Positions 1 to 64,000 of a stretch of DNA of 64,000 bases are shown in pieces. The first letter of the stretch is position 1, and each line of letters starts with the position of its first letter. This DNA is from Salvelinus alpinus (taxonomy: Eukaryota; Chordata; Actinopteri; Salmoniformes; Salmonidae), in contig NC_092090.1 in the NCBI RefSeq assembly GCF_045679555.1, forward strand, positions 27,985,702 through 28,049,701, read 5' to 3'. Made by a program: the position numbers and the translations under genes. The notes below the pieces were generated by a model that saw only the letters and a program-made list of their open reading frames with translations, had not been told where the DNA came from and searched no databases.

Positions 1-2193
1 GAGACTGTGGGCCAGCTCAGACAAATGCTTGGTTTACTCACTTACTACAGTAAGTATATCAAATACTTTTCTAGGAGGGCCAGCTGCCTGTATGACCTCC
101 TGAAAGCAGATTCAGAGAAATTACCTGACCACCCACAGAAAACAAAAACAAAGAAAGTAAGTCATGTGGTGCCCTCAAACAAGCCAATCCTGTGGACTGA
201 CCAGCATCAACATGCACTTGAACAGCTGATTGAGTGTTTGCTTCACCCACCAGTCTTAGGTTTCCCTGATTTCACTCAGCCATTTGTTGTACACACTGAT
301 GCGTCACACCAAGGCTTGGGAGCAGTTCTTTATCAAAAGCAAGATGGGAAGCTTAGGGTCATTGCTTATGGCTCTCGAACCTTAACAGCAGCTGAGAAGA
401 ACTATCACTACCACTCGGGCAAGCTAGAATTTCTAGCTCTAAAATGGGCAATCACCGATAAGTTCCATGATTATTTGTACTATGCTCCGACCTTCACTGT
501 ATACAGCGATAACAACCCGCTCAGCTACATTCTGTCTACTGCAAAACTGAACGCAACCACTTCCAGGTGGGTTGCAGAATTGGCTGATTTCCACTTTACA
601 ATAAAGTACAGGCCAGGCAGAGAGAACGGTGATGCAGATGCTTTGTCAAGGATGCCACTGGATGTAGAGTCACTGATGAGAGAATGTTCTGAGGAGCTTC
701 CACCAGACACCATTGCCGCCATGATACAAGCAGTTGAGGTACAGAAAGAGGCTGTTGTACCTTGGTCACTGTCAGCTGCATCTATGTCAGTATCAGCTGA
801 AGGTGAGACAACCACTGCAACAACCAGCTCGATCCCAAAAGATGGGATAAGAGAAGCACAAGAATCTGATCCGGTCATCCGTCCTGTGCTCAATTTCAAA
901 CTGTCGGGTTCCAAACCACCAGTTAAAGAGCAAAAGGAATCCAGTCCAAAGACAAAATGCCTATTCAGAGAATGGGACAAATTGACAATAGACAGTGATG
1001 GCATTCTGTACAGAATCACTACAGCCCGCAAGCAGTTAGTTCTACCAGAGCAATACAAAGGTAAAGTGATGGAAGAGTTGCACAATAACATGGGACACCA
1101 AGGTACTGACCGCACTGTATCACTAGTACGTGATCGCTTCTTCTGGCCATATATGCAATCTGACATCGAGCACTATGTGACTAAAACTTGTAGCTGTGTC
1201 AAGCAGAAAAAGCCAGCCCATGAAACAAGAGCTCCTCTGACAAACATTGTGACAACACAGCCATTTGAACTGGTATGTATAGACTTCCTTCATCTCGACA
1301 GATGCAAAGGGGGATATGAGTACATCCTCGTGATTGTTGATCATTTTACACGTTTCACTCAAGCCTACGCCACCACATCAAAGTCAGGTAACACTGCTGC
1401 AAATCTCATCTTCAATGACTTTGCCCTGAAGTTTGTGTTCCCGTCCTGCATCCACCATGACCAAGGGGGAGAATTTGAAAATCAGTTGTTCCATCAGTTA
1501 AAGAAACTCAGTGGCATGGCGGGGTCCAGAACAACACCCTACCACCCGATGGGGAACGGTCAAGTGGAACGCATGAACAGAACATTGTTGCAAATGTTAA
1601 AGACACTAACTGAGACACAAAAGTCAAATTGGAAGGAGTCTCTGAACAAACTGGTTCATGCCTATAACTGCACCCGTTGCGAAGTGACTGGCTATTCACC
1701 ATTTTATCTTCTGTTTGGGAGATCACCCAGGCTTCCAGTTGATATGCTCTTTGGATTGTGCACAGAGGCAGGTTCCAGTAACCAGCGAGACTACGTGGAG
1801 AAATGGAAACGAGGGATGGAAGAAGCATACGCCATTGCAAATGGAAATGCCCAGAAAGCCGCTGAAAGAAGTAAGAAGTACTATGACACTAAAGTTAGGA
1901 GTTCAGTGCTACAGCCTGGCGAGCAAGTTCTGATTAAAAACCTGACACCAAGAGGAGGACCAGGCAAACTCCGTAACTATTGGGAAGATACAATTCACAC
2001 AGTAGTGAGACAAATGGGTTCAGACCTGCCGATTTATGAATTGAGACCAGAAAAGGGAAGGGGACGCTCCAGGGTCCTGCACAGAAACCTGGTCATGTCC
2101 TGTGACCACTTACCTTTTGAGACACAACCAGAAATGACCAAAGATGACAAAAGTCAGAAAAAAGGAGACATCAGCCTGCATCACAGCCTCTAG
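1..2193 (+). CDS. Gypsy pol fragment: RNase H and integrase
   Basis: Open from the first base; there is no genuine start codon here because the protein begins upstream of the window. The first ~60 residues match the RT thumb/connection. RNase H follows, with VHTDASHQG near residue 98 and a conserved YSDNNPL block. The integrase zinc-binding H-H-C-C module spans about residues 357-400. The catalytic core shows D in CIDFLHLD (about 427), D in HHDQGGEF (about 487) and E in NGQVERMNR (about 523), fitting DD35E. The product copies and inserts the retrotransposon in the nucleus. The frame is uninterrupted for over 720 codons, which is unusual for an old copy, but it stops at TAG 2191-2193 where the coding sense moves to another frame. 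Confidence 0.88.
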   Translation, partial: ETVGQLRQMLGLLTYYSKYIKYFSRRASCLYDLLKADSEKLPDHPQKTKTKKVSHVVPSNKPILWTDQHQHALEQLIECLLHPPVLGFPDFTQPFVVHTDASHQGLGAVLYQKQDGKLRVIAYGSRTLTAAEKNYHYHSGKLEFLALKWAITDKFHDYLYYAPTFTVYSDNNPLSYILSTAKLNATTSRWVAELADFHFTIKYRPGRENGDADALSRMPLDVESLMRECSEELPPDTIAAMIQAVEVQKEAVVPWSLSAASMSVSAEGETTTATTSSIPKDGIREAQESDPVIRPVLNFKLSGSKPPVKEQKESSPKTKCLFREWDKLTIDSDGILYRITTARKQLVLPEQYKGKVMEELHNNMGHQGTDRTVSLVRDRFFWPYMQSDIEHYVTKTCSCVKQKKPAHETRAPLTNIVTTQPFELVCIDFLHLDRCKGGYEYILVIVDHFTRFTQAYATTSKSGNTAANLIFNDFALKFVFPSCIHHDQGGEFENQLFHQLKKLSGMAGSRTTPYHPMGNGQVERMNRTLLQMLKTLTETQKSNWKESLNKLVHAYNCTRCEVTGYSPFYLLFGRSPRLPVDMLFGLCTEAGSSNQRDYVEKWKRGMEEAYAIANGNAQKAAERSKKYYDTKVRSSVLQPGEQVLIKNLTPRGGPGKLRNYWEDTIHTVVRQMGSDLPIYELRPEKGRGRSRVLHRNLVMSCDHLPFETQPEMTKDDKSQKKGDISLHHSL

Positions 2194-2697
2194 ATTCTGA
2201 TGAAGACAGCGGGGATGAATATGACCTTCATCATGAGCCGCTACAGGTTCCCACATCTCCTACAGTACCTGAGGAGAGGAATGCTGAACCAGCAAGAGAG
2301 TGGGAACACAGGCCCCCACCAGTGAAACAGACAGTTGCGGTGCCAGTCCCTGATACGCTACCAGCACAGCCTCTTGTTGAAAAGCGGCTGGAGGAGACAA
2401 CAAGACCTGCCTGCTGAGGAGATTAACTTGCCTGCTGAAAATTTGCCTGACGATCGTCCACCAAGTGCCTTTCCTTCATTAACTGATGCTGCTGAACCTG
2501 AGAAACCAGCCTACCAGCTGCCACAAAGAGAGAGACGTATCACCTATGATCAGCTTGGTATCCCTTCCTGCTACAGTATCCAGCCACAACCACAGTTGTT
2601 CCCTGTCTACTCTGCACCAGGACTGGTTCCATGGCTGCCATCACTACAGCAATGTTACTTTCAGCCACCTTACATGTATGGGCTTCAGCAAACATGA
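2187..2697 (+). pseudogene. Frame-shifted C-terminal tail of gypsy polyprotein
   Basis: After the stop at 2191-2193 an acidic, proline-rich coding sense continues in another frame (2187 to about 2413, stop TGA) and then returns to the original frame from about 2400 to the TGA at 2695-2697, ending in a Tyr/Gln/Pro-rich stretch. The two shifts cancel. Gypsy polyproteins often extend past integrase with low-complexity tails, so this reads as one tail damaged by two indels. An alternative is that the polyprotein simply ends at 2193 and the rest is untranslated; the lack of an ATG at the start of this segment argues against an independent gene. Confidence 0.5.
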
Positions 2698-2782
2698 GGC
2701 TACAGAGTTGACATGTTTGACCATGGACTACTGACTGATTTCACAGACTGTCACAAGAGACAATTTGCAGACTATGCATATA

Positions 2783-3207
2783 CAGTGATCCCTCGCCACT
2801 TCGCGGTTCACTTATCGCGGATTCGCTATTTCGCGGATTTTCATAATGCATTTGTTTTTTTTTTTTGGTGCATTGTGCTCTGCATTCTGATTCGCTAAAA
2901 ACTCACTCCCGCTTCTTGTATCAAAACATGCTACGAATTGTGCTATCATTTTGTCGTCTCGTGCAGTTATGTGTACGTACATAAAACAGCTTGGCAAATT
3001 TACATTAAGTTGGCCAAATTATCTTGTAATTTCGAACATCTCCTAAACCCATAATGTCGACGAAACGGCCTACACGTGAGTCACTGTATTTGTATACATG
3101 TAATAGTTGCTAATTGTAAAAAAAAAAAAAAGTTTTCTATTTCGCGGATTTCACTTATCGCGGGTCATTTTCGGAACGTAACCCCCGCGATAAACGAGGG
3201 ATTACTG
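2783..3207. mobile_element. pogo/Tigger-like MITE
   Basis: A 425-bp non-coding element. Its left end begins CAGTGATCCCTCGCC and the reverse complement of its right end begins CAGTAATCCCTCGTTTATCG; each end is flanked by TA (2781-2782 and 3208-3209). The CAGTAATCCCTCG terminus resembles Tigger/pogo transposons. The subterminal motifs ttcgcgga and cttatcgcgg recur near both ends. No transposase is present, so it was mobilised in trans. It is inserted in the 3' untranslated part of the gypsy element. Confidence 0.72.
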
Positions 3208-3512
3208 TATATCATTAAAATTGATGGACTGTTGATCAATAGTATGAGAAAAGACTGCTTATGTTATATAGCTGGTCAACAGATATGGACTGTGAATATA
3301 ACTTGTTAGTTATATTTGAACTGTGACCCTTGACCTCTGCTCAAGTACTACCTTACAGAAGAGGATTTTCTAGGTCCAGTGCATATAGACTGTTGAAGAA
3401 GACAATGTTGGTAATGTTGGGACAACATTTATTTTGTCGGGGAGAGTGTGACAGGTTAAAGGAAATACTCATAGCCTGTTATACATTAAAAATGATTAGT
3501 AAGTTCATAGTA

Positions 3513-5099
3513 CAGTGGGGCAAAAAAGTATTTAGTCAGCCACCAATTGTGCAAGTTCTCCCACTTAAAAAGATGAGAGAGGCCTGTAATTTTCATCATT
3601 TCTTCAACTATGACAGACAAAATGAGAAGAAAAAAATCCTGAAAATCACATTGTAGGATTTTTTATGAATTTATTTGCAAATTATGGTGGAAAATAAGTA
3701 TTTGGTCAATAACAAAAGTTTATCTCAATACTTTGTTATATACCCTTTGTTGGCAATGACAGAGGTCAAACGTTTTCTGTAAGTCTTCACAAGGTTTTCA
3801 CACACTGTTGCTGGTATTTTGGCCCATTCCTCCATGCAGATCTCCTCTAGAGCAGTGATGTTTTGGGGCTGTTGCTGGGCAACACGGACTTTCAACTCCC
3901 TCCAAAGATTTTCTATGGGGTTGAGATCTGGAGACTGGCTAGGCCACTCCAGGACCTTGAAATGCTTCTTACGAAGCCACTCCTTTGTTGCCCGGGCGGT
4001 GTGTTTGGGATCATTGTCATGCTGAAAGACCCAGCCACGTTTCATCTTCAATGCCCTTGCTGATGGAAGGAGGTTTTCACTCAAAATCTCACGATACATG
4101 GCCCCATTCATTCTTTCCTTTACACGGATCAGTCGTCCTGGTCCCTTTGCAGAAAAACAGCCCCAAAGCATGATGTTTCCACCCCCATGCTTCACAGTAG
4201 GTATGGTGTTCTTTGGATGCAACTCAGCATGCTTTGTCCTCCAAACACGACGAGTTGAGTTTTTACCAAAAAGTTATATTTTGGTTTCATCTGACCATAT
4301 GACATTCTCCCAATCTTCTTCTGGATCATCCAAATGCTCTCTAGCAAACTTCAGACGGGCCTGGACATGTACTGGCTTAAGCAGGGGGACACGTCTGGCA
4401 CTGCAGGATTTGAGTCCCTGGCGGCGTAGTGTGTTACTGATGGTAGGCTTTGTTACTTTGGTCTCAGCTCTCTGCGGGTCATTCACTAGGTCCCCCCGTG
4501 TGGTCCTGGGATTTTTGCTCACCGTTCTTGTGAACATTTTGACCCCACGGGGTGAGATCTTGCGTGGAGCCCCAGATCGAGGGAGATTATCAGTGGTTTT
4601 GTATGTCTTCCATTTCCTAATAATTGCTCCCACAGTTGATTTCTTCAAACCAAGCTGCTTACTATTGCAGATTCAGTCTTCCCAGCCTGGTGCAGGTCTA
4701 CAATTTTGTTTCTGGTGTCTTTTGACAGCTCTTTGGTCTTGGCCATAGTGGAGTTTGGAGTGTGACTGTTTGAGGTTGTGGACAGGTGTCTTTTATACTG
4801 ATAACAAGATCAAACAGGTGCCATTAATACAGGTAACGATTGGAGGACAGAGGAGCCTCTTAAAGAAGAAGTTACAGGTCTGTGAGAGCCAGAAATCTTG
4901 CTTGTTTGTTGGTGACCAAATACTTATTTTCCACCATAATTTGCAAATAAATTCATTAAAAATCCTACAATGTGATTTTCTGGATTTTTTTTCCTCATTT
5001 TGTCTGTCATAGTTGAAGTGTACCTATGATGAAAATCATATTTTTAAGTGGGAGAACTTGCACAATTGGTGGCTGACTAAATACTTTTTTGCCCCACTG
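3513..5099 (-). mobile_element. Tc1/mariner transposon A
   Basis: A 1587-bp element flanked by TA (3511-3512, 5100-5101). The terminal inverted repeats are close to 190 bp long (about 3513-3705 and 4912-5099), start CAGTGGGGCAAAAAAGTATT and carry an inner direct-repeat copy, the IR/DR layout of fish Tc1 elements. One minus-strand transposase frame fills the centre. It lies in the LTR of the gypsy element and is therefore younger than it. Confidence 0.95.
3725..4746 (-). pseudogene. Tc1 transposase, one frameshift and one stop
   Basis: Encodes an almost full-length Tc1 transposase of about 340 codons. The start is the ATG at 4746-4744 (MAKTKELS). The helix-turn-helix DNA-binding region is followed by the DDE core: WSDETK (first Asp), HDNDPKHTA (second Asp) and [11 protein letters not shown] (Glu), i.e. 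DD34E. It is broken in two places: an apparent one-base deletion near 4662, which shifts frame after about 30 residues, and an in-frame TAA just after the first catalytic motif near 4273. The rest is well preserved down to the stop at 3725, so inactivation looks fairly recent. This copy cannot make active enzyme. Confidence 0.92.
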
Positions 5100-5392
5100 T
5101 ATGTGAGGATCTTAAAACATCTAAGGTTAAGAAGATCATGCATTCAGTATTAGTTGATAGAGATTGATAACATTCATATAATTGTGTTAAAAAGTTAAAA
5201 TACGTCAAGCGTACAAAGGGTACGAATTGTGAGAGGAATGTGTAAACGTTATATTGATTACTTTATTTTGTGGTGCCTAATGGAAGGGTAAAAGTGTTCA
5301 TCTGTGATCTACTAAATGCTCTTAATCTATGAGCCTGAGATCGATTGCTCTGGTCTCCACCCAAGTTCCCGGGCAAATCGCGGTCTTTCCTT

Positions 5393-5985
5393 ATTGCACT
5401 AAAAGTTCTCATTGAGGAAACAATACCGTATCACTCTCGTGATTATTTCTCCCCTTTTTCAGGTACGTTATTGATGATAAAAAAGAGTAATTTAAATGTA
5501 ATAGCTCGCTAACATGTCAAGAGTGTTTAAGGTGTGTCTTAGTAACATCTTGAGGAAGTTAGAGTTAAGTTTGCAGAGAGTAATATGAGCCATGCTCGGT
5601 TGCAGCGAAGAATAGCTTCGTACTGAGAGTAGCTGCCATTTTATGTCGATTGTGAATGAACATGTGCGTTGTTAATAAGATATTTTGCAGTGTTATTTGT
5701 ATAATGTTTTTTCAAACACTTTATTGCCTGTTGATAAATTGAGTTATGGTTTACTGAGTTAAAGCTTTGTGCTTGACAGTTATATTGTAATTAGTATCTG
5801 TTTCAGTGAATTACAGTGTATACTGTTGTGACTTGAATAAGCCTTGTACCCTACAAAACTATCTATTTCCTGTAGATCTGTTGTTCTGTAAAATGTGTTA
5901 CTTTTGTAAAATGAATTGCACTAAAAGTTCTCATTGAGGAAACAATACCGTATCACTCTCGTGATTATTTCTCCCCTTTTTCAGG
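5393..5985 (+). repeat. 71-bp perfect direct repeat pair
   Basis: Positions 5393-5463 and 5915-5985 are identical over 71 bp, beginning attgcactaaaagttctc and ending ctcccctttttcagg. The 451 bp between them is not repeated. The second copy ends eight bases before the inferred LTR end. The repeat ends in a polypyrimidine tract plus CAG, so it could also act as a splice acceptor. Confidence 0.85.
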
Positions 5986-5993
5986 GGCGTAAC

Positions 5994-7549
5994 ACGAGCA
6001 AGGAGGCCTACAAACCTGACTCAACATATTTTTGTGACTCAATTCCCATCATTAAAAACAAACAAAACCACATTTTTACGACTCCATCTGACACCAGCAT
6101 GGTGTGGGCAAGGGTGTCATTTATGGGTTCCGCTGACCCAGCAACTGCAGGACCTGGGGACCCGGGGGGTCCAGGCAAGACAGGCAGACCCTACCCCACA
6201 AAAAAACACAAGAGACGACATCTTGATTTTTGTACACTTCATTTTGGCCCATTCTACCCCTCACCTTCCCATGCATGCAAATGGTCTCCAGTTTGTTGTT
6301 GTAATACAGTTTGTGTTCTCAGTCAACTTGCTTGGTAAAATAAACATAAACTGCTGAAAGATGTCGTAAGGACAACATAGGTAAACCAACAAGGACGATG
6401 AGGAAATATATGTCCTTGGAGTGAAGAGAAGTGGACCCACCAGAAAAGTCTCCAAGGTAGGATACCCAAAAGAAACCACAAAGGTCTGAAACAAAGAAAG
6501 TGAAATAGCTAATTATACATCATCGCAGTTTTATGGCCCATAGCCTTTCCACTGAATTCACAAACAGGTAGGCGCTACTACTTTGTAGCTCAGCCCCCTC
6601 AATGTAGCTGAAATATGATTGGGCTCAACTGAACATTTTGGTGTCAACAACCTTGTTTTTATTGTTGCATTAGAGTCTTCGCTAGTTGCAATGTGTTTGC
6701 AGGAGCATATTTTGGCAGACTTTTGAAAATGGCCATCAAATGATTGGGGAGAATGTAGACCCAGGATGCAACAAGGGGTCTGGGGGGCCCTGGAGGTCCA
6801 CTGAGGCCAAACTGTTCCTCACCACGTCTGAGGGGCACTGAAGGTCCACTGGGGCCCGGCTGGCCATCGCCACTTCTGGAGGGACTGGAGCAAATGTGCA
6901 AAAGGACTATTGTTAAGTTACACTAATAGGCTATCAAGAATGATCTGAAAGATTAATATCAAAGGTGAATATTGAATAACAAGGCAAAACCATAAGTTAC
7001 AGGACATAACTGCCATTAATAAGGCATTATTCTACACATAATCAGAGAGGGAGAGAGACACTCTACCAAAAGAGCAACTTCTAGCTAGAGAAATCTATTA
7101 TTGTGCAGCGCTTCACATCTTTTTCACGCAATAAAATGTCTTGCATACAGTTGTAAAGAGTCATTTCAGGGGCCGGACTACAATGTCTATTCAGTTATAT
7201 CAAGTAATATTTTCATTGGAAAATTGAACAATAACAGGATATAATGAGACAAAGATATAATTAATTTACACCTATTCATTTCAAATTTGAAGTCCCCTGC
7301 CTTTGCCAGTATGTCTTTCAGCTGTCTCTTTCCAAAAGAGACAGTCTCTTGTTTGTTAACTCCACCCCCAGACATCTAATGACAATGGTCCCCTCCTCAA
7401 AAGAGCAGTAGGGGAAATGACCTTTTCCACCACATTCATCTAACAGGGAAGACACAGGGAGCTTGGCATGGATAACATACTGATATCAAACATAAAATGT
7501 TACATACTAAATTACTGGTAACACTAAACAATAAAATTACATTTAATCT
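5994..7549. other. No recognisable gene; two short collagen-like scraps
   Basis: No gene with consistent splice sites was found. Two short stretches read as Gly-Pro-rich on the minus strand: about 6130-6200 (PGPPGSPGPAV) and about 6760-6900 (QPGPSGPS and SGPPGPP). The second is preceded on the minus strand by a pyrimidine-rich CAG. They could be decayed exons of a collagen-domain gene or chance GC-rich triplets; neither is long enough to assign. Confidence 0.25.
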
Positions 7550-7552
7550 GCA

Positions 7553-7816
7553 ATCTATTGATGTGACTAAATGTATCTGTATACTATTGATGTGACTAAA
7601 TGTATCTGGAAGCTATTCATGTGACTAAATGTATCTGCAATCTATTCATGTGACTAAATGTATCTGCAATCTATTGATGTGACTAAATGTATCTGCAATC
7701 TATTCATGTGACTAAATGTATCTGCAATCTATTCATGTGACTAAATGTATCTGCAATCTATTCATGTGACTAAGTGTATCTGTAATCTATTCATGTGACT
7801 AAATGTATCTGCAATT
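7553..7816 (+). repeat. 29-bp minisatellite, about nine units
   Basis: Tandem array of atgtgactaaatgtatctgc plus aatctattc, about nine copies. Units vary mainly at ctattc/ctattg and at the first adenines. It is AT-rich and non-coding, and lies immediately before a LINE-derived scrap. Confidence 0.92.
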
Positions 7817-7819
7817 AGC

Positions 7820-7922
7820 TTCAAATTACTCATCCTCACCTACAAAGCACTCAATGGACTGGCACCCTTATATCTTACTGACCTTCTGCATTCCTACATT
7901 CTGACCTGCTTACTACACTCCT
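7820..7922 (+). pseudogene. LINE reverse transcriptase C-terminal scrap
   Basis: Plus-strand translation gives FKLLILTYKALNGLAP followed by LYLTDLL, the pattern (thumb region, K-x-x-x-G-x-A-P-x-Y-L) seen near the C-terminus of many non-LTR retrotransposon reverse transcriptases. Only about 34 residues remain. The family cannot be named from so little. Confidence 0.5.
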
Positions 7923-8034
7923 CTAACAATGGCCTCCTCATCATTCTTTGGAACAGGCTCCATAAGAGACGTTGCTTTTAGCAGTGCAGCCTCCCAAAAT
8001 AGCTCACAAAAATGTATAAAAACTGGCACGAATC

Positions 8035-8080
8035 TCCAGTTTATTGTACAGATTCGTTTCCAGTTTATTGTACAGATTCG
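8035..8080 (+). repeat. Tandem 23-bp duplication
   Basis: The motif tccagtttattgtacagatt plus cg occurs twice in a row (8035-8056 and 8059-8080) with no change. This is a local tandem duplication in non-coding DNA. Confidence 0.85.
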
Positions 8081-8557
8081 GTGGTACAAGACAATGGGCA
8101 CTCTTGCTCCAGTGCCACGGGACACAGTTCTACCGTGACAGAGCTAAGGCCAGCACACCATGTTGTTTCACTATTTAACCAGATATTTAAATGACTAACA
8201 GGTCAGATCCAGTAGGTTATAAACACACAATAACGCATGTGACCCATGACTGTATCAATATTATAAAGATATTATAGTCCACATATATGATTATCAAATA
8301 ATATATGATAATATATGCCATTAAGCTGACACTTTTAAGCAACTTAGTCACGCGACTTGGTCATGCGTAGCTTAACCTCTTTCTAAATATGTTGGAAAAC
8401 AAATTGCTTAATGTAATGAAGAGTACATGTGTAATAAAACAAATCACTTTTAAATTATATTCTAATTAAACATGAGAACATGGGAATACCCATGTCGACT
8501 GTTTTATTGGTGTGACATGCGACACCTAACTGTGATTGCGCCCAGGTGCATCTCGTT

Positions 8558-8712
8558 ATTGGTGGGTGAGGTTTTCCCTATAAATTTCCAGTGTTTCTCA
8601 GTGGCCAGAAGATTCCCATTAAATGTAAAGGTTGGCCTGCCTTAAGAGGACAAGAGAAGTGAAGGTGACTTACACCAAACTTCCAGTAACGGCAGCTTGG
8701 TAGTTGAATTGT
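8558..8712 (+). promoter_or_regulatory. Possible core promoter and 5' untranslated exon
   Basis: An inverted CCAAT (ATTGG, 8558-8562), a TATA-like tataaat (8579-8585) and, about 130 bp further on, a strong splice donor gtaagtat (8711) line up as a small promoter plus leader exon. It lies 1.2 kb upstream of the first MS4A ATG. The distal MS4A copy has no equivalent, so it would serve only the proximal gene. CCAAT and TATA are closer together than usual. Weak inference. Confidence 0.2.
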
Positions 8713-9629
8713 AAGTATGGCAAAAGTATGACCTTCAGCCAGGATCAGCTCTCCTTCTCCCTGGGCACGCCTCCCTAAACGTATGACCTTTGTATATATT
8801 GCTGTTTCTAATTTAAAGTGAAAGCTAATAAGTATATATTGGTGATAGGATCATAGTATGAGTGTTATCGCTGAAGATTGTGTGAGATTATTGCAGATCT
8901 GCTGTCGATCTGAAATCTATCTCAGGCAGATACAACAAATTGCATTAGGCTGTATCAAGGGCTTTGTGCTTCATTGGCCAGTCAATTCAGGTGTGATAGT
9001 GCCAGGCTGGATAAAAATGCTTTCTTACTGTTCACTTTAAAACAAATTAGGAAACATGGTATTACTTTGTACTTCCATAATAACTGCTATGTAAGTGCTA
9101 TGTAAGTGCTATGTAATTACAGTCTAGCGGTATTGGTTATTAGATAACAGCATAACTCCAGCCAACATGTTTCAGAACAATGTTGATACTGCATTTATTA
9201 TTGTGTATTAGGTATTTATGTTTTAGGGCAGCTTGATGTAGTGTGACTACATGTAGTGTGATGTAGTGTGACCACTTTCATTATTACTTAAAGTAGGCAT
9301 CCATCTCACAACTGCTAAATGATTATGGATTGATAAGTGATTTGTAGTGAACCACATAGCTTTAAGCAATAGATTTCTGAATACATTTAATTGATGATTC
9401 AAACATTGGACCTCATTCCTGTAAATCAATCATTAATCTGCAAAAACCTTCCTCAATCATGAATAGTTATTGTCAGAAGAATCCATATTCCTCCTACCCC
9501 TGGGCGAGATCATGCAACATCATAAAGTTCACTTCCACTGCTATGCTGATGATAGTCCAGATGGCCATGTGATTAATTGTTCAGCAGTCTATGACTTGGG
9601 TGACTGGAGTCTTTGACAATTCTCCTCTG
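8713..9629. other. No gene recognised
   Basis: AT-rich non-coding DNA between the possible leader exon and the duplicated MS4A segment. There are short local repeats only (taagtgctatg x3 near 9090; gtagtgtga x3 near 9240). Confidence 0.5.
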
Positions 9630-9786
9630 ACACTACTTAGGATGTCATTTTGAACATAGACATAGTCTACAACAATTGCCAGTAGAAACCATCAGTTAGA
9701 ATTTCCTGTCCTGCACTGAGGAAATCTAACAGTTAAGGGGGAGGAGTGTGTGGGCCTAGAGAGGGGTCAAATTCCTCTGACAACAA

Positions 9787-9795
9787 GGGGGCGGG
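9787..9795 (+). promoter_or_regulatory. GC box upstream of MS4A copy 1
   Basis: gggggcggg, a perfect Sp/KLF-type GC box, lies about 145 bp before the ATG and is conserved at 15244-15252 before the second copy. It may be part of a TATA-less proximal promoter or of the 5' untranslated region. Confidence 0.25.
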
Positions 9796-9933
9796 ATTGC
9801 ATACAAAATAACGGGGCACACAAAGAGTTCAGGGGCGTTGGTGGTTTTGCTCTGAATTTTGTCAAGGAAGTCAAAAGTAGACTATTTGAAAGATTATCGA
9901 CGATTTCAGAGATCTTAATAACACCCAACAGTT

Positions 9934-11951
9934 ATGGCAGGTAAAACAAATATCATTGCATTGCATGGTTAGTAAAAACAAGACAATCTGGTCTCTGATA
10001 TGCATGTTTGCTTTAAAAACAAACGCAATCTTTTTTGAGCCTTCCTCTGACACTACTTAGAGTGTCATTTTGAACACAGACATAGTCTACAATAATATGC
10101 CAGTAAAAACCATCAGTTAGAATGTCTTGTCCTGCACTGAGGAAATTTAATAGTTAAGAACTTTTGCATGTGAACAGCAATCTGCACAATATGCTCTTCC
10201 AATGTATTTGATCAATTGGATTGTTTTGCAGTAGGTTCAACAGTCTATGGCTAAACTGTTTACTCAAATGTTCTTTTCAGATGAAGAGGCCGTGCCCGGT
10301 GCAGAGGGTCCTCTTGTCGCAGTGACTTTTCAGAAAACTCCTCACAAAAAACAGAAGTACCTGGAGTCTGAACCCAAAGCATTGGGGGTAAAACATCCTG
10401 AGCAAATAAATGAAGTGTTGTCTGTGTAGTCTGGCAATCCATTTAAATGTCACTATAATGTATTATGATTTGTGAAATGTTATTTAATGTTATTTAATAT
10501 GTAGTTCATTTTACTTCACCCCTCTCTCCTCCCCCCTCAGGTGACTCAGATTGCCCTCAGTGTGTTCTATATCAGTTCTGTCATTGTCATTCTCACCAAC
10601 AGCATAAGCATGGTGGTTGAAGATTTAACACAAATCATTGGATCAGTGTTTGTGAGTGCCCACCATACATGTTCCCCATCTACTCACTTGATTGATGTTA
10701 AAAGACAAGCAATTTAAAGAGCTGTTGAGTCTGTTGAGTCTGAGGTTGACATGTCTCTTACTGTTGTACTTTCTACAGGTGATCATAGCTGGTAGTTTGG
10801 CCATAGCTGCACAGAATCTCCATCTTCCCACTGTAAGTTATGCAATTTGTAGGCGTAGATGTTCTTTGACAAAACAAGTGAGATATACTGTATCAGTGGC
10901 ATTTCTTCTGCTCTCAGCTGCTCTCTTCTCCCCCCTCTGTCTCAGCTGAAGGCCTGTCTGGGGATGCAGGTAGTGGCCTGTGTAGCATCAGTGATCAACT
11001 TGATCGTCTCTGTGTCAGACATGGCTGGACATGAATATGGTTATGGCTGCTGGAAATACGTTGAAATCAACAGCACTGATCACAATGATTCTTGCTATTC
11101 AATCACTGTGAGTATGTACAGACAATATGTCAGTATGTGTTGGAAATACTTCAATTAACATTGAAAAAGGGGATGTTCAAACAGGGATGATCATATTGGA
11201 TGATAAAGTGGGCTGAGATTAAGAATATCCTATCAAATGTCACATGCAAATATTACAAATTAAATGTGTAAAGAGGAAAATATGTCATACAATAGGAATA
11301 AACACATGAAACAAAGTACACATTGCTCCAATTCTTGTCAACAGGCTTCTACTGAACATTACCTTGCTGAGTTGGTCCTGATAAATACTGCTCTCATCGC
11401 TATCTCTGTCACGCTCGCTGCCTACTGCTGCAAGGTGGTCAATTGCTGCTCTCCAGGACAACGAATGGTGAGTCAGTGTAGGAATGGAACCTCTAAAATC
11501 AGAAACGGACTGGCCATAGGTCAGTTCTGGCAAATACCAGACAGATCCATTGGCCAGTGGGACAGTCTAAATTGGGGTTTAATCACAGAATTATCATGAT
11601 TTGGCTCATGATGGGAACGACAAGGGGGAAAAAATGGTCCAGTGAGTTGTAAATGACTAGGCCAATTTCTGGTCCCATGCAGTCCTTGCCTTCCTACAAC
11701 AGACATCACCTTGAAATGCAAAGTTTGGTTGGAGGCCTACCAATACTATGTCTGTGGTGTGTCTAGAATGGGGTAGTGGCCTGTTCTCATTGTTCAAATA
11801 TTGCATTTGACCAGATACTGAACAGAACATCTGAATTATAATCAGTGATTGAATGTTGTTATAACATGACGGTTATAAACTCTTAATTGAGTATGTGAGT
11901 TCTCTCTTCTAGCCGGTGATCACAGTCCAAGTCCCTCCTGCTCAGCAATGA
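9934..11951 (+). CDS. MS4A-family four-transmembrane protein, copy 1
   Basis: Seven coding exons: 9934-9940, 10281-10387, 10541-10651, 10779-10832, 10946-11107, 11345-11467 and 11913-11951. All have GT-AG ends and agreeing phases, giving 200 codons. The start is the ATG in cagttATGGCAG, with the second codon split across intron 1. The short cytoplasmic N-terminus is followed by TM1 (exon 3, ALSVFYISSVIVILT), TM2 (exon 4, IIAGSLAIAA, the MS4A/CD20 hallmark), TM3 (start of exon 5, KACLGMQVVACVASV) and TM4 (exon 6). The large extracellular loop between TM3 and TM4 has sequons NST and NDS. TM4 is followed by a cysteine cluster (YCCKVVNCC) that may be palmitoylated, and the tail ends VPPAQQ. MS4A proteins act at the plasma membrane as signalling partners or channel-like subunits, often in leukocytes. 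The exact orthologue cannot be fixed. Confidence 0.92.
10041..10157 (+). repeat. Copy of the upstream region inside intron 1
   Basis: About 115 bp starting ctctgacactacttagagtg and ending tagttaagaac is a diverged copy of 9624-9737, which lies just upstream of the same gene. Comparison with intron 1 of the distal gene, where the block is missing and the flanks are continuous, shows it is an insertion specific to copy 1. Confidence 0.88.
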
Positions 11952-12390
11952 AGAGAGATACAGTTTGAGGACCAATCAAGACAAGAGATCCAACCCTCTC
12001 ACTAACCAGCAAAAACATGTCTTATACTTCCATCAACTAAAATATTGTAGGCCTATATATCTATACATACACTCAGTGCATAAAATATTGCGCATGGCAC
12101 CTACTACCATACCCCGTTCAAAGGCACTTAAATCTTTTGTTTTGCCCATTCACCCTCTTAATGGTACACATACACAATCCACATCTCAATTGTCTCAAGG
12201 CTTAAAAATGATTCTTGAACCTGTCTCCTCCCCTTCATCTACACTGACTGAAGGGGATTTAACAAGTGACATCAATAAGGGATCATAACTTTCCCCTGGA
12301 CTGACCTGATCAGATCATGTCATGGAACGAACAGCTGTTCATAAGGTTTTGTGGACTCAGTATAAGTCACCTGATGGATTTATTTTTGTA

Positions 12391-12396
12391 ATTAAA
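12391..12396 (+). terminator. Possible polyadenylation signal of MS4A copy 1
   Basis: ATTAAA about 440 bp after the stop codon, in an AT-rich stretch and followed by T-rich sequence about 30 bp on. It is the first credible signal seen downstream of the gene. The distal copy is diverged at this point, so its use is uncertain. Confidence 0.3.
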
Positions 12397-12669
12397 AACT
12401 TTGATACGATGTACCCTTATGTGAGTTACATTTTATTAGGGGTCCTAGCAGGTGCAGGAACCCTATTGTTTTGTTAGTGTTCTTATTATATTTCCTGGGT
12501 CTTCCTTCTTTTGGTCAATATCTCCACAACCAATTGGTAAAAAGTTGTAAAAAATAACAACAGCAAAAAACAATAAATGGCAGGTTGGTAGAACCCTTAT
12601 ATATGATCTATGGAGGGTTTGTAAATGGCTTACAATTCACCAATAAAGTATATCCATAGGTTTACAACC

Positions 12670-12828
12670 GGCTAGGTCGACTGTGTGGGTTAGAGCATGG
12701 TGTTTTCAACACCAGGGGGTTGCAGTTGATTCCCACATGGGCCACATATTGAATGTATGTATCACTGACAATTGTAATATAAGTCATTTTAGATATACGT
12801 TTTTACCAATGACCATATCATTTTCATA
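12670..12828 (+). repeat. tRNA-derived SINE-like element, proximal copy
   Basis: Starts with a tRNA-like head (tgggttagagcatgg resembling an A box, ggttgcagttgattcccac resembling a B box) and ends with the tail ...tttagataTacgttTttaccaatgacca, which resembles the conserved fish SINE/LINE tail (gataaaagcgtctgctaaatg). The same element is present at 20738-20878 in the duplicated segment, so it was inserted before the duplication. Confidence 0.6.
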
Positions 12829-12989
12829 TGGTATCACAATGTAAAGAACACAATTCAATATCATTCCCATTATTTCAATGTGCATGTACAGTGAAAAAGT
12901 AGGAGTGGCTGGAACATGAAAGTTATTCTATTGTTTCTATTCATTGAGCAACTAGCTCTCACAGACTCACATCAGAATTGGATGTTCGT

Positions 12990-13230
12990 CCATATTTCTC
13001 AAACATCAAATTTTGAAGTTGTTGAAAATGTCAAATTTCAAAGTGTTTAAGGTTAAGTTTAGGAATGAACTCTCAAATATTTAGGTTAGGCATTAACTCC
13101 GAAATGGTTAAGGTAAGGTGTAAGGTTTGGGATAGGCTTAAAACTAAGTAAAACGTTAAATCGCTGGATTTGAACATGCAACCTATGGAATTAGAGGTAG
13201 ATTCTTATGCCCATAGACCATCCCCATGCA
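12990..13230 (-). repeat. SINE-like fragment, minus strand
   Basis: On the minus strand the sequence ataggttgcatgttcaaatc resembles a tRNA B box. It is followed by pyrimidine-rich TTACCTTAACC-type repeats (plus strand: ttaaggttaag, ggttaggcatt, ggttaaggtaagg). This arrangement recurs in fish tRNA-derived SINEs. The family is not assigned. Confidence 0.4.
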
Positions 13231-13439
13231 AAACCGAAACCTACTTGAATGTAACAGTGCTCACTGTTGCCGCTAATGGCCGGTTTCCATGTCATCTCCC
13301 GATGTCCTCAGACATAGAAGGACGTCGAATACTGACTTGTATCACGGGTGACCTGACTGCAGTGAGAGCACAACATGAACCACATTCATGAAGCTACTCA
13401 GAGTAGGACCAATGATCTAGGATCAGTTTAACCTTTAAG

Positions 13440-14110
13440 ATCATAATGAATATCAGATTACCTCAAATCAAATTGTATTAATCACATACACATATTTAGC
13501 AGACGTTATTGTGGGTGTAGCGAAATGCTTATGTTCTTAGCTCCAACATTGCAATAGTATCTAACAATTCACGACAATACACAACTCTAAAAGTAAAAGA
13601 ATAGAATGAATACATAAATAAATATTAGGACGCGCAATGTCAGAGTGGCATTGACTAAAATACAGTAGAATAGAATACACTATATACATATGAGATGAGT
13701 AAAGCAGTATGTAAACATGATCAAAGTGACTAGTGTTCCATTATTAAATTGGCCTGTGTTGCCATGTCTATGTATACAGGGCAGCAGCCTCTAAGGTAGA
13801 GGGTTGAGTAACCAGGCGGTAACCGGGTGGTAGCCAGCTAGTGATGGCTATTTAACAGTCTGATGGTCATGAGATAGCAGCACCTGTGATGCACCTGTAC
13901 TGACCTCGCCTTCTGGATGATAGCGGTGTGAACAGGCCGTGGCTCGGGTGGTTGATGTCCTTGATGATCTTTATGGCCTTCCTGTGACATCGGTTACTGT
14001 AGGTGTCCTGGAGGGCAGGCAGTGTGCCCCCGGAGATGCGTTGGGCAGACCGCAACACCCTCTGGAGAGCCCTACGGTTGCGGGCGGTGCAGTGGACAGG
14101 GGGGAACTGA
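13440..14110 (-). repeat. Non-LTR retrotransposon 3' end, minus strand
   Basis: The minus-strand translation at 13867-14058 includes LRSAQRISGGTLPALQDTY and RCHRKAIKIIKD, the C-terminal block of a fish LINE ORF2 protein (normally followed by a basic, serine-rich tail). The minus-strand 3' end (13440-13600) contains the gtagcgaaatgctt sequence that also occurs near 54510. Truncated and non-functional. Confidence 0.7.
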
Positions 14111-14990
14111 TCCTAGATCAGCACTCTCACCTTGAGACACTTTATGAATACGGGCCCAGAGATCCAATTTGTATTACATGACACTCCTTTGTGGCTAACG
14201 CGGCACTAAAAATCTATTTGTAGATGGTAGATTTGGAGAAATGGTTAATGGATAACGATAGTGTTATGAGGAAGGGATAGAGGTATGAGGTACAGGGGCA
14301 AGGGTGGAGCATAAAGTCTTATACAAAGCCTAAAGAGCTGAATGAAATCCTAGAGCTGAATAAACAGAAACAATAATGTGACTGTGATTGCACGATTGAG
14401 GGCTCGATTAATTCAGATTCATGCTAGCCGACACCCGTATAGCTGGTGTTTTGACTGTGTCGGAGGAGAAAGCGTTTTAGACCTGTCAAATCCACAAGCA
14501 GCTCCAGGTGTGGTGACACTGATGGTTTCTCAGAACTGATGGCTTCTACAGTTGTGGCGAGAGTACAGCATTTTAGCTAAGCCTAACCCTTTTCCAAACC
14601 TTAACCTAATTATCCTAACCTGATACTTCAATTCTCCTAAACTGATATTTTAAAACTGATAACCTGCTACGTTAATTCTCCTAACCTGCTACTTTAATTC
14701 TCCTAACTGCTACTATAGAGCCAGTGACTTTTGTTCTTCACACCAGAGTAACATAGTCCCCGCACAATGATCTTCTCTTAAACTTTGCTCTGCTTGTGTG
14801 TCTACAGCTGAAGAGTAAATGACAGGACCCTTATTTAATGTCTCCTCTCAGATAAATAATGTGTTTGTGGATAATCATGGAGTTGAGGAAAATGAATTTA
14901 GGCCATCAGTTGACTGTAGTTTTTCAGTCCTCTGTTCTTCATGAGTATGTTCTACAGGGCAACAACAACCTGACTCTGACTCCTATCAAC
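14111..14990. other. No gene recognised
   Basis: Non-coding. There is a local cluster of repeats ttctcctaacctgctact and variants around 14630-14710. Nothing suggests an exon. Confidence 0.5.
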
Positions 14991-14995
14991 CTGCC

Positions 14996-15095
14996 TCATT
15001 AGATGGATAATCTAAAGACAGACTGTGTCACAAATGGCAACCTACCCTAAATACAACATTACTTGGCACCCTTTTCCCTATATAGTGCACTACTT
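14996..15095 (-). repeat. Dispersed fish repeat (cccTATATAGTGCACTA family)
   Basis: Contains gtcacaaatggcaacctacc and ccctatatagtgcactactt. The minus-strand form (tagtgcactatatagggaat, then agggtgccatttggga) is a widespread fish repeat also seen here near 44700-44790, 55370-55430 and 61365-61405. It abuts the left end of the distal MS4A duplication. Confidence 0.6.
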
Positions 15096-15390
15096 AAGGT
15101 ATAATTTTGAACATAGACATAGTCTACAACAATTGCCAGTAGAAACCATCAGTTAGAATTTCCTGTCCTGCACTGAGGAAATCTAACAGTTAAGGGGGAG
15201 GAGTGTGTGGGCCTAGAGAGGGGTCAAATTCCTCTGACAACAAGGGGGCGGGATTGCATACAAAATAACGGGGCACACAAAGAGTTCAGGGGCGTTGGTG
15301 GTTTTGCTCTGAATTTTGTCAAGGAAGTCAAAAGTAGACTATTTGAAAGATTATCGACGATTTCAGAGATCTTAATAACATCCAACAGTT

Positions 15391-18300
15391 ATGGCAGGTA
15401 AAACAAATGTCATTGCATTGCATGGTTAGTAAAAACAGGACAATCTGGACTATATTCTGCATGTTTGCATAAAAAATAAAAACAATCTCATACCAGAACA
15501 TTTGCATGTGAACAAAAATCGTCTCAATATGCTGCTCCCAAAAAACATTTAAATCGGGTTGTATTGCAGTAGGTTCAGCAGTCTATTGCTAGACAGTTTT
15601 CTCAAATGCTCTTTTCAGATGAAGAGGCTGTTCCCGGCGCAGAGGGTCCACTTGTCGCAGTGACATTTCAGAGGAATCCTCACCAAAAACAGAAGTACCT
15701 GGAGTCTCAACCCAAAGCACTGGGGGTAAAACATCCTGAGCAAATAAATGAAGTGTGGTCTGGCAATCCAATCAAATGTCATTATAACGTTTTTTAATCT
15801 ATGAAATGTTATTCATAACAATCTGTAGTTCATTTTACTTCACCCCTCTCTCCTCCCCCCTCAGGTGACTCAGATTGCCCTCAGTGTGTTCTATATCAGT
15901 TCTGTCATTGTCATTCTCACCAACAGCTTGAGCATGGTGGTTCTAGACCCACCACAAATCATTGGATCAGTGTTTGTGAGTGCCCACCATACATGTTCCC
16001 CCTCTACTCACTTGATTGATGTTAAAAGACAAGCAATTTAAAGAGCTGAGTGTTGAGTCTGAGGTTGACATGTCTCTTACTGTTGTTCTCTCTACAGGTG
16101 ATCATAGCTGGTAGTTTGGCCATAGCTGCACAGAATCTCCATCTTCCCACTGTAAGTTTTGCAATTTGTAAGTGTACAAGTTCTTTAAGAAAAAAAGTGA
16201 GATATACTGTACCAGTGGTATTTCTTCTCTTCTCCTCTTCTCCTTCTGTCTCAGCTGAAGGCCTGTCTGGGGATGCAGGTAGTGGCCTGCGTAGCATCAG
16301 TGTTCAACTTGATCGTCTCTGTGGCAAGAATGGAAGCACGCAGTTATTTCTGTTGGAAATACGGTGAAGGGAACCTCACTGATTACGACAAGACTTGCAT
16401 TTTATTTAATGTGAGTATTTACAGACACTATATCAGTATGTGTTGGTTATTGTTCAATGTACAGTGCATTCAGAAAGTATTCAGACCCCTTGACTTTTCC
16501 ATGTTTTGTTACGTTACAGCCTTATTCTAAAATGTATTAAATTGTTTTTGCCCCCCTAATCAATCGGCACACAATACCCCATAATGACAAAGCAAAAACA
16601 GTTTTTTATCATTTTCTTGCAAATGTATAAAAAATGTATAACAGAAATAGCACATTTACATAAGTATTCAGACCCTTTACTCAGTACTTTGTTGAAGCAC
16701 CTTTGGCAGTGATTACAGCCTTAAATCTTCTTGGGTAAGACACTACAAGCTTGGCACACCTGTATTTGGGGAGTTTCCCACCTTCTTCTCTGCAGATCCT
16801 CTCAATCTCTGTCAGGTTGGATAGGGAGAGTCGCTGCACAGCTATTTTCAGGTCTCTTAAGAGATGTTCAATCGGGTTCAAGTCCAGACTCTGGCTGGGC
16901 CACTCAAAGACATTCAGAGACTTGTCTCAAAGTCACGTCTGCGTTATCTTGGCTGTGTGCGTAGGGTCATTGTCCTGTTCGAAGGTGAACCTTTGCCCCA
17001 GTTTGAGGTTCTGAGCTCTCTGGAGCAGTTTTTTTTATCAAGGATCTCTCTGTACTTTGCTCCATACATCTATCCCTCAAACCTGACTAGTCGCCCAGTC
17101 CATGCCACTGAATAACAGTCACTGCCACAACCATGCTTCCCCGTAGGGATGGTGCAAGCATTTCTCTAGACGTGAAGCTTGGCATTCAGGCCAAAAAGTT
17201 AAATCTTGATTTCATCAGACCTGAGAATTTTGTTTCTCATGGTCTGTGTCCTTTTGGTGCTTTTTGGCAAACTCCAAGCGGGCTGTCATGTGCCTTTTAC
17301 TTAGGAGTGGCTTCTGTCTGGCCACCATAAAGGCCTGATTGTTGATGTGATGCAGAGATAGTTGTCCTTCTGGAAGGTTCTACCATCTTCACAGAGGAAC
17401 TCTGGAGCTCTATCAGAGTGACCATCGCATTCTTGGTCACCTCCCTGACCAAGGCCCTTCTCCTCCGATTGCTCAGTTTGGCCGTGTGGCCAGCTCAAGG
17501 AAAAGCCTTGGTGGTTCCAAACTTATTCCATTTAAGAATGGAGGCCACTGTGTTCTTGGGGACTTTCAGTGCTGCAGAAATGTTTTGGTACCCTGCCCCA
17601 GATCTGTGCCTCGACACAATCCCGTCTCAGAGCTCTACGGACAATTCCTTCGCCCTCATGGCTTGGTTTTTGCTCTGACATGAACTGTAAACTGTGGGAC
17701 CTTATATATGATTTGGAAAGTGTGTGCCTTTCCAAATCATGTCCAATCAATTGAATTTACCACAAGTGGACTCTAATCAAGTTGTAGAAACATCTCAAGG
17801 ATGATCAATGGAAACAGGGTGGAGCTCAATTTCGAGTCTCATACAAAAGGGTCTGAATACTTATGTAAATATGGTATTTCAATAAAACAAAATTGATTGC
17901 ATTTGCAAACATTTCTAAAAACCTGTTTTCGTTTTTCCATTATGGGGTATTGTGTGTGGATTGATGAGGGAAAACATTTATTTAATACATTTTAGAATAA
18001 GGCTGTGACGTAACAAAATGTGGAAGATGTCAAGGGGTCTGAATACTTTCCGAATGCACTGTAAATGTTAAAGTGATGCTTATATTAGATGTTCAAGTGG
18101 GCTGAGATTGAGAATGTCCTATGAAATGCTACATGCAAATATTACTTATTGGATATGTAGAGGCAAATACACAAGATAAGTACAGTATGTGGACACCCTT
18201 TCAAATGAGTGGATTCAGCTATTTCGACCACACCCGTTGCTGACAGCTGTATAAAATCGAGCACACAGTCATGCAATCTCCATAGACAAACATTGGCAGT

Positions 18301-19965
18301 AGAATGGCCTTATTGAAGACCTCACTGACTTTCAACGTTGCATCGTCATAGGATTCCACTTTCGAAGTCAGTTCGTCTAATTTCTGCCCTGTTTGAGCTG
18401 TCCGTCAACGGTAAGTGATGTTAATTTGAAGTGGAAATATCTAGGCGCAACAACGGCTCAGCTGCAAAGTGGTAGGCTACACAAGCTCACAGAATGGGAC
18501 CGCCAAGGGCTGAAGCACGTAGTGGGTAAAAAAGCATCTGTCCACAGTGGCAACACTCACTGCAGAGCTCCAAACTGCCTCTGGAATCAACGTCAGCACG
18601 AGAACTGTTCATCGTGCTGACGAGCATCCGCACACAAGCCTAAGATCACAACATACAATGCCAAGCGTCGGCTGGAGTGGTGTAAAGCTCGCTGCCGTTG
18701 GACTCTGGAGCATTGGAAACGCATTCTCTGGAATGATGAATACACTTCATCATCTGGCAGTCCGACGAAAGAATTTGGGTTTGGTGGATGCCAGGAGAAC
18801 GCTACCTGCCCCAATGCATAGTGTAATGTTTAGTGGAGGAGGAATAATGGTCTGGGTCTGTTTTTCATTGTTTGGGCTAGGCCTCTTAGTTCCAGTGAAG
18901 GGACATTTAACACTACACATACAATTACATTCTAGACGAATCTGTTCTTCCAACTTTGTGGCATAAGTTTGGGGAAAGCCCTTTTCTGTTTCAGGATGAC
19001 AATGCACCCATGCACAAAGCAAGGTCCATACAGAAATGGTTTGTCGAGATCGGTGTGGAAGAACTTGATTGGCCTGCACAGAGCCCTGACCTCAACCCCA
19101 TCGAACTCCTTTGGGATGAATTGGAATGCCGACTGCAAGTCAGGCCTAATCTCCTAACATCAGTGCCCGACCTCACTAATGCTCGTGGGTGAATGGACAC
19201 AGGTCCCCACAGCAATGTTCCAACATCTAGTTGAAAGCCTTCCCAGATGAGTGGAGGCTGTTATAGCAGCAAAGGGTGACCAACTCCATATTAATGTCTA
19301 TGATTTTGGAATGAGATGTTCGACGAGCAGGTATCCACATACTTTTGGTCATGTAGTGTATGTCGTACAATGGGAAGAAACATAAAAGAAAGTACACAAT
19401 GCTCCAATTCTTGTCAACAGAATTCTGCTACACATTACTTTGCTGAGTTGATCCTGATACAAACTGCTCTCATCGCTATCTCTGTCACGCTGGCTGCCTA
19501 CTGCTGTAAGGTGGTCAACTGCTGCTCCCCGGGACCACGAATGGTGAGTCAGTGTGGAAATGGAACCTCTAGAATCAGAATAAAACTGTCCATAGTCAGA
19601 TCTGGCAAATGCCAGACGAGTCCATTGGCAAATGGGCCAGTCTAAATTGGGGTTTTAGTGCAGAATTATCATGATTTGGCTAATGATGAGGATAACAAGG
19701 GGAAGAAATAGTCCAATTTCATGCAGTCCTTCCCTGCCTACAACAGACATCACCTTGAAATGCAAAGTTTGGTTGGAGGCCTATAAATACTATGCCTGTG
19801 GTGTGTCTAGAATGGGCTGAGTGGCCTGTTCTCATCATTCAAATACTGTATTTGACGAGATAATCTGTGTTGTTATAACATGACTGTTATAACGTCTTAA
19901 TTGAGTGTGTGAGTTCTATCTTCCAGCCGGTGATCACAGTCCAAGTCCCTCCTGCTCAGCAATGA
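15391..19965 (+). CDS. MS4A-family four-transmembrane protein, copy 2
   Basis: Seven coding exons: 15391-15397, 15619-15725, 15865-15975, 16098-16151, 16255-16410, 19421-19543 and 19927-19965. They encode 198 codons with GT-AG introns and the same phases as copy 1. The exon encoding TM2 (IIAGSLAIAA) is identical in protein to copy 1, and TM1, TM3, TM4 and the VPPAQQ tail are nearly so. Differences gather in the extracellular TM3-TM4 loop, which is two residues shorter and carries sequons NLT and NNS in place of NST and NDS. Intron 5 has grown to 3.0 kb through two Tc1 insertions; both leave the splice sites intact. No disabling change is seen, so the gene is probably functional. The product is expected at the plasma membrane. 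Confidence 0.9.
16462..18061 (-). mobile_element. Tc1/mariner transposon B in MS4A copy 2 intron 5
   Basis: A 1600-bp element flanked by TA (16460-16461, 18062-18063). The inverted ends start CAGTGCATTCAGAAAGTATT on the left, and on the right the reverse complement starts CAGTGCATTCGGAAAGTATT. The proximal MS4A copy has an uninterrupted site near 11155 (tcaattaacattg), so insertion followed the duplication. Confidence 0.95.
16681..17690 (-). pseudogene. Degenerate Tc1 transposase (element B)
   Basis: Fragments of a Tc1 transposase are spread over all minus-strand frames. The N-terminus is out of frame near 17680, and the C-terminal part with NPIEHLLRDLK and a normal ending is at 16881-16681. 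Multiple frameshifts separate them. No active product is possible. Confidence 0.85.
18170..19358 (+). mobile_element. Tc1/mariner transposon C in MS4A copy 2 intron 5
   Basis: Flanked by TA (18168-18169, 19359-19360). The right end reads ...acttttggtcatgtagtg and the left end carries the diverged counterpart before gtatgtggacaccc. The left terminus has decayed more than the right. In copy 1 the corresponding sequence aggaaaaTAtgtcatac (11274-11290) is the empty site. Confidence 0.9.
18304..19254 (+). pseudogene. Degenerate Tc1 transposase (element C)
   Basis: Plus-strand remnants include MFSGGGIMVWVCFSLFG, DDNAPMHKARSIQKWF and [20 protein letters not shown], which are the second Asp and the Glu of the DD34E core. 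The fragments lie in different frames and several stops intervene. Confidence 0.88.
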
Positions 19966-20178
19966 GGAGAGATACCGTGTGAGGACCTATCAAGACAAGC
20001 GATCCAACCCCTTAATCAACCAGCAAAAACATTCTTCCATCAACTGACATATTGTAGGCCTATATGCCTACACGTATGTCAGACCGATGGATTTGTTTTT
20101 TTTTATAGAAAACTGCTTGGCATGATGTAGCCTAATGTGAGTTATATTTTATTAGGGGTCCTAGCAGGTTCGTAGAAC

Positions 20179-20658
20179 TGTGATGGAAAGCATTTTGTTG
20201 GTGCTTTTCTATTTACCAATTTCTGTGTTCTATGTTTGTGCTTTTCTATAAACAAATTTCTGTGTTCATGCAAGTGACTGATTAAACGAATCCTCACTAT
20301 CAGTATCTGCAATTTGGCAGTACACCGAGATCCTTGTTTAGGGAAAGGGATATCTCTGTTTCAAGGTCTCAGCTTAGAGAGAAGAAGCCTTGTGAGGTAT
20401 TGGTCTGTCACATGCATGACCCAGTATTGGTTGTCACATGAATGAAGCAAACATGAATTATGAATGATGTATAAGCTAAATCATGCAAATATAACTTTTC
20501 AGTATATAAGGGAACTAACGGGACTGCCCGTTAGAGCTCACTTCAGACCGGTACTTTATGCATCTAAGTTTGACTGTGACCTCTCCAGCTTGCTGACAAT
20601 AAAGAGTGATTCATTTATAATTGACTTTGAGTGTCCCTGTGTAAGAATTTACACAACA
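20179..20658 (+). mobile_element. Solo LTR with 4-bp target duplication
   Basis: 480 bp beginning TGTGATGG and ending ACACAACA, flanked by GAAC on both sides (20175-20178, 20659-20662). It contains a TATA-like agtatataag (20501-20510) and AATAAA (20598-20603), as expected for a U3-R-U5 unit. The proximal MS4A segment has gtaGAACcc at the same point (12589-12596), without the LTR. It is probably the product of LTR-LTR recombination. The superfamily is not determined. Confidence 0.8.
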
Positions 20659-20737
20659 GAACCCCTACATTATGATCTATGGAGGGTTTCTAAATGGCTT
20701 ACAAGTTATAAATAAAGGATATCCATAGGGGGGTGAA

Positions 20738-20878
20738 CAGGCTATGTGGGTTAGAGCATGGTGTTTTCAACACTAGGGGGTTGGAGTTGATTCCCACATG
20801 GGCCACATCTTGAATGTATGTATCACTGGCAATTGTAATATAAGTAGCTTTAGATAAAAGTTTCTACCAATGACCATA
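20738..20878 (+). repeat. tRNA-derived SINE-like element, distal copy
   Basis: Duplicate of the element at 12670-12828, with the same head (gtgggttagagcatggtg) and tail (tagataaaagtttctaccaa). It was present before the segmental duplication. Confidence 0.6.
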
Positions 20879-20879
20879 T

Positions 20880-21289
20880 TCTGAACCATGCATATAGGAA
20901 AGGCATTGGCTCAGACTAGAGGCCACATCTTCTTTGAAGGTCGTTTTGGGAATGTGTTCCTCAAAAAGAAGCTGTTATGAAGAGGAAATGTCTAACAACA
21001 AAAACAGAGTTAGTACCCAAATGATCATTGAGTAGCTAAAGTAGTTTTTAAATGCATAATGTGAAGGACCTCACATAATTCTGCTAGGTCCTAGGAGATG
21101 TGTAGCACAGATTAGGGCGCCAGTCAAATTGTCAAACCCAAAAATATATGCTGTAGGGGTCTAATGCAACCACTTGAGGGAACTGTTGTGTAAATTAGAG
21201 CATGCTATCTGTTGACAAGACTGGACTGTGGGGCCCCATCTCTTACCGTTTTCCTATGACACATTTGCTTTAGATTCCCCTGACACTAA
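20880..21289. other. No gene recognised
   Basis: Non-coding sequence between the duplicated MS4A segment and the LINE. No splice-bounded coding sequence and no clear repeat ends were found. Confidence 0.45.
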
Positions 21290-22155
21290 CCTTTCATCCA
21301 TCACTTTCATCTCAGTTTTCCAAGACGGCGCAGCAGTAAGACGTGTTTTTTTTTGTCCCATGTAAATATTCAGTATTTTTCTGTTGTTTTGTATACATTT
21401 CATTATATTTCAATCTCTTTTTTCCTTTTTCGAATTAAATATGCCTTCCTGCAACCCACCTCACCCAAATGTGGTATGGATCTGCTATTTTTTAGACCTT
21501 ATAACTGGAACCTCCATCAGAATCTAGCCATCAGAAGCTAGCCAGCTAATTAGCTACTAGCTATTTAGTCATTGTTAGCGGTCTTTACCTTTAGCTCAGA
21601 CACCAGCCGCTTTAGCCCGGATAGCCAGGATAATACCTGCCGGTTTGCACAGCGCGATATGAGCACTGAGCATATTGGACTGCTTTTTTCCCACTACATC
21701 ACCGGATTCCTGCCGAAAGCTCTGGACCATTACACCAGATCTTCGCAGCTAGCTAGCTGCTACCGAGTGGCTATTGTGGCTAACGCCCTTGTCCAGAAGC
21801 ATGCACCAGTTAACCTCGAGCTAGCCTCGAGCTAGGCCCATCTCCTGGCTAGCAAAGGAAGTACACCAACTACAATACCTCTCTTGCCAATTGGCCTGGA
21901 CCCTTTGTCGACACGGAGCCCTGCCGATCCATCACGACTGGTCTGCTGGTCTGCTGACGTAATTCGGCCAATTTGCTCTCAACCGGCCTCTGCGTCGTGA
22001 ATGTTGGTGATGATCCATCTGCTAGCCCCGGCCCGCTAGCTTCCTGAACACCGTGTCTCCCGCTCGCCTAGCGTAGTAATCGACTACTTAACGACTCCCT
22101 GTATTATCTACTGCTGCTCATTGTACCCTATGATCACTCGGCTACACAGCTGATG

Positions 22156-22590
22156 TGTCACGCCCTGGCCTTAGTTATCTTTGTTTTCTTTATTATTTTA
22201 GTTAGGTCAGGGTGTGACATGGGGTATGTATGTGTTTTGTATTGTCTAGGGTTTTTTGTATGTTTATGGGGCAGTGCCTAGTCTAGGTGTATGTATGTCT
22301 ATGGTTGCCTAGATTGGTTCTCAATTAGAGACAGCTGTCTATCGTTGTCTCTGATTGGGAACCATATTTAGGCAGCCATATTCATTGGGTAGTTCGTGGG
22401 TTATTGTCTATGTCTATGTGTAGTGTTTAGTGTCAGCACTATTTTGGATTATAGCGTCACGTTCGTTCGTTTGTTGTTTTTTGTAGTTTGTAAAGTGTTC
22501 TTCATTTTCATCTTCATTAAAAATAGAAGATGTATTCAAACCACGCTGCGCTTTGGTCCTCCTCTCTTCCACCATATAACGATCGTGACA
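22156..22590 (+). repeat. 5' LTR of element 1
   Basis: 435 bp, TGTCACGCCC...GATCGTGACA. It contains an 18-bp hairpin (22316-22363), ATTAAA (22516-22521), the element's ATG (22530) and the 5' arm of the junction stem (22541-22559). Confidence 0.9.
22316..22363 (+). other. LTR hairpin, 18-bp stem and 12-nt loop
   Basis: GGTTCTCAATTAGAGACA pairs with TGTCTCTGATTGGGAACC around a 12-nt loop, with only two G-U pairs. The equivalent hairpin in element 2 has the same size. The outer G-C pair (second base) is replaced by A-T there. It also occurs in the 3' LTR (about 24397-24444). Confidence 0.8.
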
Positions 22591-24225
22591 GAATAACCCA
22601 CCAACAAAGGACCAAGCAGCGTGGTAAAAGGCAGCAGCGATCACAGGACTCATGGACTTGGGAGGAAATTCTGGATGGCGGAGGACCCTGGGCACAATCT
22701 GGAGAATATCGCCGCCCTCGTGAAGAGCTGGAGGCAGCTAAAGCCGAGAGGCGGTGGTATGAGGAGGCAGCACGGAAGCGCGGCTGGAAGCCAGAGAGGC
22801 AGCCCCAAATATTTCTTGGGGGGGGGCTCTCGGGGAGTGTGGCGAAGTCAGGTAGGAAACCTGTGCCAACTCCCCGTGCTTACCATGGAGAGCGAGAGTA
22901 CGGGCAGACACCGTGTTAAGCGGAAGAGCGCACGGTGTCTCCTGTACGTGTGCATAGCTCCTCGTATCGGCCGGGCTAGAGTGGGCATCGCGCCAGGTGC
23001 CATGAAGCCGGCTCAACGCATTTGGTCTCCAGTGCGTCTCCTCGGGCCGGTGTACATGGCACCAGCCTTACGCATGGTGTCCCCGGTTCGCCAGCACAGC
23101 CCAGTGCGGGATATTCCACCTCGCCGCACTGGCCGGGCTAAGGGGAATATTCAACCAGGTAAGGTTGGGCAGGCTCGGTGCTCAAGAGCTCCAGTACGCC
23201 TTCACGGTCCGGTCTATCCGGTGCCACCTCCTCGCCCCAGCCCAGTACCACCAGTGCCAACACCACGCACCAGGCTTCCAGTGCGTCTCCAGAGCCCTGT
23301 TCCTCCTCCACGCACTCGCCCTGTGGTGTGTGTCTCCAGCCCGGTACCACCAGTTCCAGCACCACGCACCAAGCCTCCTGTGCGTCTCCAAAGCCCTGTA
23401 CGCCCTGTTGCTGCTCCCCGCACTAGCCTTGAGGTGCGTGTCCTTAGCCCGGTACCACCAGTTCCGGCACCACGCACCAGGCCTACTGTGCGCCTCAGCA
23501 GGCCAGAGTCTGCCGTCTGCCCAGCGCCGCCTGCGCTGCCCGTCTGCCCAGCGCCGTCTGAGCCGCCCGTCTGTCCGGAGCCGTCAGAGCCGCCCGTCTG
23601 TCTGGAGCCGTCAGAGCCGCCCGTCTGTCCGGAGCCGTCAGAGCCGCCCGTCTGTCCGGAGCCGTCAGAGCCGCCCGTCTGTCCGGAGCCGTCAGAGCCG
23701 CCCGTCTGTCCGGAGCCGTCAAAGCCGCCCGTCTGTCCTGAGCCGCTAGAGCCGTCCGTCAGTCAGGAGCCGCTAGAGCCGTCCGTCAGTCAGGAGCCGC
23801 CAGAGCCGCCCGCCAGTCAGGAGCTGCCAGAGCCGCCTGCCAGTCAGGAGCTGCCAGAGCCGCCCTCCAGTCAGGAGCTGCTAGAGCTGCCCGCCAATCA
23901 GGAGCTGCCAGAGCCGCCCGCCAGTCCGGAGCCGCCCCTCCGTCCGGAGCCGCCCCTCAGTCCGGAGCCACCCCTCAGTCCGTAGCCGCCCCTCAGTCCG
24001 GAGCCGCCCCTCAGTCCGGAGCTGCCCCTCCGTCCAGTGGCGCCCTCTAGGATGGTCTTCAGTCCGGGACTCGCTGTAAGGGTCCCCACTCCAGAGGCGC
24101 CACCAAAGCAGGTATTGACTATGGTGGAGTGGGGTCCACGTCCCGCACCCGAGCCGCCGCAGTAAGAAGGCCCACCAGGACCCTCCCCTTCTGTGTCAGG
24201 TTTTGCGGCCGGAGTCCGCACCTTT
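22530..24225 (+). pseudogene. Broken proline-rich ORF of element 1
   Basis: Starts MYSNHAALWS inside the 5' LTR and crosses into the internal region. Then come a basic stretch, a WTWEEIL motif, a charged probable helix, and FLGGGLSGSVAK. A nonsense codon (TAA, 22917-22919) and an apparent ~20-bp deletion near 22965 break it. A different frame then stays open to 23985, with PVR-rich and PVPPVPAPRT repeats and nine-residue repeats (EPPVCPEPS, 27 bp each, about 23560-23750), and ends at another nonsense codon. The homologue in element 2 is intact. The function is unknown; it does not resemble a known gag or enzyme. Confidence 0.7.
22541..22624 (+). other. Junction stem spanning LTR and internal region
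   Basis: CCACGCTGCgctTTGGTCC (22541-22559, in the LTR) pairs perfectly with GGACCAAGCAGCGTGG (22609-22624, internal) as 7 + 9 bp with a 3-nt bulge. The loop is 49 nt: 31 nt of LTR end and 18 nt of internal sequence, where a primer site would be expected. Element 2 has the same geometry. Confidence 0.82.
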
Positions 24226-24235
24226 GGGGGGGTAC

Positions 24236-24625
24236 TGTCACGCCCTGGCCTTAGTTATCTTTGTTTTCTTTATTATTTTAGTTAGGTCAGGGTGTGACAT
24301 GGGGGATGTATGTGTTTGGTATTGTCTAGGGGTTTTTGTATGTTTATGGGGCAGTGTCTAGTCTAGGTGTATGTATGTCTATGGTTGCCTAGATTGGTTC
24401 TCAATTAGAGACAGCTGTCTATCGTTGTCTCTGATTGGGAACCATATTTAGGCAGCCGTATTCATTGGGTAGTTCGTGGGTTATTGTCTATGTCTATGTG
24501 TAGTGTTTAGTGTCAGCACTATTTTGGATTATAGCGTCACGTTCGTTCGTTAAAAAAATAGAAGATGTATTCAAACCACGCTGCGCTTTGGTCCTCCTCT
24601 CTTCCACCATATAACGATCGTGACA
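24236..24625 (+). repeat. 3' LTR of element 1, with 45-bp deletion
   Basis: 390 bp. It matches the 5' LTR with about half a dozen substitutions but lacks the 45 bp that hold ATTAAA. The ATG and the 5' stem arm remain. Confidence 0.9.
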
Positions 24626-24833
24626 TGATGTCTGCTGGACTCTTCATTAACACGGTACTTCATTTTGTTTTTCTGTCGGCCCCAGCCTCAAACTCAGGCC
24701 CTGTGTGTAGCTAACTGACCCTTTCTGCCTATTCATAACCATTTACCTGTTGTAGTTGTCTTAGCTGTTTACCCATTGTTGTCTCACCCGTTGTTGTCTT
24801 AGCTCTCCCAATCAACACCTGTGATTGCTTTAT

Positions 24834-26621
24834 CCTGTTGAGGATAGAGGGCGCTATTTTCACTTTGGGGAAAAATCGTGCCCAATTTAAACGGCCTCGT
24901 ACTCTATTCTTGCTCGTACAATATGCATATTATTATTACTATTGGATAGAAAACACTCTCAAGTTTCTAAAACCGTTTGAATTATATCTGAGTAAAACAG
25001 AAATCATTTTGCAGCAAACTTCCTTTCAGAAAGTGAAAAATCTGAAATCGAGGCTCTGTTCCAGGGCCTCCCTATCAATTTGCTTGAAATGTATGACTAT
25101 ACATGCACTTCATACGCCTTCCACTAGATGTCAATAGGCTGTGAGAGGTGAAATGGGGTTTCTAGGTATTTCTATGGTCAAAAGAGAGAGCTTGGAATGA
25201 CATGACCCCGAATTCCTTTGTTCAGGAAGACGCATAAAGGTCATCAGTATAGGCTTCTGAAAAGCATTCGCTATAGACGTCTAATATCTCCGGCTTTGAT
25301 TTTATTTGATAAATGTGATAATATCATCGTAAAGTATGTTTTTTCAATATAGTTTAATCAGATTATTGAATTTTTTTCGGGAGTGTTGGCGTGTTCCGTT
25401 CTCTGCGTTTGTTCACGAAGGAGAGCTTAGCGCCACTTGGCTAGTTTTGCTTGCTAAATCGAGAGGGAAAAAGGCCATTCTAAAACCAAACAACGATTGT
25501 TCTGGACAAAGGACACATTGTACAACATTCTGATGGAAGATCATCAAAAGTAGGACCCATTTATGATGTTATTTCATATATCTGTCGAACATGTTTACTA
25601 TTAGTTTGCGCCCAGATTTTGGGCGCTCTCTCGCTATAACGTAAGCTGCATGTCGTACTGAAGTTATTTTTAGAATTCTAACACGCCGATTGCATTAAGA
25701 ACTAGTGTATCTATCATTTCCTATACAACATTTATTTTTTAGTAAAGTTTATGAATAGTTATTTGGTCAGAATAGGTGAGTGTCAGAAATATATCCAGAC
25801 ATTCTGGGAAAAAGATGCTAAGTTTTCACAATGTATAACCACGGATTTCAGCTCTAAATATGCACATTTTCGAACAAACCATATATGTATTGTGTAATAT
25901 GATGTTATAGGACTGTCATCTGATGAAGTTTATGAAGGTTAGTGAAATAATTCATATCTTTTGCTGGTTTTGTCGCTATCAATACTGTTGCCATGAATCA
26001 ATGCTGTTGTGTGGTAGGCTATTGTAGTAAGCTAATATAATGCTATATTGTGTTTTCGCTGTAAAACACTTAAAAAATCGGAAATATTGGCTGGATTCAC
26101 AAGATGTTTGTCTTTCATTTGCTGTACACCATGTATTTTTCAGAAATGTTTTATGATGAGTATTTAGGTATTTCACGTTGGTCTCTATAATTACTCTGGC
26201 TGCTTCGGTGCTATTTCTGATGGTAGCTGCAATGTAAAACTGATTTATACCTCAAATATGCACATTTTTCGAACAAAACATAGATTTATTGTATAACATG
26301 TTATAAGACTGTCATCTGATGAAGTTGTTTCTTGGTTAGTTTGGTTGGTTCTTGGTTAGTTTGGTTGGTTATGTGCAAGCTACCTGTGCTGTGAAAAATG
26401 TCTGTGCTTTTTTGTATTTGGTGGTGAGCTAACATAAATATACGTGGTGTTTTCGCTGTAAAACATTTTAAAAATCGGACATGTTGACTGGATTCACAAG
26501 ATGTTTATCTTTCATTTGCTGTATTGGACTTGTTAATGTGTGAAAGTTAAATATTTCTAAAAAATATTTTTCAGTGGAATGTGGGAGGAGTGGCGCTAGA
26601 GGAACCCCTGTCCTAGACAGG
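24834..26621. mobile_element. TTAA-type non-autonomous element, copy 1
   Basis: 1788 bp without coding potential, flanked by TTAT (24830-24833, 26622-26625). The ends are similar inverted repeats: CCTGTTGAGGATAGAGGGCG and, reversed, CCTGTCTAGGACAGGGG. The inner motif gatagaaaacactc and the repeated block cgaacaaa...tgatgaagtt (near 25870 and 26270) are shared with the elements at 56980 and 58466. Target preference suggests a piggyBac- or Kolobok-like origin, which is unproved. Confidence 0.7.
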
Positions 26622-26816
26622 TTATGCCTCTCTCTAATGTCAATATGCCTTGAATACTGTTGTTTAGGGCAGCTGTCATTGTTTTATTTAACTGCGGAGT
26701 CCCTAATCCTGCTCAACATGCCTCAGATAGCCCCCTTGTCCCACCCCCACACATGCGGCGACCGCACCTAGCTTAACTGGCGCCTACAGAGATGCAAAAT
26801 CTCTCATCGTCACTCA

Positions 26817-27383
26817 ATGCCTTGGTTTACCCCCACTGTACCCGCACCCTACCATACCCTTGTCTGTATACTATGCCCTGAATCTATCCTACCACACCCA
26901 GAAATCTGCTCTGAATCCTGGCTTAGGAAGGCCACCAAAAATTCTGAAATTTCCATCCCCAATTACAACATTTTCCGTCAAGACAGAATTGCTAAAGGGA
27001 GCGGAATTGCAATCTACTGTAGAGATAGCCTGCAGAGTTCTGTCATACTATTCAGGTCTATGCCCAAACAGTTTGAGCTTCTACTTTTAAAGATCCATCT
27101 CTCCAGAAATAAGTCCCTCACTGTTGCCGCTTGTTATAGACCCCCCTCAGCTCCCAGCTGTGCCCTGGACGCCATATGTGAATTGATTGCCCCCCATCTA
27201 TCGTCAGAGTTCGTACTGCTAGGTGACCTAAATTGGGAAATGCTGAACACCCCGGCCGCCCTACAATCTAAACTAGATGCCCTCAAATCTCACACAAATT
27301 ATCAAGGAACCTACCAGGTACAACCCCAAATCCATAAACATGGGCACCCTCATAGATATCATCCTGACCAACTTGCCCTCTAA
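26817..27383 (+). pseudogene. LINE endonuclease (EEP) domain, partial
   Basis: About 188 open codons. ESWL is followed by NYNIFRQDRIAKGSGIAIY, then VAACYRPPSAP and FVLLGDLNWEM, the Y-R-P-P and G-D-x-N motifs of the apurinic-type endonuclease used by LINEs to nick target DNA. The frame ends at 27383, and later host-LINE coding sense is shifted. Part of the element at 21290-28815. Confidence 0.82.
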
Positions 27384-27499
27384 ATACACTCAGCGATCAC
27401 TTCCTCATTGCCTGAGTCCGTGATGGGTCCGCGGTCAAACGACCACCCCTCATCACTGTCAAACGCTCCCTAAAAAACTTCTGCGAGCAGGCCTTTCTA

Positions 27500-28256
27500 A
27501 TTTTTTATTTTATTTTATTTATTTCACCTTTATTTAACCAGGTAGGCAAATTGAGAACACTTTCTCATTTACAATTGCGACCTGGCCAAGATAAAGCAAA
27601 GCAGTTCGACACATACAACAACACATAGTTACACATGGAGTAAAACAAACATACAGTCAATAATACAGTGAAAAATAAGTCTATATACAATGTGAGCAAG
27701 TGAGGTGAGATAAGGGAGATGAAGGCAAACAAAATATATATATAAATAAATAAAAATATAAAAAGGCCATGGTGGCGAAGTAAATACAATATAGCAAGTA
27801 AAAAAAAAAAAAAAAAAAACACTGGAATGGTTGGTTTGCAGTGGAAGAAAGTGTAAAGTAGAGATAGAAATAATGGGGTGCAAAGGAGCAAAATAAATAA
27901 ATAAATACAGTAGGTAAAGAGGTAGTTGTTTGGGCTAAATTATAGATGGGCTATGTACAGGTGCAGTAATCTATGAGCTGCTCTGACAGCTGGTGCTTAA
28001 AGCTAGTGAGGGAGATAAGTGTTTCCAGTTTCAGAGATTTTTGCAGTTCGTTCCAGTCATTGGCAGCAGAGAACTGGAAGGAGAGGCGGCCAAAGGAAGA
28101 ATTGGTTTTGGGGGTGACCAGAGAGATATACCTGCTGGAGCGCGTGCTACAGGTAGGTGCTGCTATGGTGACCAGCGAGCTGAGATAAGGGGGGACTTTA
28201 CCTAGCAGGGTCTTGTAGATGACCTGGAGCCAGTGGGTTTGGCGACGAGTATGAAG
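27500..28256 (-). mobile_element. 5'-truncated LINE nested in the host LINE, minus strand
   Basis: On the minus strand this ends with cctacctggttaaataaagg and an A/T-rich tail (27500-27545). It lies between host-LINE coding blocks that read on in the plus direction on either side (caggcctttcta before, gacctggcctgggtatcc after). It contains an A-run at 27800-27819. The boundaries are approximate. Confidence 0.72.
27961..28256 (-). pseudogene. LINE RT C-terminal segment
   Basis: Minus-strand translation shows LHTRRQTHWLQVIYKTLLGK, PPYLSSLV, then SFGRLSFQFSAANDWNELQ and FKHQLSEQLIDY, the typical C-terminal end of fish LINE ORF2 proteins after the RT domain. It is open in one frame, but only this end survives 5' truncation. 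Confidence 0.8.
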
Positions 28257-28606
28257 CGACCTGGCCTGGGTATCCTGAAAGGATATTGACCTCATCCCGT
28301 CAGTAGAGGGTGCCTGGTTGTTCTTTAAAAGTGCTTTCCTCACCATCTTAAATAAGCATGCCCCATTCAAAAAATGTAGAACTAAGAACAAATATAGCCC
28401 TTAGTTCACTCCAGACTTGACTGCCCTTGACCAGCACAAAAACACTGTGTGGAGTACTGCACTAGCATCGAATAGTCCCCGCGATATGCAACTTTTCAGG
28501 GAAGTCAGAAACCAATACACACAGTCAGTTAGGAAAGCAAAGGCTAGCTTTTTCAAACAGAAATTTGCATCCTGCAGCACTAATTCCAAAAAGTTTTGGG
28601 ACACTA
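28257..28606 (+). pseudogene. Host LINE ORF2 segment between endonuclease and RT
   Basis: Plus-strand sense resumes with KDIDLIPSVEGAW and continues through FTPDLTALDQHK and FREVRNQYTQSVRKAKASFF to KKFWDTI, the linker region just before RT in such elements. At least one stop (TGA near 28277, another near 28405) interrupts it. It then jumps straight into the 3' tail, so the RT was deleted. Confidence 0.72.
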
Positions 28607-28815
28607 TTGGTCTATTTATTGCCTTACCTCCTTACTTCCTTTTGCACACACTGTATACAGATTTTTTTATTGTGTTATTGACTGTACGTTTGATTATCCC
28701 ATGTGTAACTCTGTGTTGTTGTTTTTGCCACACTGCTTTGCTTTATCTTGGCCAGATTGCAGTTGTAAATGAGAACTGGCCTACCTGGTTAAATAAAGGT
28801 GAAATATATATATAT

Positions 28816-31800
28816 TTTTATCTATAAGCTTTAAACGTTCTACAGAACTCAATCACAGAAATGACTGATGCACAAATGATCAGAAATGGGGATGTTTTTT
28901 TCACCCACATCATAACGGTCTGCAGGGTGCGCTGTTATCATTTACCAAGACATTTAGCCAGTTAATTGCCATTAATCTAAATTGGGAAATCATTTGACTT
29001 GAGACGATGATTAATTGACTGTTTTGACAACTCGTTCTAAATAAACAGCTCAGGTAGAAATTGTTATGCCGTTTCCTCCAACAACAATAAAATACAAAAA
29101 TACTTATGAATACTAACAGTATGCAGTGGAGGTGTGGGAGAAATAAATAGTTTAGCCATTGGGAGCATGTATCTATGCATCATGCTCACATGCTGTGTTT
29201 CTGATGTAATCTCATAAAAACACAACCATAGAAACAGCAGCATTCTGATTGCCATCTAATCCTCATGCATTCTTTGATCTTAGAAATAAAATATCAGCTG
29301 AAATTTTTTTTTTGGGGGGGGACTGTCTGTTGTTTTATTATTATATTATTATTGTTTCCTCCTGTGTGCCATGATTAGTTCATTGTCTTTTTCATTATGT
29401 TCTGAAGGCGAAATCTTCAAAAGTCAGACAATGGAAGTATGTAATGAAAGGCCGACGGGTGTGTGATTTTAAAGTCAGTTTCTTCCTAAATATGAAAAGG
29501 AGGCAATCCTACCACAGGGAGTAGCAGAGTGTCACACATGCATTGTCTTTATCCAACCAGCACAGCATAGTTATTGCTATATCTAAAGTTCTGTGATATG
29601 AACTAGGGGTTGTGGCCTGGTCTGAGTCAATTTCAATTAAATTGTACACTGTGCTTTTGTAACCATTCATTTAACCCAGTCTGACCATGGGCATGAATAT
29701 CTGTGACGATTTAATGAAAAGTTGTTTATTGTGAATTCCTGGATGTGGTACGTACAGATGTTATTGTGTTGTTCATACACAGTCTTTGCATTTTCTAAAT
29801 GATGCACTGTGACTGTAGACACAGCTTTATGATTTGTGTCAAATTTAGAATTTAGAAAGCAGGCAAAATACATCTTGTAGAGTAATATACAGCATTTGGC
29901 AGACATCACTGATTTATTTCTTCTTCTCTTATAGCTGAAACCATAACCATTCCAGGAGCAATGATGCGAGCCAAGTCTCTACAGAGTACAGACCATTCCT
30001 ACTAATTTCCTCCCTCAGTGATGAGGTGATTCTTGGGTCTATATGGGTCTCCAACGGTGCGGGACAACTTCTTGAATCTTGCCCAGACGTATAATAATGT
30101 ATTTCACAGATATGTTACAGAAAGTCTGACTGCATTGTGTGTCTAATGCTTAAGGGGTGGGTAAAAAATCACAAAATTGTTTGCAATGGAGGGTAATATA
30201 TCCTGTTAACTCCTGGAGTCTATACAGTCCTGCTGATATCATCTAGGAGCTAATTGTATCTCTCATTCCAATTAGAAATCTCTGAACAAACAAACAGGGA
30301 GTCAGATGACAGAAGAGCTAGGATCTAGCTGTCACTGTTATGCTTGTTCTTTAGTGTAAAAAGATAGTAAGGACTAGTGTCTGGGTGCAAATGTCTTGAC
30401 ACACCAGTCACCACCAAGCTCCTATGCTCTGGGTCATTGGTTGTAATGAAAGGCCAAACTGATGTTGATCTGACAATGTGGTGCAGGCCTGTGAGCTCTG
30501 CAACCACACTATGTATCCAGCTACGTACAGATCCCTGGACCTGAGCAATGGACCAGTAGGGGAATCAAGACAGCGATGGGACTCCAAGTTTCTGTGGTCC
30601 TCCAGGTCACCCTGTGAAAGAGAGGGAGAGAGAGGAAGAGGGGGATTTAGAGGGAGATAATGTTCATTTTTCAACAATACCCACAGAGAGCCCCAGCCAA
30701 ACCCGACATGGCGGAAATGTTCATCAGCATGTGGTTTATTAGACATTAAAGTAAGGTTCTGCTCCATATGGACTCAATTCAGCTCCCTGAGCTGCACTAA
30801 AGCAGCTGCTAAGCACTAAATAACTTAACTCCACACAGCCATTTTAACCTTGATGGCTATGAATAACATAGCACAGCCCAGCCATTGCAGGCCTATGGCA
30901 ATGAATAACGTAGTTCAGCACAGTCGTTTCATCATCATGCATTTTTCTGCTCTTAAGATATCAAAAACATGTGGTGAGCTTGACGTTAGGCCAGGTGCAT
31001 CGAGTGTGCACGTAATGTGGTAGAAAAAAATGTAGGCTAGGAGTTGTTTTGAATACTAAGATACTGGAATACAAGATGTGTGATTGTGGATGTGACTGCA
31101 AAATAAATCTGGGCCGCTCTTGCTTTGTGCTTGGTGTTAGATCAGTCAGACAAGGATAGGACTGGAAGGGTAGAGTAGGTCCATCCATAACCTGATAGGA
31201 TCAGTCACAGAGACATTCTCTATTTCCTTATCAGTGTTTGGACAGGAATGTACTGTAGGCTATCTCTGACTGGTACCTATTACTACCTGTCTGTAAATTG
31301 GTTCCATGGTTCCTTAGCCATCATCAGTAGCTGTAAATGTCAAGCGGCCATCTTTCTTTTATTTTCTTTCTCCCCAGACATACAATAAAACCGAGTGCAC
31401 TGTAAGGTCAGAGTATGCATCATCATATTAAACTTTATGGACTGCTGAAATTCATTGGTTCTTTAAATCCCTGCACTGAGAACTTGTGGTGCGTTGATAA
31501 AAATGAAATAATTAAATGCAGTGTAGAGGTTCCTCACTCAATAAAGAGAGTTCATGGAAATCTGGAAGATTAAATCTAAGGTGTGTGTGTTAATCAAAAT
31601 AGTAACAGCTTCCCTAGACAGACTTACTAAGCCACCCTAATGAGAGTGAGAGGGGGGATGGAAGATACAGGTGGGTACATTACTCTCCCACTTAAAATAT
31701 GGAGAGGTTAATTGGCAACAGGCTTTGCTGTCATAATGGTAAGAATGGGAGACTGGTTTTCTGTCTCTTATTGACTCATATGCCCAATTAGTCAGTTTTC

Positions 31801-32539
31801 ACCAAGGCCGGTGAGTGAGGAACTTAAAAGAAGAACCGGATAAAACCTATTTTAAAGGGAACAGAGTAAGGATGTGTGTGTGGCCGCAAGTGTGGGTGTC
31901 AATTGGGATTTAATTGACAGGAAGATTAAAGCTCACATCTGAGAGACGAAGGAGCTTTTTTCGGGCGCCAGCAAAGTCGAAAACAGAAGGAGAGTCTGGT
32001 CTCCTCTCCAGTGCCTGCCTGCCTGGCCGAGGTTTGGGGTGCGGAGGGCACGGCCGCTCAAGGTTAGCGCTGGGGACCCCGCTGAGCTTGTGCTGTCTGA
32101 GATGGGTCCTACTTGTTGGACATTCATTATCAAACTCTGTTTGCTCCTTTCATCTGCAGCACTCTACGTAAACTACAGAGGCACCTTGCAGCTTGACATC
32201 TCTCCATTCATGCTGTACCTTTAACAGCATGCTGCCACTTCAAAGAGGAAGAGCTGCCTTTGATGTTGCAAAAAGAAAGAACCTCAATGATCTACTAAAA
32301 CCAATGCAGCAACTTTTTGGAGGGAGCAGGCTGGCTGCTATTCATCTCCAACTAGCTCACTGTCTTTGACTTTGAGAAGGGTTCTTCTTCTTAATGTCCA
32401 ACCTCTCTTCTGTTCTTCCTGTCCATGGCAAGTCTTTCCTTTGCAGTCCCTTACTTTGCAAGTCCTTTCTTTGCAGATCCAGCAAACACAGAAAACCCAA
32501 GTCAGCATTCTTTAGAGACGACACCAGAGCAGGTGGTTA
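28816..32539. other. Intergenic; no gene recognised
   Basis: AT-rich unique-looking sequence. I found no chain of exons and no complete mobile element. The only coding-like item is a weak minus-strand exon candidate near 30500-30609. A CpG-containing patch lies at 31960-32060 without promoter elements I can defend. Confidence 0.45.
30500..30609 (-). other. Unassigned exon candidate
   Basis: On the minus strand a long pyrimidine tract ending tctctttcacag (30621-30610) precedes an open stretch reading GDLEDHRNLESHRCLDSP. The acceptor is strong, but no partner exon, donor or known protein was recognised. Confidence 0.15.
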
Positions 32540-32715
32540 ATTCAATGCAAAGGGCTTTATTGGCATGGGAAACATATATTTACATTGCCAAAGCAAGTGA
32601 AATAGATAATAAAATATAAAAAATAAACAGTAAACATCACACTCACAAAAATTCCAAAGGAATAGAGACATTTCAAATGTCATATTGTGTCTATGTACAG
32701 TGTCTCTGTCTGTTC
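32540..32715 (-). repeat. Fish LINE 3' fragment, minus strand
   Basis: The sequence caaagggctttattggcatg, followed by ggaaacatatatttacattg, ccaaagcaagtg and the caaatgtcatattgtgtcta block, is a common teleost interspersed repeat, here in reverse (polyadenylation-like end to the left). Confidence 0.6.
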
Positions 32716-32965
32716 CTCCCATAATCGAAGGTCTTACCTTGTCACGCTGCTGTAATCAGATTAGTGTCTCCCCTACAACTTAACCTACACAATTTGATCG
32801 TTTAATTGTATTTAAACTTAAACAGTCACAAAGCTGACTATTTCAATCATCATACTCAGTCATAAAATAGTTACTGATTACATGCAATGCCAGCTTGCGG
32901 TACATAATATGTTGCTCCAGAATCCAGTAATGATGCCATGTAACAGGAAAAACACATGGCATGCA

Positions 32966-33065
32966 CAGACACACAGACACACAGACACACAGACACACAG
33001 ACACACAGACACACAGACACACAGACACACAGACACACAGACACACAGACACACAGACACACACG
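32966..33065 (+). repeat. (ACAGACAC)n microsatellite
   Basis: About a dozen near-perfect 8-bp units of acagacac. The minus-strand reading gives a meaningless Cys/Val/Ser repeat. Confidence 0.95.
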
Positions 33066-36000
33066 CACTCGTCCATCTGGGACCAATCTAAACCAGTTGT
33101 TTCCTTTGAATCCAATGTTGCAGTAATTTGCAGTTTTTTCAAAGGATCTGTAAGCTTGTGGAAATTACAAATGTGTTTTTGTTTTTCCTGTTTGTGACAG
33201 ACGAGGAGCCTTTAAATCTGGTGCAGAAATCACAGATATAAAAGGAGAAAGTAGGCGTTCTTCTTGACTGGCTTGCGGCCATCTTTAATCTAAAACATTG
33301 TTGGGAAATTGGCAAAAGGCCAGTTTGTTGACCATGTGTGTAGACTGCAGACCCTCACTCCTGGGAAGATGGAGCAGGTAGGCAGGGCAGGCTGGATTAC
33401 TAGAGGCTGGGGTTGTGAAGGCTAGGCCGCCCCCTCCATCCCTCCCACCAGCCAACCACACCTCAACACACAGACAACAAGTGCATCTACATTGATTTTC
33501 CGCTTTGATCTGTGTGCTGAGATCTGTTGATTTTTTTCCTTTTCAAATCAAGAGTAATTTCCAATCTAAAAGCGGCAATTACAGTCTGTTGGATATAAAA
33601 GGCCTGAAGCTACTGGCACCCTTCATCCTCCATCCACCCAGACACTGAATAATTCACCACAGCAGAGTTCATTAGCAATCAGGCTTCCTCCATTACAAAC
33701 ATATCCTTAGTGGCTGGAAAATCCAACGGCAAGCAAACCTGTGGAAATGTTATTATTACTGTACTGACTGAGTCTTCTGGCATGAGAACACCTGGACCAT
33801 TTAGTTAGTACTGTGACGATTGGGCGCTTACTTTTCATACTGATTAAACATCCATCATGCTCTTGCATTAACATTTTATGAATTTAGAGAAAAGTGTATT
33901 CTGATTGTTTAAAGGTGTAAAACTCATTGTGATTTGTAAACGTTCACATACTGCACCTTTGGTCAAAAGATATTAAGAAATTACTTCACCTCCCTTTCTA
34001 TGAGTGACAGCTAAGCGTGTGCTCAGAGCTGGAGAACAGGTCCCGGCTAACCTTGTCCCAGGCTAATTGCTAACGAGCCGGCTGGTGGATGAGGCTAGGT
34101 CAGGGCTAACAGTGATGACCAACGATCAACACTGTAGGATCAGAGATGAGGGGGTGATGCCTGCTCTTCACCACACACACACACCACACGCCCACCGAGT
34201 GATTACAGGGACGGCTGTTTAATCCATCCAATTGTCATCTCATCAAATTTTTAACAAGCGAGTCCCGTTGCAAATGTCAACAGACAGTGAAAAGTGATAT
34301 TCAGTGCCAGTGACTGATTACAGGGGCAGACAGCTTTAACTTTAGCACTTTGTCAGCTCCTTAATTCAATGAACTTGACAATTATTGAAGTGGCTTTATT
34401 TTTACCCTTTCTTTTCTACACATGAAAGGCTGCCACACTAATTAGCTTTCATTCTTTTCTTCTCTCTTTTTTCATGCTCTTGAATCGGCAGAAACCGGCA
34501 TATTCCAATAATTTGCATTATCCTGTGAATCTGGGCTTTGAAGTTCTGATATGCTGTAAGAAATAGGGGACCACTTATCCCGCATGAAAAACATTTCAAA
34601 GCCCATAAATACGCTGGAACAGATGTACATTATCATTGGATTTGCTTTTTTCTCTTTGCTCCTGTATTGGTAATAGACTACCTCGTGTCCTTCTCATCCT
34701 TAGCGTTTAGCATCTCGTCTCTACAGAAGCTAGCACCCCACTGGGCCAATCCGCACTTCAAAGCTCTCACTGCCTATCTGCTGGAGACAAAGAGAACACA
34801 TATGGCAGCCTCTCATTTTCCACAATATCATTGCTCTCCTGCTTTTGGCAACAACAAGACAGGGTTCATCTCCACCCTCTCCCCAACACCCCTACCTCCT
34901 CTCACCCGACTCCCACTCCCATCGCTCAACAACACACAATCTAAGGGTGTTTTCACATAGTGTCATCTTTAAAATAACCGATCTCAGTACTTTTTAAATT
35001 GAACTCCGGGGTCAAAAAAAGCTAAAGAGGTTCTCTTGGTATTCACACTGCTCTTGGATTTGAATGAGGACTCAACTCTTTTGCAGGTTCACTTCACCTC
35101 TTTTGTGGTCCGAGTCCCCTCTGCATATCATTCACATTGCTATGTTTAGAAAGGAACCAAGATATTTTTCCAACATTCACTCAATGCATTCTGGGTTTTT
35201 ACAAAGTGCAGGACAAGCCATTCCATCAGAATGTGTTAATCAGACAGCTAGATATACATACCTACTTACATTTAGGAAGATAACAGATTGCATTTAGTTA
35301 AAAGATGACAATTATAATCAGAAAATAATAACAGAATAAATAGCGGAAGAATACGTGCAGATTAAAAACCAGTTAAATGTAACTAAATGTAATCCTCCAA
35401 AGTAATTATTTATCATGAGAGCATACAAATGCTGCATATCTAAGAAAGGTTCAAATCTGACTTCTCTGGTAGCAAATAGTTGTAAATTGCTGAGGTGTAA
35501 TCACTTTTGAGGACACACGCTCAAGTACACAGTACAAATATGAAAATATGAAATATGTTGTATGATGTATTTCCTATTCAACAAAACTGTATGAATAAGG
35601 CTTGACATAACTTACATGCTTTCTAAATATAGTATAATCATATGATACAATGACTAACTATAAGAGTTCACCTTCCTTATAACTGTAAAATACATAAAAT
35701 GTGCATATTTTCTAAAGGTCTCTCGATCAAAATATCTGCCCCCATCACTGTGAACGTCTCACAGAGCTTTAGCTTGGCTTCCTGACAAACAGAAAGTGTT
35801 TTTTGTTTAAAATCTATTAATTATTTTAGATTACTGGCTACAAATCAATCTCTGAATGTGATACACTGACGGAACCACTCTTACCTGCTGCGCTATGATG
35901 TAAGGATTCCAGGCATATGTGATGTAGGGTTCAGCTAGGAACCCTACATCACAGACTGTCGGACAGTCGTAAGACCGAATGAAATGGTAGGAGGGACATC

Positions 36001-36534
36001 ACAGCTTCAAGTGGTGTCAGATTTTACATCCTGCTTTACACAGGCAAGAGAGATATACTCCTGTGTCTGTGACAATCAGGGCTACCGCTTAACGCAAGCC
36101 ATTTCGATCAACAGTATGGTGTCAACAGATCGATTTATAAGCGAAAATGTTGGTCGGAACAGTTACCAGAACGACACAGGTACCCAAAACAGGGGACTTT
36201 ACATTTAAGAGGTATAATGCTGTAACTGAAAATTGTACACCCAATGTTGGCTAGTGCCCCCATCAACACCGCCTACATTGAGATCGGATACAAAATAAAA
36301 TACAATGTTGTGATTCTCACCACATGTTGTCTACTCACACTATTCAAACCCCACAATCGAATAAACAGTTTATGAAGCTCTCAGACTAATAGATCACATA
36401 TTGCAAACAAATAATCTGAACTAAAAACTCTACACATATTTGGAATTTCTGTGACCAATCGATAATCAATATCCAAAAAACGCACACGTTTATTCTGCAA
36501 ACCTGCACATCATCATCTTCTCTCATTTGTGGCA
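33066..36534. other. Intergenic; no gene recognised
   Basis: No exon chain was found. Short CA repeats lie at about 34170-34195. 34945-35200 (gtgttttcacatagtg ... ttcacattgctatg) resembles one half of a fish interspersed repeat whose other half may be at 42290-42490, beyond the minisatellite. A perfect hairpin lies at 35918-35953. Several long AT-rich stretches (33490-33720, 34230-34560) could be conserved non-coding sequence, but this cannot be judged without alignment. Confidence 0.4.
35918..35953. repeat. Perfect 15-bp inverted repeat
   Basis: TGTGATGTAGGGTTC (35918-35932), a 6-nt spacer agctag, and GAACCCTACATCACA (35939-35953). No mismatch. No surrounding element ends were recognised. 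Confidence 0.9.
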
Positions 36535-37076
36535 CCACTGTAGTCTAGTGTGAGGGGTTATGGCAGCAGAAACGGTGTTGAAGTAATCTAGTGTTAGGGA
36601 TTATGAGAAGGGAAACAGTGTTGCTGTAGTCTAGTGAGAGGAGTTATGGCAGGGGAAACGCTGTTGCAGTAGTCTAGTGTGAGGGATTATGAGAAGGGAA
36701 ACAGTGTTGCAGTAGTCTAGTCTGAGGGGTTATGAGAAGGGAAACAGTGTTGAAGTAATCTAGTGTTAGGGATTATGAGAAGGGAAACAGTGTTGCAGTA
36801 GTCTAATGTGAGGGGTTATGGCAGGGGAAACGGTGTTGCAGTAGTCTAGTGTGAGGGGTTATGGCAGGGGAAACGGTGTTGCAGTAGTCTAGTATGAGGG
36901 GTTATGGCAGGGGAAACGGTGTTGCAGTAGTCTAGTATGAGGGGTTATGGCAGGGGAAACGGTGTTGCAGTAGTCTAGTATGAGGGGTTATGTCAGGGGA
37001 AACGGTGTTGCAGTAGTCTAGTGTGAGGGGTTATGGCAGGGGAAACAGTGTTGCAGTAGTCTAGTGTGAGGGGTTA

Positions 37077-37445
37077 TGTTACGGCTGTCCTCGCTGACAG
37101 AAGGTGTGGACCAAAACGCAGAGTGGTTAGTGTTCATTCTTTTAATGAAAGTCAACAAAACACTTCAAAATACAAAAACAACCAACGTGACAAAACCGAA
37201 ACCGTCCTGTGTGGCAACAAATCCTCCACAGGAACAAACACCCACAAAACACAAGTGAAACCCTGGCTGCCTAAGTATGATTCTCAATCAGGGACAACGA
37301 TTGACAGCTGTCTCTGATTGAGAATCATACCAGGCCGAACACAAAATCCCAACATAGAAAATCAACCATAGACAACCCACCCAACTCACGCCCTGACCAA
37401 CTAAAATAAATACAAAACAAAGGAAAATAGGTCAGGAACGTGACA
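37077..37445 (-). repeat. 3' LTR of element 2
   Basis: 369 bp. On the minus strand it starts TGTCACGTTCC and ends GCCGTAACA. It differs from the other LTR at gctgacag/gctgatag and caaatcctcc/caaaacctcc. Confidence 0.93.
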
Positions 37446-37459
37446 GAACCCCCCCCCCC

Positions 37460-39325
37460 TTAAGGTGCGAACTCCGGGCGCACCAGCACAAAGTCTAGGG
37501 GAGGGTCTGGGTGGGCGTCTGTCCACGGTGGCGGCTCTGGCGCTGGTCGTGGTCCCCACCCCACCATAGTCAACCCCCGCTTCCGTGGCCTCCTCCCAAT
37601 ATCCACCCTCCATGTCAATCCCACTATTCCAAAGGGCAGTAACGGACTGAGGGGTAGCACCTGACTGAGGGGCAGCACCGGACTGAGGGGCAGCACCGGA
37701 CTGAGGGGCAGCACCGGACTGAGGGGCGGATCCTGGCTGGCTGGCTCTGGCGGATCCTGGCTGGCTGGCTCTGGCGGATCCTGGCTGGCTGGCTCTGGCG
37801 GATCCTGGCTGGACGGCTCTGGCGGATCCTGGCTGGACGACTCTGGCTGGTCCTGGCTGGACGACTCTGGCTGGTCCTGGCTGGACGACTCTGGCTGGTC
37901 CTGGCTGGACGACTCTGGCTGGTCCTGGCTGGACGACTCTGGCTGGTCCTGGCTGGACGACTCTGGCTGGTCCTGGCTGGACGACTCTGGCTGGTCCTGG
38001 CTGGACGACTCTGGCTGGTCCTGGCTGGACGACTCTGGCTGGTCCTGGCTGGACGACTCTGGCTGGTCCTGGCTGGACGACTCTGGCTGGTCCTGGCTGG
38101 ACGACTCTGGCTGGTCCTGGCTGGACGACTCTGGCTGGTCCTGGCTGGACGACTCTGGCTGGTCCTGGCTGGACGACTCTGGCTGGTCCTGGCTGGACGA
38201 CTCTGGCTGGTCCTGGCTGGACGGCTCTGAAGGCTCGGGACAGACGGGCAGCTCAGGACAGACGGGCAGCTCTGACGGCTCGGGACAGACGGGCAGCGCT
38301 GGGCAGGCAGACAGTTCAGACAACGCTGGGCAGGCAGACAGTTCAGGCAGCGCTGAGCAGGCAAGCAGCGCAGGCGGCGTTGGGCAGACGGCCGACTCTG
38401 ACCTGCTGATGCGCACAGTAGGCCTGGTGCGTGGTGCCGGAACTGGAGGCACTGGGCTGGAGACACGCACCACAGGGAGAGTGCGTGGAGGAGGAACAGG
38501 GCTCTGGAAACGCACTGGAAGCCTGGTGCGTGGTGTCGGCACTGATGGTACTGGGCTGGGGTGGGAAGGTGGCGCCGGATATACCGGACCGTGAAGGAGG
38601 ACACGCGCTCTTGAGCACCGAGCCTCCCCAACCTTACCAGGTTGAATGGTCCCCGTAGCCCTGCCAGTGCGGCGAGGTGGAATAGCCCGCACTGGGCTAT
38701 GCTGGCGAACCGGGGACACCATCTGTAAGGCTGGTGCCATGTACGCCGGCCCGAGGAGACGTACTGGAGGCCAGATATGTTGGGCCGGCTTCATGGCACC
38801 CGGCTCGATGCCCAACCTAGCCCTACCAGTGCGGCAAGGTGGAATAGCCCGCACTGGACTAAGCACGCGTACTGGGGACACCGTGCGCTTTACCGCATAA
38901 CACGGTGTCTGACCAGTACGACGCCCTCTCACTCCACGGTAAGCCCGGGGAGTTGGCTCAGGTATCCAACCCGGCTTCGCCACACTCCCCTTTAGCTCCC
39001 CCCCAAGAAATTTTTGGGTGAGCCTCTCGGGCTTCCGTGCTAGCCGCGTACCCTCATACCTCTGGTTCCTCTCTCCGGTTGCCTCTGCTCTCCTCGCTGC
39101 CTCCAGCTGTTCCCATGGGAGGCGATCCTTTCCAGCCAGGATCTCCTCCCATGTGTAGCAACCCTTGCCGTTCAAGACGTCTTCCCATGTCCATTCCTCT
39201 GTCTGTCTTTGCTGCTGTCGCTGCCCTTCTCCACTCCGCTTGGTCCGTTTGTGGTGGGTGTTTCTGTTACGGCTGTCCTCGCTGATAGAAGGTGTGGACC
39301 AAAACGCAGAGTGGTTAGTGTTCAT
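37460..39325 (-). CDS. Proline-rich protein of LTR element 2, unknown function
   Basis: 621 codons from the ATG aligned with element 1's start (MNTNHSAFWS); an upstream in-frame ATG at 39346 would add seven residues. Both starts lie inside the 5' LTR, so about 20 residues are LTR-encoded. Order: a basic Arg/Gln-rich stretch; two related motifs WTWEDVL and YTWEEIL (about residues 45-65); a charged segment probably helical; FLGGELKGSVAK; PVR-rich repeats; PVPPVPAPRTR repeats; short cysteine/proline units; about 15 copies of the eight-residue unit SSQDQPES encoded by perfect 24-bp repeats (about 37846-38225); then PPLSPVLPLSP repeats and a tail WGPRPAPEPPPW. The stop TAA lies directly before the G-run. 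No known domain was recognised; it may be a structural or RNA-binding protein. No frame damage is visible. Confidence 0.6.
   Translation of the reverse strand: MNTNHSAFWSTPSISEDSRNRNTHHKRTKRSGEGQRQQQRQTEEWTWEDVLNGKGCYTWEEILAGKDRLPWEQLEAARRAEATGERNQRYEGTRLARKPERLTQKFLGGELKGSVAKPGWIPEPTPRAYRGVRGRRTGQTPCYAVKRTVSPVRVLSPVRAIPPCRTGRARLGIEPGAMKPAQHIWPPVRLLGPAYMAPALQMVSPVRQHSPVRAIPPRRTGRATGTIQPGKVGEARCSRARVLLHGPVYPAPPSHPSPVPSVPTPRTRLPVRFQSPVPPPRTLPVVRVSSPVPPVPAPRTRPTVRISRSESAVCPTPPALLACSALPELSACPALSELSACPALPVCPEPSELPVCPELPVCPEPSEPSSQDQPESSSQDQPESSSQDQPESSSQDQPESSSQDQPESSSQDQPESSSQDQPESSSQDQPESSSQDQPESSSQDQPESSSQDQPESSSQDQPESSSQDQPESSSQDQPESSSQDQPESSSQDQPESSSQDPPEPSSQDPPEPASQDPPEPASQDPPEPASQDPPLSPVLPLSPVLPLSPVLPLSQVLPLSPLLPFGIVGLTWRVDIGRRPRKRGLTMVGWGPRPAPEPPPWTDAHPDPPLDFVLVRPEFAP
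39231..39314 (-). other. Junction stem of element 2
   Basis: On the minus strand CCACTCTGCgttTTGGTCC (39314-39296, LTR) pairs with GGACCAAGCGGAGTGG (39246-39231, internal): 9 bp including one T-G pair, a 3-nt bulge, then 7 bp, with a 49-nt loop. Bulge size, loop length and position of the LTR edge (31 nt into the loop) are identical to element 1. Confidence 0.85.
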
Positions 39326-39633
39326 TCTTTTAATGAAAGTCAACAAAACACTTCAAAATACAAAAACAACCAACGTGACAAAACCGAAACCGTCCTGTGT
39401 GGCAACAAAACCTCCACAGGAACAAACACCCACAAAACACAAGTGAAACCCTGGCTGCCTAAGTATGATTCTCAATCAGGGACAACGATTGACAGCTGTC
39501 TCTGATTGAGAATCATACCAGGCCGAACACAAAATCCCAACATAGAAAATCAACCATAGACAACCCACCCAACTCACGCCCTGACCAACTAAAATAAATA
39601 CAAAACAAAGGAAAATAGGTCAGGAACGTGACA
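39265..39633 (-). repeat. 5' LTR of element 2
   Basis: 369 bp. Contains the hairpin (39467-39514), ATTAAA just before the ATG on the minus strand, the ATG at 39325-39323 and the 5' arm of the junction stem. Confidence 0.93.
39467..39514 (-). other. LTR hairpin of element 2
   Basis: On the minus strand GATTCTCAATCAGAGACA pairs with TGTCCCTGATTGAGAATC (one G-U-type pair) around the 12-nt loop gctgtcaatcgt. It corresponds base for base to the hairpin at 22316-22363. A second copy lies in the 3' LTR. Confidence 0.85.
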
Positions 39634-42370
39634 GGTTATGGCAGGTGAAACAGTGTTAGAGTAGTCTAGTGTGAGGGGTTATGTCAGGGGAAACGGTGTT
39701 GCAGTAGTCTAGTGAGGGGTTATGGCAGGAGAAACAGTGTTGCAGATGTCTAGAGTGAGGGGTTATGGCAGGGAAACAGTGTTGCAGATGTCTAGTGTGA
39801 GGGGTTATGAGAAGGGAAACAGTGTTGCAGATGTCTAGTGTGAGGGGTTATGAGAAGGGAAACAGTGTTGCAGATGTCTAGAATGAGGGATTATGAGAAG
39901 GGAAACAGTGTTGCTGTAGTCTAGTGTGAGGGGTTATGAGAAGGGAAACAGTGTTGAAGTAATCTAGTGTTAGGGATTATGAGAAGAGAAACAGTGTTGC
40001 AGATGTCTAGAATGAGGGATTATGAGAAGAGAAACAGTGTTGCAGATGTCTAGAATGAGGGGTTATGAGAAGGGAAACAGTGTTGCAGTAGTCTAGTATG
40101 AGGGGTTATGGCAGGGGAAACAGTGTTGCAGATGTCTAGAGTGAGGGGTTATGAGAAGGGAAACAGTGTTGCAGTAGTCTAGTGTGAGGGGTTATGAGAA
40201 GGGAAACAGTGTTGCAGATGTCTAGTGTGAGGGGTTATGAGAAGGGAAACAGTGTTGCAGATGTCTAGTGTGAGGGGTTATGAGAAGGGAAACAGTGTTG
40301 CTGTAGTCTAGTGTGAGGGGTTATGAGAAGGGAAACAGTGTTGAAGTAATCTAGTGTTAGGGATTATGAGAAGAGAAACAGTGTTGCAGTAGTCTAGTGT
40401 GAGGGGTTATGGCAGGGGAAACGGTGTTGCAGTAGTCTAGTGTGAGGGGTTATGGCAGGGGAAACGGTGTTGCAGTAGTCTAGTGTGAGGGGTTATGGCA
40501 GGGGAAACAGTGTTGCAGTAGTCTAGTATGAGGGGTTATGGCAGGGGAAACGGTGTTGCAGTAGTCTAGTGTGAGGGGTTATGTCAGGGGAAACGGTGTT
40601 GCAGTAGTCTAGTGAGGGGTTATGGCAGGGGAAACGGTGTTGCAGTAGTCTAGTGTGAGGGGTTATGGCAGGGGAAACAGTGTTGCAGTAGTCTAGTGTG
40701 AGGGGTTATGGCAGGGGAAACAGTGTTGCAGTAATCTAGTGTTAGGGGTTATGAGAAGGGAAACAGTGTTGCTGTAGTCTAGTGTGAGGGGTTATGGCAG
40801 GGGAAACAGTGTTGAAGTAATCTAGTGTAAGGGGTTATGAGAAGGGAAACAGTGTTGCTGTAGTCTAGTGTGAGGGATTATGAGAAGGGAAACAGTGTTG
40901 CTGTAGTCTAGTGTGAGGGATTATGAGAAGGGAAACAGTGTTGCTGTAGTCTAGTGTGAGGGGTTACGGCAGGGGAAACGGTGTTGCAGTAGTCTAGTGT
41001 GAGGGGTTATGGCAGGGGAAACAGTGTTGCAGTAGTCTAGTGTGAGGGGTTATGGCAGGGGAAACGGTGTTGCAGTAGTCTAATGTGAGGGGTTATGGCA
41101 GGAGAAACGGTGTTGCAGTAGTCTAGTGTGAGGGGTTATGGAAGGGGAATCAGTGTTACAGTAGTCTAGTGTGAGGGGTTATGGAAGGGGAAACAGTGTT
41201 GCAGTAGTCTAGTGTGAGGGGTTATGGCAGGTGAAACGGTGTTGCAGTAGTCTAGTGTGAGGGGTTATGGCAGGGGAAACGGTGTTGCAGTAGTCTAGTG
41301 TGAGGGGTTATGGCAGGGGAAACAGTGTTGCAGTAGTCTAGTGTGAGGGGTTATGACAGGGGAAACAGTGTTGCAGTAGTCTAGTGTGAGGGGTTATGGC
41401 AGGGGAAACGGTGTTGCAGTAGTCTAGTGTGAGGGGTTATGGCAGGGGAAACGGTGTTGCAGTAGTCTAGTGTGAGGGGTTATGGCAGGAGAAACAGTGT
41501 TGCAGTAGTCTAGTGTGAGGGGTTATGGCAGGGGAAACGGTGTTGCAGTAGTCTAGTGTGAGGGGTTATGGCAGGGGAAACGGTGTTGCAGTAGTCTAGT
41601 GTGAGGGGTTATGGCAGGGGAAACGGTGTTGCAGTAGTCTAGTGTGAGGGGTTATGGCAGGGGAAACGCTGTTGCAGTAGTCTAGTGTGAGGGGTTATGG
41701 CAGGGGAAACGGTGTTGCAGTAGTCTAGTGTGAGGGGTTATGGCAGGGGAAACGGTGTTGCAGTAGTCTAGTGTGAGGGGTTATGGCAGGGAAATGGTGT
41801 TGCAGTAGTCTAGTGTGAGGGGTTATGGCAGGGGAAACGCTGTTGCAGTAGTCTAGTGTGAGGGGTTATGGCAGGGGAAACGGTGTTGCAGTAGTCTAGT
41901 GTGAGGGGTTATGGCAGTGGAAACAGTGTTGCAGTAGTCTAGTGTGAGGGGTTATGGGAGGAGAAATGCTGTTGCAGTAGTCTAGTGTGAGGGGTTATGG
42001 CAGGGGAAACAGTGTTGCAGTAGTCTAGTGTGAGGGGTTATGGCAGGGGAAACGGTGTTGCAGTAGTCTAGTGTGAGGGGTTATGGCAGGGGAAACAGTG
42101 TTGCAGTAGTCTAGTGTGAGGGGTTATGGCAGGGGAAACAGTGTTGCAGTAGTCTAGTGTGAGGGGTTATGGCAGGGGAAACGGTGTTGCAGTAGTCTAG
42201 TGTGAGGGGTTATGGCAGGGGAAACAGTGTTGCAGTAGTCTAGTGTGAGGGGTTATGGCAGGGGAAACAGTGTTGCAGTAGTCTAGTGTGTGGTGTGGGA
42301 ATAATGACAAGCGAACCTGGTGAGCTTTTTGTTCACATTGCCCTAAAAAGGGAATCGAACTACAGAATTC

Positions 42371-42422
42371 AAGCGAACTGAACTCAGACCACCTCTCAAG
42401 ATGGTCTCAGTTCAGTTCGCTT
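42371..42422. repeat. 21-bp inverted repeat at minisatellite edge
   Basis: AAGCGAACTGAACTCAGACC plus A (42371-42391) and its near-perfect reverse complement (42402-42422) with a 10-nt loop and one mismatch. It sits in a tttcacattg / gttcacactg-bounded fish repeat flanking the minisatellite. Confidence 0.85.
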
Positions 42423-42956
42423 CTGGGCTCTTTTGAGGGTTTGAGTTGCTTTGGAGTGTTCACACTGCACAAGAAATTAAGCAAACTGCACTGAGTTCAC
42501 AAAAATATATAGTTCACAAAAATATATTATAAAATATTTTTTTCCACTAATTAGTATATTGACAAATTGCATCAGATCTTTTCTCCTCAGATCATTTTCA
42601 GAGCTAATCTGATTGGTCAAAATACCAATTAGTTAAAAAAAACATTTGAATTGGGCTTCCTGTATAAACGCAGCCTTAGAGTAACCAGAGGTGTATATAT
42701 GAGAGTAATGATTTGATATTGTAGCTTTAAATATCCACTGTGTGATGGGAATGGAGCTCTTCCTCAACTGAGTGAACAGAGCACCATCCTAACTGCCTTC
42801 TTTCCAACTTGTTCTCCCCATGTCTCTCAGGGGCCATCACAGAGTAATTGCTGTATTACAGTGGAGTTTGGGCTCATCTATAAATGATCAGGGCTCTATA
42901 ATAATCCTCTGACCTGGGTTCATCTGAATGCTCACACACAGAGCACCAAACACACA

Positions 42957-45507
<2,551 letters not shown>

Positions 45508-46540
45508 CAATGTTCCCTCTAAGATGCGCGAGAGAGCGGGCGTGCAGCTCCCCCAGGACTGCCATGCAGAGGAAATATCAGCCCACACAGAGAAGCACAA
45601 ACTTTCTAGAGTTTTCCCCATTAGTTAACATGTTTCTGTTTACTGTGGGAATTGTGATCGAAACAACGCAATATAAGCCACTTTCAATGCAACATATCAA
45701 AACAAAACAAACTATGCAAGAGATCTGTTGTAGGCAGAACCCATCGGAGTAGGATTTTATTGCATTGACAGGCACAACATAGGCCGTACTCTACACAGAC
45801 CGGTGCACCATAACCAATCAGAGCTGCAGTAGGCCTATATGCAAATAGACCATTGCCATATATGGATCTGTGCCATTCACTTTGAACTGGACTGTTTATA
45901 CAGCATGAGTGGTGGTGAGTAGATGAGTTTGTTTTGAGATCAAAGCCAGAGCTACATGTAGCGACATGTGTACATGTGTTCATATCCTTTGCTAGTTAGT
46001 CAGTTATTAGCCCAGTTATAGATCATTTGTAGTCAGCAATGGGGGAGTGATTGCTTCCTACAAGAGCACAAAACGTGTGCATTTCTAGACATATTTGAAA
46101 AGTCAGGTAAATTGCTTATTTGTCTTAAAGGAGCAGTGTAGCCAATAGGCAGAGGGTAGCATATTTTGCCTGATTCTCTGTAATAATGGTATGTGAATAA
46201 CGATGCATTTTATTTTATAAAGTGGATTCTTGCATCAAACACATGTTGAGTCACCATGTCTGAAGGACAGATGGATGAACAGGTTAATCTCAAGCCCTGC
46301 ATGTTTTTTTCAAAGGTCTCATGGAATGTAGGCCTACATTGAACACCACACATTGTCTGCTACTGTAGGCTGAACGATAGAACAGCTATTTCCATGTTGA
46401 CATATTATGGGATGCATTGTCTCCATTGTTTACCACCTCAGTGTTCACATTAAACACGCTCCGAATTTTCACAACGTTCAAGTTTGTGCTCAGCAGACCT
46501 GAAATTTGCTCAGTGACGAAAAAAAATAGAGGGAACATTG
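45508..46540. mobile_element. hAT-like non-autonomous element
   Basis: 1033 bp bounded by CAATGTTCCCTCTAAGATGC on the left and, reversed, CAATGTTCCCTCTATTTTTT on the right (14 identical terminal bases). Flanks ctgactac (45500-45507) and ctgattag (46541-46548) look like an 8-bp target duplication with two changes, which fits hAT. No transposase coding was seen. Confidence 0.75.
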
Positions 46541-46548
46541 CTGATTAG

Positions 46549-48521
46549 TATTTTCCTCTTTACCCTGACCAGATGATACTCGGTCAGGAGCTCCTGGAAT
46601 AGATGCAGGCATACCATAGTGACCTGTCCTAAACAGTGGTGTAGGGCTCTGATGGTTCACCTAGGGTGGGAGAGGATCTGAGGTCATGTATGGTTGGAGC
46701 TACCTGCCCAACAGCAGGCCATCAGCAGGGTGAGTTATGGTCCTGGTGGAGCCTGTGGGCTGGGCCTGGTCCCTAGCACCAGAGGAATGAGACAGACAGC
46801 TGAGAGCCTCCACCCCGGCCCAGTCCGCCCAGCCAGCGTCAAACAGAGCCTTGTTGCCTGAGTGCTGGGGACACATGGCATGATGGCGGCCTGGTGAAAA
46901 GGATGCTGACAGCTGGGGACAGGGGGATGCCTCATGAGGGGACAGAGGTTAGGGTCATGTGTTATGATCAGACCTGGAGGATCATGGGACTGCTGTGGAT
47001 TGTCAACCACCACATACTTATGATTCAGCTAATGAGAAAGAGCCTTACTGTGAACTGCTAACCACAACGATGAGACAGACACTGTTCAGAAGGCAGAGAT
47101 GTACTTGAGAAGGTGTACACTGACCATTTGTGTGAAAGAACTGTGTATGGTGATATTAGGTGGTGATATTAGAGGGAGTCAGAGTTGTATCTTTGATGGT
47201 CTAAATTGTATACATAAGGATCTTTCAATAGGGTACATCGGGAAAATGGGGTTGAGTGAGAAATAAATGTAGATTGTATCAACAAACGTCACATTATAAA
47301 TAAAGCGTATAATGTTGATAATATATGTACATACAATATGTAGGTAAAACATGTAGGAACGTTTCAACACTATATTACTGCAGATTGTGTCATCTTTAAA
47401 AAATAGAACAAAATGTAACTGAAAAATAGCATCTGATTAATAACAATAATAATAACACCAACAATTCCATTAATAACACTAGAGGTAGCAGCTGATTACA
47501 GTCTTCTATTCTCACTGAACATTTCAACATTGTTCTCTCAGGGAGGGTCCTGTATTGCATGTGAGATTCAGGAGCTGGATGATCTTGTCTTCATCATATC
47601 CAGCCGATGCCTGTCAGTCCTCTGTTCTGACAGCCCAAAGTGTCTCCAATGCAACTGCACCCACAAGTGCTTTTCAAGTGGTTTTCAGTGGCGACAGGAG
47701 TGTCACAGCAGACAGGTAATACATGCACACAGACACCATACACCCAGACACCATACACCACACACTCATATGAACCAATGCACACATGCTCACACACACA
47801 CACACACACATTGTATATTCATACACACAAATGTACACATTTTTCTCTTTCGCACGCACACACACGCACTCTCTCGCTCTCTCTCGAACACAAACTCACT
47901 GGACACTGAGCATCATATATTTTATCTTTTTACATCAGTCTTTCCATCCAAACCAGCCCTTCACCGCCGATTCCCCTTCCCCAAAACATAGAGGTCTGTG
48001 AGGATGGCAGTGCCAGTATGGCTTCGTGAAGTCAACTAGTCCATCAGAGTAAAGGGTTTCAGAGAACCAGACAGACAGAGAGGGATGAGAGGAGTCCTCT
48101 GAAGGATTACAGCCAAGTCTCTTTTCTCCTTCTGTTCCTCTCAGGCTCCCCTGTTACATCCCTCTGCCCTGTCCTGCTCCTGGTTCCTGGCACGCCTGAA
48201 GACCAAGACACTGTCCCGCTGCCTCACAGGGACTCTTCATGCCTGGACAAGCCCATAATAACCCTCTTCACCCTGCACCTCCCCTTGTCTGTCCAACTCC
48301 TCTTGATGTCCTGTCCTCTTAGTCCACGGGGCCATGCAAGACCCAACTCCCCCTGACAGTGACAAAGTTCTGGCTGTGCTGTTGCTGTGCTGTGTGGGAG
48401 GGGCCTGTCTGTCTGTAGAGTCTACTGGCCTGGCAGTGGAGCCAGGTTGAGGTGGGGCTGTGAGAAGGTGCTCTGGGGCCGGGGGCAGCAGGGCAGGGAG
48501 CTGGCTGGCTGGCTGGCTGGC
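46549..48521. other. 3' flank of nkd1; no other gene recognised
   Basis: Part of this is presumably the nkd1 3' untranslated region (minus strand, downstream of the stop at 48522), but I see no convincing polyadenylation signal to fix its end. There are short CA-rich repeats at about 47720-47870 and CTGG repeats at 48501-48520. Confidence 0.4.
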
Positions 48522-51500
48522 TCAGGACTGGTAGAAGTGGTGGTAGTGGTGGTGGTGTTCATGGTGGTGATGATGCTCGTGCCTCTGAACCATCTGGGCC
48601 AGCCCTCCTTCATAGAGGAGCACACTGGGTAGGACCCTCACCTGCTCCTTCTCCACCACAGACCCCACTGGAGCCCCCAGGGCCCGGTACTGCTGTTGGC
48701 CCTCCTTGGCCCTCTGCTTGTGCCTGCGGTAGGGGGCTGAGGACTGGTGAGGGGGGGCTTGGCTGGGTAGGGCCGGGGGAGGTGGGGCCCCTCTGCTCCT
48801 CATCACCCTGCCCGTGGTGGTCTGTGTGGGGTGCATCCGGCTGTGGGACTTGGGGGAGCGCAGGGCGTGTTTACCTGAGTCTTTACTCGGTCGTGGGGGA
48901 CAAAGGGTGTCAGGGCCTGGGGCGGTGCTGCTCTCCATGGCCACCTGTGATCGATGGTGGTGGGAGTAGGTGTGGCCGTTCTCTGGTTCATGAGAGCGAG
49001 ACCTGGTCTGGTTCGATGGTCGGGTCTGTGGCTCTGCTTTCACAGGCTCTGTGGTGGGGGCTGGAGAGGGGAGAAATACAGGTCAGGATAAATAACCCAT
49101 GATGGGTCAATTGATACATCAATAACTTAATTGAATGACTGAGAAGTTCATAACTCAAACGTTAAAATTACCATTTCCAATACTTTTGTAATACCTCTTT
49201 TCATTTTTTTCTGCTTTCTTTTTTCACAGAACAAAGTGTATTTTTCTGTTTGAACTAGAGGGGGGGGTCACACTAAAAAAATCAGCCCGTCAACACAGAC
49301 ATTTAAACAAAAGCAGCCCCATATTAAACATAATTTAATTCACTTCATGATGAGGCCTGGCCCCTGAAGACATATCGTATTGTGCCCTGGTGGGTCCAGA
49401 TGTTTTACTGGCCAGACCTACATGCCTGCCTCCAAGCAGGTGCTGGGGTAATGAAGGCCTCTATCTGGACACAGCTTCAAAGTACCGCGGTGCTGTGATC
49501 GGTCAGTGCCTCTAGTCTCCAATCTCTCCACCATCGCCCCCGGCTCTAGCCCCCCTCAATCTTCTGGCTTTCTACCCCCCCGGACCAGCCCACCTGGGCC
49601 AGCTCACCTGCTCCAAAGCGGGATGTGTAATTCTCGATGCCGGCCAGGTCTAGGTAGTGGTTCCTGCGCTCCAGGTTCTCATCCACACAGTGGCGCTGGC
49701 AGCCCCGACTCTGACCCTGCTGGGTCAGAACCTGGTGCTGGATAGTGTGGTGGTCACTGTGATGGCGCCTGGAGGGGAGAGAGATGGGACTTTACAACAG
49801 CTTGAAGTTTTTAGCTCTCTAAGATGCATTGCAAAACATACATTCTGTCGGTGTCAAAATCAAGATTGTTATTAGTGTCAAAGATGTACAGATGTACATT
49901 ATTGTCTTGTAAAACCTTGATGCAGGCTGTAGAACATATGTTACCTGAGGAGGGCTCGAGACTTCTTCTCTACACTTTTAAGGTCTTCAATGCACTTGTC
50001 AGTCTTGGTTCTGGGGTGGGGCATGTCTGTGAGAGAGCAGGACATTATCAAAAAGAGCAGCCACACACACACACACAATTTCTCTCAGAAGAAAGAAACC
50101 TTTGTTCACTGCCTTTTACTTTGAAGATCTATAAAATACAAAAAACAACAATGCTTCGTTTATTTACTCCAGGTCTCATATAAGACACAAAGAAAAAATA
50201 TATACAGTACCAGTCAAATGTTTGGATACACCTACTCATTCAAGGGTTTTTCTTTATTTGTACTATTTTCTACATTGTAGAATAATAGTGAAGACATTAA
50301 AACTATGAAATAACACATATGGAATCATGTAGTAACCAAAAAAAGTGTTAAACAAATTTAAATATATTTGAGATTCTTCAAAGTGGCAACCTTTTTCTTT
50401 GATGACAGCTTTGCAGATCCCTGGCATTCTCTCAACCAGCTTCACCTGGAATGTTTATACAACAGTCTTGAAGGAGTTCCAGCATATGCTAAGCACTTGT
50501 TGGCTGCTTTTCCTTCACTCTGCACTCTGTCCAACTCATCCCAAACCATCTCAATTGGGTTGAGGTCTGGTGATTGTGGAGGCCAGGTCATCTGATGCAG
50601 CACTCCATCACTCTTCTTCTTGGAGAAATAGCCCTTACATAGCCTGGAGGTGTGTTGGGTCATTGTCCTGTTGAAAAACAAATGATAGTCCCACTAAGCG
50701 CAAACCAGATGGGATTGTGTAATGCTACAGAATACTGTGGTAGCTATGCTGGTTAAGTGTGCCTTGCATTCAAAATAAATCACAGACAGTGTCACCAACA
50801 TAGCACCCCCACACATCTTCCTCCATGCTTCACGGTGGGAACCACACATACAGAGATCATCTGTTCACTCTGCATCTCACAAACAGACAGCGGTTGGAAC
50901 CAAAAATCTCAAATTTGGACTCATCAGACCAAAGGACAGGTTCCCACCAGTCTAATGTCAATTGCTCGTTTTTCTTGGCCCAAGCAAGTCTCTTCTTATT
51001 GGTGTCCTTTAGTAGTGGTTTCTTTGCAACAATTCAACCATGAAGGCCTGATTCACGCAGTCTCCTCTGAACAGTTGATGTTGAGATGTGTCTGTTACTT
51101 GAACTCTTTCTGAGGCTGTTAACTCTAATGAACTTATCCTCTGCAGAAGAGGTAACTCTGGGTTTTCCTTTCCTGTGGCGGTCCTCATGAGAGCCAGTTT
51201 CATCATAGCGCTTGATGTTTTTTGCGCCTGCACTTAAAGAAACTTTCAAAGTTCTTGACATTTTCCCGGGTTGACTGACCATGTCTTAAAGTAATGATGG
51301 ACTGTCGTTTCTCTTTGCTTATTTGAGCTGTTCTTGCCATAATATGGACTTGGTCTTGTACCAAATAGGGCTATCTTCTGCATACCACCCCTACCTTGTC
51401 ACAACACAACTGATTGGCTCAAACGCATTACGAAGGAAAGAAATTCCACAAATGTACTTTTAACAAGGCACACCTGTTAATTGAAAAGCATTCCAGGTGA

Positions 51501-54500
51501 CTACCACATGAAGCTGGTTGAGAGAATGTGCAAAGCTGTCATCAAGGCAAATGGTGGCTATTTGAAGAATCTCAAATATAAACTATATTTTGATTTGTTT
51601 AACACTTCTTTGGTGACTACATGATTCCATATGTGTTATTTCATAGTTTTGATGTCTTCACTATGATTCTACAATGTAGAAATAATAAAAATAAAGGAAA
51701 ACCCTGGAATGAGTAGTTGTGTCCAAACTTTTGACTGGTACTGTATATATAACCCAGAGTTTATTAATGAAGTGAGATATGTTGTGGTTTGAAATTAGCA
51801 TTAAGACAGACAGTTAATGGTTCGTTTTCAAAGCCTGCTTCTTTTGAATCGCTTGACGTTATAAATAGCCCCAACAACAGATAAACAAACAGGGCATCAT
51901 ATTTTATAGCAATTTTTTTATTATTCTCAATACTTGTTTACCAAGTCGTCAGTTAGAAAAGTTACGTTGAATGTAGCTATATTTTACCGACAGCTCTGAG
52001 AAGTGGGGGGTGAGGGAGAAGAAGAAACACTTTGGAGAAAAATAAAATGGTTGTGGATATCAAACGGAGTTGGTGCATCTCTTAAGGTTTCTTTCAGAGT
52101 ATTTGAAGGCACTGGGGGGTTCTCAGCTCTGTCACTACTCCCATCATTAAAAATGAACCCCATTGTGCCGGAGAGATAGGCAGAGAGTGAGAGAGAGAGG
52201 AGTCTGACATGCCTGAAGCAGGTGCCTTTCCGCATGACAATAAACAAGACTCTGGATGTGCTGACAGCAGAACAGTCAAGTAGGGGAGCCCAAAGAACAC
52301 CGCTCTCTCTCCTCCCCCCTCTATCTCCCCCTTCTGGTCCCCTGTCTCCCCATCCTCCCTCCCTCCCAGCCCTGTGATCCTCTCCCAGCCCTGTGGTTAC
52401 CTGCGGGGCCCTGAGTGCAGCTCCGCCAGCGCTGGCTGGAGTCGGGGGCCACGGAGAGCTTGACCCGCAGTGTCTTGCTGCTGCTGGGGGAATGGTTGAC
52501 CGACGTGTCCACCACCTCATAGATGGTGTGGAGCAGGCTGGTGATGTCCTGAGGGGGGAGGAGAAAAAAAAGAGAGAAAGAGAGAGAGAAAGAGAAAGAG
52601 AGAGCGAGAGAGAGAGGGTCTGAGTTAGTGCACAGCCGACAACTCAGTTACTGTAGTCTGTCTAGCATGTTACAGGCAAACAGGAGATGAAGAGAAGAAC
52701 ATGCAGAGTTGTCAGTTGTTTTATTTCAGTGTTCTCCCTGTAAAGTGATCAGGCAGGGAGTACAAAGAGGGAGTACAAAGATGGGATAAATGCATGACAA
52801 GATATGTCTGGGAGGTGGGAGGAGAAGTGCTAAAAGATGAACTGATGCACAACCCACTCTATAGCAGCTCTGCTCTTAATAGACAGAGCCTTCATTACCC
52901 TTTCTCTCTGTAGGCTTTTTATGGTGGTTAGTGTAACTTTGGCAGTGGTTCAATTAAGAGCTTTTAAAGTATTATCTCCCTCTCAGTATCTCTCTCTTTC
53001 TCGCTCTTTGAAAGAGTTGAGTAGCTAAGGGCCATAGCACAGACCTTTGCCTCAGGGCTACGAGTCAGACATAGACAGAATAAGAAAGAGAGAAAATAAG
53101 AGGGAAAATCCTGTAGGAGACAGAAAGGCCGAATAACATCCACACAAAGTCAGTGAGCACAGAGCAGACATCTGAAATCTGCACTCGCTTAAGTCTTTAA
53201 AAGTCTGTTTAGGAAGAGAGCAACATGAACATCCACAGATGGATCAAAAACATAGTATGTTTAATTATACATATTTCAAGTCTTGTTAGCATTTTCCCTC
53301 TGAAGGTAATTACTGCATTTCTACTAATGTTCCCTGGACTGTCACTGCCAAGAAAAGGGGCTTACAAAGCCACTCAGAAATTCAGACCTTTTTGGGCCTG
53401 TTAGCCTAGCTTCTGCTCTTGCTCCTCTAAAACATCCAAATGCCTGCATTCCTATTGCCTTGCCTCTCTCTGAATGCAACATAAAGGCCTATTATGAGCT
53501 CTTTGGGGACTAGCTCCAGATACCGTTTCAAACGCTAAGACATAAAAAAGCCTCCTATGTCATTTTTAGTTTCCATTTTTTCATACGTCTCAAGAAATAA
53601 AGAAAGGGAGCTGGAGAAGAAAGCTATTTCCTTCTTCTTCTTCTTTTTGTGTGAGCTGCCGCCTGCCGTCTCATGTGCCGCGGGGCCATGGGCGATGCCA
53701 AAGAAACTGGAGATCCAACCATCCCACCACACAGAGGACGGCTTCAGTCTCTTCACACCGTTTCAACTCAGCTCTCCAAAAATACAGGCCTCTCTGACTG
53801 CACTGCTCAGATCTTTACAAGGCAGCAGCCCGCCACTAGGTATCTATCGCTGGGAAGGAAAATGTCTCTTTGGTTCCTAGTGGCTGTATTATTGAAATGG
53901 ATGAATGTAACTTCATCTGATTGTGTCTCACTTAGTCTATGTATGTGTATGTGTGTATTAGATTGAAAGAGGAAAAGATCATGAGCGGGTAAAGAAAAGT
54001 AAAGTTCCCTGTTATGTGTTAGAGTATGTTTGAATATAAAATATGTTTGAACCCTTACCTCTCTGGTGACCTTGCCATTGTTGTCAAAATCATACAGCGT
54101 GAACGTCCACTCCTGTCTGTTGTCTTCCTCTACAGAGACGGCACACTCAAGCTCCTGAAACGAATCGCATTGCAATATAAGTATCAATACATTCACGACT
54201 GTGTGCAAGTGTGCCTCCTTCCATCCCTGAAAGAGTATTATATTGTCGCTCTAGTTTTTCCCAGAAGCACTAATAAATGGTCCATGTTGGTGGTTCACAG
54301 TTCAACTTCACACTCACTTCAAACTGAAGCTGTTTCTGTGTGCCTGTGGGCGCCTGGCTCGCTCTCCCCTGCATCTTCTCCTCCACACAGCAACTGTCCA
54401 CCGTCTTCTCCGGGGGCAGAGCCACTGTAAGAACACACACGCAACCAAATGATCAAATACAAGTTTACTGGTCGCGTACACAGTTTAGCAGATGTTGTAG

Positions 54501-57500
54501 CAGGTGCAGCGAAATGCTAATGTTACTAGCTCCTAACAATGCAGTAAAATGTCAAATAAAATGTAAGGAAAGAAAATACAAAAAAGACAAGAAATCAATA
54601 ACGGCGGGACGAATCTGATTAACAACCCAAATAGCACTGTAGCAGTAATCAAATGCCAAACTATATGTATGTACACCGGGAGAATGTACACAAGATCAAC
54701 TAAGAATGATATGTATAGCAGTAGATATGTACAGCAGTAGATATGTACAGCAGTAGATATATTACAGTAAGCTACGTCAAGAATCAAGTGTATAAATAAG
54801 CATAAGGCACAGACACAAAATACTTCGGGGCTTGGATGCAAATCATTGCCATGGGAAAGTGCTAGCATAGCCCCAGGAATGGGAGAGGAGGTGGATGAAT
54901 AGAACATGGAACTGAACAGACATAACATGCCAAGAACAGGACATGATGCTACTGTATAATGTGGCTTAAGATACTACATTCTAAAGTGGGAACATCATCT
55001 GATCTGAACATCAAAGAACCCCATGGGAGCCCTGCCTCGGTCTCTGTGCCCACTGTAGCTGAGCTCATAATGCTGGATGTTTCACTGAGTATTATAGCTT
55101 CCAGACATATAGCTCAGACACACAGCGCCCATAGGGAGGCCTCACCTCGTCTGTCACACACACATCCTATTCCACCGCTACGCACATCCTCATAAACAGT
55201 AGTGTGTCAGCCCACCAACATCTCCTACTGTAACATGTCACAGTCCTTTCATATCCTCTCATCACATTCTAATCCCACTAAAACCTCTGAGATGTTTCAG
55301 ACCTGGGTACTACAAATGAAAAAGAGACTGATAGGCCACGGGCAGAGGCCTTGAATACACATAGTCACTCCATGGGTCCAAGTAGTGTGCTATTTACGGA
55401 ATAGGGTGCCATTTCATTGGGACGCAGTTGGTGGCCATTTGGTTTTGCTTGTGCTCCTGCCCAACCAATCAGGATCAGGAGATGGTTGGGTTACTGAGCA
55501 CGCATACACACACACAGCTCAGCTCCCCCCCAACCTCCTCCCCCCTGTTGCACTTTGAAGTTCCATTCTCAAACCTTTTGGCCGAGGATCAGACCAGCCG
55601 GCTGTAAAACAGAATCACGAATTAATTAAGCCAAGTCAAATCTGAAACAGCGTTTGTTGTGGTCGCCAAAGGAGCAGACAGACACAACAGCCTCGTTCTC
55701 TTTCCTCCGTATCCAAGCAGATCAAAGAGAGAGGAACATGTCTGTCCCGTCTCCCGTCCCCTCGGCTGCAGGCACAATGAAAGGCAGCGTCCTGGGGAGC
55801 AAAAACTTTTTGGAGGAGGAAAAAATAACCCTGTCTTTTGATCATCACAGATGCTCAAAGGTACCATTGTGCCAATCGAGGGGGAAAATCTGTTGGGTAA
55901 CAAGCCCAATGTGGAGATGGTGATGCTCATCTCCAGGCTAATGAAAAGGCCCGGAGGAATACTGTAGGCTATGTCCCAGAGGGCACCCTATTCCCTATGT
56001 AGACATAATCTGCTATCTCCCTCTCAGACTCTGCCCCCTCGTCACTGAAATACAGTCAGCCTGCTCTTTATGAGTGGAACTATATGCTGGTGATCTGAAG
56101 GGAGGGGGAGGAGGGACTGGCACTCTCACTATGCCATCATGCCTGATCCAACAGCCCTGCCATCACACACACACACACACGCCCGCTGTCACACACGACC
56201 GCTGTCACACACTCTCAGCTTTCATCTCTGTGTGGTTGGTCTGAGAGTCAAGCAAGTGTGACCAGACACAGAGATACAGGTTTATACAGCTGATTGGGAC
56301 TTCTAAGCCTCACTTAACGGCCTTGTGAAAAGTACATTTGAAAAGGCACGGAGGATGTAACTGCAAGATACGAAGAGTCAAAACACACTACCATCTTGGA
56401 TCCCTTTTGCTTCATCCCTCTTTGCAATTTTACCAGCAAGTTATTTTTTTATCCTCACAACCTCATTTGAAAATGCTTACTGAAGCCCTGAGGAAAGACA
56501 AGCTTTTATATGTGCTTTGGTCTAACGTTCATCTGTAACCTCTCTCTGGCTCTCTATGTCTGTCCTTTTCCCCTTCAACAAACCACTTTCATTCCTGGGT
56601 TATAAAGAATCAAAAAGCCGGAATGCTCCATAACGGCTTCCATTCAAGTTTAAATGTGATTTAAGAAATCTGTTAGTGAACCCCCAGGTCTAAAGAAGAA
56701 TTGCACCAAACGGTAATCAAGAACTACTTTGATAATAAGTTGTCTCTCATAAGTTCTGACTGAAATGTATCACAGATAGTACTGAGAGTCTGTAAGAGAA
56801 TCATGGTGTGTCTAGTCTTCTGAGAATGAGGGGAAGAGAAAGGAAGCAAGATGGCTCCTAAGCAGACACAGGGAGGGATTTTGAAATGAACACAGTGTGG
56901 TGTGAATGGTCATCTAACGTTATCATAATTACATGTTCTATAATAGGTTGTATTTATAGTGCTTTTCACCAGGTCTTAACTTCTTATGGCCGGGGGCGCT
57001 ATTTTCACGTTCGGATGAAAAGCGTGCCCAGAGTAAACTGCCTGCTACTCAAGCTCAGAAGCTAAGATATGCATATTATTAGTAGATTTGGATAGAAAAC
57101 ACTCTGAAGGTTCTAAAACTGTTTGAATGATGTCTGTGAGTATAACATAACTCATATGGCAGGCAAAAACCTGAGAAAACAAACAAACCAGGAAGTGGGA
57201 AATCTGAGATTTGTAGGTTTTCAAGTCTTTGTCTATCCAAGTTAGTGTAAATTTGGTCTGATTGCACTTCCTAAGGCTTCCACTAGATGTCAACAGTCTT
57301 TAGAACCTTGTTTCAGGCTTCTACTGTGAAGGGGGGGCGAATAAGAGCTGTTTGAACCAGGTGTCTGGCAGAACGCCATGAGCTAAGTCAGGCGCGCGGC
57401 CGTGAGAGCGAGCTCTGTTCCTTTTCATTTCTAAAGACAAAGCAATTGTCCGGTTGAAACATTATTGAAGATTTATGATAAAAACATCCTAAAGATTGAT

Positions 57501-60145
57501 TCTATACATCGTTTGACATGTTTCTACGAACTGTAATATAACTTTTTTGACTTTTCGTCTGGACTTAGTGCTCGCGCGTTGTGCATTTGGATTACTGGAC
57601 TAAACGCGCAAACGAAAAGGAGGTACTTTGACATAAATGATGGACTTTATCGAACAAAATGAACATTTGTGGAACTGGGATTCCTGGGAGTGCATTCCGA
57701 TGAAGATCATCAAAGGTAAATTAATATTTATAATGCTATTTCTGACTTTTGTTGACTCCACAACATGGTGGGTATCTGTATGGTGGCTGAGCGCTGTACT
57801 CAGATTATCGCATGGTGTGCTTTTGCCATAAAGCTTTTTTGAAATCTGACACAGCGGTTGCATTAAGGAGAAGTATATCTTTAATTCCATGCATAACACT
57901 TGTATCTTTTATCAACGTTTATGATGAGTATTCCTATAAATTGATGTGGCTCTCTGCAAAATCACTGGATGTTTTGGCTGCAAAACATTACTGAACATAA
58001 CGCGCCAATGTAAACTGAGATTTTCAGATATAAATATGAACTTTATCGAACAAAACATACATGTATTGTGTAACATGAACTCCTATGAGTGCCATTTGAT
58101 GAAGATCATCAAAGGTTAGTGATTCATTTTATCTCTATTTCTGCTTTTTGTGACTCTGTGGCTGTGTTTTTCTGTGACTAGGTGCTGACCTAACATAATC
58201 AGCTGGTGTGCTTTCATCGTAAAGCCTTTTTGAAATCGGACACTGTGGTGGGATTAACAACAAGTTTATCTTTAAAATGGTGTATAATACTTGTATGTTT
58301 GAGGAATTTTAATTATGAGATTTCTGTTGTTTGAATTTGGCGCCCTGCACTTTCACTGGCTGTTGTCAAATCGATCCCGTTAACGGAATTTCAGCTGGAA
58401 GAAGTTAAGGTACTTGTATGTGGATATTTTTATTTTACCTTTATTTAACTAGGCAAGTCAGTTAACTTCTCTGCGCTACGGATCCCTTTAGCGGGATAAT
58501 CTTCCTAAACAACCGCTGAATTGCAGGGCGCAAAATATTACTACAAATATTTATAATCATGCAATCACAAGTGAAATATACCAAAACACAGCGTAGTTTG
58601 TTGTTAATCCACCTATCGTGTCAGATTTAGAAAATATGCTTTGCAGCGAAAGCAACCCAAGATTTTGTGAGTGTATCAATCAATGCTAGAACAGCTAGCA
58701 CCAAATTAGCATGGTCACGAAAGTCAGAAAAGCAATAAAATTAATCACTTACCTTTGATAATCTTCGGATGTTTGCACTCACGAGACTCCCAGTTACACA
58801 AGAAATGTTCTTTTTGTTCGATAAATATTACTTTTATAACAAAAAAACGCCATTTGGGTTGCGCGTTGTTTAGAAAACCAAAGCCTCGTTCCGTTCGACA
58901 AAAATTCCAAAAAGTATCCGTAATGTTCGTAGAAACATGTCAAATGTTTTTTTATAATCAATCCTCAGGTTGTTTTTAACAAACATAATCGATAATATTT
59001 CAACCGGACCGTAACCTATTCAATAAAAGAGAGAAAGAAAATGGAGAGCTACCCCTCTCGCGCGCAGGAACTAATCAAAGGACACCTGACTAGTTTTGAA
59101 AATCTCGCTCATTTTCCAAAATAAAAGCCTGAAACTATGTCTAAAGCCTGGTCACAGCCTGAGGAAGCCATTGGAAAAGGAATCTGGTTGATACCCCTTT
59201 AAATGGAAGAAAGACGGGCAAGGAAACACAGATAAAAAATATAAAAAATCACTTCCGGGTTAGATTTCCTCAGGCTTTCACCTGCAGAATCAGTTTTGTT
59301 ATACTCACAGACAATATTTTGACAGTTTTGGAAACGTTGGAGTGTTTTCTATCCTAATCTGTAAATTATATGCATATTCTACGATCTGGACCTGAGAAAT
59401 AGTCCGTTTACTTTGGGAACGTTATTTTAAAAAATAAAATAAAATCTGACCCCTAGCGTCAAGAGGTTTTAAGAACAAATTCTTATTTTCAATGACAGCC
59501 TAGGAACAGTGGGTTAACTGCCTTGTTCAGGGGCAGAACGACCGGTTTTTACCTTGTCAGCTCGGGGATTCGATATTGCAACATTATGAGGACCAAAGCA
59601 TACCTGGCCCACCCCTTAAAATAAACCAGCTCAACTCAACAAAACTAGCCAGCCGAGACATCCTGACCCACATATCTGGGCTTGTCCCATCCCACTCTCC
59701 CATGCTGCCAGTTAGGTAGCACAACAGAGCTCTGGGCTGGTCCCATCCCACTCTCCCATGCTGCCAGTTAGGTAGCACAACAGAGCTCTGGGCTGGTCCC
59801 ATCCCACTCTCCCATGCTGCCAGTTAGGTAGCACAGAGGTCTGGTGCTCTTTTCCAGCTCAGTTCAGATGAAGGGGGATGCATTTCCTCCCTGATTCCTT
59901 AATCCAGGATCACACCACACAGGGGGAAAACAGAATAGATGGAGGTGAATTGCAAAGCACAGAGGGGAAGGCCAGGTGAGAGAAAGGGGGAGGATAGGAG
60001 AAGGTAAAGGGGGAGAGAGGGACTGGGGGAGGGATTCCATACATCCACCTCATCAGCACATTTGAGAGGGGAGGGAGGGGGTCCTACCTTCTAAACGGTA
60101 ATGTTCATCACTGATCCCCTCTGCACACACCTTGTCCAACACATC
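48522..60145 (-). CDS. nkd1: Naked cuticle homologue 1, last seven coding exons
   Basis: Minus-strand exons, 5' to 3': 60145-60088, 54424-54318, 54154-54059, 52548-52401, 50026-49945, 49768-49608 and 49060-48522. All have GT-AG borders and compatible phases, giving 396 residues to the TGA at 48522-48524. Landmarks: EVALPPEK; an EF-hand with loop [12 protein letters not shown] followed by [40 protein letters not shown]-rich middle; and the His-rich end [19 protein letters not shown] diagnostic of Nkd1. The human protein is about 470 residues, so roughly 75 N-terminal residues, including the myristoylated start, are missing and were not found up to 64000. Nkd1 binds Dishevelled through its EF-hand region and dampens canonical Wnt signalling; it is itself a Wnt target. 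No disabling change is visible. The 5.7-kb intron upstream of 54424 holds several mobile elements. Confidence 0.93.
50205..51743 (-). mobile_element. Tc1/mariner transposon D in nkd1 intron
   Basis: 1539 bp flanked by TA (50203-50204, 51744-51745). Inverted ends read CAGTACCAGTCAAATGTTTG and, reversed on the right, CAGTACCAGTCAAAAGTTTG. It lies in the intron between exons 52401 and 50026, in the same orientation as the gene. Confidence 0.95.
50263..51340 (-). pseudogene. Degenerate Tc1 transposase (element D)
   Basis: Three minus-strand fragments in different frames: a DNA-binding part (51282-51034), a core part containing [19 protein letters not shown] (50681-50442) and the C-terminus (50445-50263). 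The middle catalytic region is damaged by indels. Confidence 0.88.
52564..52616 (+). repeat. GA-rich microsatellite next to nkd1 exon
   Basis: agagagaaagagagagagaa-type repeat about 15 bp upstream (in gene sense) of the exon at 52548-52401. On the minus strand it adds CT to the polypyrimidine tract of that exon's acceptor. Confidence 0.85.
52620..54050. other. nkd1 intron, no other feature recognised
   Basis: Unique-looking intron sequence between the exons at 52548 and 54059. A long pyrimidine/purine stretch (ttccttcttcttcttctttt) lies near 53630. No additional exon or element ends were found. Confidence 0.4.
54450..54600 (-). repeat. LINE 3' fragment in nkd1 intron
   Basis: atcaaatacaagtttactgg ... 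gtagcaggtgcagcgaaatg ctaatgttactagctcc matches the 3' end of the family at 13440-13600 (gtgtagcgaaatgcttatg). Reverse orientation, heavily truncated. Confidence 0.6.
54711..54765 (+). repeat. 18-bp tandem repeat
   Basis: Three units of atgtacagcagtagatat in nkd1 intron sequence. Confidence 0.85.
55366..55435 (+). repeat. Dispersed fish repeat fragment in nkd1 intron
   Basis: ccaagtagtgtgctatttac then ggaatagggtgccatttcat and gggacgcag, a member of the repeat family also seen at 14996-15095 and 61365-61405. Confidence 0.6.
55436..56975. other. nkd1 intron, no other feature recognised
   Basis: Non-coding; short CA repeat at about 56165-56180 and a further scrap (agggcaccctattccctatg) of the dispersed repeat near 55980. 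No exon found. Confidence 0.4.
56980..58404 (+). mobile_element. TTAA-type non-autonomous element, copy 2
   Basis: 1425 bp flanked by TTAA on both sides (56976-56979, 58405-58408). Ends CTTCTTATGG and, reversed, CTTCTTCCAG. Shares gggcgctattttcac, gatagaaaacactctgaagg and the repeated block cgaacaaaa...gatgaagatcatcaaagg (near 57650, 58040 and 58090) with the elements at 24834 and 58466. No coding sequence. Confidence 0.78.
58428..59590 (-). mobile_element. HpaI-type SINE, 5'-truncated, split by insertion
   Basis: Read on the minus strand with 58466-59468 removed, the sequence runs cgaatccccgagctgacaag, ... cgttctgcccctgaacaagg, cagttaacccactgttccta, ... aagaatttgttctt, aactgacttgcctagttaaa and taaaggtaaaataaaaa, matching the salmonid HpaI SINE from its B-box region to its A-rich tail. 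The tRNA-like head is mostly missing. It is the best evidence for a salmonid source. Confidence 0.85.
58466..59468 (-). mobile_element. TTAA-type non-autonomous element, copy 3, reversed
   Basis: About 1003 bp inserted in the HpaI SINE; left flank TTAA (58462-58465), right flank ttTTAA (59467-59472). Left end CTTCTCTGCGCTACGG and reversed right end CCTCTTGACGCTAGGG are imperfect inverted repeats. It is in opposite orientation to copy 2, with only about 61 bp between them. Confidence 0.75.
59680..59845 (+). repeat. 56-bp tandem repeat, three units
   Basis: Units start tcccatcccactctcccatg at 59685, 59741 and 59797 and are nearly identical (ctgccagttaggtagcacaa follows). Intronic, about 240 bp downstream, in gene sense, of the nkd1 exon at 60145-60088. 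Confidence 0.93.
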
Positions 60146-62639
60146 CTGGAGGAAGAGGAACAGAGACACATTTATTGTAGTGCATTTGTCACGGACCATG
60201 CACAACAAATATATATTCCACCAGATTTAGCTACAGAGTTTATTTCCATGTTTGTAGAGGAAGTAGAGAGGAAGAGTACAGTCACCATATAAACAAAGTA
60301 TTCTAGATAGACACTGGAGATCTACATTAGAGCCGCCAATACATCCTGGCATGGCTAAATCCAAATGACAGTATTCAGCTCTATATATTTAGAGCTTGTT
60401 TGTGAGATGAAGCTGAGCAGAACCACAAAGTTAGAGAAGACAGTACTGTAATTGAAGAATCTAAACAGAGTGAGCGTATGACTGACTGCCACTGACACAC
60501 AGTACTGGAGTTAGTCAAAGAACGTTCTCAATCACTGGTCACAATTACACTCTTCCTGTGGGGAATCCTGTGGGGTTGTCTGTGAGGTTATTTTCGTGAC
60601 GGGGTCTATCGTCATTGGGGGTAGCGATACGCTGGTGGGATTCAGTCCACCCGACCCGAGCCCCTCTCCTCTCCTGGCAGCCGTGTCTGTGAGTGCATAC
60701 CAATAGGACTGCGTGATATGTGAGCACAGGGCTTAACCATGGAAAATGCCAACTCAGGTGTCTGTGGCATGACAGTCATCTGGCCCAATAACCATTACAC
60801 ACACACACCCCTGAGAGTTCTCGTTCGCACACACACCCCTGATCTGAGAGTTCTCTTTCACACACCCCTGATCTGAGAGTTCTCTTTCACACACACACAC
60901 ATCGGAAAAAGCTCTCTCTCTGGCATTGACATATATACTACTGAAAACACTCTCATACCGTAAGCCTACACAGATATACACCCAGAGACATAGTAACTAC
61001 ATGATAAACACAGCAATCAAATCAAAAACCACTAAAACAACACCTGAGCTGCTTGATCTAGTCTATGTGGAGCTACTAGCTCAGTGTCTCTCCCCCCTCT
61101 CTGTATCGCCCCCCCCCCCCCTCTCTGTATCGCTCCCCCCCCTCTCTGTATCGCTCTCTCAGTGTCTCTCCCCTCTGTGTTAAAGAGGGGGATTTATGAG
61201 AGTGAGAAGATGTAGGAGGGATTTGGGTTTAATCCAGTAGAGAGGTAGAGTTCAGCTGGTGTGATCCTAGCCCAGTCAGCCTAGTAGAGCAGCTCTGCAG
61301 TGTACCCAGTGGGGTGGCCCCTCAGGAGGAGTGTACACCACATCACTGACTGACTGACTAACTATAGTGCACTAAATATGGAGTAGGGTGCCATTTGGGA
61401 AACAGCTTGACTGAGGCTGTCTGAATCATTAAAACCTCCTCAGGATGTAGCCAGGTTCCTCTCTCTCCCTCTGAGCTGAAACCTTACCAGCCTGCTATTT
61501 AAACTAGGCCTGACCCAGACGAATTTGGTCAGGCCCAAAAGAAGCCAGCCCAAGAGATAAAAATCAGACACTGACTGTGTGGAAAGATTGAGAGTGGAGA
61601 TCGAGATAGGAGGGGAGTGGGTGGTGGGGAGGTGGGACGGTGGGGAGAGAGTTATATGAAGCGGTGTTGTGTTGCTGCTTAGGCGCTCAGCCCCTGCTTT
61701 GCCTTTGAGAGGCAGCCAGCAGAGCAGTCTGCAGCAGACAGGGTAAGTAACAGGAGAGGCTCTCCATGTGTACGCTGCTTTAAAAGATATCCCTGTCCAA
61801 CAAGAACACACTCAGAGACCTGAATATCTCAACGCTGCTGAAATCCTGCTGCCAGCACACATCTCTAACACATTTCTGAATGCCTTGTATTTACAGATCC
61901 TCAGTGGGGGGCTCTGAATGTAGTACAGATTAAGCTGTATTGTGTAGCGCGTGTGTGTGTGTGTGAGAGACAGACGGAGACAGAGAGAGAGAAAGAGCTG
62001 CAGTCAGATGGCTGTCCCTGAGTGGCGTCAGAACTATCTCTGCAGGTCAGGCAGAGTTCTGCAGGTCAGAGGAGGGCGGCTCTGGAGCGCCAGCTGACAA
62101 CTTAATTGTCAGTAGTACTGCAGCCAGCATTGGCACCACAGCCACAGAGCTCCAGGTCTACAGTACTCTTCACAATTAAGGTCCAGGCCTGTACAGTAAC
62201 TCCATCCCAGGACCCAGCCCAGGCCACAGCCTCCTTCCATAAACCCCCCCCAGACAAATCACCCCTCAATCAACATTCTTCCAGCCTCTCTCTCTCACCA
62301 GGGTTTATGCTCTGAAATCAAACAATGAAGGTGGCTGGGTTTTAGTTACAATGAGCAACATCCCTCCAACCAAACTCTCAAAGCACACACACACTCTCTC
62401 TCTCTATCACACACACACAGTATTGAGTCAAGCACATTTTCTGTTTTTGATGAATGACACAAAATGGAGGGATTAGCCAAGAACATGAGAACAGGAGAAA
62501 GAGGAATGTGCTAATTGGTTGTTGTCTGTGATGATGGATGGCAACAGTATTAGTATGCTGGGGTTACTCTGGGATCTGCTCTTGGCATCTCTGCTTAATG
62601 TTTTTATACATTCAGTAAAACCCCCAGATTATTTTTTTC
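60146..62639. other. Upstream nkd1 intron; simple repeats, no exon found
   Basis: I looked for the preceding nkd1 exon on the minus strand and could not identify it. Contents: CA-rich tandem units with ctgatctgagagttctcttt at 60786-60900; C-rich ctctctgtatcgc units at 61080-61170; dispersed repeat tagtgcactaaatatggagt agggtgccatttggga at 61365-61405; a TG/GA patch at 61953-61995. Confidence 0.4.
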
Positions 62640-63460
62640 AGCGCTCTCACTCCCTCTCTCGCCCCCCTCTCATTTCTCTCACTCACTCCCTCGCTCTTGT
62701 TTCTTTCTCTCACTCCCTCGCTCTCGTTTCTTTCTCTCACTCCCTCTCCCTCCCTCTCGTTTCTCCCTCCCTCTCTCTCGTTTCTTTCTCTCACCCACTC
62801 TCCCTCCCTCTCGTTTCTCTCTCCCGCCCACTCTTGTTTCTCTCGCTCTTGTTTCTCTCTCTCTCTCTCTCGCTTGTTTCTCTCTCTCTCTTTCTCCCTT
62901 GTTTCTCTCCCTCTCTCTCTCCCTCTCTCTCTCCCTTGTTTCTCTCCCTCTCTCACTCCATTGTTTCTCCCTCTCTCACTCCATTGTTTCTCCCTCTCTC
63001 ACTCCATTGTTTCTCCCTCTCTCACTCCATTGTTTCTCCCTCTCTCACTCCATTGTTTCTCCCTCTCTCACTCCATTGTTTCTCCCTCTCTCACTCCATT
63101 GTTTCTCCCTCTCTCACTCCATTGTTTCTCCCTCTCTCACTCCATTGTTTCTCCCTCTCTCACTCCATTGTTTCTCCCTCTCTCACTCCATTGTTTCTCT
63201 CTCTCTCACTCCATTGTTTCTCTCTCTCTCACTCCATTGTTTCTCTCTCTCTCACTCCATTGTTTCTCTCTCTCTCACTCCATTGTTTCTCTCTCTCTCA
63301 CTCCATTGTTTCTCTCTCTCACTCCATTGTTTCTCTCTCTCTCACTCCATTGTTTCTCTCTCTCACTCCATTGTTTCTCTCTCTCACTCCATTGTTCCTC
63401 TCTCTCACTCTCTCCCTTGTTTCTCTCACTATCTCTCTCCCTTGTTTCTCTCACTCCATC
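62640..63460 (+). repeat. CT-rich tract and 23-bp minisatellite
   Basis: CT-rich sequence passes into about twenty units of actccattgtttctccctct plus ctc (23 bp), then variants with ctctctctc. Because 23 is not a multiple of three and the unit lacks stops in any phase, all three plus frames stay open for hundreds of codons. Confidence 0.97.
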
Positions 63461-64000
63461 TCCCCCCTCCCCTCCCTCGCCTCTCACTCCACCTCCCCCC
63501 TCCATCTCCCTCCATCTCCACCCCCCCCCCCTCCTCCTCCACACTCCACCCCCCTCCTCCTCACACTCCACCCCCCCTCCATCTCCATCTCCCTTCCCTC
63601 TCTTTCAGTGAGGCTCAGGTCCTCACCAGGCAGGCAGAGGGCTGGATCAGCTTTATTCAGTGCTATGAGAATGAAGTTTAATCCCCTGAACCTCACGTCT
63701 GACTCTGGTGGTGACACTCTGAGCACTCCATTGTCTTCAGCGCCTCCCTGCCACCTCAGCATCTTCATTTAGATCAATGGAGGACCTGGCCCAGGCCCGC
63801 ACCCCTCAGGCCCTCACCCTTCTCTACTGTGGGACTGACTGCTCTTTTCTTCCTGGGGACCTCACAGGGACCCCACAGCTCCCAGGTTTGAGGATTAGGG
63901 AATAGGGATACTGACTAGTGACCTCTGTCCTCTTTAAGGGGGTTCTAAAAAAGGTTTAGGACTTGTTTTAGTTCATTGATGGATTCTTGGCTGGCTCAAT
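63461..64000. other. No gene recognised
   Basis: C-rich low-complexity sequence to about 63600, then mixed unique sequence. No exon of nkd1 or another gene could be supported. Confidence 0.4.

What the first reader, a model, noticed from the sequence alone, without database searches (positions are those of the whole stretch)
22541..22624. Covarying stem clamps the LTR/internal junction in both elements
Seen: element 1 pairs 22541-22559 with 22609-22624, element 2 pairs 39314-39296 with 39246-39231 (minus). Both give 9 bp, a 3-nt bulge, 7 bp and a loop of exactly 49 nt, with the LTR edge exactly 31 nt into the loop. One pair differs in a compensatory way (CACGC/GCGTG versus CACTC/GAGTG) and another is T-A versus T-G. 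The compensatory change alters the encoded amino acid on both arms, so coding constraint does not explain it. The 18 nt after the LTR (gaa-ta/ac-acccacca...) lack the TGG expected of a tRNA primer site. Retroviral U5-IR stems and the Tf1 self-primer are known precedents. Inference: this structure positions or replaces the primer for reverse transcription.
Basis: partly seen in the sequence, partly recalled or inferred. Interest (0 to 1): 0.8.

Follow-up and report, generated by a model that had tools for sequence, protein, structure and literature searches.

The report
Self-primed salmonid LTR retrotransposon family

Summary
The stem is real at the stated coordinates in both elements. This is Tf1/sushi self-priming anatomy; the stem is one of the duplexes flanking the primer duplex in the published "pretzel" fold. 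In the window's own 2.37-Gb salmonid genome the primer-site/arm-B signature occurs 5,184 times (reversed control: 5). In a positional sample of 50 junctions, 39 carry the perfect complement of their own primer site and 46 at least 9/10; eight primer-site types occur, six with perfect matches; complements of other types occur in 4 of 350 tests. A TATA-like box lies 30-32 nt upstream in 45 of 46. The stem also covaries (z 9.7; eight other registers at most 2.4 in size). The exact 49/31-nt loop geometry is not a family rule. Neither element encodes pol, so an enzyme in trans is needed. Mechanism known; I found no description of this family. Transcription start and priming are inferred, not shown.

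The parts
22156..22590 (+). element 1, 5' LTR (TGTCACG...CGTGACA); 5-bp target duplication TGATG at 22151-22155 and 24626-24630
22365..22370 (+). TATA-like box TATTTA, 31 nt upstream of the self-primer
   Evidence: sequence; family-wide position
22396..22405 (+). putative self-primer GTGGGTTATT = inferred mRNA 5' end (U3/R border)
   Evidence: corresponding site in 46 of 50 sampled junctions at 9/10 or better
22456..22467 (+). R strand of the candidate upstream flanking duplex (pairs with 22578-22589; one T.T mismatch)
   Evidence: family-level test
22516..22521 (+). poly(A) signal ATTAAA (inferred R/U5 border just downstream)
   Evidence: A[AT]TAAA found in 42 of 46 sampled junctions, 62-97 nt before the LTR end
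22530..22532 (+). ATG of the ORF that starts inside the LTR and reads through the stem and primer binding site
22541..22559 (+). stem arm A (pairs 22541-22549 and 22553-22559; bulge 22550-22552)
22578..22589 (+). U5 tail, other strand of the candidate upstream flanking duplex
22592..22601 (+). primer binding site AATAACCCAC (one spacer G, 22591, after the LTR)
22609..22624 (+). stem arm B
24226..24232 (+). G-run just upstream of the 3' LTR, candidate polypurine tract
   Evidence: sequence; function inferred
24236..24625 (+). element 1, 3' LTR (390 nt against 435 nt of the 5' LTR)
39265..39633 (-). element 2, 5' LTR (TGTCACG...CGTAACA); target duplication TAACC at 39634-39638 and 37072-37076
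39460..39465 (-). TATA-like box TACTTA, 32 nt upstream of the self-primer
39424..39433 (-). putative self-primer GTGGGTGTTT
39323..39325 (-). ATG of the ORF inside the LTR, 8 nt before arm A
39296..39314 (-). stem arm A of element 2
39254..39263 (-). primer binding site AAACACCCAC of element 2 (spacer G at 39264)
39231..39246 (-). stem arm B of element 2
37077..37445 (-). element 2, 3' LTR

Best explanation
The two elements are non-autonomous LTR retrotransposons of one very large salmonid superfamily whose RNA carries a Tf1/sushi-type self-priming signal. Transcription starts about 31 nt below the TATA-like box (inferred from its position). The first 10 nt of the mRNA pair with the 10 nt that begin one base after the 5' LTR (shown as covarying complementarity). 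By analogy with Tf1, RNase H of a reverse transcriptase supplied in trans cuts the mRNA after nt 10 or 11 and the new 3' end primes minus-strand DNA (inferred). I found no pol in either element, so the enzyme must come from elsewhere (inferred; donor not identified).
For: Primer/PBS: 10 perfect pairs in both elements with two double-compensatory pairs; 0 of 5000 column shuffles reach a joint run of 10; exchanging the primer sites between the elements leaves at best 8 and 6 pairs, elsewhere. Own genome: signature 5,184 times vs 5 for the reversed control. 50-junction sample: 39 perfect, 46 at 9/10 or better; own-type complement in 39 of 50, other types in 4 of 350; all four Watson-Crick combinations at pair 8; TATA-like box at -30 to -32 in 45 of 46. 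At least 14 changes of PBS type and 15 of primer type on a tree of 48 rows built without primer, PBS and stem arms. Nt 11 is G or A in 46 of 46, opposite a spacer G present in 50 of 50, so the duplex ends at 10 bp. Decoys: PBS:primer z 11.5 vs at most 2.0. Stem: 59 distinct stems, arm A anchored without reference to arm B, z 9.7 at register 0, at most 2.4 in size at eight other registers; protein-level test 0 of 20000 permutations, excess +0.55 at register 0 against at most +0.18 at 18 others. Upstream duplex: z 4.5, decoys at most 1.3. Pretzel definition: PMC10085805, passages; self-primer criterion (10 bp or more, starting 0-5 bp after the LTR): PMC6317226, passages.
Against: No transcript-start or cDNA data. 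The sampling pattern fixes ACCCACC and GGACCAAGC, so on the selected side only PBS pairs 7-10 and stem pairs 1-7 were free to vary, and copies that lost the pattern were never seen. 4 of 50 sampled junctions have only 6-8 of 10; the two sampled copies with element 1's own PBS type are among them (8 and 7), so that type is supported by element 1 and its close copies, not by the sample. The own-versus-other test searched the stretch around each copy's best own match. Within single elements the primer match alone is modest (35/2000 and 64/2000 shuffles). The tree is a quick one (12 of 41 inner branches starred); independent pairs for the primer agree in the lines visible (2 of 2, 4 of 4, 2 of 2, 3.7 of 4) but are too few for significance. 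For the stem many changes are one-sided on the tree. An exact test of the last 6 LTR bases against R failed, 0 of 46; the upstream duplex appears only when G-U pairs and a mismatch are allowed, and its register varies. No autonomous partner was found (search did not complete).
Confidence: 0.9

Rival explanations
1. A host tRNA (3' end, or an internal fragment) primes, and the stem is a retroviral-type U5-IR/U5-leader helix that presents the site.
For: The stem has the topology of U5-leader helices (recalled); many LTR elements use tRNAs (recalled).
Against: No TGG in the 18 nt after either LTR. Six PBS types in the sample each match a site in their own LTR perfectly, with four different bases at one position, and a seventh does so in element 1 and its close copies; one tRNA cannot match all of them. 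Complementarity to fish tRNAs was not searched directly.
Confidence: 0.03
2. The stem serves translation start, packaging or dimerisation and not priming; it begins 8 nt downstream of an ATG.
For: The last ATG before arm A is 8 or 11 nt away in 45 of 46 sampled junctions; loop lengths keep the reading frame in 47 of 50.
Against: It does not explain why the loop holds a site that covaries with the LTR at the TATA+31 position. A double role is possible.
Confidence: 0.1
3. Shared coding constraint on an ORF across the LTR edge explains the conservation, and the pairing is incidental.
For: The ORF is annotated in many salmonid proteins.
Against: The compensatory change between the elements alters amino acids on both arms; the pairing excess stands out at register 0; the primer partner lies upstream of the ORF start.
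Confidence: 0.03
4. The complementarity is a DNA-level inverted repeat with no role in RNA.
For: The LTR has other inverted repeats, e.g. a 14-bp one just upstream of the TATA-like box.
Against: The complement to the leader sits at a nearly fixed distance from the TATA-like box (45 of 46 within 30-32 nt) although its distance to the LTR end runs from 129 to 297 nt in 45 of these 46 copies and is 310 nt in the other, L221.
Confidence: 0.02

Closest known systems
Tf1 / Tj1 / Tosmo self-primed LTR retrotransposons of fission yeasts (pretzel RNA)
   Same: PBS next to the 5' LTR complementary to the mRNA 5' end; flanking duplexes between PBS-adjacent sequence and LTR sequence downstream of the primer; LTR ends in CA (PMC10085805 and PMC4600332, passages read).
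   Different: Here 10 bp (Tf1 has 11, recalled); no pol found; the ORF starts inside the LTR and overlaps the signal; vertebrate host; start site and priming not measured.
Vertebrate Tf1/sushi group (sushi-ichi and relatives; Butler et al. 2001, not read, known here only through citations)
   Same: Fish host; LTR ends fit the Sushi motif TGTYANR...CNTNACA; [quoted passage not shown]
   Different: No pol and therefore no chromodomain integrase to place it by phylogeny; the LTR ends also fit the rGmr1 motif of the same paper.
TRIM/LARD-type non-autonomous LTR elements (class features recalled)
   Same: Two LTRs, 5-bp target duplications, about 2.5 kb, no pol found.
   Different: A long ORF and a self-primer instead of a tRNA site.
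Retroviral U5-IR / U5-leader helix (recalled)
   Same: U5 pairs with the leader just downstream of the primer site, enclosing it.
   Different: The primer is inferred to be the element's own RNA, not a tRNA.

Membership tests
Tf1/sushi-type self-priming signal (mechanism) | No tRNA primer site after the 5' LTR | tested here: met
   no TGG in the 18 nt after either LTR
Tf1/sushi-type self-priming signal (mechanism) | PBS of 10 or more bp, 0-5 nt after the LTR, complementary to a site in the 5' LTR | tested here: met
   both elements; 39 of 50 perfect
Tf1/sushi-type self-priming signal (mechanism) | Downstream PBS-adjacent sequence pairs with LTR sequence downstream of the primer | tested here: met
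Tf1/sushi-type self-priming signal (mechanism) | Upstream PBS-adjacent sequence pairs with LTR sequence downstream of the primer | tested here: inconclusive
   exact test 0 of 46; one search relaxed test z 4.5 vs decoys at most 1.3; 11 pairs with one mismatch in element 1, weaker in element 2
Tf1/sushi-type self-priming signal (mechanism) | The primer is the mRNA 5' end and is cut by RNase H | not testable with these tools
   only the TATA-like box at -30 to -32 (45 of 46)
Tf1/sushi chromovirus lineage | pol with chromodomain integrase, placed by phylogeny | tested here: not met
   no pol-like ORF of 200 aa or more between the LTRs; element 2 ORF without Pfam match at E up to 0.1; the element 1 ORF was not scanned
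Tf1/sushi chromovirus lineage | LTR ends TGTYANR...CNTNACA | tested here: met
   against PMC3601003; the rGmr1 motif fits as well, so not diagnostic
tRNA-primed LTR retrotransposon | TGG-starting site complementary to a tRNA 3' end | tested here: not met
   covariation with the LTR
Non-autonomous LTR retrotransposon | LTR pair, target duplication, no pol | tested here: met

The most novel reading that the evidence does not exclude
The priming fold lies inside a translated ORF: the start codon sits 8 or 11 nt before arm A and the frame runs through the stem, the primer site and arm B. A ribosome would have to melt the fold, so translation and priming would exclude each other on one RNA, a built-in switch between making protein and making DNA. 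In addition, the fold would be the handle by which thousands of pol-less copies borrow a foreign self-priming reverse transcriptase.
Probability: 0.25. Interest if true: 0.65.

Novelty: new member of a known kind. Interest (0 to 1): 0.5.

Why it matters
[quoted passage not shown] A single salmonid genome offers more than 5,000 natural variants of one such signal in which primer, primer site and clamp change together. That shows which pairs are needed, gives a ready training set for finding self-primed elements where tRNA-based annotation fails, and suggests how a very abundant pol-less salmonid repeat could replicate.

Tried and rejected
Rfam: no match at the gathering scores. Pfam: none for the element 2 ORF. 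ARAGORN finds no tRNA in the window. One search used a wrong LTR border for element 2 and so gave only 7 bp there; corrected. One search translated element 1 in the wrong frame; corrected. The first stem count on the sample chose arm A by its fit to arm B, which favours pairing; I rely, where arm A is anchored independently. The exact-match test for the third duplex failed; a relaxed test with decoys supported it. A search for the family PF16297 (to my recollection a sushi-type gag domain) in the own genome, to find an autonomous partner, did not complete. Papers: no hit for six arm strings; none for self-prim plus teleost plus LTR retrotransposon; two for sushi plus self-prim plus fish plus retrotransposon, neither on salmonids by title; no listed title (20 of 44 listed; 5 of 5; 20 of 41) describes this family. 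Repbase and most subscription papers are outside that library. The protein-level stem test used 16 of the 30 proteins found plus the two elements; P0004, P0020, P0025 and P0026 carry recognisable or altered arms but were not in it, and others lack one or both arms.

Full report
What the window is. The two elements lie in a 2.37-Gb genome of which the window is G000:C5:27985702-28049701. The relatives of the element-2 ORF that bear an organism name are all salmonid proteins (Salvelinus, Oncorhynchus), so the host is a salmonid; the species was not identified.

Anatomy. Element 1 (plus strand) has LTRs at 22156-22590 and 24236-24625 and the target duplication TGATG. Element 2 (minus strand) has LTRs at 39633-39265 and 37445-37077 and the target duplication TAACC. 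No pol-like ORF of 200 aa or more lies between the LTRs; the element-2 ORF has no Pfam match at E up to 0.1 (the element-1 ORF was not scanned). The interiors of the two elements are homologous. They are non-autonomous members of one superfamily.

The stem. A 3-nt bulge is found in 48 of 50 sampled junctions; the exact loop size is not general. In the same 50 the 5' part of the loop is 22-55 nt, while the distance from LTR end to arm B is 18 nt in 46 (which places arm A by its best fit to arm B).

The missing primer. The ten bases that begin one base after the LTR are perfectly complementary to a site inside the LTR: GTGGGTTATT at 22396 in element 1 and GTGGGTGTTT at 39433 in element 2. Between the elements two of these ten pairs change on both sides. 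No column shuffle of 5000 gives a joint run of ten; exchanging the primer sites between the elements leaves at best 8 and 6 pairs, elsewhere. In each element alone the match is modest evidence (35 and 64 of 2000 shuffles do as well). A TATA-like hexamer lies 31 or 32 nt upstream, where a transcript would be expected to begin.

Family test. The pattern ACCCACC N(2-12) GGACCAAGC occurs 5,184 times in the genome, its reversed control 5 times. The pattern fixes the inner part of the primer site and the first half of arm B, so the free positions carry the evidence. In 39 of 50 the LTR holds the perfect complement of that copy's own primer site, in 7 more 9 of 10, in 4 fewer (6-8). Eight primer-site types occur; six have perfect matches in the sample. 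Of the other two, one (2 copies) matches 9 of 10, and the type of element 1 (2 copies) matches only 8 and 7 there but is perfect in element 1 and close copies. Complements of other types occur in 4 of 350 tests; this test searched the stretch around each copy's best own match. Pair 8 is G-C 15, A-T 16, T-A 10, C-G 3 and A.C 2; pair 7 is G-C 24, A-T 19, T-A 3. A TA[TC]WWA box starts at -30, -31 or -32 in 45 of the 46 copies with 9/10 or better. Nt 11 is G (42) or A (4), opposite a spacer G seen in 50 of 50, so the duplex ends at ten pairs.

Relatedness. On a quick tree of 48 rows (44 different) made from LTR sequence without primer, PBS and stem arms, primer-site type changes at least 14 times and primer type at least 15 times. 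Single-pair sign tests visible in that output agree but are each too small for significance, and the output was cut. With decoys made from the same sequences (reversed, complemented, reverse-complemented), PBS and primer show z 11.5 against at most 2.0. Copies found by similarity to the window elements behave alike, the window copies included: with the element-1 junction 18 of 25 perfect (30 loci, 5 lacked the pattern), with the element-2 junction 27 of 30.

Another species. Two proteins are translations that run through the R region. P0026 (Oncorhynchus mykiss) reads ...VCGWLF... upstream and ...RTTH... at the primer site. TGG for W fixes G-G in the primer, and ACN-ACN-CAY at the site allows the matching C-C; this is a third combination, with a TAY-TTY codon pair 31 nt upstream (sequence; reading by hand). 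P0030, a protein from a JGI contig without an organism name, reads ...SCGCLF..., compatible with the element-2 primer; no primer site can be recognised in it.

Covariation of the stem. With arm A located only by its TTGG[TC]C[CT] anchor, 104 of 105 junctions (of 110 loci) give 59 distinct stems; Watson-Crick cells in the 9-bp half are 482 of 531 against 431.6 (sd 5.2) when arms are exchanged, and no other register from -4 to +4 exceeds a z of 2.4 in size. Separately, 18 arm pairs read from proteins and the window can pair better with their own partner than with exchanged ones (0 of 20000; 1 of 20000 for the 9-bp half alone). The excess is +0.55 pairs at register 0 and at most +0.18 (z 2.3) at 18 other registers. 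Against this, on the tree many single-arm changes are not matched on the other side, so the stem tolerates some mismatches.

The third duplex. In Tf1-like elements two duplexes flank the primer duplex (PMC10085805, passages). For the upstream one an exact test failed (0 of 46). Allowing G-U and one mismatch, the U5 tail pairs with its own R region better than with others (44 rows, z 4.5, 0 of 4000; mean percentile of the own R only 0.57) while reversed, complemented and reverse-complemented decoys do not (z 0.2, -0.3, 1.3). The longest helices, up to 14 bp and ending just before the terminal CA, are in copies ending CGTGACA, though not in all of them. In element 1 it is 11 pairs with one T.T mismatch. 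I call it moderately supported in the family and uncertain in element 2.

Coding overlap. The ORF starts inside the LTR; the last ATG before arm A is 8 or 11 nt away in 45 of 46. Loop lengths on the 5' side differ by multiples of three in 47 of 50 (counted by hand), so the reading frame across the junction is mostly kept. The fold and the ORF share the same bases; the compensatory change between the two elements alters amino acids on both arms.

Mechanism. Shown: covarying complementarity of primer and PBS, the covarying stem, the nearly fixed distance to a TATA-like box, absence of a tRNA site. Inferred: the transcript starts at the GTGGGT site, the mRNA 5' end anneals to the PBS, RNase H cuts after nt 10-11, and a reverse transcriptase supplied in trans extends the primer. 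The donor enzyme was not found because that search did not complete.

Known or new. The mechanism is that of the Tf1/sushi group: PMC10085805, PMC4600332, PMC6317226 and PMC3601003, passages read. Butler et al. 2001 and the Lin and Levin papers are known to me only through citations there and from memory. I found no description of this salmonid family or of self-priming in it among the listings searched; Repbase and most subscription journals were not searched. On re-checking my calls I corrected the count of primer-site types with perfect matches from eight to six and some wordings; the odds did not need changing.

Noticed in passing
36540-37078 and 39634-42290: A 43-bp minisatellite array (about 12 and 62 copies) is split by element 2, which inserted into it.
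   Followed up: partly
RNA nt 11-30 with nt 35-70 downstream of the primer (about 22406-22465 in element 1): A helix just after the self-primer also pairs better with its own partner than with exchanged ones (42 distinct copies, z 6.8; decoys 2.0, 0.4, 0.0). It is not part of the published three-duplex fold as I read it and could mark the cleavage site.
   Followed up: partly
1-2193: Open reading frame with RNase H, integrase zinc-binding and integrase core domains, cut by the window start; a Gypsy-type pol whose relation to the two elements I did not test.
   Followed up: no
23513-23934 and 37731-38229: 27-bp and 24-bp tandem repeats in the ORFs of elements 1 and 2 encode short peptide repeats.
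   Followed up: no
22156-22590 vs 24236-24625: The 3' LTR of element 1 is 45 nt shorter than the 5' LTR; the gap lies just upstream of the poly(A) region.
   Followed up: no
proteins P0011, P0016, P0019, P0020, P0023, P0024, P0026, P0027, P0029: Pieces of this element are annotated inside host genes of salmonids (pyrin-domain, TRIM15-like, alkylglycerol monooxygenase-like, phosphatase, zinc-finger, RecA-family, carboxypeptidase-like and other proteins), through exonisation or misannotation.
   Followed up: no
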